Assembly (NCBI RefSeq): GCF_002735305.1
Contig: NZ_PDYG01000008.1
Span: 1-64,000, forward strand
Direction: 5' to 3'
Source: Agathobacter ruminis
GTDB lineage: Bacteria > Bacillota > Clostridia > Lachnospirales > Lachnospiraceae
Length of the DNA: 64,000 bases
Of this stretch, positions 1 to 64,000 are shown piece by piece. The translations under genes and the position numbers were made by a program. The notes beneath the pieces were generated by a model. It was not told where the DNA came from and did not search any database. It saw only the letters and a program-made list of their open reading frames with translations. Within the stretch, counting starts at the first letter, position 1. The number at the start of each line of letters is the position of its first letter.

Positions 1-9
1 CAAACTGGT

Positions 10-38
10 CTCAGTCGGGGTTACAATCTCCGACTGAG
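10..38 (+). other. hairpin upstream of atpE
   Basis: Nine-base perfect inverted repeat (CTCAGTCGG at 10-18, CCGACTGAG at 30-38) with an 11-nt loop. It has no following T run, so it looks like an intercistronic RNA hairpin, perhaps between atpB (presumably just outside the window) and atpE, rather than a terminator. No atpB C-terminus could be recognised in bases 1-158. Confidence 0.5.
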
Positions 39-90
39 ATAAACGCTCCGCGAGGATGCGAAAGAATGACGGCGAAAGAATCTCGCAGAA

Positions 91-146
91 GGGTTAACAC
101 AGAACGGTTAACACAGAAAGATTGACACAGAAAGATTGGCACAGAA
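91..146 (+). repeat. four tandem 14-bp repeats before atpE
   Basis: Four units in perfect 14-bp phase (91-104, 105-118, 119-132, 133-146) all end in CACAGAA and share the pattern NNNTTNRCACAGAA. The last unit runs directly into the atpE ribosome binding site AAAGGAGA. A decamer GCGAAAGAAT is also repeated at 58-67 and 72-81. The position suggests a leader that affects translation or stability of the highly expressed c-subunit message, which is inference. Confidence 0.7.
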
Positions 147-158
147 AAGGAGAAAAAA

Positions 159-383
159 ATGAGTACACTGATTGCTATTGGAGCAGGAATTGCAGTATTA
201 ACAGGTTTGGGAGCAGGAATCGGAATCGGAATTGCAACCGGAAAGGCATGTGAGGCAACTGCGCGTCAGCCGGAAGCAGACAGCAAGATTACAAAGAATC
301 TGATTTTGGGTTGTGCGCTTGCAGAGGCAACCGCGATTTACGGATTTGTTATTGCATTGATGGTTATTGTAATGGTGAAATAG
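159..383 (+). CDS. atpE: F-type ATP synthase subunit c
   Basis: This 74-residue proteolipid forms the membrane rotor ring of the F0 sector. It has two hydrophobic helices joined by the polar loop ARQPEA, and the ion-binding carboxylate is Glu56 in LAEATAIYG. Compared with sodium-type c subunits such as that of Ilyobacter tartaricus, the first-helix Gln ligand is replaced by Ile23 and the Ser after the Glu by Ala57, while Thr58 and Tyr61 are kept. The loss of two sodium ligands suggests proton coupling; this is inferred from motif comparison only. The start has a clear AAAGGAGA site. It opens the visible part of the atp operon, 22 bases ahead of atpF. Confidence 0.95.
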   Translation: MSTLIAIGAGIAVLTGLGAGIGIGIATGKACEATARQPEADSKITKNLILGCALAEATAIYGFVIALMVIVMVK

Positions 384-405
384 CTGATAAAGGCAGGTTG
401 ATGAT

Positions 406-888
406 ATGATTCAAATTTCATTTTGGTCGATACTATTTACCGTTGTCAATTTGTTGATTCTGTTTATTGCATTTCGGATCTTCTTCTTCAAACCGTTGGC
501 AAAGATTATTGCGCAGCGACAGAAAGAAGCGGACGAACTGTACGAGGAGGCGTTGAGCCGACAGAATGATGCGGAAGAATTAAAGAATTCTTATGAGCAG
601 AAATTGATTGGCGCGGAGAGTGAAAGAAAACAGATTCTTGCCGAAGCACGTAAGCATGCGGATGGAGAATATCAGAATATTCTCGCGGATGCAAAGAGTG
701 AGGCAAGTCAGATACACAAAGATGCAGTTGCTGCAGCAGAGCATGAAAAGAAAGAAATCATTGGTTCTGCGCGCAAAGAGATCGCACAGCTGATTGTAGA
801 TGCTACCACCAAAGTGGTTGGAAGCAAGAACAGTGCTGAGGTCGACAGCGACTTATACGAACAGTTTTTAGGAAAAGCAGGTGAATAG
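406..888 (+). CDS. atpF: F-type ATP synthase subunit b
   Basis: This 160-residue peripheral-stalk subunit has one N-terminal membrane helix (about residues 5-28) followed by a long charged, Ala/Glu/Lys-rich helix expected to dimerise as a coiled coil. The length matches the b-subunit family. It anchors the F1 head to subunit a and contacts delta at its C-terminus. The gene overlaps the next one by eight bases (the downstream GTG at 881 lies before the atpF stop at 886-888), which implies translational coupling with the delta-alpha gene. Confidence 0.93.
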   Translation: MIQISFWSILFTVVNLLILFIAFRIFFFKPLAKIIAQRQKEADELYEEALSRQNDAEELKNSYEQKLIGAESERKQILAEARKHADGEYQNILADAKSEASQIHKDAVAAAEHEKKEIIGSARKEIAQLIVDATTKVVGSKNSAEVDSDLYEQFLGKAGE

Positions 889-2902
889 CGTGAGAGAAAA
901 ATCAATTGAATACGCCAGAAGTCTGCAAAATCAGGTGAATGCCAGAGCAAGTCTCGATGCGGCATTGTCCATTATGGATGCAGTGCCTGCAATTCGTGAG
1001 CAACTGGAGAATCCAACGGAATCACTCGAAAAGAAAGTATTGGTTGTGGATCGGATTTTTCCGAAGGAGATTCGCAATTTCCTGAAATTGTTATGCGATA
1101 ACGGCGATTTTGACTGTATCGAAGAGGTGCGTGAAGCACTCGAAGAGCAACCGCAGGGTCAGAAGGATGTCGTAGAGCGGGCCAGACTGACCTATGTGAC
1201 AGCTCCAAATGAGGAGCAGCTCGCAAGAATCCGACAGTTTGTGGTCAAAGAGACCGGAAATGAAGCGGTTGAGATTGATTTGAAAGAGGACGAGACGTTA
1301 GGAAGCGGTTTTGTACTTGAGATTGGCTCCAAGGAATATGACTGGAGTGAGCAGGGACGAATCAATCAGTTAAAAGAAAAATTGAATATGGCTTCCGCAA
1401 CTGCAAGTGAGAAAGGGATTCTTTCGATTCTGCAGGCGAGCGTGGAAGATTTTGAACTCGAAGCAAAGGACAACGAGATCGGAATTGTCAACTATGTCGG
1501 CGATGGAATTGCCAATGTCGATGGCATCGATCATGCATTCTACGGCGAAATCGTCATTTTTGACTGTGGCGTAAAAGGCATGGTGCAGGATGTCAGACGA
1601 GATGAAATCGGTGTCATCCTGTTTGGACGCGACACGGAAATCAAAGAGGGCAGCCGCGTGGTACGAACCGGAAAAATGGCAGGTCTGCCGACCGGAGAAG
1701 CTTTTTGCGGCAGAATTGTCGATGCGCTTGGTGCACCGCTGGATGGAAAAGGCGATATTGACGCGGACGATTTCAGACCGGTGGAGACTCCGGCACCGGG
1801 TATCGTAGACCGAAAATCGGTTACAGTGCCGATGGAGACCGGAATATTGGCAATCGATTCGATGTTTCCAATCGGTCGCGGACAGCGTGAACTGATCATC
1901 GGCGACAGACAGACCGGTAAGACCAGCATTGCGACAGATACCATCTTAAACCAGAAGGGAAAAGGTGTCATCTGTGTTTATGTTGCAATCGGACAAAAAG
2001 CATCCACGATTGCAAAACTTGTGAATACATTGCGCGAACATGATGCGATGAGCTATACGATTGTCGTTTCGGCGACTGCGTCCGATCCGGCACCGTTGCA
2101 ATATCTTGCACCTTATTCCGGAACTGCGCTTGCGGAGTATTTCATGTATCGCGGCAAGGATGTGCTGATTATTTATGATGATTTGTCAAAGCATGCGGTT
2201 GCATACCGTGCAATTTCATTGCTGTTGGAACGATCTCCGGGACGAGAAGCTTACCCGGGTGATGTTTTCTATCTGCACTCGAGATTGCTGGAGCGCTCTG
2301 CGCGACTGACACCGGAAGCCGGTGGTGGATCGATTACCGCATTGCCGATTATCGAGACGCAGGCCGGAGATTTGTCTGCATATATTCCGACGAATGTCAT
2401 TTCTATTACGGACGGACAAATCTTTTTGGAATCAGAATTGTTCTTCTCAGGACAAAGACCTGCGGTCAATGTAGGACTTTCGGTTTCCCGTGTAGGAGGC
2501 GCTGCGCAGACCAAAGCGATGAAAAAAGCGGCAGGATCCATCCGAATTGATTTGGCACAATATCGTGAGATGGAAGTGTTTACACAGTTCTCATCTGATT
2601 TGGATGAGGCGACAAAGGCACAGCTTGCGCACGGAAGAGCATTGATGAATCTGCTGAAGCAGCCGTTGAATCATCCGCTTTCGATGGCAGCACAGGTAAT
2701 TCTGCTTGTGAGTGCAAATGCGCATGTGTTCTCGGATCTCGAGGAAAACCAGATCAAACGGTTCCGCGATGACCTGCTGTCATTCTTTGCAGGCGAACAC
2801 AGCGAAATTATCAGTGCAATTGAATCTTCCAAAGATTTGAGTGACGAAGTCAAAAATGCAATCATTGAAGCTGCAATGGAATTCAAGAACAATCAGGAGT
2901 AG
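881..2902 (+). CDS. atpHA: fused ATP synthase delta-alpha subunit
   Basis: One 673-residue reading frame carries a complete delta (OSCP-type) subunit at residues 1 to about 169 and a complete alpha subunit from about 170 to the end. The delta part ends with the usual LGSGF-type segment. The alpha part has the Walker A motif GDRQTGKTS at 341-349, the beta-barrel start EIGIVNYVGDGIA near 199, and alpha-type C-terminal helices. Met170 (base 1388) lies where a normal alpha subunit would begin, and initiation there would give a standard 504-residue alpha, but only a weak A/G-rich stretch precedes it, not a GGAGG site. An F1 head needs three alpha and one delta, so an unbroken fusion poses a stoichiometry problem. 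GTG starts at 881 or 890 are both possible. Confidence 0.9.
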   Translation: MNSVREKSIEYARSLQNQVNARASLDAALSIMDAVPAIREQLENPTESLEKKVLVVDRIFPKEIRNFLKLLCDNGDFDCIEEVREALEEQPQGQKDVVERARLTYVTAPNEEQLARIRQFVVKETGNEAVEIDLKEDETLGSGFVLEIGSKEYDWSEQGRINQLKEKLNMASATASEKGILSILQASVEDFELEAKDNEIGIVNYVGDGIANVDGIDHAFYGEIVIFDCGVKGMVQDVRRDEIGVILFGRDTEIKEGSRVVRTGKMAGLPTGEAFCGRIVDALGAPLDGKGDIDADDFRPVETPAPGIVDRKSVTVPMETGILAIDSMFPIGRGQRELIIGDRQTGKTSIATDTILNQKGKGVICVYVAIGQKASTIAKLVNTLREHDAMSYTIVVSATASDPAPLQYLAPYSGTALAEYFMYRGKDVLIIYDDLSKHAVAYRAISLLLERSPGREAYPGDVFYLHSRLLERSARLTPEAGGGSITALPIIETQAGDLSAYIPTNVISITDGQIFLESELFFSGQRPAVNVGLSVSRVGGAAQTKAMKKAAGSIRIDLAQYREMEVFTQFSSDLDEATKAQLAHGRALMNLLKQPLNHPLSMAAQVILLVSANAHVFSDLEENQIKRFRDDLLSFFAGEHSEIISAIESSKDLSDEVKNAIIEAAMEFKNNQE

Positions 2903-2905
2903 TCT

Positions 2906-5313
<2,408 letters not shown>

Positions 5314-5327
5314 GTTAGGAGGCAGAT

Positions 5328-5744
5328 ATGGCATCCGCATACCATTTGACAATTGTAGCATGCTCAGGCATTTTTTATGATGGCGAATGTGAATCACTTA
5401 TTTTCCCGGGAACAGATGGTCAGATTGAAGTGCTCAATCACCATGAAACCATGACCGGTGTGATTGAAATCGGGGAAATCAAATATCGCACGCCGGATCA
5501 GGTGTGGCACTATGCCATCATTTCGGATGGCTTGCTGACTGTATACAAAGACGGCAGTGTGAAACTGGTGGTTTATTCCTGCGAAAAACCGGAGGATATC
5601 GATCGGTTCCGTGCGCAGGAAGCACTTGAACGTGCGCAGGAACAATTGCGTCAAAAGCAGAGCATACAGGAATATCATATTTCGGCAGCCAATCTTGCCC
5701 GAGCGATGGCTCGACTCAAGGGGGCCGGAAAAGGGCCGAATTAG
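5328..5744 (+). CDS. atpC: F-type ATP synthase subunit epsilon
   Basis: This is the rotor subunit that couples gamma to the c ring and can damp ATP hydrolysis. The 138 residues comprise the N-terminal beta-sandwich (about residues 6-88, with the conserved IFPGTDGQIEVL region) and a C-terminal helical hairpin rich in Glu, Arg and Ala. It has an AGGAGG site, sits 14 bases after atpD, and is the last gene of the operon before a strong terminator. No atpI or second operon copy is visible. Confidence 0.93.
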   Translation: MASAYHLTIVACSGIFYDGECESLIFPGTDGQIEVLNHHETMTGVIEIGEIKYRTPDQVWHYAIISDGLLTVYKDGSVKLVVYSCEKPEDIDRFRAQEALERAQEQLRQKQSIQEYHISAANLARAMARLKGAGKGPN

Positions 5745-6246
5745 AAATGTAATTAGAAAAGATACTCCATTTCCTAAAAGGAAATAGGAGTATCTTTTTT
5801 GGTTGAATAATAATTTCCAGATCGCCATCTTTGTTGATTCCGCTAATCGTACGATTCTTATAGTCAAACATCATACAGTCTTTCACTTCCGTATTATGCT
5901 TACAATCATAGCCATTCACAGTAATTGTTTGATTAGTTTCATCAATGTGATAATACTTATCATCCATTCGAGAATAAAACTCTTTCATATCTGAAAAGGA
6001 AAATATGTCAAAAACGACTTTCAGCACATAATTTGGTTCGTAATCTTTTTCATATGTATCCAGACACTCTGGGATGAAGGTAAAATAAAAAGGGGTTGGC
6101 ACAGTAATAGGTATATCAATCATATCATACGCACTGTAGCAAGATGAAATGATATATTCATCATCTTTATTCTCACGTAGAACATAATACATATTATCCT
6201 TGTAGAACAACTTTTCTTTTTTGCTATCATAGAATATTATTCCCAC
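5716..6246 (-). CDS. hypothetical protein, possibly truncated
   Basis: This is an unrecognised 176-residue reading frame opposing the atp operon. The middle (about residues 20-145) looks protein-like: acidic, Tyr/Phe-rich, with alternating hydrophobic strands. No known domain or signal peptide could be named. The GTG start has no convincing ribosome binding site, and the last 25 or so residues are read through the atpC terminator and into the 3' end of atpC on the other strand. That suggests the natural C-terminus has been lost or extended, or that this is a gene remnant. The base composition is markedly more AT-rich than the atp genes, which fits the accessory patch that follows. Confidence 0.45.
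   Translation of the reverse strand: MGIIFYDSKKEKLFYKDNMYYVLRENKDDEYIISSCYSAYDMIDIPITVPTPFYFTFIPECLDTYEKDYEPNYVLKVVFDIFSFSDMKEFYSRMDDKYYHIDETNQTITVNGYDCKHNTEVKDCMMFDYKNRTISGINKDGDLEIIIQPKKILLFPFRKWSIFSNYISNSALFRPP
5757..5798 (+). terminator. terminator of the atp operon
   Basis: The stem AGATACTCC/GGAGTATCT is extended by ATTTCC/GGAAAT around a short loop and followed by TTTTTT at about 5795-5800. It starts about a dozen bases after the atpC stop. The flanking A run means it may also work for the opposite strand. Confidence 0.9.
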
Positions 6247-6517
6247 GTTTGAAAAATTAGAAGCTATTTTCTTTCATGTTATCAAATGTTCTTTAATAAG
6301 CAAATGGTATTTTGGTTCCAAATGGAAAAAGCTTTTTGTAATGGATTAAAATTATGCATTTTATGCAAATTGCAAAAATGAAAAGATTAGAGTTGAACTC
6401 TAAATAAGAGCAAGATATCATATATATAAGAAAGAGGTGATGCATATGGACATATAGGATTATGGAAGAAAAAACTGTTGGCGCAGTAGTTTTCTTTACA
6501 TAGTTCAAATAATGAGG
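6247..6517. other. AT-rich intergenic stretch with gene-start remnant
   Basis: No supportable gene. It contains a good ribosome binding site (GAGGTGAT near 6434) in front of an ATG that meets a stop after three codons, suggesting a broken gene start. It also holds a TGCAT-TTT-ATGCA palindrome near 6355. A hairpin at 6468-6494 (stem GAAAAAACTG/CAGTAGTTTTC) shows TTGGCG in its loop and lies just before the left 27-bp repeat. Confidence 0.5.
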
Positions 6518-6544
6518 AACGATATGTTAAACATACCAAATTGT
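6518..6544 (+). repeat. left 27-bp direct repeat of accessory cassette
   Basis: The 27 bases here recur exactly, in the same orientation, at 8381-8407. The repeat contains the interrupted palindrome TATGT-TAA-ACATA. A shared 9-mer GTTGGCGCA precedes both copies (6477-6485 and 8354-8362), each time within a hairpin. The pair brackets four small genes. An attachment site, cassette boundary or insertion duplication are all possible. Confidence 0.85.
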
Positions 6545-6561
6545 AGAATTGTTTAATATAG

Positions 6562-6594
6562 AAATTCCTCTAATATTAAGAAAACGAGGAATTT
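6562..6594 (+). promoter_or_regulatory. hairpin covering ribosome binding site
   Basis: Nine-base perfect inverted repeat AAATTCCTC (6562-6570) and GAGGAATTT (6586-6594), loop 15 nt. The right arm contains the GAGGA ribosome binding site of the next gene and is followed by T residues up to its ATG at 6597. When folded it would hide the site. A weak intrinsic terminator is the alternative reading. Confidence 0.55.
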
Positions 6595-6596
6595 TT

Positions 6597-7277
6597 ATGA
6601 ATAAAATTTCTAATTTAAAAAATTTAATACAGATTACAATTGAATATCGTAACTATCTGAAACAAAGTGGTATTTCTTTTAATGAAGAAGGCTTTCCTAT
6701 ATTTGCGGAAGAAATGTTTTTAACTGATTGGCCTAAATTGGTAATTCCTTATTCGCAAAGAAAAAATTGGCGTGTGAAGAACCCACAAAAGACATTAATT
6801 TGCTTTTTTGATAGTGATTGTCATTTATATCCTAGATTGACCAAAGTGTTAGATGAAATTGATGAGTATAAGAAATATATGGGTGTAATCGGGATGGACG
6901 TAACGATTACGGACGATATGGATGAGGAATGGCAAGCTGTCATTGAACTAGTGAATCAAATGTTTTTGGCTATTCTAGCTGTAAATGGTGTAAAAATTGT
7001 AATTAATACCAGATCCGCAACTTTGGACTTGGCGAGAGTATTTAATAATTTTCCTCAGCAGGTAATGGCTGCTTCCGGATTCCTTGGCTGTAATATAATT
7101 GGCGATGAGAAAGACTTTAGTTATTTGGAAAAGATTCTTTATTTATTACCGAGCAAACTTGTTTTGTATGGAAAACAAGATAAGATTGTAGAAAAACAAT
7201 TAGATGTCATGGGCATTGATTACAGAGTGTATTTAGATTTTCATAGATTATGTAAGGAGGTGCCTTATGTCAGATAG
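6597..7277 (+). CDS. DUF4417-like protein of unknown function
   Basis: This 226-residue soluble protein is the first gene of the repeat-bracketed cassette. The central part (about residues 65-205: LICFFDSD, then GVIGMDVTITDDMDEEWQ, INTRSATLD and GFLGCNIIGDE) resembles in order and spacing the DUF4417 family, which is common on phages and plasmids and has no known activity. I recall this from pattern only, so the assignment is tentative. The ATG at 6597 is preceded by GAGGA with good spacing; a longer in-frame start at 6549 has none. Its end overlaps the following gene by 11 bases, indicating coupled expression. Confidence 0.7.
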   Translation: MNKISNLKNLIQITIEYRNYLKQSGISFNEEGFPIFAEEMFLTDWPKLVIPYSQRKNWRVKNPQKTLICFFDSDCHLYPRLTKVLDEIDEYKKYMGVIGMDVTITDDMDEEWQAVIELVNQMFLAILAVNGVKIVINTRSATLDLARVFNNFPQQVMAASGFLGCNIIGDEKDFSYLEKILYLLPSKLVLYGKQDKIVEKQLDVMGIDYRVYLDFHRLCKEVPYVR

Positions 7278-7644
7278 CAAAGCCGGTTATTCAATAGCTG
7301 CAAAATTTTATGCGCGTATTATGATTCACGGGAATATGCTTGATGCGATTAGATATTACAATAGTAAAATCCGTGAAGAAAAATACAACAAGAATTGGAA
7401 GAAACATATGGTTAACTTAAATGATATTGTTAATCGATTTACACCGGGGGCAAAAGGGAAAGTGAAAGGTGTGAAATTTGTATTTGAAAATTCAAATTAC
7501 ATTATAAAAGCAGATATGCCCTCCGGATATTTACGTATATATGATAAAAAAGCTAAAATGTATACGAAAATTGATGGAACTCCTAGCCGTAGTCTAGAAG
7601 AAACCCATTTTAAAATCATGAAAAGGAAGGAGATGAGAAAATGA
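7267..7644 (+). CDS. small basic protein, possible toxin domain
   Basis: A 125-residue lysine-rich protein with an exceptionally strong ribosome binding site (TAAGGAGGTG) inside the end of the preceding gene. No domain was recognised with certainty. The C-terminal third (residues about 88-120) runs R-x-YD, then Y-x-K-x-DG, then THFKIMKR, an ending similar in layout to several nuclease toxin domains of polymorphic and BECR-type toxins. It is followed by an acidic small protein with a four-base ATGA overlap, the usual geometry of toxin/immunity or toxin/antitoxin pairs. The role is inference; it could equally be a small phage-type protein. Confidence 0.65.
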   Translation: MSDSKAGYSIAAKFYARIMIHGNMLDAIRYYNSKIREEKYNKNWKKHMVNLNDIVNRFTPGAKGKVKGVKFVFENSNYIIKADMPSGYLRIYDKKAKMYTKIDGTPSRSLEETHFKIMKRKEMRK

Positions 7645-7985
7645 GATTTCAACTTGCTAAAACATTAGATGGAATTGAAAAGTATGGTCCTGTTTATGAT
7701 TTAGGATCGGGCTGGCCGGATAAAATTGAGGAGTATGTTGCAGATGATGTAGATGATTGGTTTTTAAACAATATGGTAGATCAAATTAATGCGTCGTGTG
7801 AAACGTTGCTTGATGACGGGGATTATGATTACCTTGATGCAGAAAAGTGTGCTAAACTTGTAAAACTACTTGATAATATTTCGAATGAATTTATACCGGA
7901 AGAGTATGAGATACCGATAGCCACATTAAAAGATTATGCAATAAGAGCAATTCATAATAATACCGGAATTTCAATTGAATTATAG
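7641..7985 (+). CDS. small acidic protein, possible immunity protein
   Basis: A 114-residue, strongly acidic, probably all-helical protein (Asp/Glu-rich throughout, e.g. VADDVDDWF and LLDDGDYDYLD). It overlaps the preceding basic protein gene by the ATGA at 7641-7644. The opposite charges and coupled translation fit an immunity or antitoxin partner. No family name could be assigned. A GGAGG-type site is formed by AAGGAGATG just upstream. Confidence 0.6.
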   Translation: MRFQLAKTLDGIEKYGPVYDLGSGWPDKIEEYVADDVDDWFLNNMVDQINASCETLLDDGDYDYLDAEKCAKLVKLLDNISNEFIPEEYEIPIATLKDYAIRAIHNNTGISIEL

Positions 7986-7997
7986 GAGGACGAATCC

Positions 7998-8393
7998 ATG
8001 AAATTATCATACAAATTATTCGGTGTTTTTTGGGACCAAAAAGAAATCCCCAAAGAATGTCCTTACGTAGAACTGGTTGAAGATATACTGTCAAATTGGC
8101 ATGTTATTTCATTAAGTAAAATATTGGAACAAGAAGAAGTAGAAGAAATAAAGGAAAGCGCAAAGACAATAGTATTATTGATTGATTATCTTCCAATGGA
8201 AAAAAATACTATTGTAATGGACTTCTTTTTAAAAAGGTTACTTCAAATGACAGAGTATTATCATGCGAGAATGGTATGTACGGATTCTGAAAAAACATGT
8301 CGTTTAAATTTGCTGATAAGTAATTATTACAAAAGAAAAACACCGGAGAGATCGTTGGCGCAATCAGTCGGTGTTTTTCAAACGATATGTTAA
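7998..8393 (+). CDS. hypothetical protein at cassette end
   Basis: A 131-residue, mostly helical, unrecognised protein, last gene of the cassette, with a TAGGAGG site and 12-base spacing from its neighbour. The last residues (about 113-131) are encoded by the terminal hairpin and the right 27-bp repeat, which supplies the stop codon. The C-terminus may therefore have been altered when the repeat arrived. Size and position would suit another immunity-like protein, but nothing in the sequence proves it. Confidence 0.55.
   Translation: MKLSYKLFGVFWDQKEIPKECPYVELVEDILSNWHVISLSKILEQEEVEEIKESAKTIVLLIDYLPMEKNTIVMDFFLKRLLQMTEYYHARMVCTDSEKTCRLNLLISNYYKRKTPERSLAQSVGVFQTIC
8336..8378 (+). terminator. 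hairpin at cassette end
   Basis: Ten-base perfect inverted repeat AAAAACACCG (8336-8345) and CGGTGTTTTT (8369-8378) with a 23-nt loop holding GTTGGCGCA. The terminal T run makes it a plausible intrinsic terminator, although it lies within the 3' end of the preceding reading frame. The hairpin before the left repeat shows the same loop motif. Confidence 0.5.
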
Positions 8394-8407
8394 ACATACC
8401 AAATTGT
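8381..8407 (+). repeat. right 27-bp direct repeat of accessory cassette
   Basis: An exact copy of 6518-6544 in the same orientation, 1,863 bp apart. It ends the accessory cassette and supplies the stop codon of the gene ending at 8393. Beyond it, composition returns to the less AT-rich chromosomal type within about 100 bases. Confidence 0.85.
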
Positions 8408-8462
8408 TCTATTATAATATCATTTATAAAGTACGTATTCAATACTATAACTAAATATTCTC

Positions 8463-8499
8463 GTAGAAGCTGAAATATATTATATTTCAGCTTTTCTAC
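8463..8499 (-). terminator. terminator of the ABC-2 operon
   Basis: A long palindrome, GTAGAAGCTGAAATATA and its complement, with a one-base loop and two extra T residues in one arm. It overlaps the stop codon of the minus-strand permease gene. It can act for that operon and also for transcripts arriving from the cassette. Confidence 0.7.
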
Positions 8500-9671
8500 G
8501 CAACCGCCTTCGCTTTCTTTTGCACATGCATCACGAAGTAAATCGTCATAAATGCAAGTGCGAAGAGCAGTTGCACGCCGAGGTTGAGCAGATATTCATC
8601 CGGGTTGAAGGCTTCTCCGTTGAAACCGGCCAGGATGTTGTTGTTGCGAATAAACCAGTAAGCCGGGAAGAAGCGTGAGATGCGAGTTACATTCTCAGCC
8701 AGCATCCATTGTGGGACGAAAACCCCGCAAAGGAAAGAGCTTCCCAGACCAATGACATTGGCAATCAACTGAAGTGCGTGCTCAGAGAGCGAGAAGGATG
8801 CGATGCACAGTGTCATGGTGACGATTACAATCAGATAGACAAAGCTGTTTGCTGTCATAAGTGCGATTGTCTCAATCGGATCGTAACGGTACATTCCGCC
8901 GAATCCGCCGGCAATCAGGATAATCAGCCATACCAGGATGCTGTAGCAGATGGCACCGAGTCCGATTCCGGCAGCTTTGCGGCGAGGCTTTAAGTAGCTG
9001 CAGGAGATGCGCGCTGCCAGATCTCTGTTATGGAAGGTCATCAGAATCGGTGACATGCTAAGGAGCAGAACTGAGATCAAAATATAAGCAAAATATTGGA
9101 AGAAATATCCGCTTGGAGAATTCCCGTTATTGGTTTTCTCAAAGGTAATCATTTCGACTTCGTTTGCATTTACTTTCTCCATTACATTGGCAGCTTTGCT
9201 TAACGAATCTTCCAAAGATTCAGAGGATGCCTGATAAACGGATAATGCCCGGAAATAGGAATCCACATCCTGGTTAAAGAAATATCCGGCAGCAGAATCG
9301 GTGCGCATGGAATGTGTTACCAGATTCTTGAAATTACCGTTCTTTAATTCTTCTTCGTATCCTTTCGGAATGGTAAGGACATATGAAATTTCTTCATAAT
9401 ACATATTGTCCTGAATCTTCGAAATGTCTTTTCCTTCAAACGAAATATATTTATGTTTGGTAGCCAGATAGTCCGTTAGTGCATGGCTTGCGACGGTATC
9501 ATCCTCGTCGATTACGGTAAATTTCACGGACTTTGCTTCGAATTTTGAAGTGCTGCTTCCCTTATTGATATTGGTCATGACAACCATCAGAATCAGGAAG
9601 ATGATGACATAGATGAAGCAGGTGCCAATATGCTTTTTTGCAATTTGGAAAAAGGTCTTAAAGTTGAGCAT
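8496..9671 (-). CDS. ABC-2 type transporter permease
   Basis: A 391-residue membrane subunit with the ABC-2 layout: one N-terminal membrane helix (about 16-34), a large extracytoplasmic domain (about 35-190), then five helices from about residue 190 to 385. It is the third gene of an ATPase-permease-permease operon, and its start overlaps the preceding permease gene by 14 bases. Paired permeases with one ATPase next to a NarL-type two-component system resemble drug or lipopeptide exporters such as linearmycin-resistance LnrLMN. The substrate is unknown. Confidence 0.85.
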   Translation of the reverse strand: MLNFKTFFQIAKKHIGTCFIYVIIFLILMVVMTNINKGSSTSKFEAKSVKFTVIDEDDTVASHALTDYLATKHKYISFEGKDISKIQDNMYYEEISYVLTIPKGYEEELKNGNFKNLVTHSMRTDSAAGYFFNQDVDSYFRALSVYQASSESLEDSLSKAANVMEKVNANEVEMITFEKTNNGNSPSGYFFQYFAYILISVLLLSMSPILMTFHNRDLAARISCSYLKPRRKAAGIGLGAICYSILVWLIILIAGGFGGMYRYDPIETIALMTANSFVYLIVIVTMTLCIASFSLSEHALQLIANVIGLGSSFLCGVFVPQWMLAENVTRISRFFPAYWFIRNNNILAGFNGEAFNPDEYLLNLGVQLLFALAFMTIYFVMHVQKKAKAVA

Positions 9672-10803
9672 AGGTTTTTCTCCTTGTCATTAAAAATCCG
9701 GTGACACAAAACAGAATGATAAATCCAATAATTGTCAGGATGTTGGTATAAAAACGGCTTAGATCTTCGTACTGGCTTAAGCGGTAAAAACTGTCGGTCA
9801 AAAGAGCTGCCGGGTTGAGTCGATTGACAATCGGAAGGTGATTCTCAATCAGAATATTCATATTTCCAATCATCAATCCGCTCAAAAAGCAAAGCGGCAT
9901 CGTAACTGCGAAGACCAGTCCCTGCTTTGCAGTCTGGTCGAAGTGACCAAAACAGCCAATGAAAAATCCGAGCGATACGCCGACGAAGCAGCCGAGAAAC
10001 ATTGTAAGGACTGTAAACGGCAGGCGGTCCAGCAATTGAATTTTTAAGATGAAAGCCATATAAGCAAATCCGACTGCATTGAGTACAAATTCATAAATGG
10101 TTACGGCAAGCAGTTCCGGAACGATGCGAATCAGTTTGTGGGTCGGGGCAACAGTGATTCGCTTTGCAAGCTCTGACAGGTTTGCCTGGTTGTGACAGGC
10201 AACCAATACCCCACCGACAGCAGTAAACAGACATTGCATTGCAAGCAGGTTAAAGAAATATTGGGTATATGGTGACTGATCCGGATGGCGTCCCAATGAT
10301 TCGTTTGCATTGTAGGTAATCTCGGCTGACAATGCATCAATCATTTCCTGGTACTGCTCCATATGATCCGGCAGCAGTTCTGTCAGGGCATTTACCTGCA
10401 TGTTGTAGCGGTCAACGAAAGTTTTGAGGATGCTTTGCTGCATGCTTTGTTCTTTCATATTCTCCGACACGCTCAGGCGAACCATCTCGCCGGAATGGAG
10501 AATGCCAACAATTTCTTTTTCTTTTAACTGTTCTTTGGCTTCTTCTTCCGTACAGTAGGATGCTTCCAAAAATCCGCCTTTTTCGGTTGACAGCTGCGTG
10601 ATCACATTGTCGAGCTGTTCGTCATATACGGAATCGGATTTCACGATTGCAACCGGGATGGTCGAGATATTTTCTGTCGCTCCAAGATTTCCGAAAGCAA
10701 TTTTGAAGAAGCTTCCGAGAATAATCGGAAAGAGCAGGATCCAAAAGGTATTGGCTTTATCGCGGAAGAGTGTCTTCCAGCTGAATATCATTGTTCTTAA
10801 CAT
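9658..10803 (-). CDS. ABC-2 type transporter permease
   Basis: A 381-residue ABC-2 permease with the same architecture as its neighbour: a helix near residues 20-40, an extracytoplasmic domain to about 180, then several membrane helices including GFAYMAFILKI and LTMFLGCFVGVSLGFFIG. The two permeases presumably form the heterodimeric membrane channel for the ATPase encoded just upstream, 12 bases away. An AGGGAGG site precedes the start. Exported compound not predictable. Confidence 0.85.
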   Translation of the reverse strand: MLRTMIFSWKTLFRDKANTFWILLFPIILGSFFKIAFGNLGATENISTIPVAIVKSDSVYDEQLDNVITQLSTEKGGFLEASYCTEEEAKEQLKEKEIVGILHSGEMVRLSVSENMKEQSMQQSILKTFVDRYNMQVNALTELLPDHMEQYQEMIDALSAEITYNANESLGRHPDQSPYTQYFFNLLAMQCLFTAVGGVLVACHNQANLSELAKRITVAPTHKLIRIVPELLAVTIYEFVLNAVGFAYMAFILKIQLLDRLPFTVLTMFLGCFVGVSLGFFIGCFGHFDQTAKQGLVFAVTMPLCFLSGLMIGNMNILIENHLPIVNRLNPAALLTDSFYRLSQYEDLSRFYTNILTIIGFIILFCVTGFLMTRRKTYAQL

Positions 10804-10815
10804 AACTTCCTCCCT

Positions 10816-11757
10816 TTAATCGCGTAATTCTTTTCCTGTGATTTCCAAAAAGACATCGTTCAATGTCGGAAGTGCGGAATGAATATGTCCGAAGGAATAT
10901 TCTTTGCCCTGCAGATAATCCAGTACGCGAACGAGATTGTGGCTTCCGCCGTCACAGAGAATTGTCAGTTTGGAATCTTCAAAGGTGACAGAATAGACAT
11001 GTGGAAGTGCCTTTAATGCCTCGATGTCATCTGCGGTGACAGATAAGATATCGATGGTGATGATTTCGCGTTTCTTAATCAGCTTTTTCAATTCTTCCGC
11101 AGTTCCCTGAGCAATGCATTTTCCATTATCGATAATAGCAATGCGAGAGCAAATCTGTTCTACTTCTTCCATATAATGGGAGGTGTAAATGATGGTTGCG
11201 CCCTGTCTGTTTAATTCCATAATGCCTTCGAGAATGCGGTTTCGGCTCTGCGGATCAACAGCTACGGTTGGCTCATCCAGGATGATCAGTTTTGGCTTGT
11301 GCGCGATTCCGCAGGCAATGTTTAGGCGGCGAAGAAGACCACCGGATAACTTCTTTGGATAGAATTTGCGGAAGTCTTCGAGTCCGGTGAACTGAATCGC
11401 TTCTTCTACATATTGCTTGCGCAGCTGCTTGTCATTGATGTATAATCCGCAGAAATAATCAATGTTTTCCTGGACAGTCAACTCCTCAAATACAGCAACA
11501 TTCTGCATGACCACACCGATTTTTGCTTTGATATCATAGGCGTCAGCTTTCATCGGTTTTTCGAAGATTTCAATCTCCCCATTGTCATAAGACAAAAGTG
11601 AAAGAATGCAATTGATCGTTGTGGTCTTGCCGGAACCGTTTGGTCCAAGCAATCCAAAAATTTCCCCCTGCTTGATTTCAAGATTCAAATGGTCAACCGC
11701 CAGCAGTTCGCGATAGCGTTTCACCAGTTCCTTTACCTTTACGGCTGTTTCGTTCAT
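10816..11757 (-). CDS. ABC transporter ATP-binding protein
   Basis: A 313-residue ATPase subunit energising the two ABC-2 permeases. It has Walker A GPNGSGKTT, signature LSGGLLRR (a variant of LSGGQ), Walker B LIILDEPTVAVDP and switch His in TSHYMEEVE, plus a C-terminal extension of about 90 residues as in DrrA-type drug ATPases. I chose the ATG at 11757 because AAGGAGGAG stands in front of it; an upstream ATG at 11775 overlaps that site. The three genes lie close together and diverge from a two-component system. Confidence 0.9.
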   Translation of the reverse strand: MNETAVKVKELVKRYRELLAVDHLNLEIKQGEIFGLLGPNGSGKTTTINCILSLLSYDNGEIEIFEKPMKADAYDIKAKIGVVMQNVAVFEELTVQENIDYFCGLYINDKQLRKQYVEEAIQFTGLEDFRKFYPKKLSGGLLRRLNIACGIAHKPKLIILDEPTVAVDPQSRNRILEGIMELNRQGATIIYTSHYMEEVEQICSRIAIIDNGKCIAQGTAEELKKLIKKREIITIDILSVTADDIEALKALPHVYSVTFEDSKLTILCDGGSHNLVRVLDYLQGKEYSFGHIHSALPTLNDVFLEITGKELRD

Positions 11758-11848
11758 ATATAACTCCTCCTTCATTGTTTTCGTTTTGTTGTATTAAGCA
11801 TAATGCTTCACCGGAATGAAAAACAGTGTTAGATGTCAGAACTTCAAA

Positions 11849-11862
11849 ATGACATTTGTCAT
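11849..11862. promoter_or_regulatory. palindrome in divergent promoter region
   Basis: The perfect inverted repeat ATGACA-TT-TGTCAT lies in the 172-base region between the ABC transporter operon and the histidine kinase gene. Another TGTCA occurs at 11834. It is a natural candidate for the binding site of the adjacent LuxR/NarL-type response regulator; this is inference from location and symmetry. Confidence 0.45.
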
Positions 11863-11929
11863 ATTTTATGATAATCTTAATTTATGTTTGTTTTTGCAAT
11901 CAAAAGGCGTATGAAGAAAGCGAAAATGT

Positions 11930-13036
11930 ATGAGGGAGATAGTAGAAAAAAATCTGATATTGGTTTCCGGAATCATTCTTCTTGTGCTGACCACACAGGA
12001 AAATTATATCGTGATTGCAAGCCTGATTGGAATCATTGAAACGGAAAGCGCAATTGTACTTCAATATTTGTTTGACGATAAGAGAGTAGATTACGGATGG
12101 ATGATACTTTGTCTGTGCATCTCATTTTTGTGGTGGCCATTGCTATTCTTTATGCCGGTGATTTCTTTTTCACTCGCACAAAAGGAAAAATGGCTGTTTA
12201 TCCCCATACTGTTGCTGCCGTTTGCCGCAGAATATGCAATTGATTCTCCTTTTTTTGACAGGAAGTGGCCGGTCTGCACACTGGGAATTTTAATGGTACT
12301 TGCGATGCTTTTGGCCTATGAAAACTTAAAAGCAACCGCATATCGCCGTCAGTTTCTCAATCAAATCGATTCGTCGGTTGCACTCGAAAACAAATTGCAG
12401 CAACGCAATGCAGAGCTCCTTGCCAGCCAGGATGACTCGGTGCGGTTGGCGACCTTGCAGGAGCGAAATCGAATTGCGCGAGAAATTCATGATAATGTTG
12501 GTCATATGCTGTCCCGTACGATTTTGCAGACGGGAGCGTTGCTTACGATTTATAAAGAGGAGCCGCTTCACGGACAGTTGCAAAGCGTGAATGATTCGAT
12601 GAATGAAGCGATGAATAATATTCGTGAGAGTGTACATGATCTTCACAATGATTCACTCGACTTAAAGCGCTCGGTAGAGGAAGTACTTGCTGAGTTGCGT
12701 GCGCATTATCAGGTTGATTATGAATATGATATGGGAACGGAAATTGCCAGCAACGTCAAATATTGTTTTCTTGCAATCGCAAAGGAAGCTACTGCGAATA
12801 TCATCAAGCATTGCGACGGAACCAAAGTGTCTGTTGTTTTGCGAGAACATCCGGGATTTTATCAGATGATGGTTGCTGACAACGGAACCGGGAAGATTGA
12901 CCGAGAGCATGGCGGAATTGGACTTCATAATATGGAAGACCGTGTGAAGGCAATCGGTGGAACGATTTCCTTTTCAGATGTAAATGGATTTAAGATATTA
13001 TTATCGATTCCGAAGGAACAGGAGGGAATAAAATAG
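11930..13036 (+). CDS. two-component sensor histidine kinase
   Basis: A 368-residue HisKA_3-type kinase. The N-terminal ~130 residues form about five membrane helices. Next come a linking coiled coil (140-175), the dimerisation/phosphoacceptor motif RNRIAREIHDNVGH with His187, and an HATPase domain (N-box KEATANIIKH, then DNGTG and GGIGLHNM). It shares one base with the downstream regulator gene (TAGTG). The arrangement beside a divergent ABC-2 exporter is typical of systems that sense antibiotics or envelope stress and induce their own exporter. No extracellular sensor domain is present, so sensing probably occurs in the membrane. The start codon is uncertain. Confidence 0.88.
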   Translation: MREIVEKNLILVSGIILLVLTTQENYIVIASLIGIIETESAIVLQYLFDDKRVDYGWMILCLCISFLWWPLLFFMPVISFSLAQKEKWLFIPILLLPFAAEYAIDSPFFDRKWPVCTLGILMVLAMLLAYENLKATAYRRQFLNQIDSSVALENKLQQRNAELLASQDDSVRLATLQERNRIAREIHDNVGHMLSRTILQTGALLTIYKEEPLHGQLQSVNDSMNEAMNNIRESVHDLHNDSLDLKRSVEEVLAELRAHYQVDYEYDMGTEIASNVKYCFLAIAKEATANIIKHCDGTKVSVVLREHPGFYQMMVADNGTGKIDREHGGIGLHNMEDRVKAIGGTISFSDVNGFKILLSIPKEQEGIK

Positions 13037-13656
13037 TGAATCTTATCGTATGTGATGACGATCAGCTCGTTGCACTTTCTTTGAAAACTATATTGGAAGC
13101 AGATTCGGAGTTGGCTGTGGTTGCATCCGGCAATGACGGGAAAGATGCGGTAGCTCTTTATGAGAAATATCATCCGGATGTGGTTTTGATGGACATTCAG
13201 ATGAAGAAAATGTCCGGATTATGTGCTGCGGAAGAAATCCTGAAAAAGGATACGGATGCAAAGATTTTGTTGCTGACAACTTTTTCAGATGATGAATATA
13301 TTATGAAAGCTTTGGAACTTGGCGTCAAAGGATATATTTTAAAGCAGGACTTCAATGGAATTGTTCCGGCAGTAAAAGCAGTCTACGGCGGACAGAGTGT
13401 GTTTGGCGGTGAGATTGTAAGTAAGATACCGGTACTGACCACGAAAAAGGAATCATTTGATTATGCGGTCTATGATATTACAGATAAGGAAATCGAGGTG
13501 ATTGCTGAAGTCGGAAGCGGAAAGAGTAATCGGGAAATTGCAGATGCATTGTGCCTGTCGGAAGGAACTGTGCGCAATTATATCAGTACGATTTTGGAAA
13601 AATTGTCGCTCCGTGATCGTACGCAGCTGGCGGTGTTTTACTTAAACCACCGATAA
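13036..13656 (+). CDS. NarL/LuxR-family response regulator
   Basis: A 206-residue regulator with a receiver domain (acidic pocket CDDD at 6-9, phosphoacceptor Asp53 in VLMDIQM, Thr and Lys switch residues in LLTTFSD and YILKQDF) and a C-terminal LuxR-type helix-turn-helix (SNREIADALCLSEGTVRNYIS). The GTG start overlaps the kinase stop by one base, with AGGAGG upstream. It probably controls the divergent ABC-2 operon, where a palindrome is present. Confidence 0.92.
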   Translation: MNLIVCDDDQLVALSLKTILEADSELAVVASGNDGKDAVALYEKYHPDVVLMDIQMKKMSGLCAAEEILKKDTDAKILLLTTFSDDEYIMKALELGVKGYILKQDFNGIVPAVKAVYGGQSVFGGEIVSKIPVLTTKKESFDYAVYDITDKEIEVIAEVGSGKSNREIADALCLSEGTVRNYISTILEKLSLRDRTQLAVFYLNHR

Positions 13657-13747
13657 TCCTTGACTTCTTAAAGGGGAAATGGAGAAAGAGTATGATATAA
13701 ATGTAATGTTGGAATAGAAAAATAAGAGATTGAGAAAGTTGGATGAT

Positions 13748-14386
13748 ATGAACGAGAAATTAGGATTGATTTTTGATATGGACGGAACCCTTTGGGATTC
13801 TTCAGAAAATGTGGCAAAGTCGTGGACAATTGCAAATGAAAAACTTGGCTATCACCGCGTGATCACAGTGGAAGACATGCAGTCTGTGATGGGAAAGACA
13901 ATGACTGAAATCGCAGAAATCATTTTCCCGGATTTGCCATTGAAAGAGCGGATGGAGGCTTTGGAATATTCCGGAAATTTTGAGAACGAATATTTGCGCG
14001 AACATGGTGGCGTACTCTATCCTCAGCTGGAAGAGACTTTAAAAGAATTAAAGAAAAAGTATCATTTATATATTGTAAGTAATTGCCAGAGTGGATATAT
14101 CGAAGCTTTTCTTGATTATTATCATCTGTGGGATTATTTCGAGGATACGCAGTGCTTCGGAGATAACGGATTGCCGAAGGGGCAGAATATTCGCCTGCTT
14201 TATGAGCGCAATGACTTGTTTGATGCGGCTTATATCGGAGACATTCAGGGCGATTATGATGCGACGATGGAGGCCGGACTTGCATTTATCCATGCCGCAT
14301 ACGGATTTGGAAAAATCAGTCATCAGGTGCCGAAGATTCAATCGCTTCCGGAATTGATTGAAGTAGCTGATCAGGTGCTGGAATAG
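13748..14386 (+). CDS. HAD-superfamily phosphatase
   Basis: A 212-residue haloacid-dehalogenase hydrolase of the phosphoglycolate-phosphatase (PGP/Gph) subgroup. Motif I is FDMDGTLWDSS with nucleophile and acid Asp residues, motif II is VSNCQSG, the motif III lysine lies in GLPKGQN, and motif IV is YIGDIQGDYDA. The helical cap lies between motifs I and II, as in subclass C1. The substrate cannot be told from sequence. An in-frame TTG at 13730 would add six residues; I prefer the ATG. The next gene starts 18 bases downstream and is probably cotranscribed. Confidence 0.85.
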   Translation: MNEKLGLIFDMDGTLWDSSENVAKSWTIANEKLGYHRVITVEDMQSVMGKTMTEIAEIIFPDLPLKERMEALEYSGNFENEYLREHGGVLYPQLEETLKELKKKYHLYIVSNCQSGYIEAFLDYYHLWDYFEDTQCFGDNGLPKGQNIRLLYERNDLFDAAYIGDIQGDYDATMEAGLAFIHAAYGFGKISHQVPKIQSLPELIEVADQVLE

Positions 14387-14404
14387 AAGTTTTCGGGGGA
14401 TGGG

Positions 14405-14959
14405 ATGTATTTATACCATTATTATGATAAACGGTCCGGTCCGTTTCGCAGTTTGACCGCGCTTTCGGCGGAGCAGAGCAATTTGATTTTGGAGCAAATG
14501 AAAAAAGAACGTCCGGATTCAATGTGTGCAAAAAGAGATTTGGAATATATTAAGAAGCGCCGTAATTGCGAAGCAATTCTCAGGAGAGAATTCGCAAAGA
14601 AGGGTGGCATCATGGACCTTGACTCTCCACATTATATGGTTGTGGAGCATAGCCCGTGGTTAAGCACCTGGTATGAACAGGGTGACTTTTTAAAAATCCC
14701 AATCGATGCATTTGATACACGAAAGATTTCTTTTACTTATGGGGATTCCATGCCGACCTTCAGCCCGAAAGTACAAGATGGCAAAGAATATCGGAATCAG
14801 GTTTATACCTACGAAGAAATCTTGCGCATCATCGATCGATATGGTTTGCCACAGGAGTGGAATGATGATGGCGCACATGGGCCGGAGCGGTATATCGAGG
14901 CTCATGTGTGGACAAATGAACCGATTTCTCAAATAACTAATATTGGGATAAAAAACTAG
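14405..14959 (+). CDS. conserved hypothetical protein
   Basis: A 184-residue soluble protein with an unusual content of Tyr, Trp and His (YLYHYYDKRSGPF at the start; SPHYMVVEHSPWLSTWY, SFTYGDSMPTFSP and GPERYIEAHVW later). It lacks membrane helices and any motif I can name. It looks like a complete protein and follows the phosphatase gene with a GGGGGATGGG site. I recall similar uncharacterised proteins in Lachnospiraceae, but no function. It ends before a terminator. Confidence 0.7.
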   Translation: MYLYHYYDKRSGPFRSLTALSAEQSNLILEQMKKERPDSMCAKRDLEYIKKRRNCEAILRREFAKKGGIMDLDSPHYMVVEHSPWLSTWYEQGDFLKIPIDAFDTRKISFTYGDSMPTFSPKVQDGKEYRNQVYTYEEILRIIDRYGLPQEWNDDGAHGPERYIEAHVWTNEPISQITNIGIKN

Positions 14960-14992
14960 ATAAAAAACTAGATTAAAAAACGCATAAAAAGA

Positions 14993-15056
14993 ACCTGCAC
15001 GAAACATCTATGACAGAGTAGAGTGCTCTGAAATTTGATAATTTCGTGCGGGTTTA
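14993..15056 (+). terminator. intrinsic terminator
   Basis: Stem CCTGCACGAAA/TTTCGTGCGGG (one G-U pair) with a long loop of about 40 nt, followed by a short T-rich run. The preceding 30 bases contain near-repeats of AAAAAACTAGAT. It closes the phosphatase/hypothetical transcript. Confidence 0.65.
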
Positions 15057-15069
15057 TTATTTGATATGT

Positions 15070-15459
15070 TTACTGTATAAAAGCTTCTTCTGCAAATCTC
15101 AAATCTGTCAAATTGCTTTCCTTATATTCTTGGTTTTTCAACGATTCGTTTCTGGATAGCATGGTATTATAGATTTCTCGACTTTGTGTTTTCTTTATGA
15201 TTTCGGGAAAGACTTCGGCGACACCGTAAAATTCATCTTCTGTGCAGGTCTTTAGAAATTCTATAGTTTCTTCAATGCTGCTACTTAGAATATCAGTTAG
15301 AGTATTCCAGCATTCTTCCAATGCACAGTCATCATTAAGTTCCAATGAATTTCTTCTGTTTATAGTCTCTCTCAGTTTTCTAGGCAGAAATTGCACTTCG
15401 TATTGACATCCGAGTGCAAAAGTTGCACTATATAGATATAGAAAGTGCAATTCCTGCAC
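15070..15459 (-). CDS. hypothetical protein, start uncertain
   Basis: A 129-residue reading frame, divergent from the HTH-nucleotidyltransferase gene. Residues about 45-100 (LEECWNTLTDILSSSIEETIEF, EVFPEIIKKTQSREI, paraphrased in part) resemble small helical proteins of unknown function found in Clostridia, which I recall only by pattern. The first ~30 residues are encoded by the operator and promoter region of the opposite gene and look non-native, and no good ribosome binding site was found at any candidate start. It may be a 5'-truncated gene or start downstream at a non-ATG codon. Confidence 0.4.
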   Translation of the reverse strand: MQELHFLYLYSATFALGCQYEVQFLPRKLRETINRRNSLELNDDCALEECWNTLTDILSSSIEETIEFLKTCTEDEFYGVAEVFPEIIKKTQSREIYNTMLSRNESLKNQEYKESNLTDLRFAEEAFIQ

Positions 15460-15460
15460 T
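15403..15460 (+). promoter_or_regulatory. promoter with twin operators for HTH-MNT gene
   Basis: A TTGACA -35-like box (15403-15408) is followed by two copies of the perfect dyad AGTGCA-N5-TGCACT at 15413-15429 and 15444-15460. Their centres are 31 bp apart, three helical turns, so two dimers would bind on the same DNA face. The first copy sits between -35 and the TATATAGATA -10 area. The gene product begins with an Xre-type HTH, so autoregulation is likely. Confidence 0.7.
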
Positions 15461-15485
15461 CGCCCATTGAAAAAAGAGGTGCAAT

Positions 15486-15959
15486 ATGAGTGAAATTAAA
15501 AAGATTAGATTAGAAAAAAAACTTACACAACAGCAAGTGGCTGATTTTGTAGGGGTTTCACTTCGGTCATATAAATCATATGAAAATGATAAGGTGAAAG
15601 AAGATACCATCAAATACAATTATATACTAGAGAAACTTAACGATTTGAATCCGATTGATGAAGATCATGGGATTTTAGATATGGATTTCATCAAGGAAAA
15701 GTGTAAAGAAGTATTTGATGAATATCCGGTCCACTATTGCATTTTGTTTGGATCTTATGCAAAAGGAAAAGCAAATGAATCCAGTGATTTAGATTTTCTT
15801 ATTTCGTCAGATTTGAAGGGCATTAAGTTTTATGGATTAGTTGAAAAGCTTCGACTAGCACTTCATAAGAGAGTAGATGTCCTTAATCTTGACCAGCTCA
15901 AAGACAATTTAGAACTTACCAATGAAATATTAAGGGACGGAATTCGAATTTATGGATAA
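15486..15959 (+). CDS. Xre HTH fused to MNT nucleotidyltransferase (antitoxin)
   Basis: A 157-residue two-domain protein. Residues about 5-55 form an Xre-type helix-turn-helix (RLEKKLTQQQVADFVGVS). Residues about 65-157 form a minimal nucleotidyltransferase with GSYAKGKANESSDLDFL, i.e. the GSx10DxD signature of MntA-type antitoxins, which neutralise HEPN (HepT) RNase toxins by nucleotidylation. The next reading frame, starting inside its 3' end at 15952, is an N-terminal HEPN fragment. The ribosome binding site is GAGGTG. DNA binding and toxin modification in one chain would couple repression and neutralisation; the function is inferred from family knowledge. Confidence 0.85.
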   Translation: MSEIKKIRLEKKLTQQQVADFVGVSLRSYKSYENDKVKEDTIKYNYILEKLNDLNPIDEDHGILDMDFIKEKCKEVFDEYPVHYCILFGSYAKGKANESSDLDFLISSDLKGIKFYGLVEKLRLALHKRVDVLNLDQLKDNLELTNEILRDGIRIYG

Positions 15960-16032
15960 TTATAAAAATGATAATTATTATTTGGAAAAGATAAAAAAAG
16001 ATATTTCATTCATAGTAGAGCATATCGGATGA
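15952..16032 (+). pseudogene. truncated HEPN (HepT-like) toxin
   Basis: A 26-codon frame starting within the end of the antitoxin gene encodes a Asn/Tyr/Lys-rich start, YYLEKIKKDISFIVEHI, typical of the first helix of HEPN/HepT proteins, then stops at TGA. A full HEPN toxin has about 110-140 residues and a catalytic RX4-6H motif, absent here. DNA just after the stop (ACCGTCCCC, ATGGGAC) is reminiscent of GGGGAC-type repeats, so a repeat insertion or deletion may have removed the toxin. The antitoxin is left as an orphan. Confidence 0.65.
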
Positions 16033-16076
16033 CCCACAAACACCGTCCCCATGGGACATTCTAGGCTACTAGGTTA

Positions 16077-16105
16077 TTGAATTGTGGGAGGAAGAGTGCT
16101 ATAAT
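16077..16105 (+). promoter_or_regulatory. promoter of CoA-transferase gene
   Basis: TTGAAT (16077-16082), a 17-bp spacer, and a perfect TATAAT (16100-16105) stand about 50 bases ahead of the ATG at 16156. This is a strong housekeeping-type promoter, in line with a major fermentation enzyme. Confidence 0.8.
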
Positions 16106-16155
16106 TTACAAAGTGATAAAAAATTAACAAACAAAAAATGCGACGGAGGAGCACA

Positions 16156-17502
16156 ATGGGATTTCAGGAAGAATATAATCAGAAACTTGTCTCTGCAGAT
16201 GAAGCAGTCAAGGTCGTAAAATCCGGAGACTGGGTAGATTACGGATGGTGCAATAATACGCCGGTTGCCTTGGATGAGGCATTGGCAAAGCGTACCGATG
16301 AATTAAAAGATGTAAAATTGCGCGGTGGTATTTTACTTGCACCGCTTAAAGTATTTGAACGAGAAGATGCAGGAGAACATTTCTGCTGGAACTCATGGCA
16401 TATGGGTGGCCTTGAGCGCAAATTGATTGCAAGAGGCTGTGCATATTATGCACCGATTCGTTATTCGGAGTTGCCGAGATATTATCGCGACATGCCGGAA
16501 TCTGATCGCGATGATGTGGCAATGTTCCAGGTTGCACCGATGGATCAGCATGGATTCTTTAATTTTGGACCGAATGCTTCTCACCTTGGTGCAATGTGTG
16601 AGACCGCAAAACATATTATTGTCGAAGTCAATGAGAATATGCCAAGATGTCTTGGCGGTACCGAAACCGGTGTCCATATTTCTCAGGTAGAATATATTGT
16701 TGAGGGAAGCAATCCTCCAATCGGAGAGCTCGGAGGCAGTGGCGCTGCAACCGAGATTGACAAGAAGGTTGCGGAACTGATTGTAAATGAGATTCCAAAC
16801 GGAGCATGCTTACAGCTTGGTATCGGTGGCATGCCGAATGCAGTCGGAAGCATGATTGCAGAATCTGATTTGAAAGATCTCGGAGTGCATACCGAGATGT
16901 ATGTTGATGCGTTTGTAGATATTGCAAAAGCTGGAAAAATCACCGGTTCCAAGAAAAATATCGACCGCTTCCGTCAGGTATACGGTTTCGGAGCCGGAAC
17001 CAAGAAGATGTACGACTATATGGATGAGAATCCGGAATTGATGAGTGCACCGGTAAGTTATACGAATGATATTCGCCAGATCAGTGCGCTGGATAATTTC
17101 ATTTCCATCAATAATGCAGTCGATATCGACCTCTTTGGTCAGATCAATGCAGAATCTGCCGGAACCAAGCATATTTCAGGTGCGGGCGGACAGCTTGATT
17201 TCGTTTTGGGTGCATATTTATCAAATGGTGGAAAGAGCTTCATCTGTCTTTCATCTACCTTTGCTTCAAAAGATGGTACATTAAACAGCCGCATTCGTCC
17301 GACACTTGCAACCGGTTCCATTGTTACCGACACCCGTGCAAATGGACAGTATATTGTGACAGAATACGGCATGATCTGCCTGAAGGGACTTTCCGCATGG
17401 CAGCGTGCAGAGCAGTTAATCTCCATCGCACATCCGGATTTCCGCGATGAGTTAATCAAAGAAGCGGAGAAGCTGAATATCTGGAGACGGTCGAATAAAT
17501 AA
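16156..17502 (+). CDS. but: butyryl-CoA:acetate CoA-transferase
   Basis: A 448-residue class I-type CoA-transferase of the 4-hydroxybutyrate/butyryl-CoA:acetate group. It closely follows the Roseburia/Eubacterium enzymes as I remember them: [10 protein letters not shown] near the start, [31 protein letters not shown], and HTEMYVDAF, whose Glu is the catalytic residue of the family. It exchanges CoA between butyryl-CoA and acetate, the last step of butyrate formation in many gut Lachnospiraceae. The ATG at 16156 is chosen because GGAGG lies in front of it; an in-frame start 18 bases earlier has none. It is monocistronic, with its own promoter and terminator. A related propionate- or 4-hydroxybutyrate-specific enzyme cannot be fully excluded. 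Confidence 0.9.
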
Positions 17503-17516
17503 GTATCTGAAGTTGC

Positions 17517-17549
17517 ATCCCCCACAGATCGACTGTGGGGGATTTTTTT
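17517..17549 (+). terminator. terminator after but
   Basis: Perfect stem ATCCCCCACAG/CTGTGGGGGAT with a 5-nt loop and a run of seven T residues. It starts 14 bases after the stop codon. Confidence 0.95.
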
Positions 17550-17553
17550 GAGT

Positions 17554-17601
17554 AGGTTACCTGGCGGTTTCTTGCTTAACAGGTAACCTTTATAGTAAAA
17601 T
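17554..17601 (+). promoter_or_regulatory. promoter overlapped by inverted repeat
   Basis: The perfect 10-bp inverted repeat AGGTTACCTG (17554-17563) and CAGGTAACCT (17580-17589) surrounds and overlaps a possible promoter, TTGCTT (17572-17577), 18-bp spacer, TAAAAT (17596-17601). It could be an operator for an unknown regulator of the downstream carrier. Confidence 0.5.
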
Positions 17602-17625
17602 ATTTTTGTATGAGGTTTTGAAAAA

Positions 17626-18549
17626 ATGACAACGTTTTTGGTTTTGTTAAAGCGAATGATTGCCCTGCTGTTTATGATGGCTTGTGGATACTATTCCTAT
17701 AAAAAGAAATGGGTAGGAGAGGAAGGATATTCTTCCTTATCCACAATTGTGGCCAACATTTTGAATCCAATCCTGCTTTTTAATGCGGTGATTACAGCGG
17801 ATCGTTCGATTGGGACAGGCCAGATTGTGCAGAATCTGATCCTGGTTGGTATTTATTATGTATTGCTGATTGTGCTTGGAATCGTGATTCCGATTATCAT
17901 CCGTGCAAAAGGAACGGAAAGTTATCAATATAATCTGATGACGATTTTTTCAAATGTCGGATTTATGGCAATCCCGGTTCTGGCTGCACTTTATGGAAAC
18001 GGCGCAACCATCTATATTGTTTTTTATGTATTGGTTTATAATGTGCTGATTTACAGCTATGGACTGTATCTGACGGTAAAAACAAAAGGAGACAAAGCCA
18101 AATATCAATTAAAAAGTATGATTAATCCGGGATTTATCGGATCTATTTTGGCGATTCTGTTGTACGCATCAGGAGTGGAAGTCGGTGATCCGTTTACGAC
18201 CATTTGCGGATATATGGGCGATGCGACCATTCCGATGTCGATGTTTATCACCGGTATTTCGATTGCAAAATTCCCGGTCAGAGAATATCTGGCAAGTGTA
18301 AGAGTTTATATTTATTCGGTTATCAAATTGCTGATTATTCCAATTGCGGCAGCTTTGATCATCAAGGGATTTCCTTTGGACGAAATGGTCAAAAATGTAT
18401 TCGTGATGGAAATCGCAATGCCGGTAGGCGCTTTGGTGCTGGCATTGAATCGCAATTATGGTGCCAATGAGATTGTGACAAGCCGAGGAATTGTGATTAC
18501 GACAATTCTTTCGATTATTACCATTCCATTGGTATCATTGTTTTTATAA
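17626..18549 (+). CDS. AEC-family (auxin efflux carrier-type) transporter
   Basis: A 307-residue integral membrane protein with about ten helices in the AEC fold. It shows the inverted-repeat features NPILLFNAV in the first half, followed by the paired FSNVGFMAIP motif, and GDATIPMSMFITGISIA and MEIAMPVGALVLA in the second half. Bacterial members move carboxylates such as malate or malonate. Here it lies between a butyrate CoA-transferase and an acetoacetate-CoA ligase, so a short-chain or keto acid is a reasonable guess, but the substrate cannot be read from the sequence. A weak G-rich site precedes the ATG. Confidence 0.85.
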   Translation: MTTFLVLLKRMIALLFMMACGYYSYKKKWVGEEGYSSLSTIVANILNPILLFNAVITADRSIGTGQIVQNLILVGIYYVLLIVLGIVIPIIIRAKGTESYQYNLMTIFSNVGFMAIPVLAALYGNGATIYIVFYVLVYNVLIYSYGLYLTVKTKGDKAKYQLKSMINPGFIGSILAILLYASGVEVGDPFTTICGYMGDATIPMSMFITGISIAKFPVREYLASVRVYIYSVIKLLIIPIAAALIIKGFPLDEMVKNVFVMEIAMPVGALVLALNRNYGANEIVTSRGIVITTILSIITIPLVSLFL

Positions 18550-18630
18550 ATTTTGAGTGGGGTTAGAGCACTGAAGGGTTAGACCGACGTGTTTTGATAG
18601 ATTGAGACAAAGATGAAAGGAGTATTGGGT

Positions 18631-20589
18631 ATGGGTAAATTACTATGGACACCATCCAAGGAGCAGAAAGAGAATTCTGTGATTTGGAAATACCTGCAAT
18701 TTGTAAATAAGGAGACAGGAAATCATTTTTCGGACTATCCGCAGCTTTATGACTGGTCTGTGAATGAACCGATTAAATTCTGGGAAACCATTTGGGACTT
18801 CTTCGATATCATTGGAGAAAAGGGAGAGGGATTCTCAACAAAAGAAGTTCCGGAATTCCGCAAGATGAACTGGTTCCCAGGTGCAAAATTAAATTATACC
18901 GAGAATATGCTTCGTTTTATGGACGGAGACAGTGATGGAATCGTATTTTACGGAGAGAATGTCGTAGAGAAGCGTCTTAGCAGAAAGGAAGTCAAGAGAC
19001 AGGTGCTTTCTTTCGCACTTGCATTAAAAAATGCCGGTGTAAAACAGGGCGACATTGTGGCGGCTTATATGCCAAACCTTCCGGAAACTGTAATCGGAAT
19101 GCTTGCAACCGCATCCATCGGAGCAATCTGGTGCTCATGTGCAACTGATGTGGGTTCACAGGTCGCAATCGACCGCATCGGGCAGATTGGACCGAAGGTC
19201 CTTCTTACCGTAGACGGATATTATTACAAAGGCAAACCATTTAACTGCGAGACCAATATCAAGGAAATCGTAGATGCAATCGATACCATTGAGAAGGTCG
19301 TAGTCGTTTCGTTCGCAGGCGAAGGAACACTTCCGACCGTGAGAGATACCATTCCATACGAAACATTTATCGACGGATATGATACCGATGGATTTGTATA
19401 TGAGAAGTATCCATTCTCTCAGCCGCTTGTTATCATGTTCTCTTCCGGAACAACCGGAAAGCCAAAATGTATGGTGCAGTCGGCAATGGGATTGTTGCTC
19501 AATCAGCTCAAGGAGCTTGGAATCCAGTCTGATTTAACCAGAGAGGATAAGCTTTTATATATCACAACCTGTTCATGGATGATGTGGAACTGGCAGGCTG
19601 CGTCTGTCGGAACCGGTGCGACACTTGTTCTTTATGATGGAAATCCATCTTATCCGGACAACGGAGCAATCTGGAGAATTCTGGAGAAGGAAAAGGTCAC
19701 CGTATTCGGCCTTTCTGCAAGCTACATCCATATGCTTTTGAATCAGGGATATTCTCCGATGAAGGAAGTCGACTTATCTGCATTGAAGGAGATTTCACAG
19801 ACCGGATCCGCACTTTCCGATGCAGGCTGGGATTATGTTTACAGTGATATCAAGAAGGATCTGTTCTTCAATTCCATCGCAGGTGGAACTGATATCAATG
19901 GATGCTTTGCGATTGCGAACCTCTTAAAGCCGGTTTACGGCTCTGAGTTACAGAGCGCCGGACTGGGTATGAAAATCAATTGTTTCGATGACAATGCAAA
20001 GCCAATCCGTGATGTAGAAGGCGAACTGGTTTGTGAATTCCCGGTTCCATGTATGCCTTTGAAATTCTGGAATGATGAGAGCGGTGAGCGTTACTTTAAC
20101 GCATACTTTGATGTATTCCCTGGAATCTGGCGCCATGGTGATTTCGTTATCTTCCACGAGAAGACCGGCGGTGTATCATTCTGTGGACGTTCTGACTCTG
20201 TATTGAAGCCATCCGGCGTCCGCATTGGCACAGCAGAAATCTACAACCAGGTTGAGAAACTTCCGGAAGTGGAAGATTCTCTCGCAATCGGGCAGGATCA
20301 CAATGGAGACCAGCGTGTCATTCTCTTTGTGAAATTGAATGACGGATTTGAGTGGAACGAGGAACTGATCAAGAAGATTAAGACCACACTTCGCGTGAAT
20401 GCATCTCCGAGACATGTTCCGGCTTTGATGTATGAAGTAAAGGATATTCCAAAGACGATGAACGGCAAGAAAGTAGAAAGTGCTGTAACCAATATTTTCA
20501 ACGGAAAAGATGTCACCAACCGGTCTGCATTGCAGAATCCGGAATCACTTGATATCTATATCGCATTAAAAAATGCATTGACGGATTAA
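18631..20589 (+). CDS. acetoacetate-CoA ligase (acetoacetyl-CoA synthetase)
   Basis: A 652-residue ANL-superfamily AMP-forming ligase. The N-terminus (LLWTPSKEQKENS, WFPGAKLNYTENML) is characteristic of acetoacetyl-CoA synthetases. The AMP-binding P-loop is FSSGTTGKPKCMVQS, followed by an HGDFV motif and the C-terminal Lys in TMNGKKVE. It activates acetoacetate with ATP and CoA. The start at 18631 is set by AAAGGAG; the ATG 18 bases upstream overlaps that site. It has its own terminator. Context with a butyrate CoA-transferase and, 20 kb on, an acetoacetate-releasing phloroglucinol pathway suggests salvage of acetoacetate into butyrate synthesis (inference). Confidence 0.88.
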   Translation: MGKLLWTPSKEQKENSVIWKYLQFVNKETGNHFSDYPQLYDWSVNEPIKFWETIWDFFDIIGEKGEGFSTKEVPEFRKMNWFPGAKLNYTENMLRFMDGDSDGIVFYGENVVEKRLSRKEVKRQVLSFALALKNAGVKQGDIVAAYMPNLPETVIGMLATASIGAIWCSCATDVGSQVAIDRIGQIGPKVLLTVDGYYYKGKPFNCETNIKEIVDAIDTIEKVVVVSFAGEGTLPTVRDTIPYETFIDGYDTDGFVYEKYPFSQPLVIMFSSGTTGKPKCMVQSAMGLLLNQLKELGIQSDLTREDKLLYITTCSWMMWNWQAASVGTGATLVLYDGNPSYPDNGAIWRILEKEKVTVFGLSASYIHMLLNQGYSPMKEVDLSALKEISQTGSALSDAGWDYVYSDIKKDLFFNSIAGGTDINGCFAIANLLKPVYGSELQSAGLGMKINCFDDNAKPIRDVEGELVCEFPVPCMPLKFWNDESGERYFNAYFDVFPGIWRHGDFVIFHEKTGGVSFCGRSDSVLKPSGVRIGTAEIYNQVEKLPEVEDSLAIGQDHNGDQRVILFVKLNDGFEWNEELIKKIKTTLRVNASPRHVPALMYEVKDIPKTMNGKKVESAVTNIFNGKDVTNRSALQNPESLDIYIALKNALTD

Positions 20590-20595
20590 CCAATT

Positions 20596-20625
20596 GGGGT
20601 GCCTACACAGGCACCCCGATTTTTT
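20596..20625 (+). terminator. terminator after acetoacetate-CoA ligase
   Basis: Perfect stem GGGGTGCCT/AGGCACCCC with the tetraloop ACAC, followed by GATTTTTT. Confidence 0.95.
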
Positions 20626-20647
20626 ATGGAGAATCCTTCCGAATCGG

Positions 20648-20676
20648 TTGTAAACTTTCAAGCGATAGACTAAAAT
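20648..20676 (+). promoter_or_regulatory. promoter of nitroreductase gene
   Basis: TTGTAA (20648-20653), 17-bp spacer, TAAAAT (20671-20676), about 40 bases before the ATG at 20716. Confidence 0.65.
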
Positions 20677-20715
20677 AGGAATGAAATGATTTTCGTGAAA
20701 GGAGAAGGAATTCAT

Positions 20716-21243
20716 ATGGAATTTAAAGAATTAATCAAAGAACGCAGAAGTGTCCGTGCATATCAGGAGGGAAAGAGCATTTCGGATGACGTAATCCGCG
20801 AGATTATCGAAGATGCACTGCTTGCACCATCCTGGAAGAATTATGAGACTTCCCGTTTTTATGTTGCAAATACACCGGAGCGAATCGAGAAGGTACGCGC
20901 CTGCATGCCTTCATTTAATCAAAAGAGCACAGCCAATGCATCCTATATTATTACCACTTATGTGAAGGATACTTCCGGTTTTACCGCAGGCAATCCTGAC
21001 AATGAACTTGGCAACAAATGGGGTGCATATGACCTTGGCCTTTCCAATGCATATCTGATACTTGCCGCAAAAGACAGAGGTCTTGATACCCTAATTCTTG
21101 GCTTAAGAGATTCTGTTGAGTTGCGCAAAGCACTTGATATTCCGAAGACAGAGCAGATTGCAGCAATCATTGCAATTGGCTATGGCGCGAAGGAACCGGT
21201 ACTCGGCGCAAGAAAGAGCATCGATGAGGTTGCACATTTCTAG
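20716..21243 (+). CDS. nitroreductase-family FMN oxidoreductase
   Basis: A 175-residue flavin enzyme of the nitroreductase fold. The N-terminal ERRSVRAYQEG is the FMN-phosphate binding Arg segment, APSWKNYETSRFYV follows, and the C-terminal IAIGYGAKEP is the usual glycine-rich end. These enzymes use NAD(P)H to reduce nitro groups, quinones or flavins; the physiological substrate is not predictable. The ATG at 20716 has AAAGGAGAAGG in front; an upstream ATG would add ten residues. Monocistronic, between a promoter and a terminator. Confidence 0.88.
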   Translation: MEFKELIKERRSVRAYQEGKSISDDVIREIIEDALLAPSWKNYETSRFYVANTPERIEKVRACMPSFNQKSTANASYIITTYVKDTSGFTAGNPDNELGNKWGAYDLGLSNAYLILAAKDRGLDTLILGLRDSVELRKALDIPKTEQIAAIIAIGYGAKEPVLGARKSIDEVAHF

Positions 21244-21273
21244 TCAAAATGAAATGAAACGATCAGATTAGAT

Positions 21274-21310
21274 AAAAGAGTTATCGGAGCAGGATAGCTC
21301 TTTTATTTTT
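21274..21310 (+). terminator. terminator after nitroreductase
   Basis: Stem AAAAGAGTTATC/GATAGCTCTTTT (one G-U pair) with a 7-nt loop and a following T-rich run. Confidence 0.85.
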
Positions 21311-21323
21311 AGGAGATAACGAG

Positions 21324-21815
21324 ATGGAAATTGAACGCAAATATCTGGTGAAGCAGTTGCCGGAAAACCTGGAGCAGTATGAAAAAGCAGAAATGGAACA
21401 GGGGTATCTGAGTACAGAACCGGTTGTGCGTGTGCGTGCGGAAAATGACGAATATTATCTGACTTACAAAGGATCCGGTTTGCTTGCAAGAGAGGAATAC
21501 AATCTGCCGCTGACGAAAGAATCTTATCATCATCTGGCAAAAAAGGCTGACGGGATCTTGATTAAAAAGACCCGATATTTTATTCCGCTGGAAGGCGAAC
21601 TGAAAACCGATGCGGACGGAAAGCATATCCACTCCGGTACGCTTGCGGAGCTTGATGTGTTTCATGATGATTATGAAGGTTTGCTTCTGGTGGAAGTCGA
21701 ATTTGATTCCATTGAACAAGCCAATGCATTTGTGGCGCCGGAGTGGTTCGGGGAAGATGTAACATCATCGGGGAAATATCAAAACAGTGTTTTATCAAAA
21801 GGAAAGATGGAATAA
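21324..21815 (+). CDS. CYTH-domain triphosphatase-like protein
   Basis: A 163-residue protein with the CYTH/triphosphate-tunnel fold. The EIERKYLV at the extreme N-terminus is the ExExK metal-binding motif, and further conserved charged strands follow (VVRVRAEN, YYLTYKG, KKTRYFI, AELDVF, LLLVEVEF). Members hydrolyse inorganic triphosphate or related compounds; the exact substrate is unknown. The ribosome binding site AGGAG is 8 bases from the ATG. The stop is two bases before the Nudix start, so the two nucleotide-phosphate enzymes are translationally coupled. Confidence 0.88.
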   Translation: MEIERKYLVKQLPENLEQYEKAEMEQGYLSTEPVVRVRAENDEYYLTYKGSGLLAREEYNLPLTKESYHHLAKKADGILIKKTRYFIPLEGELKTDADGKHIHSGTLAELDVFHDDYEGLLLVEVEFDSIEQANAFVAPEWFGEDVTSSGKYQNSVLSKGKME

Positions 21816-21817
21816 AG

Positions 21818-22354
21818 ATGCGGAATACGACATTATGCTATATTGAAAAAAACGGAGCATATCTGATGATGCTTCGCAACAAAAAGAAAGTCGACGAAAA
21901 TGCGGGCAAATGGGTCGGCGTCGGCGGCAAATTTGAAGAGGGCGAGAGCCCGGAAGAATGTGTGGAGCGCGAAGTCTTTGAAGAGACCGGATTGCATCTG
22001 ACCGATTACTGCTTTCGCGGACTGATCACCTTCGTGTCGGATGAGTGGGGGTGCGAGTATATGCATTTGTTTACGGCAGATGCATTTGAAGATTCAAAGC
22101 ATGACACGTCCGAGTATGAGAATTATGCAATCATCGAAGATGACAGTTCACACGCGCATAGTCTGACGATGCCGGTTCCGGAATGCGAAGAGGGAGAACT
22201 TCGCTGGATCGCAAAAGAGGATATCATGAACCTGAATCTCTGGGAAGGCGATCGCCCGTTCCTGAAACTTTTGATGGAAAGTGATTCTTTTTTTACCATG
22301 CGATTGCAATACGCGGGCGACAAACTTGTCAAGATAGACCAAAAGGTATACTAA
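21818..22354 (+). CDS. Nudix hydrolase, MutT/8-oxo-dGTP type
   Basis: A 178-residue Nudix enzyme. The Nudix box is GGKFEEGESPEECVEREVFEETGL (partly quoted: GGKFEEGESPEE then REVFEETG), binding catalytic metals. The surrounding features (TTLCYIEKNGAYLMMLRNKKK, WVGVGGK) are those of firmicute 8-oxo-dGTP diphosphatase-like proteins that cleanse oxidised nucleotides. A longer frame from 21743 overlaps the CYTH gene and has no ribosome binding site, so the ATG at 21818 is preferred. No terminator but two hairpins follow. Confidence 0.87.
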   Translation: MRNTTLCYIEKNGAYLMMLRNKKKVDENAGKWVGVGGKFEEGESPEECVEREVFEETGLHLTDYCFRGLITFVSDEWGCEYMHLFTADAFEDSKHDTSEYENYAIIEDDSSHAHSLTMPVPECEEGELRWIAKEDIMNLNLWEGDRPFLKLLMESDSFFTMRLQYAGDKLVKIDQKVY

Positions 22355-22358
22355 ATAT

Positions 22359-22396
22359 GTCAGCTACGCTGACGCAAGTCTCGCGAGCGAGACTTG
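22359..22396. repeat. two adjacent perfect palindromic hairpins
   Basis: GTCAGC-TAC-GCTGAC (22359-22373) is followed after one base by CAAGTCTCGC-GA-GCGAGACTTG (22375-22396). Neither is followed by a T run. The tandem GC-rich palindromes between the Nudix and MATE genes resemble a REP-type element or an RNA stability structure. Confidence 0.65.
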
Positions 22397-22436
22397 AATG
22401 GTTGAAATCCTCAAAAAAAAGAGTATAGTAGTTTTT

Positions 22437-23825
22437 ATGAAATCAGATAGAACAACAAGAACCAAAAAATATGAAATCGATATGACAAGCGGCACCATAT
22501 TAAATAAGATGCTGCTTTTTGCTGTACCGCTTATGGCCTCCAGTCTGTTACAGCTTTTATTTAATGCTGCAGACACGGTTGTCGTCGGTAAGTTTTCGGG
22601 AGATAATGCATTGGCAGCAGTGGGCTCGACTTCAGCTTTGATCAATCTGCTTGTCAATCTGTTCCTCGGATTGTCCGTCGGAACCAATGTACTGGTTGCA
22701 CGCTATTTTGCCGCAAAGCAGGAAAAGGATTTGAGTGAGACCATTCATACATCCATGCTGCTGAGCTTCGTAAGCGGAGTCATTCTTATTTTTGTCGGGG
22801 TAATTGGCGCCAAATATTTTTTGATCTGGATGGGTTCCCCGAATGGCGTGATTGAATTGGCTACATTATATCTGCGGATTTATTTTGCCGGAATGCCGGC
22901 AATGCTGTTATACAATTTCGGCGCAGCGATTTTGCGTGCGACCGGAGATACACAGAGACCGCTCTATTATCTGGTGATTGCGGGAATCGTCAATGTCATA
23001 TTGAATCTGATTTTTGTAATCGTATTTCATATGAGCGTTGCCGGAGTTGGACTTGCGACCGTGATTTCGCAGTGCATTTCCGCAGGACTGGTGCTGCATT
23101 GTCTTCTGACGAATCCGGGAAGTATTCATGTAGAACTTTCAAAGCTTCACATTCACAGGGACAAATTTTTGCGCATCCTGCAGATCGGATTGCCGGCCAG
23201 TTTTCAGGGACTGCTCTTTTCTTTGTCGAATGTAATCATTCAGGCGTCCGTCAATTCCTTTGGAAATATCACGATTGCAGGCAATTCTGCTGCCGCATCC
23301 CTTGAAGGATTTGTCTATGTCGCAATGAATTCTTTTCATCAGGCTGCCATCACTTTTACCAGCCAGAATATGGGGGTTGGAAAAAAAGAGCGCATTGTCC
23401 CGATTCTGTTGCGCGCACTTGGGTGCGTCATTATGACCGGTCTGATACTTGGAAACCTTGTCGTATTTTTTGCGCATCCGCTCCTGCAATTGTATACAGA
23501 CAGTGCGAAAGCGGTTGCCGCCGGCACGATTCGACTTTACTGGATCTGCATGCCATATGCACTTTGCGGAATGATGGACGTCATGGTCGGCTCTTTGCGT
23601 GGACTTGGTTATTCCATTATGCCGATGATTGTCTCTTTGATTGGAGCCTGCGGACTTCGTCTGCTTTGGATTTTTACCTTCTTTCAGACACCGCAATTCC
23701 ACAGCATTGAATCACTCTATGCAACTTATCCGGTATCATGGTCTGTGACATTCCTGATCCATGTGATATGTTTTATCATCGTATGGAAGAAGATGTCAAA
23801 AACTGAGACAGCAATCAGTCAATAG
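22437..23825 (+). CDS. MATE-family efflux transporter
   Basis: A 462-residue multidrug/toxin extrusion protein with about twelve membrane helices in two repeated halves. The start KYEIDMTSGTILNKMLLFAVP and the segment NAADTVVVGKFSG are standard for clostridial MATE proteins. It expels cationic compounds using a sodium or proton gradient; the substrate is unknown. An ATG 39 bases upstream (22398) is also in frame; neither start has a good ribosome binding site. It is followed by a strong terminator. Confidence 0.88.
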   Translation: MKSDRTTRTKKYEIDMTSGTILNKMLLFAVPLMASSLLQLLFNAADTVVVGKFSGDNALAAVGSTSALINLLVNLFLGLSVGTNVLVARYFAAKQEKDLSETIHTSMLLSFVSGVILIFVGVIGAKYFLIWMGSPNGVIELATLYLRIYFAGMPAMLLYNFGAAILRATGDTQRPLYYLVIAGIVNVILNLIFVIVFHMSVAGVGLATVISQCISAGLVLHCLLTNPGSIHVELSKLHIHRDKFLRILQIGLPASFQGLLFSLSNVIIQASVNSFGNITIAGNSAAASLEGFVYVAMNSFHQAAITFTSQNMGVGKKERIVPILLRALGCVIMTGLILGNLVVFFAHPLLQLYTDSAKAVAAGTIRLYWICMPYALCGMMDVMVGSLRGLGYSIMPMIVSLIGACGLRLLWIFTFFQTPQFHSIESLYATYPVSWSVTFLIHVICFIIVWKKMSKTETAISQ

Positions 23826-23847
23826 AATATAGAAAAAAAACATATGG

Positions 23848-23880
23848 ATGCTGCCTGTCCGGAACAGGCGGCATTTTTTT
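23848..23880 (+). terminator. terminator after MATE gene
   Basis: Stem ATGCTGCCTGT/ACAGGCGGCAT (one G-U pair), 5-nt loop, then a run of T residues. Confidence 0.92.
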
Positions 23881-23932
23881 GTGCCAAATTCTTTTTTGAA
23901 CAGGCAAAAAATGAAGTTGTGAAAAAAGTTCG

Positions 23933-23977
23933 TTGACAAATAGTTAGCACCCTATTAAAATGGTTAGTGTACTAATT
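23933..23977 (+). promoter_or_regulatory. promoter and twin MarR-type operators
   Basis: TTGACA (23933-23938), 17-bp spacer, TAAAAT (23956-23961). Two related dyads overlap it: GTTAGCACCCTATT starting at 23943 inside the spacer, and GTTAGTGTACTAATT starting at 23963 just after the -10, 20 bp apart (two helical turns). The operon's last gene is a MarR regulator, which is the likely ligand (inference). Confidence 0.7.
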
Positions 23978-23997
23978 AAGAGAAGAGAGGTAGGAAT

Positions 23998-25743
23998 ATG
24001 AGGACGATTTTGAAAGAGCTGAAAGAGTATAAGCTCGTGTCATTTATGACGCCTGTCTTCATGATTCTAGAAGTAATCATGGAGACAATCATTCCGTATA
24101 TGATGGGTTCGATTGTGGATTCCGGTGTCAAACAAAGCAATTTGAATCATATCTTCATCATGGGTGGAGGTATGTTGGTAGCTGCAGCATTTTCCGTATT
24201 CTGCGGAATTATGGGAGGTCGATGTGGCTCGATTGCAAGTACGGGACTTGCAAGAAATTTGAGAAAGACAATGTTTGAGCGTATTCAGACATTTTCATTT
24301 GCCAACATTGATCATTTTTCTACATCCGGACTGGTTACCAGACTGACAACGGATGTCACAAATGTGCAGCAGGCATATATGATGATGCTTCGTATGCTTT
24401 TCCGCGCGCCGATTTCAATTATCGCGGCAATGGCGATGTCCTTTTTTATCAGCACCCGCATTGCGCTGATTTATTTGTGTGCGGTTGTGCTGCTTTCGAT
24501 TGCGCTTGGTATCATTATGATTTCGGCACATAAATATTTCGTGCAGGTATTTGATCGCTATGATGATCTGAACGAATCCGTGCAGGAAAATGTATCTGCA
24601 ATCCGCGTGGTGAAGGCTTATGTGCGCGAAGATTATGAAAAGAAGCGTTTTGGAAAAGCCAGCCAGCATATTTATGATCTGTTTTGCAAGGCTGAGAAAA
24701 TTGTTGCATTTAACGGACCGGTTATGAATATTGCGGTTTACAGCTGTATCATTTTAATCAGCTGGGTTGGTGCACATATGGTAATTGGCGGAAGCCTTAA
24801 AACCGGTAATCTGATGTCGCTTTTGACTTATTGCATGAGCATTCTGATGAATCTGATGATGCTTTCCTTTGTATTTGTAATGCTTGCAATTTCCGCAGCA
24901 TCCATTAAGCGTATCTCGGAAGTGTTAAATGAGGAAAGCTCTCTGACCAATCCACAGAATCCGGAATTTGAAGTGGCAGATGGCTCTATCGAATTTAAGG
25001 ATGTGACATTCCGTTACAACGAGCATTCCGACAAACCGGTGCTTGACCATATCAATTTGTCAATTGCATCCGGAGAGACGATCGGAGTCATCGGTGGAAC
25101 CGGTTCTTCGAAATCATCACTTGTATCGTTGATCAGCCGTCTTTATGATGTATCCGAAGGCTCGGTCGTTGTCGGCGGAAAAGATGTACGTGAATATGAT
25201 ATGGACAGCCTTCGAAATCAGGTATCGGTTGTATTGCAGAAAAATGTATTGTTCTCCGGAACCATTTATGATAACCTTCGCTGGGGTGATTTGAATGCGA
25301 CTGAAGAAGAGTGTGAACGTGCCTGCAAACTGGCCTGCGCAGATGAATTCATTGAACGCATGCCGGAAAAATATAATACCTATATTGAACAGGGTGGTTC
25401 CAATGTATCCGGTGGTCAGAAGCAGCGCTTATGTATTGCAAGAGCTCTGTTGAAAAAACCAAAGATTTTAATCTTGGACGATTCGACCAGTGCGGTGGAT
25501 ACAGCAACGGATGCAAAAATTCGTAAGGCATTTGCAGAAGAAATTCCGAATACAACTAAGATTATTATCGCACAGCGTGTGTCTTCCGTTATGAATGCGG
25601 ATCGCATCATTGTCATGGAAGACGGTAAAATCGATGGAATCGGCACACACGATGAACTTGTAGCAAACAATGCAATTTATCGTGAAGTATATGAGTCACA
25701 GACGAGCGGCTCAGGAGATTTTGATGAAGGAGGGGAATCATAA
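23998..25743 (+). CDS. ABC exporter half, degenerate ATP site
   Basis: A 581-residue half-transporter with six N-terminal membrane helices (to about residue 310) and a C-terminal ATPase. The nucleotide-binding domain departs from consensus: Walker A is GGTGSSKSS (GSSKS instead of GSGKS), the residue after Walker B is Asp rather than the catalytic Glu (LILDDSTSAVD), and the switch His is Gln (IAQRVSS). The signature VSGGQKQR is intact. This is the pattern of the inactive-site partner in heterodimeric exporters such as BmrC/TM287. It overlaps the next half-transporter by one base (TAATG) and forms the heterodimer with it. The substrate may be a drug or peptide. Confidence 0.9.
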   Translation: MRTILKELKEYKLVSFMTPVFMILEVIMETIIPYMMGSIVDSGVKQSNLNHIFIMGGGMLVAAAFSVFCGIMGGRCGSIASTGLARNLRKTMFERIQTFSFANIDHFSTSGLVTRLTTDVTNVQQAYMMMLRMLFRAPISIIAAMAMSFFISTRIALIYLCAVVLLSIALGIIMISAHKYFVQVFDRYDDLNESVQENVSAIRVVKAYVREDYEKKRFGKASQHIYDLFCKAEKIVAFNGPVMNIAVYSCIILISWVGAHMVIGGSLKTGNLMSLLTYCMSILMNLMMLSFVFVMLAISAASIKRISEVLNEESSLTNPQNPEFEVADGSIEFKDVTFRYNEHSDKPVLDHINLSIASGETIGVIGGTGSSKSSLVSLISRLYDVSEGSVVVGGKDVREYDMDSLRNQVSVVLQKNVLFSGTIYDNLRWGDLNATEEECERACKLACADEFIERMPEKYNTYIEQGGSNVSGGQKQRLCIARALLKKPKILILDDSTSAVDTATDAKIRKAFAEEIPNTTKIIIAQRVSSVMNADRIIVMEDGKIDGIGTHDELVANNAIYREVYESQTSGSGDFDEGGES

Positions 25744-27659
25744 TGGCAAAAGATAAAGCAAAGCAGGCTCCTCCACCACAGAGAATGAGAGGACCGAGAC
25801 CAAAACTTGAAAACCCGGGAAAAATCATGGGACGCCTGATGAAATATATGACACAGAAATATATGGCTGCATGCATTGGTGTGCTGATCTGCATATTCCT
25901 GACGGTTTTTGCAAGTTTGCAGGGAACCATGTTTATGAAGACCTTAATCAGCGATTATATTGAACCGCTGATCGGAAAACAGAATCCGGACTATACAGCA
26001 TTGCGCAATGAAATTTTCCGTGTGGCATGCTTTTACGGAATCGGCGTCATTGCATCTTTTGTGCAGGCGCGACTGATGATTATTGTTTCGCAGGGAACCA
26101 TGCGCAAACTGCGCGATGATATGTTTAATCATATGCAGAGTCTTCCTATTAAATATTTCGATACCCATTCACATGGCGACATTATGTCAACCTATACGAA
26201 TGATATCGATACACTTCGCCAGTTGATCAGCCAGGGACTTCCACAGACCATCAACTCACTGATTACCCTGGTATCGACTTTTGCAATGATGATTTATTTG
26301 TCCATTCCGCTTACTGCGCTGACGGTGGCAATGATTTTTGTAACCTTATTTGTTACAAAGAAGATTGGTGGTTTGTCTTCAAACTACTTCCTTGCACAGC
26401 AGAAAGATTTGGCAACGGTAAACGGATATATCGAGGAGATGATGTCCGGACAGAAGGTGGTAAAAGTCTTTACGCATGAAGATATTGCAATCGAGGAATT
26501 CAATGAATTGAACGATCAGCTTTTTGACAGTGCAAAGAAGGCTAATATTTACGGAAGTATATTAGGTCCAATCAATATGCAGCTTGGAAATGTCAGCTAT
26601 GTATTATGTGCGGCAATCGGAGGAATTTTTGCAATCAATCGCATCGGTAATTTTGATGTCGGTTCCCTTGCAACTTTCCTTACTTTAAATAAGAACTTTA
26701 ACATGCCGATTTCACAGCTGTCCATGCAGGTGACCAATATCGTAATGGCATTGGCAGGAGCAGATCGTATCTTTAAACTTTTGGATGAGAAGCCGGAAGT
26801 GGATGACGGATATGTTGTGCTTGTTAATTGCAAAGAAGAAAACGGAACCATTACGGAATGCGAAGAACATACCGGTCAGTGGGCGTGGAAACATACGCAC
26901 CAGGCAGATGGTTCGGTGGACTATGTCAAGCTCGAAGGCGGTGTTATCTTTGATGATGTCGACTTTGGATATTCGGATGAGAAGATTGTTCTTCATGATA
27001 TTGAACTGTTTGCAAAACCGGGGCAGAAGATTGCTTTTGTCGGATCGACCGGTGCAGGAAAGACAACGATTACCAATCTGATCAATCGTTTCTATGATAT
27101 TCAGGATGGCAAGATTCGCTATGACGGAATTAATGTCAATAAGATTAAGAAAGCGGATTTGAGAAAATCCCTCGGTATCGTATTGCAGGATACGCATTTG
27201 TTCAGCGGAACTGTTATGGAGAATATCCGTTACGGCAAGCTTGACGCGACGGATGAAGAAGTTTATGCTGCAGCAAAACTTGCCAATGCCGATCATTTTA
27301 TCCGCCAGTTGTCGGACGGATATCAGACGGTATTGACCGGAGACGGTGCAAACCTGTCACAGGGCCAGCGCCAGCTGCTTGCAATTGCAAGAGCTGCGAT
27401 TGCCGATCCGCCATGTCTGATTCTGGATGAGGCGACATCCTCCATCGATACGAGAACGGAGCGGATTGTGCAGGATGGTATGGACAAACTGATGGCCGGT
27501 CGTACGACCTTTGTCATTGCCCATCGTCTTTCTACTGTCAAAAATTCAGACTGCATTGTGGTTCTCGAACAGGGACGCATCATTGAAAAGGGCAATCATG
27601 ATGAATTGATTGCCGCAAAAGGAAAGTACTATCAGTTGTATACGGGAAAGACGGCGTAG
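25743..27659 (+). CDS. ABC exporter half, canonical ATP site
   Basis: A 638-residue partner of the preceding half-transporter. It has a basic Pro-rich N-terminal tail (residues 1-35), six membrane helices, and a fully canonical ATPase: Walker A GSTGAGKTT, signature LSQGQRQ, Walker B LILDEATSSID with the catalytic Glu, and switch His in AHRLSTV. An insertion of about 40 residues (near 360-400, with cysteine and charged residues) separates the membrane and ATPase domains. The one-base overlap implies equimolar translation. Together the two form an asymmetric, probably MarR-controlled, multidrug exporter. Confidence 0.9.
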   Translation: MAKDKAKQAPPPQRMRGPRPKLENPGKIMGRLMKYMTQKYMAACIGVLICIFLTVFASLQGTMFMKTLISDYIEPLIGKQNPDYTALRNEIFRVACFYGIGVIASFVQARLMIIVSQGTMRKLRDDMFNHMQSLPIKYFDTHSHGDIMSTYTNDIDTLRQLISQGLPQTINSLITLVSTFAMMIYLSIPLTALTVAMIFVTLFVTKKIGGLSSNYFLAQQKDLATVNGYIEEMMSGQKVVKVFTHEDIAIEEFNELNDQLFDSAKKANIYGSILGPINMQLGNVSYVLCAAIGGIFAINRIGNFDVGSLATFLTLNKNFNMPISQLSMQVTNIVMALAGADRIFKLLDEKPEVDDGYVVLVNCKEENGTITECEEHTGQWAWKHTHQADGSVDYVKLEGGVIFDDVDFGYSDEKIVLHDIELFAKPGQKIAFVGSTGAGKTTITNLINRFYDIQDGKIRYDGINVNKIKKADLRKSLGIVLQDTHLFSGTVMENIRYGKLDATDEEVYAAAKLANADHFIRQLSDGYQTVLTGDGANLSQGQRQLLAIARAAIADPPCLILDEATSSIDTRTERIVQDGMDKLMAGRTTFVIAHRLSTVKNSDCIVVLEQGRIIEKGNHDELIAAKGKYYQLYTGKTA

Positions 27660-27671
27660 GAGGCACAAGAT

Positions 27672-28157
27672 ATGGGAAAGGAACCGATTAATAAACATGT
27701 GGGACATTCATTTCGACTGATCCATAACGGGATTGAACATTATTTTTCAATTCATAACATGGAATCGTTCGGTGTGAAATTAACGATGTCACAGAGCGCG
27801 ATTCTGCGTTACTTATATGACAATCGGGATCGGGATATTTTTCAAAAAGATATCGAAAATGCATTCCAGATTTCCGGTGCTACGGCATCCAATACATTAA
27901 AGGGCATGGAGCGACAGGGCGTTGTGCATCGTGAACCGATGCCGGATGATGCGCGCAAGAAAAAAATCACCATGACCTCAAAAGGAAAGGAGTACCACGA
28001 GAAAGCAATTGCCAATCTAAAGGAACTTGAGGAGACAATCCTGATGGGAATGACGGATGAGGAAATCACAACATATAGGGGGCTGCTTGAACGCACAATA
28101 CAAAATCTGGAAGCAAAAACAGGCAAATTGTGCTGCAAAAAAAATAACAAAAAGTAA
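27672..28157 (+). CDS. MarR-family transcriptional regulator
   Basis: A 161-residue winged-helix regulator. The DNA-binding part spans about 35-105 (LTMSQSAILRYL, then FQISGATASNTLKGMERQG as recognition helix and a wing at PDDARKKKITMT), with dimerisation helices at both ends. It is the last gene of the exporter operon, 12 bases after the second half-transporter, with AGGAGG. Its probable operators lie at the operon promoter, giving autorepression lifted by a transported compound. The C-terminus is Lys/Cys-rich (CCKKNNKK). Confidence 0.88.
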   Translation: MGKEPINKHVGHSFRLIHNGIEHYFSIHNMESFGVKLTMSQSAILRYLYDNRDRDIFQKDIENAFQISGATASNTLKGMERQGVVHREPMPDDARKKKITMTSKGKEYHEKAIANLKELEETILMGMTDEEITTYRGLLERTIQNLEAKTGKLCCKKNNKK

Positions 28158-28187
28158 TACCTGTCTTTGTGCAAAGTGTATAGAAGG

Positions 28188-28218
28188 GCGCGTAGAACCT
28201 TGATTCTACGCGCTTTTT
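28188..28218 (+). terminator. terminator of exporter operon
   Basis: Perfect stem GCGCGTAGAA/TTCTACGCGC, 6-nt loop, followed by TTTTT. Confidence 0.93.
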
Positions 28219-28254
28219 GCGTGGAAATAATCTGAAAGTTTGACGAGTTTACAG

Positions 28255-28305
28255 ACACAAAATATGGATAGAAGTTATTGACACAACCACAATATCTAGT
28301 ATAAT
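28255..28305 (+). promoter_or_regulatory. nrdD promoter with tandem NrdR boxes
   Basis: Promoter TTGACA (28278-28283), 16-bp spacer, TATAAT (28300-28305). A sequence at 28287-28302 matches the NrdR consensus acaCwAtATaTwGTgt at 13 of 16 positions and overlaps the -10. A weaker match (11 of 16) begins at 28255. The two starts are 32 bp apart, the three-turn spacing typical of paired NrdR boxes. Repression by NrdR when dATP is plentiful is expected. Confidence 0.75.
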
Positions 28306-28355
28306 AAAACTTGCACAGGGGGAATTTTCCCTTTTATGGTTAGGAGGACATATAT

Positions 28356-30563
28356 ATGAAGATTATCAAAAGAAGCGGAAGCGAAGTAACTTTTGATCTG
28401 AAGAAGATTATCAGTGCGATTGAAAAAGCAAATGAATCGGTAATTGATTATGAAAAACTGACAGCGGAACAAATCGAAGAGATTGCAGAAAATGTAGAAA
28501 CCGCATGCCAGAATATGAAGCGTTCTCCTTCCGTAGAAGAAATTCAGGATATGGTAGAAAATCAGCTGATGAATCAGCGTGCTTTCACGGTTGCGCGTAA
28601 TTATATTACATACCGTTACAAGAGAGCGCTGGTTCGTAAATCCAATTCCACAGATGAGCAGATTCTCAGTTTGATCGAGTGCAACAATGAGGAAGTCAAG
28701 CAGGAAAATTCAAACAAGAATCCTACCGTAAGTTCGGTGCAGCGTGACTACATGGCCGGCGAGGTTTCAAAGGATATTACAAAGAGATTCCTCCTTCCGG
28801 AAGATATTGTGGATGCACATGAGAAAGGTCTGATTCATTTCCATGATGCAGATTATTTTGCACAGCATATGCACAACTGCTGTCTGGTCAACCTCGATGA
28901 CATGCTCCAGAACGGAACCGTCATTTCCGAGACCATGATTGACAAGCCAAGAAGCTTCTCAACTGCATGTAATATTGCCACACAGGCAATTGCACAGATT
29001 GCATCCAACCAGTATGGTGGACAGAGTATTTCATTGGCGCATCTTGCACCATTCGTACAGATCAGCCGTGAAAAATTCCGCAAGCAGGTGCATGAAGAAT
29101 ATGAAGTGGCAGGTCTTACCATCGACGAAGAGCAGATCAACAAGATTGCAGAGCTTCGTGTAAAAGAAGAAATCAACCGCGGTGTTCAGATGATTCAGTA
29201 TCAGGTAATTACTCTGATGACCACCAACGGACAGGCTCCGTTTATCACCGTATTTATGTATTTGAATGAGGTTCCGGAGGGTCAGACCCGTGAGGACCTT
29301 GCAGCGATTATCGAAGAAATGCTTCGCCAGCGTATCAAGGGCGTTAAGAATGAAAAGGGTGTTTATATCACACCTGCATTCCCGAAACTGATTTATGTTT
29401 TGGAGGAAAATAATATCACAGAAGGATCCCAGTATTGGGAGCTGACCAAACTGGCTGCACAGTGCTCTGCAAAGAGACTCGTGCCGGATTATATTTCCGA
29501 GAAGGTAATGCGTGAACTGAAAAAGGGCGATGTATATACCTGTATGGGATGTCGTTCTTTCCTGACTCCGGACCGTTGCTCCGAGGCAGTTGGAAATATT
29601 GCACATGCGAAGAATTATGTGGAAGGAAAGCGCAAATATTACGGCCGCTTTAACCAGGGTGTCGTAACCATCAACCTTGTGGATATTGCATGCTCTTCCG
29701 AAGGAAACGAAAAGCGTTTCTGGGAAATCTTTGATGAGCGTCTTGAACTTTGCCACAGAGCACTCCTCTGCAGACACAAGAGACTGCTCGGCACCCCATC
29801 TGATGTAGCACCGATTCTCTGGCAGAATGGTGCACTTGCAAGATTGAAAAAGGGCGAAGTGATTGATCCATTGCTTTTCAATGGATATTCCACAATTTCA
29901 TTGGGATATGCGGGATTATGCGAGACCGTTCGCTATATGAAGGGTGTTTCTCACACCGATCCGGAACTTGGCACACCATTTGCTTTGACCATCATGCAGA
30001 AGCTGAATGATGCATGTGCAAAATGGAAAGAGGAATCCAACATCGACTTTAGCTTATATGGTACACCGCTTGAGTCTACCACCTATAAATTTGCAAAGTG
30101 TCTGCAGAAGCGCTTCGGCATCATTGAGGGTGTAACCGACAAGAATTATATTACCAACAGCTATCATGTCCATGTTACCGAGGAAATCAATGCGTTCGAT
30201 AAATTGAAATTCGAAGCACAGTTCCAGAATCTTTCTCCGGGTGGTGCAATCAGCTATGTGGAAGTGCCAAATATGCAGGACAATATTCCGGCTGTACTTT
30301 CCGTAATGCAGTACATTTATGACAACATCATGTACGCAGAGCTGAATACCAAGAGCGACTTCTGTATGGAATGTGGCTATGATGGAGAAATCAAAATCGT
30401 AGAAGAAGAAGGCAGCGGCAAGTTGATTTGGGAATGCCCGAATTGCGGAAACCGCAATCAGGACAAGATGAGTGTTGCAAGAAGAACCTGCGGTTATATC
30501 GGAACACAGTTCTGGAACCAGGGTCGTACACAGGAAATCAAGGAGCGCGTTCTTCATTTATAA
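28356..30563 (+). CDS. nrdD: anaerobic ribonucleoside-triphosphate reductase
   Basis: This is the class III, glycyl-radical ribonucleotide reductase that makes dNTPs without oxygen, 735 residues. It begins with an ATP-cone (MKIIKRSGSEVTFDLKKI, to about residue 95) for allosteric control. The C-terminus carries the zinc site (CMECG and CPNCG) and the glycyl-radical motif RRTCGYIGT with Gly713. It is activated by NrdG, encoded 117 bases downstream. An AGGAGG site precedes the ATG. Transcription is probably governed by NrdR through the tandem boxes upstream. Its presence marks an anaerobic lifestyle. Confidence 0.97.
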   Translation: MKIIKRSGSEVTFDLKKIISAIEKANESVIDYEKLTAEQIEEIAENVETACQNMKRSPSVEEIQDMVENQLMNQRAFTVARNYITYRYKRALVRKSNSTDEQILSLIECNNEEVKQENSNKNPTVSSVQRDYMAGEVSKDITKRFLLPEDIVDAHEKGLIHFHDADYFAQHMHNCCLVNLDDMLQNGTVISETMIDKPRSFSTACNIATQAIAQIASNQYGGQSISLAHLAPFVQISREKFRKQVHEEYEVAGLTIDEEQINKIAELRVKEEINRGVQMIQYQVITLMTTNGQAPFITVFMYLNEVPEGQTREDLAAIIEEMLRQRIKGVKNEKGVYITPAFPKLIYVLEENNITEGSQYWELTKLAAQCSAKRLVPDYISEKVMRELKKGDVYTCMGCRSFLTPDRCSEAVGNIAHAKNYVEGKRKYYGRFNQGVVTINLVDIACSSEGNEKRFWEIFDERLELCHRALLCRHKRLLGTPSDVAPILWQNGALARLKKGEVIDPLLFNGYSTISLGYAGLCETVRYMKGVSHTDPELGTPFALTIMQKLNDACAKWKEESNIDFSLYGTPLESTTYKFAKCLQKRFGIIEGVTDKNYITNSYHVHVTEEINAFDKLKFEAQFQNLSPGGAISYVEVPNMQDNIPAVLSVMQYIYDNIMYAELNTKSDFCMECGYDGEIKIVEEEGSGKLIWECPNCGNRNQDKMSVARRTCGYIGTQFWNQGRTQEIKERVLHL

Positions 30564-30621
30564 TTTGTCAAGCAGTTATGTGGCAAGACGCGTCCGCCAC
30601 AGACAAGATATGTAAACAAAG

Positions 30622-30648
30622 CCCTTGAAGATTCTTCAAGGGTTTTTG
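30622..30648 (+). terminator. hairpin between nrdD and nrdG
   Basis: Stem CCCTTGAA/TTCAAGGG with a 5-nt loop and a following T-rich tract (TTTTTG). It may attenuate read-through from nrdD into nrdG, lowering activase relative to reductase. Confidence 0.8.
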
Positions 30649-30680
30649 TTTCTTTTACAGAAACAGGAAAGGAATCAAAT

Positions 30681-31217
30681 ATGCATTATGGCACAATAAA
30701 AACAGCGGATATCGCCAATGGAGAAGGCGTCCGCGTCAGCCTGTTTGTCTCAGGCTGCACCAATGCCTGCCCGGGCTGTTTCCAGCCGGAGACATGGGAT
30801 TTTCATTACGGTCAGGAATTCACAAAAGAAACCGAGGATATGATTATCAATGAGCTAAAGGCCGGATATTATCAAGGTCTAACCATTCTCGGCGGGGAAC
30901 CGTTCGAACCATCGAATCAGGAAGCTCTGCTTCCGTTTATCACCCGTGTGCGCGAAGAACTTCCAAACAGAGATATCTGGATGTACACAGGGAATCTCTA
31001 CGAGGATCTGTTGCCGGGTGGCCGTCGCTACACAGATTTCACCGACGGTATTCTTGACCAGATCGATATTCTTGTCGACGGTCGTTTCGAACAATCGCTC
31101 ATGAGTCTCAAAATTAAATTCCGCGGCTCCACAAATCAGCGCATCATCGACATGAAGGCTACGCGCGAGCAGGGCACTGTCGTCCTTTCACCTTTGGGGA
31201 CGGGGGTCAGCGGATAG
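30681..31217 (+). CDS. nrdG: anaerobic ribonucleotide reductase activating protein
   Basis: A 178-residue radical-SAM activase that installs the glycyl radical on NrdD. The [4Fe-4S] motif is CTNACPGC (CxxxCxxC, Cys26, 30, 33), preceded by DIANGEGVRVSLFVSGC. SAM-binding GGEP is at about residue 73. The family core ends near GSTNQRIIDM. The last nine or so residues (from SPLGTG) and the stop codon are encoded by the left arm of a 62-bp inverted repeat, so the native C-terminus appears to have been replaced. Probably still functional, since the core is complete. Confidence 0.93.
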   Translation: MHYGTIKTADIANGEGVRVSLFVSGCTNACPGCFQPETWDFHYGQEFTKETEDMIINELKAGYYQGLTILGGEPFEPSNQEALLPFITRVREELPNRDIWMYTGNLYEDLLPGGRRYTDFTDGILDQIDILVDGRFEQSLMSLKIKFRGSTNQRIIDMKATREQGTVVLSPLGTGVSG

Positions 31218-31255
31218 TCGGGTGTCCCCAAGGGTATAGTACCCCGTCCCCAAAG
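31194..31255 (+). repeat. left arm of 62-bp REP-like inverted repeat
   Basis: A GC-rich sequence starting TTGGGGACGGGGGTCAGC is repeated in inverted orientation at 31472-31533 with two mismatches by my alignment, and weaker similarity continues outward on both sides. The arm itself contains GGGGAC/GTCCCC palindromes. It overlaps the 3' end of nrdG. Such GGGGAC-rich units resemble REP/MITE-like elements mobilised in trans by TnpA_REP-type transposases; no transposase gene is present here. Confidence 0.85.
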
Positions 31256-31291
31256 GTGAGTAACCTGTCCCTAAAGGTTAAAAAAATATGA

Positions 31292-31330
31292 AAGCATCTG
31301 GAATAATAAGCGATTCCGGATGCTTTTTTT
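31292..31330 (+). terminator. terminator inside the repeat pair
   Basis: Perfect stem AAGCATCTGGAAT/ATTCCGGATGCTT, 8-nt loop, followed by T residues. It lies between the two repeat arms and may be the original nrdG terminator, displaced by the insertion. The rest of 31331-31471 holds no gene. Confidence 0.9.
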
Positions 31331-31471
31331 GTTTGGAAAATGCGAATGGCGAAAATAAAAATATCGGGAGTCGCTCCTGTTGAATCAGCATTATAGAGCT
31401 GATTTAGGAAAAATGCGGTAATTACAGGTATTATTTGGTTGTTTTTTACACTTTGGGGACACCCTTCTTTT

Positions 31472-31533
31472 CTTTGGGGACGGGGTACTATACCTTTAGG
31501 GACACCCGACTATCCGCTGACCCCCGTCCCCAA
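31472..31533 (-). repeat. right arm of 62-bp REP-like inverted repeat
   Basis: Inverted copy of 31194-31255. A further related fragment (CTTTGGGGACACCC) sits just outside at 31451-31464. The whole 31194-31533 unit is about 340 bp and contains no coding sequence, the layout of a non-autonomous element. Confidence 0.85.
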
Positions 31534-31607
31534 GGGTTGAAAAAAAGAAGAAACATGCTATAATGGCATGTTATGAATAGCTTATGATTGTGAAGGAGCG
31601 AATGATT

Positions 31608-32735
31608 ATGAAAAAAATGTTGAGATCTGTAGCGCTTATGTTAGCTATGGTAATGCTGGTTTCAATCATACAGCCGATGGAGGTAAACGCTGCAACGAAG
31701 AAGACAACATATCTGTTGAGTGGAATCACACTCGATGTCAGCAACCGCTATTATTCGGTAAAAGAGATTGAAAAATATATTAATCTGGTGGCAAAACAAA
31801 AGAATGGTTATGTGCAGCTGCATCTGACGGGAGACAACGCTGTCGGAATTGAATGCCAATATCTCGGACAGGTTGCAAAAACAAAATACCGTCGCAAAAA
31901 TGGTGCATATTATAATCCGAAGACCGGAAAATGTTTTTTGAGCAGGAAAGATATTAAGACGATTTTGACTTATGCCAAAAAGAAAAAAGTAATGATTGTA
32001 CCGGAAATTGATATGCCGGGACATGTTGGCGGTTTTGAAAAGCTGTATATCAAGAAATATGGCAAGACCAATGCGAAGATCTTTCATGCTGATTACGAAG
32101 GGGAGCTTGCGATTAAGAATAAGCAGGCCATCAAATTTGCAAAGAATATTTACAATGAATATGCCAAATTGTTCAAGGGATGTAAATATTTTCATATCGG
32201 ATGTGATGAATTCTGGTCCGGAAGTGCAAAGCAGAATGCTTCTTACATCAATACAATCAGCAAATATATGCAAAAGAAGGGCTTTCGCGTGTGGGCATGG
32301 AATGATTTGCTCACAAAGACGAATATGAAATCCATCAATAAAAAAATTATGGTGACGTACTGGAGCTATGATGGCGATACGACCGACGCTGCAGAGCGCA
32401 AAGGGCGCCGAAAAGTGCGCGCGACACTTCCTGAACTGCAGGCAAAAGGATTTTCGGTATTGAATTACAATTCCTATTATCTGTATCTGACACCAAACAA
32501 AAAGAATGTATCCAAAGCAGATACGATATATGCGGTCAATGATGCAAAAGCAAATTGGTCCATTCGCATGTGGGACGGAGATTCCGGAAGCAAGTGCAAA
32601 ACTGCAAAGAGAATTGTTGGAGCCTGCGTAAGTATCTGGGGTGAAGATTCCAAAGGTGTGAAAGCCGGTTCCATTTATCAGCAGGTTGCAAAATTATATC
32701 CGGTGCTTCAGAAAAAATGCATCATCAAAAAATAA
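31608..32735 (+). CDS. secreted GH20-type glycoside hydrolase
   Basis: A 375-residue protein with a signal peptide (MKKMLRSVALMLAMVMLVSI, cleavage near VNA-ATK) and a glycoside hydrolase family 20 (beta-N-acetylhexosaminidase) barrel. Family marks are EIDMPGHVGG and YFHIGCDEFW with the catalytic Asp200-Glu201 pair. GH20 enzymes remove terminal GlcNAc or GalNAc by substrate-assisted catalysis. It lacks the separate N-terminal domain of large GH20 enzymes and is very lysine-rich, so the substrate is uncertain. The ATG at 31608 gives proper spacing from AAGGAG; upstream in-frame ATGs at 31602 and 31584 are less likely. Confidence 0.85.
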   Translation: MKKMLRSVALMLAMVMLVSIIQPMEVNAATKKTTYLLSGITLDVSNRYYSVKEIEKYINLVAKQKNGYVQLHLTGDNAVGIECQYLGQVAKTKYRRKNGAYYNPKTGKCFLSRKDIKTILTYAKKKKVMIVPEIDMPGHVGGFEKLYIKKYGKTNAKIFHADYEGELAIKNKQAIKFAKNIYNEYAKLFKGCKYFHIGCDEFWSGSAKQNASYINTISKYMQKKGFRVWAWNDLLTKTNMKSINKKIMVTYWSYDGDTTDAAERKGRRKVRATLPELQAKGFSVLNYNSYYLYLTPNKKNVSKADTIYAVNDAKANWSIRMWDGDSGSKCKTAKRIVGACVSIWGEDSKGVKAGSIYQQVAKLYPVLQKKCIIKK

Positions 32736-32825
32736 AGTGAAAAATATACAGTAAAATTCAAACAGAAAATCAAAAAGAAAATCAAATAGAAGAATCAAAC
32801 AGAAAAATATAAAAAAGACGAAAAC

Positions 32826-32876
32826 AAAAAAGACAATCGAATGAAATCCGTGGGATTTGAATCGATTGTCTTTTTT
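32826..32876. terminator. bidirectional terminator
   Basis: Stem AAAAAAGACAATCGA with its complement TCGATTGTCTTTTTT around a 21-nt loop. The A and T tracts on both flanks serve the GH20 gene on the plus strand and the small membrane protein gene on the minus strand. Confidence 0.88.
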
Positions 32877-32892
32877 ATGTTTTTCTTAACGA

Positions 32893-33252
32893 TTATTCGT
32901 TCATCTGCGAAATAGAATTCGAAACAGAATTGTGAATCGATTCCGCAATGGCATCTTCGGATTCGTCAGGTGCGGGATTCAATGACTCCCAGTCCGGATC
33001 TTCTGTTCCCATAAAGTGGTTGAAAAATACATAGCCGATGCACCAGATAAATCCAAACATCGTGGATGATAAAGCAATGCGAACCAGCATATGCAAAACG
33101 AATCCGGCATGGAGTTTATGTTGAATGAATCCAAGCCAAAGCAGATATACCGGTTTTAAAAACATCAAAAATACACCGAAATAAAGCGCTGCCAATGTGC
33201 CAAGAACATAAAAGGCAACCGCAATAACAAAATGTTTCTTTTTTTCCATCAT
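32893..33252 (-). CDS. small membrane protein of unknown function
   Basis: A 119-residue protein with two or three membrane helices (about 8-35, and around 50-78) and an acidic, serine-rich hydrophilic tail (residues 80-119: EDPDWESLNPAPDESED). No family was recognised. AAGGAGAG precedes adjacent ATGs at 33252 and 33249; the second has the better spacing. It is monocistronic and ends at the shared terminator. The gene is complete and of ordinary composition, so it is probably real. Confidence 0.7.
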   Translation of the reverse strand: MMEKKKHFVIAVAFYVLGTLAALYFGVFLMFLKPVYLLWLGFIQHKLHAGFVLHMLVRIALSSTMFGFIWCIGYVFFNHFMGTEDPDWESLNPAPDESEDAIAESIHNSVSNSISQMNE

Positions 33253-33399
33253 TTCTCTCCTTGCGTACCTATTTTGCCATAAAAAAAGCTTTTTTTCAAG
33301 TTTTCGATAAATGCATGATAAGCTGCGCTACCGGTTATAGCGATAGCAATCGTAATAGGTCGAGGAACCGTGTTGGGAATAGAAGAATTGCCGGAAATG

Positions 33400-33428
33400 T
33401 TGAAAAAAAGTGTGAAAGTTTATATAAT
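33400..33428 (+). promoter_or_regulatory. promoter of MraY-like operon
   Basis: TTGAAA (33400-33405), 17-bp spacer, perfect TATAAT (33423-33428), about 38 bases before the ATG at 33467. It likely drives the run of closely spaced genes up to about 39.7 kb. Confidence 0.78.
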
Positions 33429-33466
33429 TATAGTTTGAACAAAAGTAAGGAAAAGAGGAAAAAGAT

Positions 33467-34432
33467 ATGTTGTATTTGATTGATGGACTTTCGCATCAAA
33501 TCATTGCATTGTTGGGTGTGATTATTGCTTTTTTCGGCACTGTATTGTTGACAATGGCATTAAAGGATAAACTGCCTCGCGATCAGGGGCGCGCATTTGC
33601 GGTAGAAGGCGCAAAGAGTGCGGGAAAGCCACGCGGAGCAGGTATTATTTTTGTATTTGTTTTTGCAATCAGCGCATTGTTGTGCTGTGATTTTTCGCTG
33701 GAACTGGTTTTGTATGTACTGCTTGTGGTGGTTGAAATGTTTACCGGATATTTTGATGATGCAGCAGAAAAACCATGGAACGAATATTTAAAGGGAATCC
33801 TTGATCTGGCTGTTGCAGTTGCAACTGCGGTTGTATATCTGCATTATAACGATTCGAGCATTGTATTTGCACTGTTTGGAAATACGAGTGTCGAGATTCC
33901 TGCAATATTATATGGACTGTTGACAGTTGTGCTGGTTTGGGCAGCTATCAATGTAACCAATTGTTCGGATGGTGTGGACGGACTTTCCGGAAGCGTATCG
34001 ATTGTGACCATGATGAGCTTTTATGCACTCACAAAGATGGCCGGCAATGATGATCCGTTCCTGTTTACCGCTGTTTTGTTTGCACTGAGTCTCCTGGGAT
34101 ATCTGTGGTTCAATGCCACCCCGAGTCTGCTTTTGATGGGCGATGCGGGAAGCCGTGCAATGGGATTTTTCCTTGCGGTTCTTGCGATTAAGAGCAAGAG
34201 TCCGGTAATGTTTCTGGTCTTTGCGATTGTATTGATTTTGGACGGAGGACTGGGTCTGGTCAAAGTGTCCCTTTTGCGCTTCCTGAAGATTCATATTTTG
34301 AAAAATACGTTGACACCATTGCATGACAATGTGCGCAAGAAAAAAGAATGGTCCAATGCGCAGGTGACAATCCGTTTTACAATTTTGCAGCTGGCAGTCA
34401 GCGTGATTGCTTTGTACATTTACAGGTTATAG
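33467..34432 (+). CDS. MraY/WecA-family phosphosugar transferase
   Basis: A 321-residue integral membrane enzyme with about ten helices that transfers a phosphosugar to undecaprenyl phosphate. It keeps the active-site landmarks: YFDDAAEKPW (the aspartate pair), INVTNCSDGVDGLSG, and LLMGDAGSRAMGF. The histidine motif usual for MraY (PLHHHFE) is here TPLHDNVRKK, so only part of it remains. It may be the organism's lipid I synthase, of an atypical clostridial form located outside the cell-division cluster, or a wall-polysaccharide starter enzyme. The stop is one base before the next ATG. Confidence 0.8.
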   Translation: MLYLIDGLSHQIIALLGVIIAFFGTVLLTMALKDKLPRDQGRAFAVEGAKSAGKPRGAGIIFVFVFAISALLCCDFSLELVLYVLLVVVEMFTGYFDDAAEKPWNEYLKGILDLAVAVATAVVYLHYNDSSIVFALFGNTSVEIPAILYGLLTVVLVWAAINVTNCSDGVDGLSGSVSIVTMMSFYALTKMAGNDDPFLFTAVLFALSLLGYLWFNATPSLLLMGDAGSRAMGFFLAVLAIKSKSPVMFLVFAIVLILDGGLGLVKVSLLRFLKIHILKNTLTPLHDNVRKKKEWSNAQVTIRFTILQLAVSVIALYIYRL

Positions 34433-34433
34433 T

Positions 34434-35477
34434 ATGATTGAAAATTACGAACACTATATTACCAAAAATATCAGGGCCTATTATAAAAGAAGAATCTGGA
34501 TGCCGCTGATCTATATTGTGATTCTGGGAATTTGCTGGTTTGTATTTTCGATGTCTTCGATTCTCAAACCGATTAATTTGAGTGCAGATGCCGATCTGGA
34601 ATATTTTTATCAGAAGGAGTCGCATTATGTAAATGCCACTTTCCATGATCTACATTTTACGGGCTATATTGCAACCGCAAGAGGGGATACCCAGGGATAT
34701 TATTATTATGTGCCATGGGGTGATTCGGTCGCAATTGTTCTGCTGTCGCCAAAGACCTGCGAGCAGGGAATCCCGAATATTGAGAAACTGCATGTCAACG
34801 GAAAACTGCAGGAAGGTGCGGAAAGCTACCAAAAGCTGCTGAACAAACTGGCAGAGGATTTGAAATGGACAGAATCGGGAATCGAAAATGAAGTGCCGGC
34901 TGTTTATTTCAGTGAGCCGGCCAATCAGTATCGCCTGACGTATATCCTGTTTGCAGTCTATTTTGCAACCTTGCTGTTTGCGGTGCTGAGTCTGATCATG
35001 TATTTGATTCATATTATCTTCCCGGTTACGGCTCCGGCATGTTCGAACCTTGTGGTATTTGGCAATCCGAGAAAGCTGCTCGAGGAAGCGGAAGAAGAGC
35101 TTGCGACATTGCCACAGCTGGCAACCGAAGATATGTTTATTACAGAGCATTATTTTATTATGACAAGTCCTGTGGGAAATGCAATTGTGCCGATTAGTCA
35201 GATTTTGTGGATTTATAAGCATTCGACACTGCACAAATTCTTATGGTATCATTTCAGCATTTCCTATACGATGCATATCTATGCCAATAAACATTTTTAT
35301 TTTCATTGCCCGAAAAATATCAAATCGGATATCGATGGTATTATGGATTATCTTGCGGAAGCAAATCATGAGATTGTAGTCGGATTCTCGGAGAAAAACC
35401 GTCTTGCGGTGCAGGCAAAGTACGAGAAGCCGTTCCATGTCGAAAAGATTGTGGCTTTTTTGCGCAAGCGTATTTGA
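34434..35477 (+). CDS. membrane protein of unknown function
   Basis: A 347-residue protein with one helix near residues 22-42, an extracytoplasmic Tyr-rich domain of about 120 residues, a second hydrophobic hairpin near 168-200, and a cytoplasmic C-terminal domain of about 145 residues. The double-anchor layout resembles uncharacterised clostridial membrane proteins; no catalytic motif is visible. The start lies one base after the MraY-like stop, so it is cotranscribed and probably coupled. Confidence 0.7.
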   Translation: MIENYEHYITKNIRAYYKRRIWMPLIYIVILGICWFVFSMSSILKPINLSADADLEYFYQKESHYVNATFHDLHFTGYIATARGDTQGYYYYVPWGDSVAIVLLSPKTCEQGIPNIEKLHVNGKLQEGAESYQKLLNKLAEDLKWTESGIENEVPAVYFSEPANQYRLTYILFAVYFATLLFAVLSLIMYLIHIIFPVTAPACSNLVVFGNPRKLLEEAEEELATLPQLATEDMFITEHYFIMTSPVGNAIVPISQILWIYKHSTLHKFLWYHFSISYTMHIYANKHFYFHCPKNIKSDIDGIMDYLAEANHEIVVGFSEKNRLAVQAKYEKPFHVEKIVAFLRKRI

Positions 35478-35492
35478 TTGAGAGGATGAAAA

Positions 35493-36254
35493 ATGGAAGC
35501 ATATACGGATTTCGCAAAAGTCTATGACACTTTTATGGACAATATTCCATATGAAGAATGGGCAAAACGAATTTGCGAACTCTTAAGCGAGTATCAGATA
35601 GAAAAAGGACTGGTTCTGGATCTGTGTTGCGGAACCGGAAAAATGACACGCCTTTTACGCGACCACGGCTATGACATGATTGGAATTGACTTGTCATACG
35701 AAATGCTGCAGGTCGCGATGGAGCAGGATTCTCAGAATATCCTATATCTGAATCAGGATGCGTGTGAATTTGAATTGTACGGAACGGTGCAGGCAATTGT
35801 CAGCTGTTGTGACAGTCTCAATTACATCACCGAGCCAAAAGACCTGCAACAGATTTTTGCGCTGGCAAACAACTATCTGGAAGCGCGGGGGCTGTTTATT
35901 TTTGATATGAATACCCCATACAAATATGAAAAGATGCTGGCACAGGAGACCTTTGCGGAGAATCGCGAGGATTGTGCTTTTATCTGGGATAATTATTTTG
36001 ACGAAGAGACACGAATGAATGCCTATGAGCTGACCCTGTTTCTGGAGCAGGAGGACGGAATGTTTGCCCGCCACAGTGAGGAGCATTACGAGCGGGCTTA
36101 TTCGTTGCAGGAAGTGCGCGCACTGCTCGAAGGTGCGGGCATGGAATTCGTTGCGGCATTTGATGGATATACCCGGGGCGTTTTGCGCGAGGAATCGGAG
36201 CGTATGCTGATTGTCGCACGGGAAAAGCAGATGGAAGGAAAATATTATGAATGA
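35493..36254 (+). CDS. class I SAM-dependent methyltransferase
   Basis: A 253-residue Rossmann-fold methyltransferase. Motif I is VLDLCCGTGKMT (about residues 44-55), followed by DMIGIDLSYEML (motif II), NQDACEFE, and VSCCDSLNYI at motif IV. A C-terminal strand-rich part may bind the acceptor. This group is common in Firmicutes next to Hsp33, but the substrate is unknown. The gene overlaps hslO by eight bases (its TGA falls after the hslO ATG), so the two are coupled. Confidence 0.85.
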   Translation: MEAYTDFAKVYDTFMDNIPYEEWAKRICELLSEYQIEKGLVLDLCCGTGKMTRLLRDHGYDMIGIDLSYEMLQVAMEQDSQNILYLNQDACEFELYGTVQAIVSCCDSLNYITEPKDLQQIFALANNYLEARGLFIFDMNTPYKYEKMLAQETFAENREDCAFIWDNYFDEETRMNAYELTLFLEQEDGMFARHSEEHYERAYSLQEVRALLEGAGMEFVAAFDGYTRGVLREESERMLIVAREKQMEGKYYE

Positions 36255-37116
36255 TTATATGATTCGTGCAACCGCTGCAGACAGCAGCATTCGCGCGTTT
36301 GCAATTACCTCGAAGCATTTGGTGCAGGAGGCGTTGGACCATCATGGCACCAGCCCGGTTATGACGGCTGCTCTTGGGCGTTTGCTTTCGGCCGGATTGA
36401 TGATGGGAAGCATGATGAAGGGGGAAAAGGATTTGCTGACACTTCAGATTGCCTGTGATGGGCCGGCCGGAGGAATCACGGTAACTGCAGACTCACATGG
36501 CAATGCAAAGGGCTATGTGAATAATCCGAATGTGGATGTCCCGCTGAAATATGCAGGAAAGCTTGATGTGGGAGCTGCACTTGGACCGGGTGTCCTGTCG
36601 GTAATCCGTGATCTGGGACTCAGAGAACCTTATGTGGGACAATGTGCCCTGCAAACCGGTGAAATTGCAGAAGATCTGACTTATTATTTCGCGACAAGTG
36701 AGCAGGTGCCGTCGGTGGTGGCGCTTGGCGTTCTGGTGGATCATGACGGCGTGCGTCAGGCCGGAGGATTTATTATCCAGCTGATGCCGTTTACGGAGGA
36801 TGAGGTGATTGACCGCCTCGAAAAACGCATTGGCGAAATTGACAGCATCACAACCATGCTCGAGCGGGGGATGACACCGGAGCAGATTCTTGAGGAAGTG
36901 CTCGGCGATTTCGGACTCGAAATCACAGAGAAGATGCCATGCCGTTTTCATTGTGACTGTTCGAAGGAACGCATCTCAGGGGCGCTTGCAACATTAAACA
37001 AAAAGGATTTGCAGGAACTGATCGATGACGGGGAAGATGTGGAAATCAAATGTCATTTCTGCAATCGTGCATATCGGTTTACAACGGATGATTTGAAGGA
37101 GATCAAAGACAGGTGA
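36247..37116 (+). CDS. hslO: redox-regulated chaperone Hsp33
   Basis: A 289-residue holdase chaperone switched on by oxidation. The N-terminal folding domain has the typical start YMIRATAADSSIRAFA and GxMKGE-type segments, and the C-terminal zinc switch contains CDC (around residue 237) and CHFC (around 270), i.e. the CxC...CxxC redox motif. In an anaerobe this protects proteins during oxygen or hypochlorite stress. AAGGAA precedes the ATG. Its stop overlaps the nadE GTG by four bases (GTGA). Confidence 0.93.
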   Translation: MNDYMIRATAADSSIRAFAITSKHLVQEALDHHGTSPVMTAALGRLLSAGLMMGSMMKGEKDLLTLQIACDGPAGGITVTADSHGNAKGYVNNPNVDVPLKYAGKLDVGAALGPGVLSVIRDLGLREPYVGQCALQTGEIAEDLTYYFATSEQVPSVVALGVLVDHDGVRQAGGFIIQLMPFTEDEVIDRLEKRIGEIDSITTMLERGMTPEQILEEVLGDFGLEITEKMPCRFHCDCSKERISGALATLNKKDLQELIDDGEDVEIKCHFCNRAYRFTTDDLKEIKDR

Positions 37117-39011
37117 GAGACGGATTTGTAAAAGTAGCTGCGGTTTCGCCAAAGATTGCCGTGGCTGATACGACAGCAAACGGTGCGATGATCCGCGCCT
37201 ATATGAAAGAAACGGTTGCGGAAGGCGCAAAAATCGTTGTCTTTCCGGAATTGTGCATCACGGGTTATACATGCGCAGATCTGTTCACACAGGATCTGTT
37301 GCTGTCCAAGGCATATCGGCAATTGCACTGGATTGTCGAGGAAAGCGAAGAATACGATGCCATTTTCTTTGTCGGAGTGCCGATGGAGATTCGGGGCAAA
37401 TTATATAATATGGCAGCGGCTGTTTCTCACGGGCGTCTGCTTGGCCTTGTGCCGAAACTGCATTTGCCGACCTATAATGAGTTTTACGAAGGACGTAATT
37501 TTCAAAGCGGCATGATGTTAAGCGGTTATATTGAATTTGACGGATATAATGTACCGGTTGGAACCGGATTGATTTTTCAATGTGAGACGATGCCAAAATT
37601 ACGAATCGCGGCAGAATTGTGTGAGGATCTGTGGGTGCCGAATCCGCCAAGCGTGGCACACGCACTCGGCGGAGCCAATGTGATTGTCAATCTGTCCGCC
37701 TCAGACGAACTGACGGGCAAGGCAAATTATCGCAGATCTCTTGTCGCCGGACAATCCGCCCGACTGCTGTGCGCATATGTCTATGCTTCCGCAGGTGAGG
37801 GAGAGTCTACACAGGATGTGGTTTACAGCGGCCATTGCATGATCGCGGAAAACGGATATCTGCTGGCTGAATCCAAACGCTTTACAGAATCGGTGATTTA
37901 TTCGGAAATCGATATCAATAAGCTTGAGGAGGAGAGACGCAGAATGTCAACCTTCCAGATTGAAGATACCCATATGGATATCCCGTTTACATTGAAAAAA
38001 GAAGAGACTTCGCTGACCCGCTTTATCGATCCGGCACCGTTTGTGCCATCCGATGAGAAAAGACGCGCGGAGCGCTGTGAAGAGATTCTGATGATTCAGG
38101 CGAGCGGATTAAAGAAGCGTCTTGCACATACCCATGCAAAGACCGCAGTGGTCGGTATTTCGGGAGGTCTTGATTCTACACTGGCACTTCTTGTCACGGC
38201 CCGTGCGTTTGATTTGCTGGGACGTGACCGAAAAGATATCATTGCCATTACGATGCCGGGGTTTGGCACGACAGACAGAACCTATGAGAATGCGCTGTCG
38301 CTGATTCACAGTCTGGGAGCTACTTTGCAGGAAATCTCGATTGTCGACTCCGTGAAGCAGCATTTTAAAGATATCGGCCAGTCATTGACGGATTATGATG
38401 TGACTTACGAGAATGGACAGGCGCGTGAACGTACACAGATTCTGATGGATGTGGCAAACAAGACAGGAGGATTCGTCGTGGGAACAGGCGATTTGTCGGA
38501 ACTGGCGCTCGGCTGGGCAACCTACAACGGCGATCATATGTCCATGTATGCGGTAAACAGCTCAGTGCCAAAGACCCTGGTGCGACATTTAGTGCACTAT
38601 TATGCGATGACCTGTGGGGATGATAAACTCAAGCAGGTTTTGCTGGATGTACTCGACACGCCGGTTTCGCCGGAACTGTTGCCACCGAAAGACGGAAAAA
38701 TTGCGCAAAAGACAGAGGAACTGGTGGGACCGTACGAACTGCATGATTTCTTCCTGTATCATATGCTCCGTTTCGGATCTTCTCCAAAGAAAATTCTGAG
38801 ACTCGCAACCATTGCATTCCCGGATTATGAGGAAGCATTTATTCATAAGTGGCTGCAAAACTTTTACCGGCGCTTCTTTGCGCAGCACTTTAAGCGCTCC
38901 TGCCTGCCGGATGGCCCGAAGGTGGGAACGGTGGCGGTTTCACCGCGCGGCGATTTGCGTATGCCATCCGATGCGCTGGCAAATATCTGGATGGAAGAAT
39001 TAGAGGATTAG
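37113..39011 (+). CDS. nadE: glutamine-dependent NAD+ synthetase
   Basis: A 632-residue bifunctional enzyme. The N-terminal nitrilase-fold glutaminase (about 1-280) shows VFPELCITGY with the catalytic Glu, KLHLPTYNEFYEGR with the Lys, and an AELCEDLWVP segment with the nucleophilic Cys. The C-terminal synthetase (about 330-632) has the ATP-binding loop GISGGLDSTLALL, GTGDLSELALGWATYNGDH, and MRFG-like LRFGSSPKK. It makes NAD+ from deamido-NAD+ with glutamine-derived ammonia. The GTG start is in the GTGA overlap with hslO, and GAAGGAG lies upstream. Confidence 0.95.
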   Translation: MRDGFVKVAAVSPKIAVADTTANGAMIRAYMKETVAEGAKIVVFPELCITGYTCADLFTQDLLLSKAYRQLHWIVEESEEYDAIFFVGVPMEIRGKLYNMAAAVSHGRLLGLVPKLHLPTYNEFYEGRNFQSGMMLSGYIEFDGYNVPVGTGLIFQCETMPKLRIAAELCEDLWVPNPPSVAHALGGANVIVNLSASDELTGKANYRRSLVAGQSARLLCAYVYASAGEGESTQDVVYSGHCMIAENGYLLAESKRFTESVIYSEIDINKLEEERRRMSTFQIEDTHMDIPFTLKKEETSLTRFIDPAPFVPSDEKRRAERCEEILMIQASGLKKRLAHTHAKTAVVGISGGLDSTLALLVTARAFDLLGRDRKDIIAITMPGFGTTDRTYENALSLIHSLGATLQEISIVDSVKQHFKDIGQSLTDYDVTYENGQARERTQILMDVANKTGGFVVGTGDLSELALGWATYNGDHMSMYAVNSSVPKTLVRHLVHYYAMTCGDDKLKQVLLDVLDTPVSPELLPPKDGKIAQKTEELVGPYELHDFFLYHMLRFGSSPKKILRLATIAFPDYEEAFIHKWLQNFYRRFFAQHFKRSCLPDGPKVGTVAVSPRGDLRMPSDALANIWMEELED

Positions 39012-39013
39012 AA

Positions 39014-39439
39014 ATGCGACGAAGAGATTTGACAGTACCTGCTTTGCTTCTGGAAGCAGTTACAATTATCATAGCGGTTACGTATATGGTTTTACAGATT
39101 GCATATGGGATACATTATCACCGAGGTCCATTGATGATTATCATGAATTGTGTGGTAATGCTGGTTGTATATGCTTTTTTCACACTGCTGAGCATCTATC
39201 CGGAATGGGTGAATCGCCTGCCGGAGGAAACAAGCAGAGGAAAAGTGCGAACATTGACACTGTGGATGGTGCGGCTGGAAAAATTGATTTTTTCGGTCGG
39301 ACTGGTAATCCCCTGTGTCTTTGATGTGATCGGCCGGGAAATACCGGGACCGGCAAGTTTGATTCTGGTTGCATGTATGATTTTGTCTGCAGCAGGCTTT
39401 GAGTGGGCAATCATCCGTGAAATCAAAAAACTGTCATAG
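39014..39439 (+). CDS. small four-helix membrane protein
   Basis: A 141-residue hydrophobic protein with four predicted membrane helices (about 8-30, 42-62, 88-108, 113-132) and a charged loop near 65-80 (PEWVNRLPEETSRGK). No family is recognised. It starts two bases after nadE and is therefore part of the same operon. Nothing indicates function. Confidence 0.7.
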   Translation: MRRRDLTVPALLLEAVTIIIAVTYMVLQIAYGIHYHRGPLMIIMNCVVMLVVYAFFTLLSIYPEWVNRLPEETSRGKVRTLTLWMVRLEKLIFSVGLVIPCVFDVIGREIPGPASLILVACMILSAAGFEWAIIREIKKLS

Positions 39440-39468
39440 AAATTATTTAGAAAGGAATCATCAAACAA

Positions 39469-39723
39469 ATGGAAAAACATATTACTTTTAAGACGAAAGG
39501 CGTCTGCTCTCAAAAAATCGACCTTGATCTGGTTGACGGAATTGTACACAATGTAGTATTTACAGGAGGCTGCAGAGGTAACACACAGGGTGTTGCGCGT
39601 CTTGCCGAAGGAATGGAAGCAGAAGAAATCATCAGCCGCTGCAAAGGAATCGACTGCAGAGGCGGAAACTCCTGCCCGAATCAGCTTGCACTTGCATTGG
39701 AAGCAGCACTTGCAGAGAGATAA
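39469..39723 (+). CDS. TSCPD-domain protein (TIGR03905 type)
   Basis: An 84-residue single-domain protein with the cysteine pattern of the TSCPD family: GVCS, FTGGCRGN, GIDCRGG and the signature NSCPNQLALAL. The same domain is found at the C-terminus of class II ribonucleotide reductases, but the free-standing clostridial protein has no established role; metal binding is plausible. A GAAAGG site precedes the ATG. It is the last gene before a terminator. Confidence 0.88.
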   Translation: MEKHITFKTKGVCSQKIDLDLVDGIVHNVVFTGGCRGNTQGVARLAEGMEAEEIISRCKGIDCRGGNSCPNQLALALEAALAER

Positions 39724-39757
39724 AAACTGAAAAAATAACAGGAATCAGATGAGCGAA

Positions 39758-39789
39758 AATACGCCGGTTAAATCCGGCGTATTTTTTTT
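39758..39789 (+). terminator. terminator after TSCPD gene
   Basis: Perfect stem AATACGCCGG/CCGGCGTATT, 6-nt loop, followed by a run of T residues. It separates the housekeeping operon from the catabolic cluster. Confidence 0.95.
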
Positions 39790-39909
39790 GAAAAAATTTT
39801 TTAAAGGGGATGGAAAAAATGCTCGAGATAAACAACAGAATCAAAAGAAGTGTTTTCTTTTGTTTGCAGGTTTGGTACTATCGCCCTATTTGTTAAGGAA
39901 ATCAGTTAG

Positions 39910-39975
39910 TTACCTATAAGTAATGTAGTTACTAATCAGTGCATTCTTGATAAGGTCTTATAAATTTTGTATAAT
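39910..39975 (+). promoter_or_regulatory. promoter and putative HxlR operator of catabolic cluster
   Basis: Promoter TTGATA (39947-39952), 17-bp spacer, TATAAT (39970-39975). Upstream lies TTAC-C-TATA-A-GTAA (39910-39923), palindromic except for one symmetric position. TAGTTAC occurs at 39907-39913 and 39926-39932, and ATCAGT at 39901-39906 and 39935-39940. The dyad resembles sites of HxlR/YodB-type regulators, and such a gene (44407) is in the cluster. The 39790-39909 stretch holds nothing else recognisable. Confidence 0.6.
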
Positions 39976-40057
39976 ATAAGCACTGAAATGCATTGTGTGT
40001 TTATACAAAAAGACGAATAAACGGACAGTCATAAGAGAGAAAAGGAGAAGAATTACT

Positions 40058-40405
40058 ATGATTAAGAGAACCTACGAAGAACTGGAACCTTATTTCCCGG
40101 CAGGCCACTTTGGGGTAACCTGCAAGCGCTATCATGGAAAGGACGAGACCGGAGCCAGCAAATTCTGGATCGGGGTATCTGAGTTTGAGCCGGGCGGTGG
40201 CGCTGACTGGGCTTATGAAGACAACCCATTGGAGAAGGTTTACTTTGTACTTGAGGGAGAAATGACCGTTACCGATAAAGATGGCAACAAATATGTCATC
40301 CATGCGAATGAATCCATTTCTTTCCCACCAAATGAGGGAAGAGGATTGAAGAACGAATCTGACAAGCCTGCAAAGATGCTTGTTATCATCAATTATCCGG
40401 AATAA
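40058..40405 (+). CDS. cupin-domain protein
   Basis: A 115-residue single cupin barrel. The conserved region runs [29 protein letters not shown] (first motif, partly quoted) with few of the usual metal-binding histidines: the first motif lacks the HxH pair, so metal binding is doubtful. It is the first gene of the phloroglucinol-type cluster, 31 bases before the SDR gene, with AAAGGAG at the start. It may bind the substrate or assist a pathway enzyme; the function is not determinable. An upstream in-frame GTG at 39995 overlaps the leader and is unlikely. Confidence 0.8.
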
Positions 40406-40436
40406 AATCGGGAACCGTAATCAGGAGGAAATAAAA

Positions 40437-41231
40437 ATGGTTAAAGTAGAAAAAAGTTATGTAAATAACATGTTTTCAGTAGAAGGAAAAGTAGCACTCG
40501 TTACCGGTGCGACCGGAGCACTTGGCTCTGTTCTCGCTAAGGCATACGGATATGCAGGAGCAAAGGTATTCATGACCGGCCGTAACGATGCAAAATTAAA
40601 AGCTTTGGAAGAAGAATTCAAGGCAGAAAATATTGATTGTGCATATTTCGTTGCAGATCCTGCAAAAGAAGATGATGTAAAAGCTCTGGTAAAGGCTGTT
40701 GTCGAGAAATACGGTGAGGTAAACATCCTTGCAATCGCGCACGGATACAACAAGCCTGCAAACATTCTTGATCAGTCTGTTGCTGACTGGCAGTATATCA
40801 TGGACGCAGACTGCAAGTCTGTATATATTGTCTGCAAATATGTTGCTGAGCAGATGGTTGCTCAGGGCAAGGGCGGCAAGATGGTAGTTGTTACTTCTCA
40901 GCGTTCAAAGAGAGGTATGGCAGGATATACCGGATATTGTACTTCCAAGGGCGGTGCAGATCTGATGGTATCTTCCATGGCTTGCGATCTTACTGCAAAA
41001 TACGGCATCAATGTCAACTCTATCTGCCCGACCGTATTCCGTTCGGAACTGACCGAGTGGATGTACGATCCGGAATCAGAAGTTTACAAGAATTTCTTAA
41101 AGAGAGAGCCAATCGGCCGTCTCGGAGAGCCGGATGACTTTGTTGGATTTGCATTATTCTTATCATCAGATGCTGCAAAATTCATGACCGGTGGCAACTA
41201 CGATTGCTCAGGCGGATATCTTACCTGCTAA
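40437..41231 (+). CDS. SDR reductase, probable phloroglucinol reductase
   Basis: A 264-residue classical short-chain dehydrogenase/reductase. The cofactor motif is TGATGALG (residues 23-30), and an Arg in MTGRNDAK suggests NADPH. Catalytic Ser is in VVTSQRS, Tyr/Lys in YCTSKGGAD, and a glycine-rich C-terminus follows. In the known anaerobic pathway, phloroglucinol reductase is an SDR that reduces phloroglucinol to dihydrophloroglucinol with NADPH. The assignment rests on the neighbouring cyclase-family, BKACE and HCDH-type genes matching the later steps; by sequence alone it could be a 3-oxoacyl or sugar reductase. CAGGAGG precedes the ATG. Confidence 0.72.
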
Positions 41232-41279
41232 GAGCGGAGAGAATAAAATATTTGTTTTAATGAATAGGAGGATTATAAG

Positions 41280-42287
41280 ATGGCAAAAGTTGTTGTAGAT
41301 TTGGCACATCCGTTTAGTGCAGAAATCCCTCGTTGGCCTTATTTTGACAAGCCTGAAATCGTGGGCGCACATACGATGGCAAAGGGTGGTGTATTAACCC
41401 AGAGAATTACCTGTACCATGCATACCGGAACACATTGTGATGCTCCACGTCATGTTATGGAATATGAATTTGACGGCAAACGTGCTCGTTATACACACGA
41501 GATGCCTGCTGATGCATATGCGGGAGAGGCAATTGTATTTAAAATTGATATCGAGCCATGGGGACTGATCACCGATAAGCATCTTGATGCATGTATGAAG
41601 AAGTACGGCTTAAAGGACGGTGACTTAAAGGGCAAGATCCTTTGCTTAAATACAGGAATGCATCGTCTGTTTGATGATTCCAAGGCATATTATCATTATG
41701 CAGCAGGTACCGGAATCGATGCAGGAAAGTGGTTTGTAAAGCAGGGCGTTAAGTGTGTTGCAATGGACAGCCAGGCACTTGATCATCCGCTTCATACGGC
41801 TATGGGTAATAACGGTATGACCAGAATGAATCTTCTCGGTGCAACCGGATATCCGATTACAGAAGAATACAAGCAGCTCTTTGGCGAGGAAGCTTATGCG
41901 GAATTCGACAAATTTGAATACATCCGTATCCATGGCAAGGAAGCTTATGAGAAGAAATTCGGCGAACTCGAAGACCTCGGCATCTGGGGAACATGGGAGC
42001 CATGCCACAAGGAAATGCTCGGACATGGTATCGTAGGTGTAGAAAACCTCGGTGGTGATCTCGACCGTATCAGAGAAGGTAAGTGGTTTGAGTTCCATTG
42101 CTATCCAATCCGCTGGTACATGGGTGATGGTTCTATGGCTCATCCGGTAGCTTATGTAAACGAAGAAGATGTTGACATGAGCGTTCCGGAGCGTACTTAC
42201 AAATATTGCGGAACCGGATATGGTGATCCGGAAGGAAACGGAGACAGCTGTCTGGAATATATGCAGAGACTGTTTAACCGTAAATAA
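41280..42287 (+). CDS. cyclase-family hydrolase, probable dihydrophloroglucinol cyclohydrolase
   Basis: A 335-residue metal-dependent hydrolase of the kynurenine-formamidase/cyclase family. The motif HTGTHCDAPRH (about residues 43-53) supplies metal ligands, and MDSQALDHPLHTA and GIVGVENLGGDL are further conserved blocks. At 335 residues it is longer than simple formamidases (about 210-260), with extra sequence between about 185 and 260. In the anaerobic phloroglucinol route this type opens the ring of dihydrophloroglucinol to 3-hydroxy-5-oxohexanoate. The gene follows the SDR by 48 bases with AGGAGG. The substrate is inferred from context. Confidence 0.72.
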   Translation: MAKVVVDLAHPFSAEIPRWPYFDKPEIVGAHTMAKGGVLTQRITCTMHTGTHCDAPRHVMEYEFDGKRARYTHEMPADAYAGEAIVFKIDIEPWGLITDKHLDACMKKYGLKDGDLKGKILCLNTGMHRLFDDSKAYYHYAAGTGIDAGKWFVKQGVKCVAMDSQALDHPLHTAMGNNGMTRMNLLGATGYPITEEYKQLFGEEAYAEFDKFEYIRIHGKEAYEKKFGELEDLGIWGTWEPCHKEMLGHGIVGVENLGGDLDRIREGKWFEFHCYPIRWYMGDGSMAHPVAYVNEEDVDMSVPERTYKYCGTGYGDPEGNGDSCLEYMQRLFNRK

Positions 42288-42304
42288 TCAAACGAATAAC
42301 GCCG

Positions 42305-42334
42305 GCAACTGTCCTTGAAAATCGGGACAGTTGC
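42305..42334 (+). other. intercistronic hairpin
   Basis: Perfect 10-bp stem GCAACTGTCC/GGACAGTTGC with a 10-nt loop between the cyclase-family and BKACE genes. The following sequence TTGTGGTTTT is only moderately T-rich, so it may tune downstream expression or protect the mRNA rather than end it. Confidence 0.65.
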
Positions 42335-42359
42335 TTGTGGTTTTAGGAAAGGAAATAAA

Positions 42360-43199
42360 ATGGCAAAAAAGACAATTATCACAGTGGCTTGTACAGGAGC
42401 CTGGCCAAAAAAGGAGAACAACCCAAATGTTCCGATGACTCCTGCAGAAATCGCAGAGGATGTCTATGATTGCTGGCAGGCAGGTGCAGCAATTGCTCAT
42501 TTACATATGCGTGACGACGAGGGTAATGGAACCATGTCAGCTGACAAATTCCGTGAGACCGTGAACCTTCTTCGCACCAATCATCCGGATTGCGATATTA
42601 TTTTGAATCTGACAACCTCCGGAGATCTGAATGCAACTGATGAAACCCGTCAGATCCATCTGAAGGAATTGCGTCCGGAAATGGGATCATATGATTGCGG
42701 TTCCATGAACTGGTTAAATTCCGGATTATTTATCAACTCTCCGAAATTCCTGGAAGAATTGGGACATAATATGCAGGAGTGGGGTGTAAAGCCTGAAATC
42801 GAGGCATTTGACCCTGGTATGATTGCAAATGCTGCATATTATTTGAAGAAAGGTGTGTTAAAAGCACCGCTTCATTTCCAGTTCTGCATGGGCTGTGCAA
42901 ATGGTATTCCGGGTTCCATGAAGAACCTGATTTTCATGAAAGAAACCATGGAAAGCTTATGCCCGGGTTCTACCTGGAGTTGCTTCGGTGTCGGCAAGAG
43001 CGCACTTGAGATGACTTACGGTGCCATTGCATTGGGCGGACATATCCGTGTCGGAATGGAAGACAATGTCATGTATGCAAAGGGCGTATTGGCAGACAGC
43101 AACCGTCAATTCGTAGAGCGTGCGGCTCGTCTGATTCGTGAGTATGGCAACGAGGTTGCAACTCCGGATGAAGCACGCGAAATCTTAGGTTTGAAATAA
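42360..43199 (+). CDS. BKACE-family enzyme, probable triacetate acetoacetate-lyase
   Basis: A 279-residue beta-keto acid cleavage enzyme (Kce-like TIM barrel). Marks are IITVACTGAWPKK at the start, AIAHLHMRDDEG with the metal-binding His-x-His, NLTTSGDLNAT, PEIEAFDPGM, and HFQFCMGCANG. The family condenses a beta-keto acid with acetyl-CoA to give acetoacetate and an acyl-CoA. For triacetate (3,5-dioxohexanoate) the products would be acetoacetate and acetoacetyl-CoA. AAAGGAAA precedes the ATG. The stop overlaps the next small gene by one base. The specific substrate is inferred from the cluster; a lysine-fermentation-type Kce is the alternative. Confidence 0.78.
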   Translation: MAKKTIITVACTGAWPKKENNPNVPMTPAEIAEDVYDCWQAGAAIAHLHMRDDEGNGTMSADKFRETVNLLRTNHPDCDIILNLTTSGDLNATDETRQIHLKELRPEMGSYDCGSMNWLNSGLFINSPKFLEELGHNMQEWGVKPEIEAFDPGMIANAAYYLKKGVLKAPLHFQFCMGCANGIPGSMKNLIFMKETMESLCPGSTWSCFGVGKSALEMTYGAIALGGHIRVGMEDNVMYAKGVLADSNRQFVERAARLIREYGNEVATPDEAREILGLK

Positions 43200-43390
43200 T
43201 GACCTGGGGACCGAGCTTCATGTACTACATCTGTCCGAACTGTGGGAAAAAATTTAAATACGCCCTGGATATGATCCCTGAATTTGGCGACGACTACGGC
43301 AAATGTCCTGTTTGCGGAACGATGGGAACTTATGAAAAAGACGGAGCCCGCACGAAAGATGATGCAGATTATGAAGAAGTAGACGAATAA
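43199..43390 (+). CDS. rubredoxin-like / zinc-ribbon miniprotein
   Basis: A 63-residue protein with two CxxC knuckles, ICPNCGKKF and KCPVCGTMG, separated by about 22 residues, and an acidic tail (DDADYEEVDE). The CPxCG pairs could bind zinc as a ribbon or iron in a rubredoxin-like way. It starts at the TAATG overlap with the BKACE gene; MYYICPNCG at 43220 is an alternative start. It is tightly embedded between two pathway enzymes, so a structural or electron-transfer role with one of them is possible. No function is known to me. Confidence 0.75.
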   Translation: MTWGPSFMYYICPNCGKKFKYALDMIPEFGDDYGKCPVCGTMGTYEKDGARTKDDADYEEVDE

Positions 43391-43416
43391 TCTTTTTCTG
43401 AGAAAAGAGGCAGGAA

Positions 43417-44346
43417 ATGTTTGATATCAAAGAAATATTAATTTGCGGCGGCGGTATGATGGGAAAGAACATTGCATTTGTAATGGCTTCCAACCCGGAA
43501 TATCAGGTCACCGTATATGATTTGTATGAGACCGATGTGGCAGGAGGCATTCGCACCAATACCAGACAGCTGGTGGAAAAAGGTGTCATGACGGATGCGG
43601 ATATCGACGATCGTTTGAGCCGTATTACATTCACCACCGACATCGATTCTCCACTCATCGCAAAAGCAGACCTTGTGATTGAGGCTGTTTTTGAGGATAT
43701 GAAGATTAAGCAGGAGACATTCGCAAAGCTTGAGGCAAGATGCCGCGAGAATACCATCTTCTGTACCAATTCTTCTGTTATGAGCCCATCACAGATTTCC
43801 GAGAAGTTGCAGCATCGCGAGCGCTTTGTCGGAACACATTTCTGGAATCCGGGCCATCTGATTCCGCTCGTTGAAGTCATTAAGAGTGATGCTTCTTCGG
43901 ATGAAGTGGCACAGACAGTGATGGAAGTGCTTCGCAAGGCAGGCAAGAAGCCGGTCCTTTGCAAAAAGGATGTACCGGGCTTTATTGCCAATCGTATGCA
44001 GCATGCGCTTTGGCGTGAGGCAATCTACATTGTGGAGAGCGGAATCGCAGATGCCGCAACCGTAGATGAAGCTGTCAAATATGCATTCGGACTTCGTCTT
44101 CCACAGCTTGGACCGATGGAGAATGCAGATATGGTCGGAACAGATCTGACCTATAATATTCATGATTATATCTTGAAAGACTTATGTGATTCACATGAGC
44201 CGTCGCCGCTTTTGACGCAATTGCGCGACGAGGGCAAGCTTGGATTTAAATCCGGAGAAGGTTTCCAGAAATGGACACCGGAACAGGTTGCAAAATCCAA
44301 TGCCGATTTGAATGAGTATCTTATTCGGATGCTTTACGGAAAGTAA
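43417..44346 (+). CDS. 3-hydroxyacyl-CoA dehydrogenase-type protein, probable 3-hydroxy-5-oxohexanoate dehydrogenase
   Basis: A 309-residue NAD(P)-dependent dehydrogenase of the 3-hydroxyacyl-CoA dehydrogenase superfamily. The Rossmann motif is ICGGGMMGKNIA. VIEAVFEDM, the catalytic His in GTHFWNPGHLIPLVEV, DVPGFIANRM and a C-terminal helical domain are all present. In the phloroglucinol route an enzyme of this kind oxidises (S)-3-hydroxy-5-oxohexanoate to triacetate. It has a GAGGCAGG site and lies 26 bases after the miniprotein gene. A true hydroxybutyryl-CoA dehydrogenase is the main alternative, but it is not next to crotonase or thiolase genes. Confidence 0.75.
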   Translation: MFDIKEILICGGGMMGKNIAFVMASNPEYQVTVYDLYETDVAGGIRTNTRQLVEKGVMTDADIDDRLSRITFTTDIDSPLIAKADLVIEAVFEDMKIKQETFAKLEARCRENTIFCTNSSVMSPSQISEKLQHRERFVGTHFWNPGHLIPLVEVIKSDASSDEVAQTVMEVLRKAGKKPVLCKKDVPGFIANRMQHALWREAIYIVESGIADAATVDEAVKYAFGLRLPQLGPMENADMVGTDLTYNIHDYILKDLCDSHEPSPLLTQLRDEGKLGFKSGEGFQKWTPEQVAKSNADLNEYLIRMLYGK

Positions 44347-44353
44347 AATAAAT

Positions 44354-44375
44354 GCGGGGGAGTTTTCTCTCCCGC
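44354..44375 (+). other. hairpin before hxlR gene
   Basis: Stem GCGGGGGAG/CTCTCCCGC with a TTTT loop (one G-U pair), 8 bases after the dehydrogenase stop. No strong T run follows, so termination may be partial. Confidence 0.6.
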
Positions 44376-44406
44376 AGATTTCAATGCATGACTAGAGGAG
44401 TAATGT

Positions 44407-44862
44407 ATGAGCGATCAGGAAAAAAGAGATCCGGTTAACCCATATCACTATGCACTGCATTGTATGGGCGGCAAATGGAAGATGACCATTTTACATGAAA
44501 TGTACACTTATGGCCAGATTCGTTTCAATCAGACATTGAAAGTGTTGCCGCTTTCGGAGAAAGTTTTAAGTCAGCAGTTAAAAGAACTGTGTGCGGATGG
44601 ACTGGTGGAACGAATTGTGGATGGCAATGCACATCCGCCATTGATTCATTATCAGTTGACAAAAGAGGCGGAGGAACTGATTCCGGCTCTGGATATTTTG
44701 TATGTATGGTCCATTCGCCAAATGAAAGAAAAAGAAATTCCGATTGACACGGATGCTTATGTAGTGCATCAGTCGGAAAAATATATGGAAGCTTTGAAAG
44801 ATGTCATCGATTCTGAGGAGATGAAGAATATTTCCAGAAGACGCGTTCATGGCGACTTGTGA
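44407..44862 (+). CDS. HxlR-family transcriptional regulator
   Basis: A 151-residue winged-helix regulator. The HxlR core spans about 12-100: YHYALHCMGGKWKMTILHEM, then RFNQTLKVLPLSEKVLSQQLKELCADGLVER and the wing HPPLIHYQLT. The usual N-terminal cysteine of HxlR redox sensors is represented by Cys16 in the GGKWK-preceding segment (LHCMGGKW). Several relatives (YodB, CatR) respond to quinones and phenolics, which suits a polyphenol cluster. It sits between the pathway genes and the redox module, with GAGGAG at the start. The probable operator is upstream of 40058. Confidence 0.87.
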   Translation: MSDQEKRDPVNPYHYALHCMGGKWKMTILHEMYTYGQIRFNQTLKVLPLSEKVLSQQLKELCADGLVERIVDGNAHPPLIHYQLTKEAEELIPALDILYVWSIRQMKEKEIPIDTDAYVVHQSEKYMEALKDVIDSEEMKNISRRRVHGDL

Positions 44863-44937
44863 GTTTGAATTTGAATATGTTATCCAAAATGGGAATCATT
44901 AATAGATCAGTCACAGATTGTATATGGAGGTAATGTG

Positions 44938-46383
44938 ATGAAAAAATTAGAAGCAGATGTAGTAGTTGTAGGTGCAGGCCCTTCCGGACTCGCAGCATCC
45001 GTTCAGGCAGCGGATGACGGAGCAAAGGTTGTGGTATTGAACAAGGCGGATGTTGTCGGTGGTGCCGCAAACATGGGAATGGGACCACTCGGTATCGGAA
45101 CCAGACAGCAGCAGGCGCAGATGGTTGACATTGATGTAGAAAAAGCTTTCAAAATGTTTATGGATTATACCCATTGGAGAGTTGATGCCAACCTTGTAAA
45201 GAAATATTTTGAGAATTCAAAGGATACCATCGAATGGCTCGAGGATATGGGCGTAGAATTTGCAGGCGCATATCCGTATTTCCCGAAGTCAGAGGCAACC
45301 TGGCATATTGTGGCAGTCAATGGCGGAATCGGCCGTAACGGCGGTGCAATCATGAACAAGGCCATGATGGACAAGGGAACCGAGCTCGGTGTGGAATATC
45401 TGAATTCCGTTACCGTTGAATCCATTACAATGGATGGCGGAAAGGTGTCCGGTGTCAAGGCAAAAGCGGCAGACGGAGAAGAAATCGAAGTTTCCGCAAA
45501 GGCAGTCATTATTGCGACCGGTGGAGCAGGCGATTCACCTGAATATATCAAAGAGCGTATGGGATATACCTGGGGCGAGGATATGTTCAACTTCCGTATT
45601 CCGGGACTTGAGGGCGACGGAATTAAGATGGCAATTGCTGCAGGTGCTGCGACCACAGAGATGAATATCGAAATGATTTATGTATTGCCAAATACAGATA
45701 TGATCGAGCCATTGCCGGCGGTATTTATGCAGCCGAACCTGATGGTAAACAAATTCGGTCGTCGCTTCATCAATGAGGAGCAGATGCAGAATACTACCTT
45801 TACCGGAAATGCAATTAATATCCAGAAAGGATCTGTCGGATATTCTATTTTTGACTCATCCATTTTGAAGGGATATAAGAAGAGAGGACTCGACGTGGTC
45901 AACTTCGTACATCATCCGGAAAATCTTGATGAATTTGACGAAGTGCTCGAAGCACAGATTGCCGGAGGCAATCCTGATGTTTATATGGCAGATACCATCG
46001 AGGAACTTGCAGAAAAACTTGGTATCGATCCGGAAGCTTTGGCAGATACCGTAGATGAATACAATGATATGTGTGATGCGGCTGATACTCAGTTCTACAA
46101 ACCACGCAAATTCATGAAGCCAATCCGCAAAGCACCATTCTATGCAGGCGCATTCCGCCCGTCAGGATATGGTACACTCGGCGGAATCAAGGTCAATGAC
46201 AATATGGAAGTATTGAAACCGGATTGGGAAAAGGTACCGGGCCTGTTTGCATGCGGAACCGATACATGTACCATTTACGGTGACAGCTACATGTTCCTGC
46301 TGCCGGGTAATACCATGGGATATTGTCTGAATTCCGGTCGTTTTGCCGGTGAAGGCGCAGCTGATTATGCAAATGAAAATTAA
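44938..46383 (+). CDS. FAD-dependent oxidoreductase, fumarate-reductase-like
   Basis: A 481-residue flavoprotein of the FAD_binding_2 (fumarate reductase/ketosteroid dehydrogenase) type. It starts with VVVVGAGPSGLAASVQA for FAD, then GGAANMGMGPLG, NGGIGRNGGA, VIIATGGAGDSPEY, and near the C-terminus RPSGYGTLGGIKVN and GLFACGTDTC. Such enzymes reduce or introduce a C=C bond next to a carbonyl. There is no secretion signal or heme domain, so electrons must come from a partner, probably the two Fe-S proteins encoded next. A substrate within polyphenol breakdown is plausible but not shown. ATG 44938 follows GGAGG. Confidence 0.82.
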   Translation: MKKLEADVVVVGAGPSGLAASVQAADDGAKVVVLNKADVVGGAANMGMGPLGIGTRQQQAQMVDIDVEKAFKMFMDYTHWRVDANLVKKYFENSKDTIEWLEDMGVEFAGAYPYFPKSEATWHIVAVNGGIGRNGGAIMNKAMMDKGTELGVEYLNSVTVESITMDGGKVSGVKAKAADGEEIEVSAKAVIIATGGAGDSPEYIKERMGYTWGEDMFNFRIPGLEGDGIKMAIAAGAATTEMNIEMIYVLPNTDMIEPLPAVFMQPNLMVNKFGRRFINEEQMQNTTFTGNAINIQKGSVGYSIFDSSILKGYKKRGLDVVNFVHHPENLDEFDEVLEAQIAGGNPDVYMADTIEELAEKLGIDPEALADTVDEYNDMCDAADTQFYKPRKFMKPIRKAPFYAGAFRPSGYGTLGGIKVNDNMEVLKPDWEKVPGLFACGTDTCTIYGDSYMFLLPGNTMGYCLNSGRFAGEGAADYANEN

Positions 46384-46439
46384 GCATTTGTCAGAAAACC
46401 AATAGATTAGAGAAATAAAAGAGAAGAGAGAGGGATCAA

Positions 46440-48557
46440 ATGGGAACAGTTCAATTAACCATTGATGGTTATAAGATTGAGGCAGATGAATCCAAAACCG
46501 TCTTAGAGGCTGCTTTGGATAATGGCATCTACATTCCTCATCTTTGCCATCATGAAAATCTTCATCCGAATGGAGGATGTCGTCTCTGTGTTGTAAAACA
46601 GGACGGAGTCGACGGTGTGATTACATCATGCTCCACAAAAGTAAAAGAGGGAATGGTGATTCATACCAAAGACGAGCAGGCGGAAGCAATCCGCAAGCTT
46701 TCTTGTGACTTCATGTTCAAAACGCATCCGACAGAATGTACCGGATGTCCGAAATACGGTAAATGCCAGCTGGCATCAATTTCACAGTATGTCGGAGATA
46801 CCGGACGCGATCTGCGCTATTGCCAGATTCGTGTGACCGCAGACGAGAGCAATCCGCTCATGTTGCATGAGATGCATCGCTGTATTCTTTGCGGACGCTG
46901 TGTCAGAGCCTGCAACGAAATGCGTGGTGTAGGTGCATTGAAATTTGAAAAGGTTGACGGAAGAATGCGCGTCGTAATCAATGGCGACAGCCTTGAAGAA
47001 GCAGGATGCCGTTTCTGTGGCGCCTGCGTGGAAGTATGCCCGACCGGTTCCATCCGCGATAAGGTTGGCGTATTTGATGACAATCTTCCAAAGGAGCGTG
47101 CACTGGTACCATGCCGTGAGGCTTGTCCTGCACATGTCAATGTGCCGAAGTATATCCGTTATATCAACGAGGGCAATTATGCGGCAGCTGCAGCAACCGT
47201 TCGCGAGAAGGTTCCGTTCCCGGAGACTTTGGGTTATGTCTGTGTGCATGACTGCGAAGCAAATTGTAAGAGAAACTTCTTAAATGGTGCGGTATCCATC
47301 CGCAACTTAAAGAGATATGCAGCATCGCAGGATGACGGGTCATGGAAGAAGAATGCATTCCAGAAGCCGGATACAGGCAAGAAGGTTGCAGTCATCGGAT
47401 CCGGTCCGGCAGGATTGACGGTTGCATATTATATGAGAAAGCTCGGCCATGAAGTGACTGTATTTGAGAAACTGCCGAAGGCAGGTGGACAGATGCGATA
47501 TGGTATTCCTTCTTATCGTCTCCCGCGTGAGGTTCTCGATGCAGAAATCGCAGAGATTGAAGCAATCGGTGTTAAGATCGAATGCAACAGCGAAGTGAAG
47601 AGCGCCGTAGAATTAAAGAAAGATTATGATGTTGTCTATGCAGCAATCGGAACACATGCAGGAAACAAGCTTCCGCTTGAAAACAATGATCTGCCGGATG
47701 TGTATCTGAATGCAGACTTCCTGCGTGCAGAGAATCTTGGAAATCCGCTTCCGGTTGGAGAGAATGTTGTCGTTTTGGGTGGTGGTAATGTTGCCATCGA
47801 CTGTGCGGAAACCGCAGTCAGACTTGGTGCAAAGCATGTTGTTATGACCTGTCTTGAGGCACCGGACAAGATGACCGCTTCTGCGGAAGAAGTGACATGG
47901 GCAAAAGAGGATGGAATCATCGTAGAAAATTCCAGAACCTTTGATGCAATTGTTGCAGAGAATGGCAAAGTGACCGGTCTGACCGTTACCGGAATTGAAG
48001 GACTGAAATTCGGACCGAAGGGACCGGAATTCACCAGAATCCCGGATTCTACCGTAACCTTCCCGGCCGATACCGTAATCTTTGCAGTCGGACAGCATCC
48101 GGATGTGACAGAAGAATTCGGTGTGGAATTGAACCGCGGTCGTATCGTGGTGAATCCGGAGACCTTTGCAACCAATATCGAGGGCATTTATGCATCCGGA
48201 GACTGTGTCACCGGAACCAGATCTGTCATTCAGGCTGTCGGAGAAGCACGTCTTGCTGTATCCGCAATGGATCAGTATCTCGGCGGAGATGGCAATATCG
48301 AAGAGAATCTGGCACCGGAGCAGGATGCAAATCCATGCATCGGCAAGGCTACAGAGGCACAGCGTGCTAACCGTACCGAACCGAGAACCATCGATGCGGC
48401 AGACCGCGTAAAGAATTTCGAGCCAATGGATCTCGGATTCGACTGCAGCATGGCAGGCTGTGAGGCAGACCGCTGTCTCCAGTGTGATTTAAGACTTCAG
48501 ATTGCACCTCAGAAATTCTGGAGCGATTATGTTCCTGAGGAAGGAGGCGCAGAATAA
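46440..48557 (+). CDS. ferredoxin domains fused to GltD-like NAD(P)H oxidoreductase
   Basis: A 705-residue soluble electron-transfer flavoprotein. The order is a NuoG-like [2Fe-2S] domain (CHHENLHPNGGCRLC), a His-Cys cluster segment (HPTECTGCPKYGKC), two [4Fe-4S] motifs (CILCGRCVRAC and CRFCGACVEVC), then a glutamate-synthase small-subunit (GltD/NfnB-like) part with CREACPAHV, FAD motif VIGSGPAGLTVAYYM and nucleotide motif VLGGGNVAIDCAE. This design occurs in SfrB-like and NADP-reducing hydrogenase-like complexes. It would pass electrons between NAD(P)H and the Fe-S chain. The stop overlaps the next gene by one base (TAATG), so the two form a complex. Confidence 0.85.
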   Translation: MGTVQLTIDGYKIEADESKTVLEAALDNGIYIPHLCHHENLHPNGGCRLCVVKQDGVDGVITSCSTKVKEGMVIHTKDEQAEAIRKLSCDFMFKTHPTECTGCPKYGKCQLASISQYVGDTGRDLRYCQIRVTADESNPLMLHEMHRCILCGRCVRACNEMRGVGALKFEKVDGRMRVVINGDSLEEAGCRFCGACVEVCPTGSIRDKVGVFDDNLPKERALVPCREACPAHVNVPKYIRYINEGNYAAAAATVREKVPFPETLGYVCVHDCEANCKRNFLNGAVSIRNLKRYAASQDDGSWKKNAFQKPDTGKKVAVIGSGPAGLTVAYYMRKLGHEVTVFEKLPKAGGQMRYGIPSYRLPREVLDAEIAEIEAIGVKIECNSEVKSAVELKKDYDVVYAAIGTHAGNKLPLENNDLPDVYLNADFLRAENLGNPLPVGENVVVLGGGNVAIDCAETAVRLGAKHVVMTCLEAPDKMTASAEEVTWAKEDGIIVENSRTFDAIVAENGKVTGLTVTGIEGLKFGPKGPEFTRIPDSTVTFPADTVIFAVGQHPDVTEEFGVELNRGRIVVNPETFATNIEGIYASGDCVTGTRSVIQAVGEARLAVSAMDQYLGGDGNIEENLAPEQDANPCIGKATEAQRANRTEPRTIDAADRVKNFEPMDLGFDCSMAGCEADRCLQCDLRLQIAPQKFWSDYVPEEGGAE

Positions 48558-49666
48558 TGAAGAATTTATTAGTAGTAAGCTGTTTGAAAGATGATAATTA
48601 TGCGCATATCTCCATTCACTTACTGAAGGAGAAACTTGCGGATGTCAAAGCAGGTGTGGAGAAAAAGGCTGCAGAACTGCAGGCAGATGTACTCTATCTG
48701 CTTCCGGAAGGCGAAAAAGTCGATGGAATCGATTGTGAAGTCCGCTATGGAGCATACAATCCAACCCTTGGAAATCCATATTCCGTCGCTCAGCTTCTGG
48801 CAGGAAATCTTCCTCGTCCGATGATTCAGGATGATTTTGTTGCAACTTATGAGGATTACGAAGTATCCGTAATGACTCCGGAAGAAGCATATCTGCTTGC
48901 AACCGGCAAGAATGTCCGCTTTGTAGCTGTGACAGCCGACGGCAAGACTGAAATCAAGGAAGTGGAAATCGGCACCAAAGCAGGAAGCATCTGCGACGCA
49001 GGCTCTGCAAAGGCTGTTTTGATCGGTGGTCAGAAGGGTACTTTTGTCAAACCGGAATCGCTTGCGGATTATGAAATCCGTGCAGATCGCGATGATTATG
49101 CCATTACCGTATTCAATCAGGATGAATGTATGGTTCAGACTGCGGTTTCCATTATGGAGCAGGCATGGGCTTCTTCCTGCGGCAAGTGTGTACTCTGCCG
49201 TGAAGGTACCTTACAGTTCAAGACCATTGTCACGGAGATGACAACCGGAAAGGCAAAGGTGACAGACCTTGATCTCATCAGGGAAGTCGGTGAACTGATT
49301 GAAATCGGTGCATATTGTCCGTTTGGCCGCGCCATGGCAAAACCGTTGATTTCTGCAGTAAATCTGTTCCAGGATGAATTCGAGGAGCATATCAAGAGAA
49401 AGACCTGTAAGTGTGGCAAGTGCTACAAGGCAGCAGCGGTTTATCTCATCCTTCCGGATCTGTGTACCGGTTGCGGCGATTGTGTCGATGAATGTGATGA
49501 AGATGCAATCGACGGAAAGGCCAACTTCATCCATATGATCGATCAGGATATGTGCGAGCAGTGTGGCAAGTGCGTATCGGCATGCGACGAGGATGCGATT
49601 GTGAAGTGGGAGGATGCGAAACTTCCGAAACTTCCAAAGAAACTGACCAAGGTCGGAAAATTCTAA
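48557..49666 (+). CDS. NuoF-like Fe-S protein lacking NADH/FMN site
   Basis: A 369-residue protein equivalent to the C-terminal half of NuoF/HydB. It has the SLBB-like region, the [4Fe-4S] segment SSCGKCVLCREGT (about 211-223), and two C-terminal ferredoxin motifs (CTGCGDCVDECDED, CEQCGKCVSACDED). The N-terminal ~120 residues look like a shrunken FMN domain: the GRGGAGFPTG glycine loop and the NADH-binding Glu-rich loop of NuoF are absent. It probably serves as an electron wire between its GltD-like partner and the flavoprotein encoded upstream. It is translationally coupled to the preceding gene and ends the cluster. Confidence 0.83.
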   Translation: MKNLLVVSCLKDDNYAHISIHLLKEKLADVKAGVEKKAAELQADVLYLLPEGEKVDGIDCEVRYGAYNPTLGNPYSVAQLLAGNLPRPMIQDDFVATYEDYEVSVMTPEEAYLLATGKNVRFVAVTADGKTEIKEVEIGTKAGSICDAGSAKAVLIGGQKGTFVKPESLADYEIRADRDDYAITVFNQDECMVQTAVSIMEQAWASSCGKCVLCREGTLQFKTIVTEMTTGKAKVTDLDLIREVGELIEIGAYCPFGRAMAKPLISAVNLFQDEFEEHIKRKTCKCGKCYKAAAVYLILPDLCTGCGDCVDECDEDAIDGKANFIHMIDQDMCEQCGKCVSACDEDAIVKWEDAKLPKLPKKLTKVGKF

Positions 49667-49686
49667 AACGAAAAAACACTGATGAG

Positions 49687-49726
49687 ATGAAGCAGATTTC
49701 GGATTTCCGGAACCTGCTTCATTTTT
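49687..49726 (+). terminator. terminator of catabolic cluster
   Basis: Stem ATGAAGCAG/CTGCTTCAT with an 18-nt loop that can partly pair (TTTCCGG), followed by TTTTTC. It lies 20 bases after the stop of the NuoF-like gene. Confidence 0.85.
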
Positions 49727-49808
49727 CTTGTGTGGGAACAAAATATCGGTATAATGAAAGATAGCAAGAATCATGAAATAGAAGATAGAAGATAGAAGAG
49801 GACCGGTT

Positions 49809-51872
49809 ATGACAAAAAAGTGGAAAAAAGGGATTGCGATGCTGGTTTGTGTCGGCATCATGACGCAGATTCCGGCCTGTGCGAACAAATATGAATCAGT
49901 ATATCTGCTGGATGAAGATCGCAAAGCGAGTGATGTCGCACTTGAATATTACGAAAAAGAAAATCAGGTATCGAAAGAAGATATTGAGGAATATTCGGAT
50001 GAAAATGCGGTGATTGTATATCGCGATGACGGATACGTCTCTTCGCTGGTCGGACGATTTTCTCCGGATCAGGTGGAGTCTTCCGACGATGTATTAAAGG
50101 CACTTGCAACCGTCTATGATTTGCTGGGTTTTGGCGAAGATACGGAATATTATCTCGCATCGCAGATTACGGATACGCAGACAGACTATACCTATTTTAC
50201 CTACAAGCAGATGGCGGGTAACCAGTCGGTGGAAAATGGTTCGCTTGTGATTGTACGCGATGCGGATCATTATGTCTGTGCGCTCTCGAATTCATTTTCT
50301 TCGGAAATCGTAAAGAGTGAACAAATGATTACGGCGCAGGAGGCGGAGACGATTGTGCAAACCAATTATCCGCAACTGACCATCTATTCGCAGTATACAA
50401 AAGAAGTTTATTTTAATCATAATAATGTTTTGACCAAGGCGATGGCGGTTTATACAGATAACCCTGACATCAGTCAGAGTTTTCAAATGCCATATTTGAT
50501 GCATTATATCAGCAACGAGGGAACTTATCTGATCTGCACACCGACCAGCACCGTATCTACAACCGATACAAAGGGCTATCACAACGAAGATTATTTTTCG
50601 GGGATGGATGAGACCGTCTACGAGACGACAGTGCAAAAGGCCGATGGAACCACAGAGGCGATTTCCGTTCCGGTTTGTTATAACAAATCGGATGGACTGT
50701 ATTATATGATGGATCCGAAGAGACTGATTGCCGCAGCTTCCTTCTATGATTTTTATGTCAAGGATGAAGTGAATTTTATTACCAGTACCAACAACAATGA
50801 CTGGGATATGAATTATATTCTGGCCTATGCAAATTATATTGAGGCATGGGACTTTTACAAAACCATTGGCGTGCCTTCTATTGATCGCGCCGGAATGCCG
50901 ATTCTGATCGGGATGGGCATGTGCGACAGCAAAGGCAATCCCGTCGATAATGCCGGATACTACGGAAGCATTATGGGCTGGGGATTTTTTGGTGTATCGG
51001 ATGTCAACAAAGACAGCCAGGCACTCGATGTTGTTGCACATGAATTTACGCATGGATATACCAGCCATGCGATGCAGGGATGTATCTATGCAAATGAGCA
51101 GGGCGCAATCAATGAGTCATTAAGTGATATCATGGGCAATCTCGTTGAAATGTATGACAAGAAGACGGAGGATGAGACATGGAGCATCGGAGAAAGTTGT
51201 GGAAATGTATTTCGCAAGATGAGTGATCCGATTGCCTATCATCAGCCTTCCTTTGTCGGTGATGCATTTTATGTTCCGAAAACGGATCATCCGAATGCTT
51301 CCTTGAATGATTATGGCGGCGTACATTCCAACAGTTCACTGCTCAACAAAGTGGCATATGACCTGTATGCGGCATCTGTGCCGCTTTCGCACGAAATTAT
51401 GCTCTGGCTGGATACCATAGAATTTCTGACTCCGCAATCTGATTTGGATGATGTCTATGTTGGATTGATTTTGTCCTGCCGTGCGCATAGTGAATATCAT
51501 GATTATGAGCAAATTGTGCATGACAGCTATGAAAAGATGGGCATGATGGGAGACCGTGAGCAGACGGCAAAAGACAATCAGAATTTGCGCAGTAATTATT
51601 TTGAACTGTCAGTTGCCACAGAGGCACCGGATTCGGCCGTTGTATTATATGATGCGAATGGCCATTATTATGCAAGCTATTCTCCGGATGCGGATGGGAA
51701 TGCCCGTGTGCGCGCTGAAATCGGAAAATATTATCTGGTTTATGCAAAATCACAATTCGGCAATGTCTATTGCTATTATTATACCGGCAGCAGTTGGTCC
51801 GCAAATGATTCGGCCGCGAAATTAATTAATTTTGATAAGAATGTGGTATACGAAAAACTCGAAATATATTAA
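49809..51872 (+). CDS. secreted M4 (thermolysin-like) metallopeptidase
   Basis: A 687-residue exported protease precursor. A hydrophobic signal (residues about 8-24) ends at PACANK, possibly a weak lipobox with Cys24. Residues about 30-330 form an FTP/PepSY-like propeptide. The peptidase has HEFTH (His411, Glu412, His415), the third zinc ligand Glu436 in GAINESLSD, and the later catalytic His in YGGVHSNSSLLNK. The spacing between HEFTH and the Glu is one residue longer than in thermolysin. A C-terminal beta domain of about 90 residues follows. No GGAGG site is seen beyond AGAAGAGGA. Confidence 0.85.
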   Translation: MTKKWKKGIAMLVCVGIMTQIPACANKYESVYLLDEDRKASDVALEYYEKENQVSKEDIEEYSDENAVIVYRDDGYVSSLVGRFSPDQVESSDDVLKALATVYDLLGFGEDTEYYLASQITDTQTDYTYFTYKQMAGNQSVENGSLVIVRDADHYVCALSNSFSSEIVKSEQMITAQEAETIVQTNYPQLTIYSQYTKEVYFNHNNVLTKAMAVYTDNPDISQSFQMPYLMHYISNEGTYLICTPTSTVSTTDTKGYHNEDYFSGMDETVYETTVQKADGTTEAISVPVCYNKSDGLYYMMDPKRLIAAASFYDFYVKDEVNFITSTNNNDWDMNYILAYANYIEAWDFYKTIGVPSIDRAGMPILIGMGMCDSKGNPVDNAGYYGSIMGWGFFGVSDVNKDSQALDVVAHEFTHGYTSHAMQGCIYANEQGAINESLSDIMGNLVEMYDKKTEDETWSIGESCGNVFRKMSDPIAYHQPSFVGDAFYVPKTDHPNASLNDYGGVHSNSSLLNKVAYDLYAASVPLSHEIMLWLDTIEFLTPQSDLDDVYVGLILSCRAHSEYHDYEQIVHDSYEKMGMMGDREQTAKDNQNLRSNYFELSVATEAPDSAVVLYDANGHYYASYSPDADGNARVRAEIGKYYLVYAKSQFGNVYCYYYTGSSWSANDSAAKLINFDKNVVYEKLEIY

Positions 51873-51914
51873 AATAATTTATATTATGTATGTGAAAACA
51901 GGAGGGAATGATTT

Positions 51915-53456
51915 ATGAAATTATGTGCAAATGGGCATCAGATCGAGGATCATGTGAAATTCTGCCCATATTGCGGGGCCCCGGCACAGACCCCGGTCGA
52001 GCCGGTGCAGCCGACACCAATTCAGCCGGAACCACAGACTCCAATCGAGCCGGTGCAGCCGACACCGATTCAGCCGGAACCGCAGACTCCGGTTCAGCCG
52101 GCGCAGCCGACGAATCCGACATCTTTCTATGGTCAGGTGAGCGGAACTTATACGGCGCAGCAACCGCAGCAACCGCAGCAACCGCAGCAGCCGCAAATGC
52201 CGCAGCAGCCGCAAATGCCACAGCAGCCGCAGCAGCCGCAGCAACCGGTACCGGCAGCCGGAGATTATTATTATGGAGGTCCGGAACCGACTGGTAAAAA
52301 GACCAAAAAGAAGAAAAAGAAAAAGAAAAAGGGTCTGATCATCACAATTCTTGTTTTGCTGATTCTGATCGGTGCAGTATGCGCACTTTTATTTGTGCCG
52401 AAGTCACCACTGAATCTGCTGGATGGCAGCCTGCAGGAGACTTTGCATATTTCGGAAAACTATACCAAGAATGATCCGGATGATTTTAAGAAGACGAATC
52501 AGGATGTAGAATCCGGTTATCTCGTGATGGAGACTTCGATTGAATCGACCGATGTGTCATTCCTCTATCCGGAAAATGCCACTGCAGCAGAAGCACATGA
52601 TGCCTGCACGGTGACACTCGAATCCGGAGCAACCATCGAAGTGACAGTGCGCAAGAAGCCTGTATACAGCCTCAAGAAATATTTTGCACAATTCAAAAAA
52701 GAAATTGAGGATGATGCAAAGATTAATGAGACCGGCGATATTCAGAAAGTGACCGTTGGCGATAAAGTACTTTATCGCATGAGTCTGAAAACCAATGACA
52801 GCGGAAATGATGCTCAGGTAGACCGCTATCTCGAAAGCTACGGTAAATTTAATGTGGAATATACCGTGCGCAGCATGGACGGTGCGGAAGGTACTTTGCG
52901 TCACCTGATCGAAAGTCTCTATGTGGAGAAGGATGCCTATAATGAACCGGTTTTGGATACGCAGGAAACACAGAAGCCGCAGGAGACACAGAACACTCAG
53001 GATACACAGACTCCGGGAACAGACGGTGATACGGCATCTGTTACGGTTTCATCTGTCGAGGTGGTTTATGACAAGTCGCTGGTAACCAATGTGGATACTT
53101 CCAAGACGGATGATGTCACATTTATGTTTGGCATGGATGATACCGTTGAATTGTATCCGATGCAGTACAACTCTGTGGACGATGCATTGGAAATCTTCAA
53201 GACATCGATGGACGATCAATTTAAAGATTACAAATATGCTGTCACAGAGAAAAAGGAAACGACCACCGGTGACAGCAAGAGAATGGTTTATTATAATTAT
53301 CATGTTGAGGACATGAATGTACAGATTTATATTTGTCTGATCGAATCCGCAACACCGGGACGCGTTTGGGTATTATATTCCATGGCGGACGATGACAATA
53401 ATGCAGATCAGGTAAAATTGATCAATACCATCGTAAGCTATACCGCATTCAAATAA
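51915..53456 (+). CDS. zinc-ribbon, Pro/Gln-repeat, single-pass membrane protein
   Basis: A 513-residue modular protein. An N-terminal zinc ribbon (LCANGH and FCPYCGAP, residues about 3-22) is followed by a Pro-rich repeat (about 25-65, units of EPVQPTPIQPEPQTP), a Gln-Pro repeat (about 80-112, QQP and QMP units), a lysine block (about 125-137), and one membrane helix (about 138-160). The external part (160-513) has two similar-looking domains separated by a Gln/Thr linker with QETQ/TQDTQ repeats near 350-370. The zinc ribbon lies on the cytoplasmic side. The role is unknown. AGGAGG precedes the start. Confidence 0.75.
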   Translation: MKLCANGHQIEDHVKFCPYCGAPAQTPVEPVQPTPIQPEPQTPIEPVQPTPIQPEPQTPVQPAQPTNPTSFYGQVSGTYTAQQPQQPQQPQQPQMPQQPQMPQQPQQPQQPVPAAGDYYYGGPEPTGKKTKKKKKKKKKGLIITILVLLILIGAVCALLFVPKSPLNLLDGSLQETLHISENYTKNDPDDFKKTNQDVESGYLVMETSIESTDVSFLYPENATAAEAHDACTVTLESGATIEVTVRKKPVYSLKKYFAQFKKEIEDDAKINETGDIQKVTVGDKVLYRMSLKTNDSGNDAQVDRYLESYGKFNVEYTVRSMDGAEGTLRHLIESLYVEKDAYNEPVLDTQETQKPQETQNTQDTQTPGTDGDTASVTVSSVEVVYDKSLVTNVDTSKTDDVTFMFGMDDTVELYPMQYNSVDDALEIFKTSMDDQFKDYKYAVTEKKETTTGDSKRMVYYNYHVEDMNVQIYICLIESATPGRVWVLYSMADDDNNADQVKLINTIVSYTAFK

Positions 53457-53495
53457 TTTATGAACCAATTATAAAGAAATAAATATTTTATAAAA

Positions 53496-53575
53496 AGAAA
53501 CTGTTTGCAATTGACTACTAAACAGGATGGGGATAGAATTCCATTAACAAAGTCAATGCAAATGGTTTCTTTTTT
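53496..53575 (+). terminator. long-stem terminator containing a promoter
   Basis: Left arm 53496-53516 (AGAAAC...TTGACT) and right arm 53551-53570 (AGTCAA...GTTTCT) pair with few mismatches around a 34-nt loop and are followed by TTTTTT. The structure would end the upstream transcript. The loop and left arm contain the promoter for the next operon, whose RNA would lack the left arm. Confidence 0.75.
53511..53539 (+). promoter_or_regulatory. promoter of MarR-exporter operon
   Basis: TTGACT (53511-53516), 17-bp spacer, TAGAAT (53534-53539). The predicted start of transcription, about 53546, is inside the loop of the terminator hairpin, about 70 bases before the MarR ATG at 53615. Confidence 0.6.
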
Positions 53576-53614
53576 GTTGTTTTGATGAATGAAAAGCAGG
53601 AAGGAGAATCGCAC

Positions 53615-54097
53615 ATGTTTATTTGTAAATCGGACGAACGTGACCGTATGAAATCCGGCAATTTGTTCTTTCAGGCATGGAGAGAGCAAAATGAGATTGT
53701 GCGTAAAAAACATAATTTAAAAAAAGTGGAAGCACAGATTCTTGGATATTTGTATTTTGCAAATCCGGGCGAAACCAGGGGTACCGATATCTGCAAATAT
53801 CTGCAGATGAATAAGGCTATGGTTTCAAAGACACTTGATGCGCTCGAAAAGCGCGGGCTGGTAGAATATCAGGCGGATGAAAACGATCGTCGCTTTGTAC
53901 ATTATTATCTTGCGGATGCAGCCAAGCCACTCTGCGATGACTGGAATGAGATTTGGAATCATGCAAAATCAGAACTGTTTCATGGAATTCCTGCGGAACA
54001 GGTCAATATATTTTTGCAGGTGTCCCGCAAGATGTACGAAAATCTGATTGCATTGTCTTTTGACAATCAGAATCAAGAAAAAGGAAAGGAAATGTAA
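53615..54097 (+). CDS. MarR-family transcriptional regulator
   Basis: A 160-residue winged-helix regulator. The core has VEAQILGYLYF, TRGTDICKYLQMNKAMVSKTLDALEKRGLVEY (helix-turn-helix, residues about 55-85) and the wing DENDRRFVHYYLAD. It is the first gene of an operon with two half-exporters and an ATPase-FtsX protein, and presumably autoregulates it. The ATG at 53615 is chosen because GGAGA is well placed; TTG/ATG starts at 53582-53585 lack a site. The stop is one base before the next ATG. Confidence 0.88.
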   Translation: MFICKSDERDRMKSGNLFFQAWREQNEIVRKKHNLKKVEAQILGYLYFANPGETRGTDICKYLQMNKAMVSKTLDALEKRGLVEYQADENDRRFVHYYLADAAKPLCDDWNEIWNHAKSELFHGIPAEQVNIFLQVSRKMYENLIALSFDNQNQEKGKEM

Positions 54098-54098
54098 G

Positions 54099-55889
54099 AT
54101 GTTAAAATTGTTTCATAATTTTAAAAAGTCAGATGCAATGCTCGTGGCAATCGCAGTATTGTTTATCGTCGGGCAGGTCTGGCTGGATTTGCGTCTGCCG
54201 GATTATATGGCAGATATTACAAGCCTGCTTACGACAGGAACTGATAATATGAAGGATGTCTGGATTGCAGGCGGCAAAATGCTTTTGTGTGCATTCGGCA
54301 GCATGGCAGGTTCCGTTGTTGTGGCAATCTGTGCATCCCGTATTTCGTCCAATTTTGGTGCGAATTTGAGAGAGCGCTTGTATCTTCGTGTACAGTCATT
54401 TTCGATGGAAGAAATCAATCGTTTTTCTACCTCGAGTCTGATCACACGTTCCACCAATGATATTACACAGATTCAGCTGGTCATTGTAATGGGACTGCAG
54501 GTAATCGTAAAAGCACCGATTACGGCGGTATGGGCCATTGCCAAAATCTTTGACAAGGGTCTGGAATGGACAGTTGCAACATTTATTACCGTATTGTTGC
54601 TTCTGGTTGGTGTGTTCATTGTATTGAAGCTGGCGCGCCCAAAATTCAAAATGATGCAAAAACTGACCGATAATATCAACCGTGTCACACGCGAAAACTT
54701 AAGCGGTCTTTCGGTTGTCAGAGCTTACAATGCAGAAGCATATCAGGAAGCCAAATTTGAGGAGGCAAATGACGAACTGACCAGCACGGCGCTGTTTACC
54801 AGCCGTGTGATGGCATCGATGATGCCATATATCGGTTTGCTCCTAAACGGTTTGTCGATTGCCATTTATGCAATCGGTGCAGCACTGATTCACAATGTCG
54901 CATTCAATGCAGACATGTCCAATATGATGGAGGTGCTGACAGAAAGAGGCGAACTGTTTGCCAATATGGTCATTTTTATGAATTATGCGATGCAGGTGGT
55001 TATGTCATTCATGATGCTCGTGGTCATCTTTATTCTGATGCCGAGAGCCTCTGTTGCTGCAGAGCGTATCAATGAGGTATTGAATACCAGGCCGACCATC
55101 ACGGACGGAGACAAAGAAGACGGCATTGCCGGGCACGAAGGCGAAATTGAATTCCGCGATGTGTCATTCCGTTATCCGGATGCGGCCTCCAATATGCTGG
55201 AGCATATTTCCTTTACGGCAAAGAAAGGACAGACGGTGGCAATTATCGGTTCGACCGGATGCGGTAAATCTACCGTGGTCAATCTGATTCCGAGATTTTA
55301 TGATGCAACCGAGGGAGAGGTTCTCGTCGACGGTCGTAATGTCCGCGAATTTACGCAAAATGCATTGCATAACCGAATCGGATATGTTTCGCAGAAAGCA
55401 TTTTTGTTTAAAGGAACCATTGCTTCGAATATTGCATTTGGTGACAATGGCAAAGGCCCTGTTAGCGAAGACCAAATCCAAAATGCAATCGAGATTTCAA
55501 GCAGTGCACATTTTGTAGGAAAGAAAGAAAACGGAATCGAAAGCGAAGTCGTGCAGGGTGGAAATAATTATTCCGGCGGACAGAAACAGCGTCTGTCAAT
55601 CGCACGTGCTGTCGCAAGAAATGCAGAGATTTTGATTTTTGACGATTCGTTTTCGGCACTGGATTATAAAACCGATCGTGCGGTTCGCCACATGTTGCAG
55701 GAGCGCTGCGCGGATGCAACCAAAATTATTGTGGCACAGCGTATCGGAACCATCCGCAATGCGGATAAGATTCTCGTAATGGAAGACGGACAGATTGTCG
55801 GTCAGGGAACGCATCAGGAACTGATGCAAAATTGTGAAGTTTATCAACAGATTGCTCTTTCTCAGCTGACTGAGGAAGAACTGGCATAG
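54099..55889 (+). CDS. ABC exporter half, degenerate ATP site
   Basis: A 596-residue half-transporter with six membrane helices and a C-terminal ATPase. Walker A (GSTGCGKST) and signature (YSGGQKQR) are sound, but the residue after Walker B is Asp (LIFDDSFSALD) and the switch His is Gln (VAQRIGT), marking it as the non-catalytic side of a heterodimer. It therefore parallels the gene at 23998. A hydrophobic insertion around 280-310 (SNMMEVLTERGELFANMV) lengthens the membrane part. The true start is the ATG at 54099 one base after the MarR stop. It partners with the next gene. Confidence 0.88.
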   Translation: MLKLFHNFKKSDAMLVAIAVLFIVGQVWLDLRLPDYMADITSLLTTGTDNMKDVWIAGGKMLLCAFGSMAGSVVVAICASRISSNFGANLRERLYLRVQSFSMEEINRFSTSSLITRSTNDITQIQLVIVMGLQVIVKAPITAVWAIAKIFDKGLEWTVATFITVLLLLVGVFIVLKLARPKFKMMQKLTDNINRVTRENLSGLSVVRAYNAEAYQEAKFEEANDELTSTALFTSRVMASMMPYIGLLLNGLSIAIYAIGAALIHNVAFNADMSNMMEVLTERGELFANMVIFMNYAMQVVMSFMMLVVIFILMPRASVAAERINEVLNTRPTITDGDKEDGIAGHEGEIEFRDVSFRYPDAASNMLEHISFTAKKGQTVAIIGSTGCGKSTVVNLIPRFYDATEGEVLVDGRNVREFTQNALHNRIGYVSQKAFLFKGTIASNIAFGDNGKGPVSEDQIQNAIEISSSAHFVGKKENGIESEVVQGGNNYSGGQKQRLSIARAVARNAEILIFDDSFSALDYKTDRAVRHMLQERCADATKIIVAQRIGTIRNADKILVMEDGQIVGQGTHQELMQNCEVYQQIALSQLTEEELA

Positions 55890-55903
55890 AAAGGAGGAGC
55901 ACG

Positions 55904-57679
55904 ATGCCAAGAAGAAATAATATGGAATTTGACACCCAGAAGTATCCGGGCGCGTGGAAGAAAATCCTCCACTATTGCAGAAAATATAATATTTTGATGA
56001 TCATTGCCATTTTGGCAGCGATCGGCGGCACAATCGCGACACTGAGCGGACCGGATCGTCTGCAGGAGGTGACGGATGCAATTGCCGAAGGACTCACAGG
56101 AGAGATTGACATTGAACATATCAGAAATGTCATTATCATTCTCGGGGTGATTTATCTGTCCGGCGCGCTGTTAAATCTGGTTCAGACGCAGATTATGGCC
56201 TATGTTACCCAGATGGTTTCAAAGCAGCTGCGTTCAGACATCTCACGCAAAATCAATCGTTTGCCGATGGCATATTTTGGAAAGACCACGACCGGTGATG
56301 TATTAAGCCGCGTGACCAATGATGTCGATACACTCGGACAGTCATTGAATCAAAGTGTGGGAACGCTGGTATCTGCAGTCACCTTATTCTTTGGCTCCAT
56401 TATTATGATGTTGCGCAACAATGTGAAGATGACCGGTGCAGCAGTCGGTGCAACCATCATCGGATTTGTGCTGATGTCGCTGATCATGTCACGCTCACAG
56501 AAATATTTCCGTTCCCAGCAGAAAAGACTTGGAGAAGTCAATGGTTTCGTTGAGGAAGCATACAGCGGTCATACATTGATTAAAGCTTATAACGGCGAAG
56601 CGGACGGACGCAAAATTTTCCATGAAATTAATCAGAAACACCGCCGCGCGGCTTTCCGTGCACAGACATTGTCCGGACTGATGATGCCGATGATGGGATT
56701 CATCGGAAATCTCGGATTCGTTGCAGTCTGTGTCGTTGGAGCTTCGCTGGCGATTGACGGCAAAATCGGATTTGGTGTCATTGTGGCATTTATGGTATAT
56801 GTCCGTTTGTTCACACAACCATTGTCCCAGATTTCACAGGGTGTTCAGGCACTTCAGTCTGCATCTGCGGCCGGAGGACGCATCTTTGAATTCCTCGGTG
56901 CGCAGGAGATGGAAGATGAGCAGGACAAGACTGCAGAAATCGTGGATACAAAGGGACATGTAGAATTTGACCATGTACATTTCGGATATGATCCGGACAA
57001 AACCATTATCAATGATTTCTCAGCAGAAGCAAAACCGGGCCAGAAGGTCGCAATTGTCGGACCGACAGGAGCAGGTAAGACGACGCTGGTGAATTTGCTG
57101 ATGCGATTCTATGAAATCAATTCGGGAGATATCCGCATCGATGGGGTTTCCATTCACGATTTGAAACGCGAAGATGTACATAAGCAATTTTGTATGGTAT
57201 TGCAGGATACCTGGATGTTTGAAGGAACCGTGCGCGAGAATCTCGTCTACAGCTCCGACAATATTACGGATGAACAGATGGAAGAGGCATGTCGTGCGGT
57301 GGGATTGCACCATTTCATCCATGCACTTCCGAAGGGTTATGACACCGTGTTGAATGATTCGGTCAATCTGTCACAGGGACAGAAACAGCAGATGACGATT
57401 GCACGTGCGATGCTCGAAGACCGGCCGATGCTGATTCTCGACGAGGCAACCTCATCTGTGGATACACGAACTGAGTTAAAGATTCAAAAAGCGATGGACG
57501 CACTGATGAAGAACCGTACCAGCTTTGTGATTGCGCATCGCCTTTCTACCATTAAGAATGCCGATCTGATTCTGGTATTAAAGGATGGCGATGTGATCGA
57601 GAGCGGTACACATGAAGAATTGATGCAGCAGGGCGGATTCTACAATGAATTGTACAATTCGCAGTTTGAGACAGCGTAA
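55904..57679 (+). CDS. ABC exporter half, canonical ATP site
   Basis: A 591-residue half-transporter completing the heterodimer. It has six membrane helices, then a canonical ATPase with Walker A GPTGAGKTT, signature LSQGQKQQ, Walker B LILDEATSSVD and AHRLSTI. The residues that are altered in the preceding protein are intact here, so ATP hydrolysis is expected at one of two sites. AAGGAGGAG precedes the ATG 14 bases after the first half. Substrate unknown; homologues are multidrug or peptide exporters. Confidence 0.9.
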   Translation: MPRRNNMEFDTQKYPGAWKKILHYCRKYNILMIIAILAAIGGTIATLSGPDRLQEVTDAIAEGLTGEIDIEHIRNVIIILGVIYLSGALLNLVQTQIMAYVTQMVSKQLRSDISRKINRLPMAYFGKTTTGDVLSRVTNDVDTLGQSLNQSVGTLVSAVTLFFGSIIMMLRNNVKMTGAAVGATIIGFVLMSLIMSRSQKYFRSQQKRLGEVNGFVEEAYSGHTLIKAYNGEADGRKIFHEINQKHRRAAFRAQTLSGLMMPMMGFIGNLGFVAVCVVGASLAIDGKIGFGVIVAFMVYVRLFTQPLSQISQGVQALQSASAAGGRIFEFLGAQEMEDEQDKTAEIVDTKGHVEFDHVHFGYDPDKTIINDFSAEAKPGQKVAIVGPTGAGKTTLVNLLMRFYEINSGDIRIDGVSIHDLKREDVHKQFCMVLQDTWMFEGTVRENLVYSSDNITDEQMEEACRAVGLHHFIHALPKGYDTVLNDSVNLSQGQKQQMTIARAMLEDRPMLILDEATSSVDTRTELKIQKAMDALMKNRTSFVIAHRLSTIKNADLILVLKDGDVIESGTHEELMQQGGFYNELYNSQFETA

Positions 57680-57697
57680 GAAAGAAAAGGAGCGCAT

Positions 57698-60600
57698 ATG
57701 TTAGAACTCAAGAATATCAAAAAAGATTATCCTGCCGGAAATGGTTTGGTTCATGCTTTAAAGGGCATTGATTTGAATTTCCGACACAATGAGTTTGTTT
57801 CGATTCTGGGTCCGTCCGGATGCGGCAAGACAACCATGCTCAACATCATTGGTGGTCTGGATCAGTATACGGAAGGAGACCTGATCATCAATGGTATTTC
57901 GACAAGAAAATACAAGGATCGTGACTGGGACAGCTATCGCAACAATACCATCGGATTTGTCTTTCAAAGTTATAATCTGATTCCGCATCAGACGGTTTTG
58001 ATGAATGTGGAACTGGCACTGACCCTTTCCGGTGTGTCCAAGGCAGAGCGCAAGCGCCGTGCAATTGAAGCGCTCGAAAAGGTTGGACTTGGCGATCAGC
58101 TGCATAAGCGTCCGAACAAGATGTCGGGCGGACAGATGCAGCGTGTAGCAATTGCGCGTGCAATTGTGAACAATCCGGATATTATTATGGCGGATGAGCC
58201 GACCGGAGCACTGGATACCGAGACCAGTATTCAGGTTATGGATATTTTAAAAGAAATCGCCAAAGACCGTCTGGTTATCATGGTAACCCACAACCCGGAA
58301 CTGGCTGAGAAATATTCGACCAGAATCATCCGTATGCTCGACGGAAAACTAATCGATGATTCCAATCCGCTGAGCGAAGAGGAAATCAGACAGGAGAATG
58401 AGTTCGTAAAAGCGCGCATGGAGCAAAATGCAGGCAAAAAGAAACGCCGCAAAGAAAAGAAGCCATCGATGTCCTTTGCCACCTCATTCGGATTGTCGCT
58501 GAAGAACCTTTTCACAAAGAAAGGACGTACGGTCCTGACTGCATTTGCAGGAAGTATCGGAATTATCGGTATCGCATTGATATCGTCGGTTTCGAATGGA
58601 TTAAATACTTATATCGATCAGGTTCAGGAAGAGACATTGGCTTCCTATCCGCTGACAATTGAGGCAAGTTCCGTGGATTTGTCCACTTTGTTGAAACTGT
58701 TTCTCGGAGGTTCGGAGAACAGCCATGATCATGGCAATACCGATGTTTATATGAATCCGATCATGTATGACATGATTGATGCCTTGAACAATGCGGAAAC
58801 GACAGAAAATGATTTGAAATCCTTTAAGGAATATGTGGAAAAAGAACGCGCAGACAAAGACTCCGCAAGCGGTCTTTCGGATGCACTTTCCGCTGTGAAA
58901 TATTCTTACGATCTGAATCTGCTTGTCTATACCGAAAATGTAGACGGCAACATTCTGTATTCCGATTCGGAACAGTTGTTGAACGATTTGATTACCGAAT
59001 ATATGGGCATTGATATGTCTTATATGAATACCATGGAGTCCTCAACCGGTAATCTTTCCGCTTTTTCTTCCATGTCCAATATGGGCATGAGCAGCATGAC
59101 CGGTTCAACTGAATTGTGGTCCGAAATGCTCGAAGGAAATGACGGTGCATTGATCAGCGATATGGTATATAACCAGTATGATCTGGTCTATGGCAACTGG
59201 CCGAATGATTATAACGAAGTAGTTCTTGTGCTGGATGAGAACAACGAATTGACCGATATGTCGCTGTACGCTCTCGGTTTGATTCCGGAGGAAGAGATGG
59301 CCGATCTGATGAAATCGGTGATGGACGGAAGCCAGGCCAAGCTGTCGACCGACCGCTGGTCTTATGAGGATATCTGCAAAAGAGAATATCGCGTGGTACT
59401 CAATTCCGACTGCTACAGTTATGACGAGAATACCGGATTATATGCGGATTTGCGCAAGAGCGATGCAGGATTACAATATCTCTACAGCAATGCGATTCCA
59501 CTGAAGGTGGTAGGTGTCATCCGCCCAAATGAGGATGCCAATGCAAATATTATCGCAGGTTCGATTGCCTATACTTCCGCTTTGACGGAATATGTCATCG
59601 AAGAATCCGGAAAAGCAGATGCCATTCGGATTCAGCGTGAAAGCCCGAACAAGGATATCATTACAGGTCTGCCGTTCAAATCCAGCAGCACCAATTTGAC
59701 GGAAAAAGAAAAAGCGGATTATTTCCAAAATTATATCAATGAGCTGACGGACGAAGAGAAAGCGGCATTGTATACATCCATTCTTGCAACACCTCCAAAG
59801 GACCGGCTGGAAGAAATGATCAATCAGACCATGGATTCCGTGGATCGCGCAGCAATGGAAGAGGCCATGCGTCAGGTGATGGTGGAACAGATGGGAATGT
59901 CTGAAGATGATATCAACCATTATCTGGAGGAGATGTCAGCCGAAGATATCACAACCTATTACCGCACAATGGTGGAACAACAGATTCGTGCACAATACGC
60001 AGCCGATGCGATGCAGCAGATTCAGACCATGCAGCCGGAACAGCTGGTCGCCGGTTTAATGGCGGCAGCAGAGTCCTATAGCGAGGCTGAGTCGGCATAT
60101 TATTATGATGAAGTATTGGAATTTTCCGATACGACTTATGAGAAGAATCTGAGCAAACTCGGATATATCGATATTGAGTCACCAAGCCGTATGGCCTTAT
60201 ATTCTTCTTCATTTGATGCGAAGGAAGTCATTGAAGATGCAATCAAGGATTACAACCGGGACAAAGATGAGCTGAAACAAATCACTTATACAGATTATGT
60301 AGGTTTGATGATGGGCTCAGTCAGCACCATTATCAATGCCATCAGTTATGTGCTGATTGCCTTTGTATCCATCTCACTGATTGTATCATCGATTATGATT
60401 GGTGTGATTACCCTGATTTCGGTACAGGAGCGCACAAAGGAAATCGGTATTCTGCGCGCAATCGGTGCATCCAAGAAAAATGTATCGCATATGTTTAATG
60501 CGGAGACCATCATCATCGGTTTTGTTGCGGGATTGCTGGGTGTTGTCATTTCGGCACTGTTGTGTCTGCCGATTAATGCCGTCATTCATCATCTGACCGA

Positions 60601-60745
60601 TATCAACAATCTGAATGCATCATTGCCTGTGAATGCAGCAGTGATTCTGATACTGATCAGTATTTTGCTGACCATGCTAGCAGGATTGATTCCGTCGCGC
60701 AGCGCGGCAAAGAAGGATCCGGTAGAAGCATTGCGCAGTGAGTAA
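57698..60745 (+). CDS. ABC ATPase-FtsX permease fusion
   Basis: A 1015-residue single-chain MacB/LolCDE-type (type VII) ABC protein. Residues 1-235 are the ATPase: [36 protein letters not shown]. After a basic linker come the first membrane helix (about 270-295), a very large extracytoplasmic domain (about 300-880) and three helices with the FtsX fold (about 875-1010) ending at [14 protein letters not shown]. Such proteins do mechanotransmission, export or envelope surveillance rather than substrate channelling. It is the last gene of the MarR operon, with AAGGAG before the ATG. The large outer domain is unusual in size. Confidence 0.87.
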
Positions 60746-60756
60746 AGGAGAATGCC

Positions 60757-60822
60757 ATGACAATTCGTTTTAAGACTGCGACTTTTTCTGAATATGTGGT
60801 TCTTCATATTGGTAAACAGTAA
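60757..60822 (+). other. short frame with strong ribosome binding site
   Basis: A 21-codon frame with AAAGGAGAATGCC immediately before its ATG, 11 bases after the ATPase-FtsX stop. It runs antisense into the 3' end of the potassium channel gene. It may be the stub of a further operon gene cut off by rearrangement. Coding is not established. Confidence 0.35.
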
Positions 60823-61732
60823 GAACATCTTCAAGGCTGACGACATCATTGGAGTCAGCCTTGATTGCATATTTTCCCTTTTGACGAAGCAGGATATTCA
60901 CCGGGTATTGCTGCTCGATTTCGGCGACGGTATGCCCGAGCCACTGGCTGTCGATGTCAATGATAATCGTATGAATCCGCTGCAGATCATTGTTGGTCGA
61001 ATCCTGTTCTTTTCGATATTGTTCTACAAAACCTGCCGAAATAATACCGGTAGGAATCGCAACAACCCCAACTCCAAGAAATGCAATAAAGATTGCCATG
61101 ATGCGCCCAATCGCAGTGATCGGATAGATATCGCCGTAGCCGACCGTCAGCAGAGTGGACATGCTCCACCACAATCCGGAGAAGGCATTTTTAAATGCTT
61201 GTGGCTGTGCAGAATGCTCTGCCGAATACATAAACAGCGATGAGGCAAACATCAGAACCACAATGATAAAAATTGATGAAACGAGCTGGTTGCGCTTTTC
61301 ATACAATACGCTTTTGATTACATGGAAAGAATCGGTATAGGAATTGATGCGGAACAGATGAAAGATGCGGACCACGCGCAACAATCTGAATGCGACAAAT
61401 CCCGACATAAAGAAAAACGGCAAAATCGTAAACAGTTCAATGATTCCGTCAAAAGATATCATAAATCGCAGGACTGCTTTCGCGCGATGGCTCGTCGGAT
61501 ACAGATATTCCGCAGTCCAGAGCCGCAAAATATATTCTGCGATAAAGAGCACAATTGTGACCGTTTCCACTACCACAAAGACATTCTGATAGTTTGCCAG
61601 CTCATCAAATGTCTGCAGGATCATCGTTGCAATGTTGACCAGAATCACAATCACGATTCCAAGATCAAACGCACGACTCGCAAAATCCCCCTTTTGCCCA
61701 ATCTGTATAATATCAAAAATTCTACGCTTCAT
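60770..61732 (-). CDS. voltage-gated-type potassium channel
   Basis: A 320-residue six-helix ion channel. The S4-like helix carries repeated arginines (FRLLRVVRIFHLFR, residues about 119-132), and the pore loop has the potassium selectivity filter TVGYGD (about 197-202) between S5 and S6. A C-terminal cytosolic domain of about 80 residues follows (IIIDIDSQWLGHTVAEIE), similar in look to TrkA-C/RCK-like modules that bind ligands. The protein would set membrane potential or potassium flux. It is a single gene on the minus strand, between two plus-strand exporter genes. The start is the ATG at 61732 with AGAAAGG just upstream. Confidence 0.88.
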   Translation of the reverse strand: MKRRIFDIIQIGQKGDFASRAFDLGIVIVILVNIATMILQTFDELANYQNVFVVVETVTIVLFIAEYILRLWTAEYLYPTSHRAKAVLRFMISFDGIIELFTILPFFFMSGFVAFRLLRVVRIFHLFRINSYTDSFHVIKSVLYEKRNQLVSSIFIIVVLMFASSLFMYSAEHSAQPQAFKNAFSGLWWSMSTLLTVGYGDIYPITAIGRIMAIFIAFLGVGVVAIPTGIISAGFVEQYRKEQDSTNNDLQRIHTIIIDIDSQWLGHTVAEIEQQYPVNILLRQKGKYAIKADSNDVVSLEDVLTVYQYEEPHIQKKSQS

Positions 61733-61905
61733 AGCAACCCGCCTTTCTCCATTTCTAGTATATCCAATTCTTTTCTGTTAGAAAAGATTAGATTCCGATA
61801 TGGATTCATAAAATCTTAAGAAATATTAAGGGATTGAGTACTTGTGATTTTGAAGAAGAATGGGTAATCTTTATGTAGCATAGTTTTAACGAAAGGGAGA
61901 AAAGA

Positions 61906-64000
61906 ATGTTAGAAGTACGGAATTTAACAAAAGTATATAAGCCGAAAAAGGGTGTCCCGGTTCTGGCGGTGGATCATGTGAATCTGCGATTTCCGGATAA
62001 AGGAATGGTATTCCTGTTGGGAAAATCCGGAAGCGGTAAATCCACGATGCTGAATCTGCTTGGCGGTCTGGATATCTATGATGATGGCGAGATTATTATT
62101 AAAGGCAAATCGTCCAAGAATTTCAAGCAGAAGGATTTTGATTCCTATCGCAATACTTATCTGGGATTTATTTTTCAGGAATACAATATTCTAGAAGAAT
62201 TCAATGTCGGTGCTAATATTGCATTGGCATTGCAGTTGCAGAGTCAGAAGGTAACCGATGAGAAAATCAATCAGATTCTCGAGCAGGTTGATCTGGCAGG
62301 ATATGGAAACAGAAAACCGAATGAATTGTCCGGCGGTCAGAAGCAGCGTGTGGCAATCGCACGTGCACTGGTCAAGGATCCGGAAATCATCATGGCGGAT
62401 GAGCCGACGGGAGCGCTCGATTCCGTGACCGGAAAACAGGTGCTCGATACTTTAAAGAAGCTGTCAAGGGATAAGTTGGTCATCGTGGTATCGCATGACA
62501 GGGAATTCGCGGAGCATTATGCGGATCGTATCATCGAAATGTCGGATGGTCATGTAATCAGTGATATGGAATATTTCGGAGAAGAAGTGGATGCGTCAAA
62601 TGAGGGGCTGACCTTTGGTTCGGACAGCATTCTTGTGGCGCCGCAGTATCATTTGACACAGGCTGATCTCGATGCAATCAATGAATGGCTCGAAGTCAAG
62701 GGCAACGGTGGAACCATTGCTGTGGGAAATCAATCGGATTCCTATGTCCTGCGCAGCTGCACACCGACGGATGAGAGCCGGATCATCCCACAGATAGCAG
62801 GGGCATTCAGACTGATCAAATCCAAGCTTCCGATGCGAAACGCATTTAAGATTGGTGCGAGCGGATTAAAGCATAAGAAGTTCCGACTGGTAATCACCAT
62901 TTTGTTGTCATGTGTGGCATATGGATTGTTTGGTCTGGCAGATACACTTGCAAGTTATGATCATATCAATACCTGTACGAAGTCCATCATGGACAGTGAC
63001 ATCAATTATGCAACATTCCAGAAGGCACAGTTCTATAAATACAATGGTCTTATGGAAGGAATCTGGGATTCTTCGGACAGCGCTCTCAAAGACGAAGATT
63101 TCGAAAAAATCGAAAAGAATACAGGAATCAAAGTGGTTGGCGCTTATGTGCCGCAGACATGGGAAACCAATGATCCGTATGGCAATTCCGTAAATACGTT
63201 CCAGACACAATATGATACCGGTTATGAATTTACCAAAACAGATTATCATATTTACGCATACGGATTTTCGGGATATGCGACTCTGGATCAGGAAATGCTT
63301 GATGCCAGCGGATTTCATCTGATTGCGGGCAGACTCGCGGACGGAAGCAAGGACGAGATGGTCATCAGCAGCTATATTGCACAGACCTTTATGCTTGCCG
63401 GATATCGTGAATATCAGGAAAATGAAGAGTCAACGACACGCTATGAAACCATCAAAGAGCCTGCTGATATGGTGGGAAAAACCATTCGTATCGATGGCGT
63501 CGATATGGAAATTGTCGGCGTGGTGGACACCGGATTTGATCTGGACCGTTATAAGTCTCTTACCGAAGAAAACAAGGGATTAAACAGTATGGATCTGATC
63601 CTGCAGACTGCATTAAACGGAGAATTACAGAAGGCGAGAGAATTAAGTTTCCTGCAGATGATTATGGTCGGGGATGGCTATATCCAGAAGGTGCAGGAGC
63701 GCAACTCCAAAATCTGTAAAATCAAACCGGAATATTTCATAAGCTATCACAAGGGCGAAGAATATGATTTTTATCCGGATACACTCATCCGATTGGATCA
63801 AATTGACCAATCAAAAGTGATATGGCTTGGCGAACCGAAGAAAAGTCTTTCGAAAAATGAGATCATTTTGACACAGGATTGTCTGGAACAAGCTGCAGAA
63901 ATGAAAGGCATCGGGCTTGAAGAATTGCTCAAGGACCCGATTGAATTGAATTACCAATTAGGGAAATCGGAAAGAGTGGGCGAAGGCTGGGAAGAAGAAA
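61906..64000 (+). CDS. ABC ATPase-FtsX permease fusion, 3' end beyond window
   Basis: An open frame from ATG 61906 (GGGAG upstream) to the window end, at least 698 residues. Residues 1 to about 225 are the ATPase: [39 protein letters not shown]. After a ~90-residue linker domain comes the first membrane helix (about 327-350, LVITILLSCVAYGLFGL), followed by an extracytoplasmic domain still running at the end of the window. The architecture equals that of the protein at 57698, but the sequences differ clearly. FtsX-like helices are expected beyond base 64000. The substrate or role is unknown; peptide-antibiotic sensing or export is typical of relatives. Confidence 0.88.
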   Translation, partial: MLEVRNLTKVYKPKKGVPVLAVDHVNLRFPDKGMVFLLGKSGSGKSTMLNLLGGLDIYDDGEIIIKGKSSKNFKQKDFDSYRNTYLGFIFQEYNILEEFNVGANIALALQLQSQKVTDEKINQILEQVDLAGYGNRKPNELSGGQKQRVAIARALVKDPEIIMADEPTGALDSVTGKQVLDTLKKLSRDKLVIVVSHDREFAEHYADRIIEMSDGHVISDMEYFGEEVDASNEGLTFGSDSILVAPQYHLTQADLDAINEWLEVKGNGGTIAVGNQSDSYVLRSCTPTDESRIIPQIAGAFRLIKSKLPMRNAFKIGASGLKHKKFRLVITILLSCVAYGLFGLADTLASYDHINTCTKSIMDSDINYATFQKAQFYKYNGLMEGIWDSSDSALKDEDFEKIEKNTGIKVVGAYVPQTWETNDPYGNSVNTFQTQYDTGYEFTKTDYHIYAYGFSGYATLDQEMLDASGFHLIAGRLADGSKDEMVISSYIAQTFMLAGYREYQENEESTTRYETIKEPADMVGKTIRIDGVDMEIVGVVDTGFDLDRYKSLTEENKGLNSMDLILQTALNGELQKARELSFLQMIMVGDGYIQKVQERNSKICKIKPEYFISYHKGEEYDFYPDTLIRLDQIDQSKVIWLGEPKKSLSKNEIILTQDCLEQAAEMKGIGLEELLKDPIELNYQLGKSERVGEGWEEE

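Follow-up and report, generated by a model that had tools for sequence, protein, structure and literature searches.

The window, by which we mean the whole stretch of 64,000 nucleotides of Agathobacter ruminis DNA, carries two adjoining groups of genes on its forward strand (Table 1). The genes at 39995-44862, upstream of the trio described below, match in their families (SDR, cyclase, BKACE and 3HCDH) the phloroglucinol pathway that Zhou et al. (2023) characterised (PMC10470551), and are joined by a cupin and an HxlR-family regulator. As the set of PGR, DPGC, TAL and TfD is complete without the trio, we rejected the idea that the trio is part of the four known phloroglucinol steps, in line with the earlier note, which had regarded it as dispensable for them. 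The HxlR protein was also considered as the trio's own regulator and dismissed, as HxlR goes with the phloroglucinol cluster elsewhere.

Table 1. Genes of the phloroglucinol cluster and of the adjoining redox trio in the window.
Gene	Position	Strand	Description
cupin	39995-40405	+	opens the phloroglucinol cluster in the window as in related loci
PGR-like	40380-41231	+	phloroglucinol reductase (SDR); Pfam, PMC10470551
DPGC-like	41280-42287	+	dihydrophloroglucinol cyclohydrolase (cyclase family); Pfam, PMC10470551
TAL-like	42315-43199	+	triacetate acetoacetate-lyase (BKACE); Pfam, PMC10470551
TfD-like	43417-44346	+	3-hydroxy-5-oxohexanoate dehydrogenase; 3HCDH domains; gene order and families as in PMC10470551
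HxlR-family regulator	44407-44862	+	Pfam; elsewhere encoded divergently to the cupin gene
FP	44935/44938-46383	+	482 aa from GTG 44935; FAD flavoprotein, cytosolic; proposed ene-reductase head
FUS	46440-48557	+	705 aa; [2Fe-2S] and 4Fe-4S (NuoG/HydA-type) N-terminus fused to GltD/StnC-like FAD-NAD(H) domain
NUOF	48557-49666	+	369 aa; NuoF/HydB-like Fe-S protein, C-terminal 2x[4Fe-4S]

The three genes of the trio, all on the + strand, are closely spaced: FP starts at GTG 44935 or ATG 44938, with the HxlR gene ending 72 nt upstream, FP and FUS are separated by 56 nt, and FUS and NUOF overlap by 1 nt. A consensus scan of the + strand between HxlR and FP gave no promoter-like site, such scans being weak evidence, and no evident signal peptide was seen by eye at the start of any of the three proteins. 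Pfam assigned FAD_binding_2 to FP, Fer2_4, a NuoG-type 4Fe-4S domain, Fer4_20 and Pyr_redox_2 to FUS, and NADH_4Fe-4S with two Fer4 domains to NUOF; in the same Pfam domain search, neither an FMN_bind nor a haem domain was found in FP. Open reading frames, Pfam and a motif scan thus agree with the make-up first read from the DNA, namely a fumarate-reductase-like flavoprotein, a ferredoxin-GltD fusion and a NuoF-like protein without NADH/FMN site. In a near relative (L031:15030-16139), an Abhydrolase_3 gene lies between NUOF and the downstream peptidase; the window (49667-49808) is without it.

The trio is a conserved redox unit, beyond chance neighbours. With FP as the only query, 84,980 genomes yielded 25 loci, and FP, FUS and NUOF were contiguous in 21 of these, the remaining four lying on contigs that are cut beside FP or FUS. 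Among the FP-bearing genomes are those of Catenibacillus scindens, Anaerobacterium chartisolvens, Parasporobacterium, a Treponema and many Lachnospiraceae. Pairwise distances among the three proteins correlate with r = 0.83-0.89 (18 loci; FP versus FUS, 0.89), values to be compared with at most 0.42 in 2,000 shuffles. The coherent module that the earlier note had postulated is thus supported as a conserved unit. The window genome has one FUS but three FPs. One of the two FP paralogs outside the window (L071) lies beside DgpB/C-like, FLR-family and Gfo/Idh genes, and the other (L072, contig C3) is found in an operon-like run with FLR-family and Phy-like genes.

The unit travels with phloroglucinol genes, for which DPGC was used as marker in the genome searches. 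DPGC was present in 17 of the 25 genomes that had been recovered with FP alone (69-95% identity, E <= 1e-89) versus 8 of 390 genomes of the class (Fisher p = 1.5e-18); within this class sample, which leaves out the window's own genome, FP occurred in 6 genomes, DPGC in 8 and both in 3 (p = 1e-4), and of the 60 genomes that represent the window's genus, 4 had a FUS ortholog (at least 70%), with DPGC in 3 of those and nowhere else (p = 0.002), all of these p-values overstating independence, as the sets contain many draft MAGs and the genomes share ancestry. The pattern recurs across several families. Physical linkage of the trio and the phloroglucinol genes, as in the window, is seen in L031, and on a single 15.8-kb contig in L158. 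In L074, from another genus of the same family and with an FP that is 50% identical, phloroglucinol genes, Phy, an FLR-like gene and FP-FUS-NUOF lie within 14 kb, and in another family the order is DPGC-TfD-PGR-cupin-NUOF-FUS-S15-ACP-Buk-FLR (L130). The distance amounts to 31 kb in G486 and about 15 kb in G321, and the contig of L034 ends in a cupin that is 65% identical to the window's cupin. The contiguity of the trio and its co-occurrence with DPGC led us to reject a chance neighbourhood with the phloroglucinol cluster. In G321, a 1005-aa ORF and an Fe-S protein that by eye resemble the pyrogallol-phloroglucinol transhydroxylase pair also adjoin the phloroglucinol cluster (L129:12534-16387).

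The second association is with enzymes of flavonoid breakdown. A recurrent neighbour that could be taken as an 'NADPH-dependent FMN reductase' was reassigned to the FLR family, as its sole PDB match is 7D38, the flavone reductase FLR of F. plautii (PMC7862272). A full-length FLR ortholog (E 1e-139 to F. plautii FLR) is located directly upstream of FP-FUS-NUOF in L034, and 19 loci have FLR-family genes in the vicinity of FP or FUS, a number to be read against the about 8 such genes in the 2.86 Mb of the window genome. A 279-aa neighbour belongs to PF18089, the phloretin-hydrolase (Phy) family, which was found in 14 of the 25 FP genomes but was absent from all 13 controls taken from the same bacterial family and from all 14 well-known genomes. 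Phy and FLR stand together with the trio in L074 and L079, and about 36 kb of contig C33 in G321 contain the trio, the phloroglucinol genes, Phy with a further Phy-like gene, an FLR-like gene as well as a 62% FLR, and a chalcone isomerase (PF18232). The window genome's own Phy-like gene (L072:10488-11225) is a weak match, with 22.0 bits versus the PF18089 cut-off of 22.7. A divergent Phy-like protein with 21.1 bits against the same cut-off is encoded beside a chalcone isomerase at L134:9302-9976, and both divergent genes are close to an FLR-family gene. Taken together, the associations with DPGC, FLR and PF18089 bear out the supposed tie of the trio to polyphenol breakdown, and no unrelated pathway emerged as the regular company of the trio.

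In C. butyricum, the gene order is flr-fcr-phy (PMC11868195). The MAGs of C. faecigallinarum CHK178-757 (99% complete) and C. faecavium CHK196-3395 have a reported FLR and no listed Fcr (PMC11170127), and both carry the trio, DPGC and PF18089 (L047 and L045). As C. scindens carries the trio (L044) together with two reported Fcr candidates (PMC11170127), the trio is not a simple Fcr replacement everywhere. L074 has an OYE-type gene at a distance of 3.7 kb from the trio, and among the loci of the class sample (L119-L124, L184-L189) no OYE gene was seen next to FLR or Phy.

As to the flavoprotein, the best NCBIfam family for FP is VprA vinyl phenol reductase (NF053717), with 306 bits versus a curated cut-off of 600. 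The AlphaFold2 model (pLDDT 90) has a fold like those of flavocytochrome c3 (Fcc3) and urocanate reductase UrdA (TM up to 0.80), KstD and cyclohexanone dehydrogenase. In Fcc3, we take Arg402 to be catalytic, and His504 and Arg544 to bind the carboxylate. These three positions align with FP Q285, which is never Arg among 36 relatives, Y412, which is Tyr in 35 of 36 relatives, and Y452, which is Tyr in all 36. Judged from the aligned residues, a neutral enone would fit the FP active site better than a carboxylate, as the carboxylate clamp is missing. Despite the common fold, active-site residues and family scores made us reject FP as a fumarate, urocanate or steroid enzyme, and neither kind of evidence gives the match to a steroid or urocanate reductase that would have pointed to another role.

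Concerning the electron supply, the closest solved chains to FUS are 9bov_A, 8oh5_C and 9n5u_A. FUS residues K291, R360 and E473 are invariant in all 31 relatives; K291 and R360 match StnC K170 and R239, and Lys291 is the cluster ligand of the Stn type, not the Glu ligand of the Nfn type. Where these three chains and 5jca_L have YRR, with the NADPH-binding Arg pair, FUS has CLE with Glu473, and the replacement of the Arg pair by this invariant residue suggests that NADH, not NADPH, is the donor. As to NUOF, the five NuoF motif patterns for FMN/NADH were all absent throughout its 28 relatives. PDB sequence matches to HydB/StnB cover residues 133-350, and as the model still aligns with HydB/StnB/NuoF over nearly the full length, the NADH/FMN domain is eroded and not cleanly deleted. 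The layout NAD(P)H -> Fe-S -> FAD proposed in the earlier note can thus be kept, with the donor refined to predicted NADH, and the simplest reading is a linear path NADH -> FAD -> Fe-S -> FAD(FP).

We consider it an evenly balanced proposition that the trio works upstream of the phloroglucinol pathway as a soluble ene-reductase that depends on NADH, most likely in the conversion of a flavanone or chalcone to the dihydrochalcone; the NADH donor, the direction of electron flow, the formation of a complex and the substrate are what we infer. FUS would oxidise NADH at the GltD-type FAD, and electrons would pass singly through the Fe-S clusters of FUS and then of NUOF to the FAD of FP, which would add two electrons and two protons across the conjugated double bond of a neutral phenolic enone. 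In the most likely reaction, a flavanone or chalcone would be reduced, or reductively opened, to a dihydrochalcone, phloretin-hydrolase-type or similar acyl cleavage of which would give phloroglucinol, which could then be fermented via the adjacent PGR-DPGC-TfD-TAL genes. That an upstream polyphenol intermediate is reduced had already been proposed, and from the company of DPGC, FLR and PF18089, an enone seems the most plausible one.

Four other explanations have to be weighed against this reductase. That the trio is a VprA-like reductase of vinyl-phenol or hydroxycinnamate side chains, serving as an electron sink with substrate released by nearby esterases, seems unlikely: no curated family scores higher for FP than VprA, several loci have LysR neighbours reminiscent of vprR-vprA, and the trio has Abhydrolase_3/BD-FAE genes next to it in L034, L037, L038 and L041, but FP falls far short of the VprA cut-off, and a hydroxycinnamate reductase would leave the co-occurrence with DPGC, PF18089 and FLR unexplained. 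A role of FP heads in C-glycoside breakdown, reducing an unsaturated keto-sugar or another product of DgpBC-type C-deglycosidases, is suggested by the DgpB/DgpC-like (C-glycosidase) and Gfo/Idh genes beside FP in L048, L054, L055, L071 and L073, and we regard it as distinctly unlikely, as most FP loci, the window included, are without these genes and the company of DPGC, FLR and PF18089 is more widespread. Since some FP loci adjoin C-glycosidase genes and not Phy, FP paralogs may nevertheless differ in substrate. It is very unlikely that FUS-NUOF chiefly feeds electrons to FLR while FP has an unrelated job; in FLR assays, a separate reductase provided the FMNH2, and FLR does not depend on NAD(P)H (PMC7862272), and L130 and L135 have FUS-NUOF with FLR-family genes and no adjacent FP, but the contiguity of FP with FUS-NUOF and the tight correlation of FP and FUS distances argue against it. 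A bifurcating complex, in which NAD(P)H would reduce both a C=C bond and ferredoxin in a coupled manner, is highly improbable although FUS and NUOF resemble parts of HydABC, Stn and NfnABC and the NUOF C-terminus is a two-[4Fe-4S] ferredoxin-like domain, because the invariant Lys at the proximal cluster is the signature of Stn, in which the GltD FAD is reported to be non-bifurcating and the FMN of the NuoF-like subunit bifurcates (PMC10482914), and the FMN site used in Stn/HydABC bifurcation is lost from NUOF, so that the bifurcation-like energy coupling once envisaged for the trio found no support. These features concern FUS and NUOF, and the FAD of FP itself could conceivably bifurcate.

The ene-reductase reading can be extended. 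FUS-NUOF could be an NADH-fed hub for several FP heads, and perhaps for FLR, which together with an ATP gain by ACP-Ptb-Buk would constitute an undescribed route of flavonoid fermentation, a picture that we regard as unlikely in its entirety. Acyl cleavage would then take place onto a carrier protein (S15 or thiolase with ACP), and Ptb and butyrate kinase would gain ATP from the side chain. The FUS-NUOF of the window may serve all three FPs of its genome.

Several gene sets near these loci deserve mention on their own. A CocE/S15-type hydrolase, an ACP, a phosphotransacylase and a butyrate kinase make up an operon that recurs, in many cases next to the trio or to phloroglucinol genes (L070 (G000:C133) 7792-11990, L034, L038, L043, L046, L055, L130), without the phosphotransacylase in L130 and with the ACP fused to the hydrolase in L043; this points to the transfer of a flavonoid-derived acyl group to ACP, from which ATP would be formed. 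A thiolase occurs near FLR-like genes in L048, where it has a zf-ChsH2 domain, L071 and L135, with ACP, Ptb and Buk also present in L048 and L135, and it may provide a thiolytic route in place of S15 or phloretin hydrolase. In L119, L120, L122 and L123, Phy-family genes are paired with a different flavoprotein of ~560 aa (FAD_binding_2/Succ_DH_flav_C) and a 2x[4Fe-4S] ferredoxin of ~80 aa, in L119 with the flavoprotein fused to the Phy-family hydrolase (813 aa), possibly another dihydrochalcone-forming system.

The characterised enzymes of anaerobic flavonoid breakdown are few, namely FLR, Fcr, CHI and phloretin hydrolase. Surveys that score Fcr only would list trio genomes as being without the reductive step, and C. 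faecigallinarum and C. faecavium may be such cases. If our reading is true, a second, non-homologous reductive system, supplied by an NADH-fed Fe-S donor of its own, would alter the predictions as to which bacteria of gut, rumen and soil are able to ferment dietary flavonoids.

We found no description of such a three-part enzyme among the open-licence papers that were searched, and the known systems each resemble a part of it. Fcr of Eubacterium ramulus, the flavanone/flavanonol-cleaving reductase formerly termed enoate reductase, catalyses the NADH-dependent conversion of flavanones and flavanonols to dihydrochalcones between FLR and phloretin hydrolase, the same step that is proposed for the trio. 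The putative trio reductase is unrelated to this OYE-type Fcr, the characterised enzyme for the flavanone/chalcone to dihydrochalcone step: the C. butyricum Fcr candidate, compared by its description, is an FAD-dependent oxidoreductase with an alpha/beta-barrel domain (PMC11868195), whereas FP has no such barrel and only FAD/NAD-binding flavoprotein matches, and its Fe-S subunits are encoded separately. VprA of Lactiplantibacillus plantarum, of about 480 aa, reduces phenolic C=C bonds and is the closest curated flavoprotein family; however, a review describes no partners of the FUS/NUOF type for it, and FP reaches about half of the family cut-off. With fumarate reductase Fcc3 and UrdA, FP has the FAD_binding_2 fold in common, but it lacks R402, H504 and R544 as well as the haem domain and FMN_bind. 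With Stn/NfnABC (8oh5, 9bov, 9n5u), FUS shares the 2Fe-2S domain, the GltD domain and the Lys cluster ligand, although the FdhF-like C-terminal part is absent from it and the NADPH motif is replaced by Glu, and NUOF shares with StnB the NADH_4Fe-4S and 2x[4Fe-4S] half without the FMN/NADH site. To this electron-transfer core, the trio adds FP as the likely terminal acceptor.
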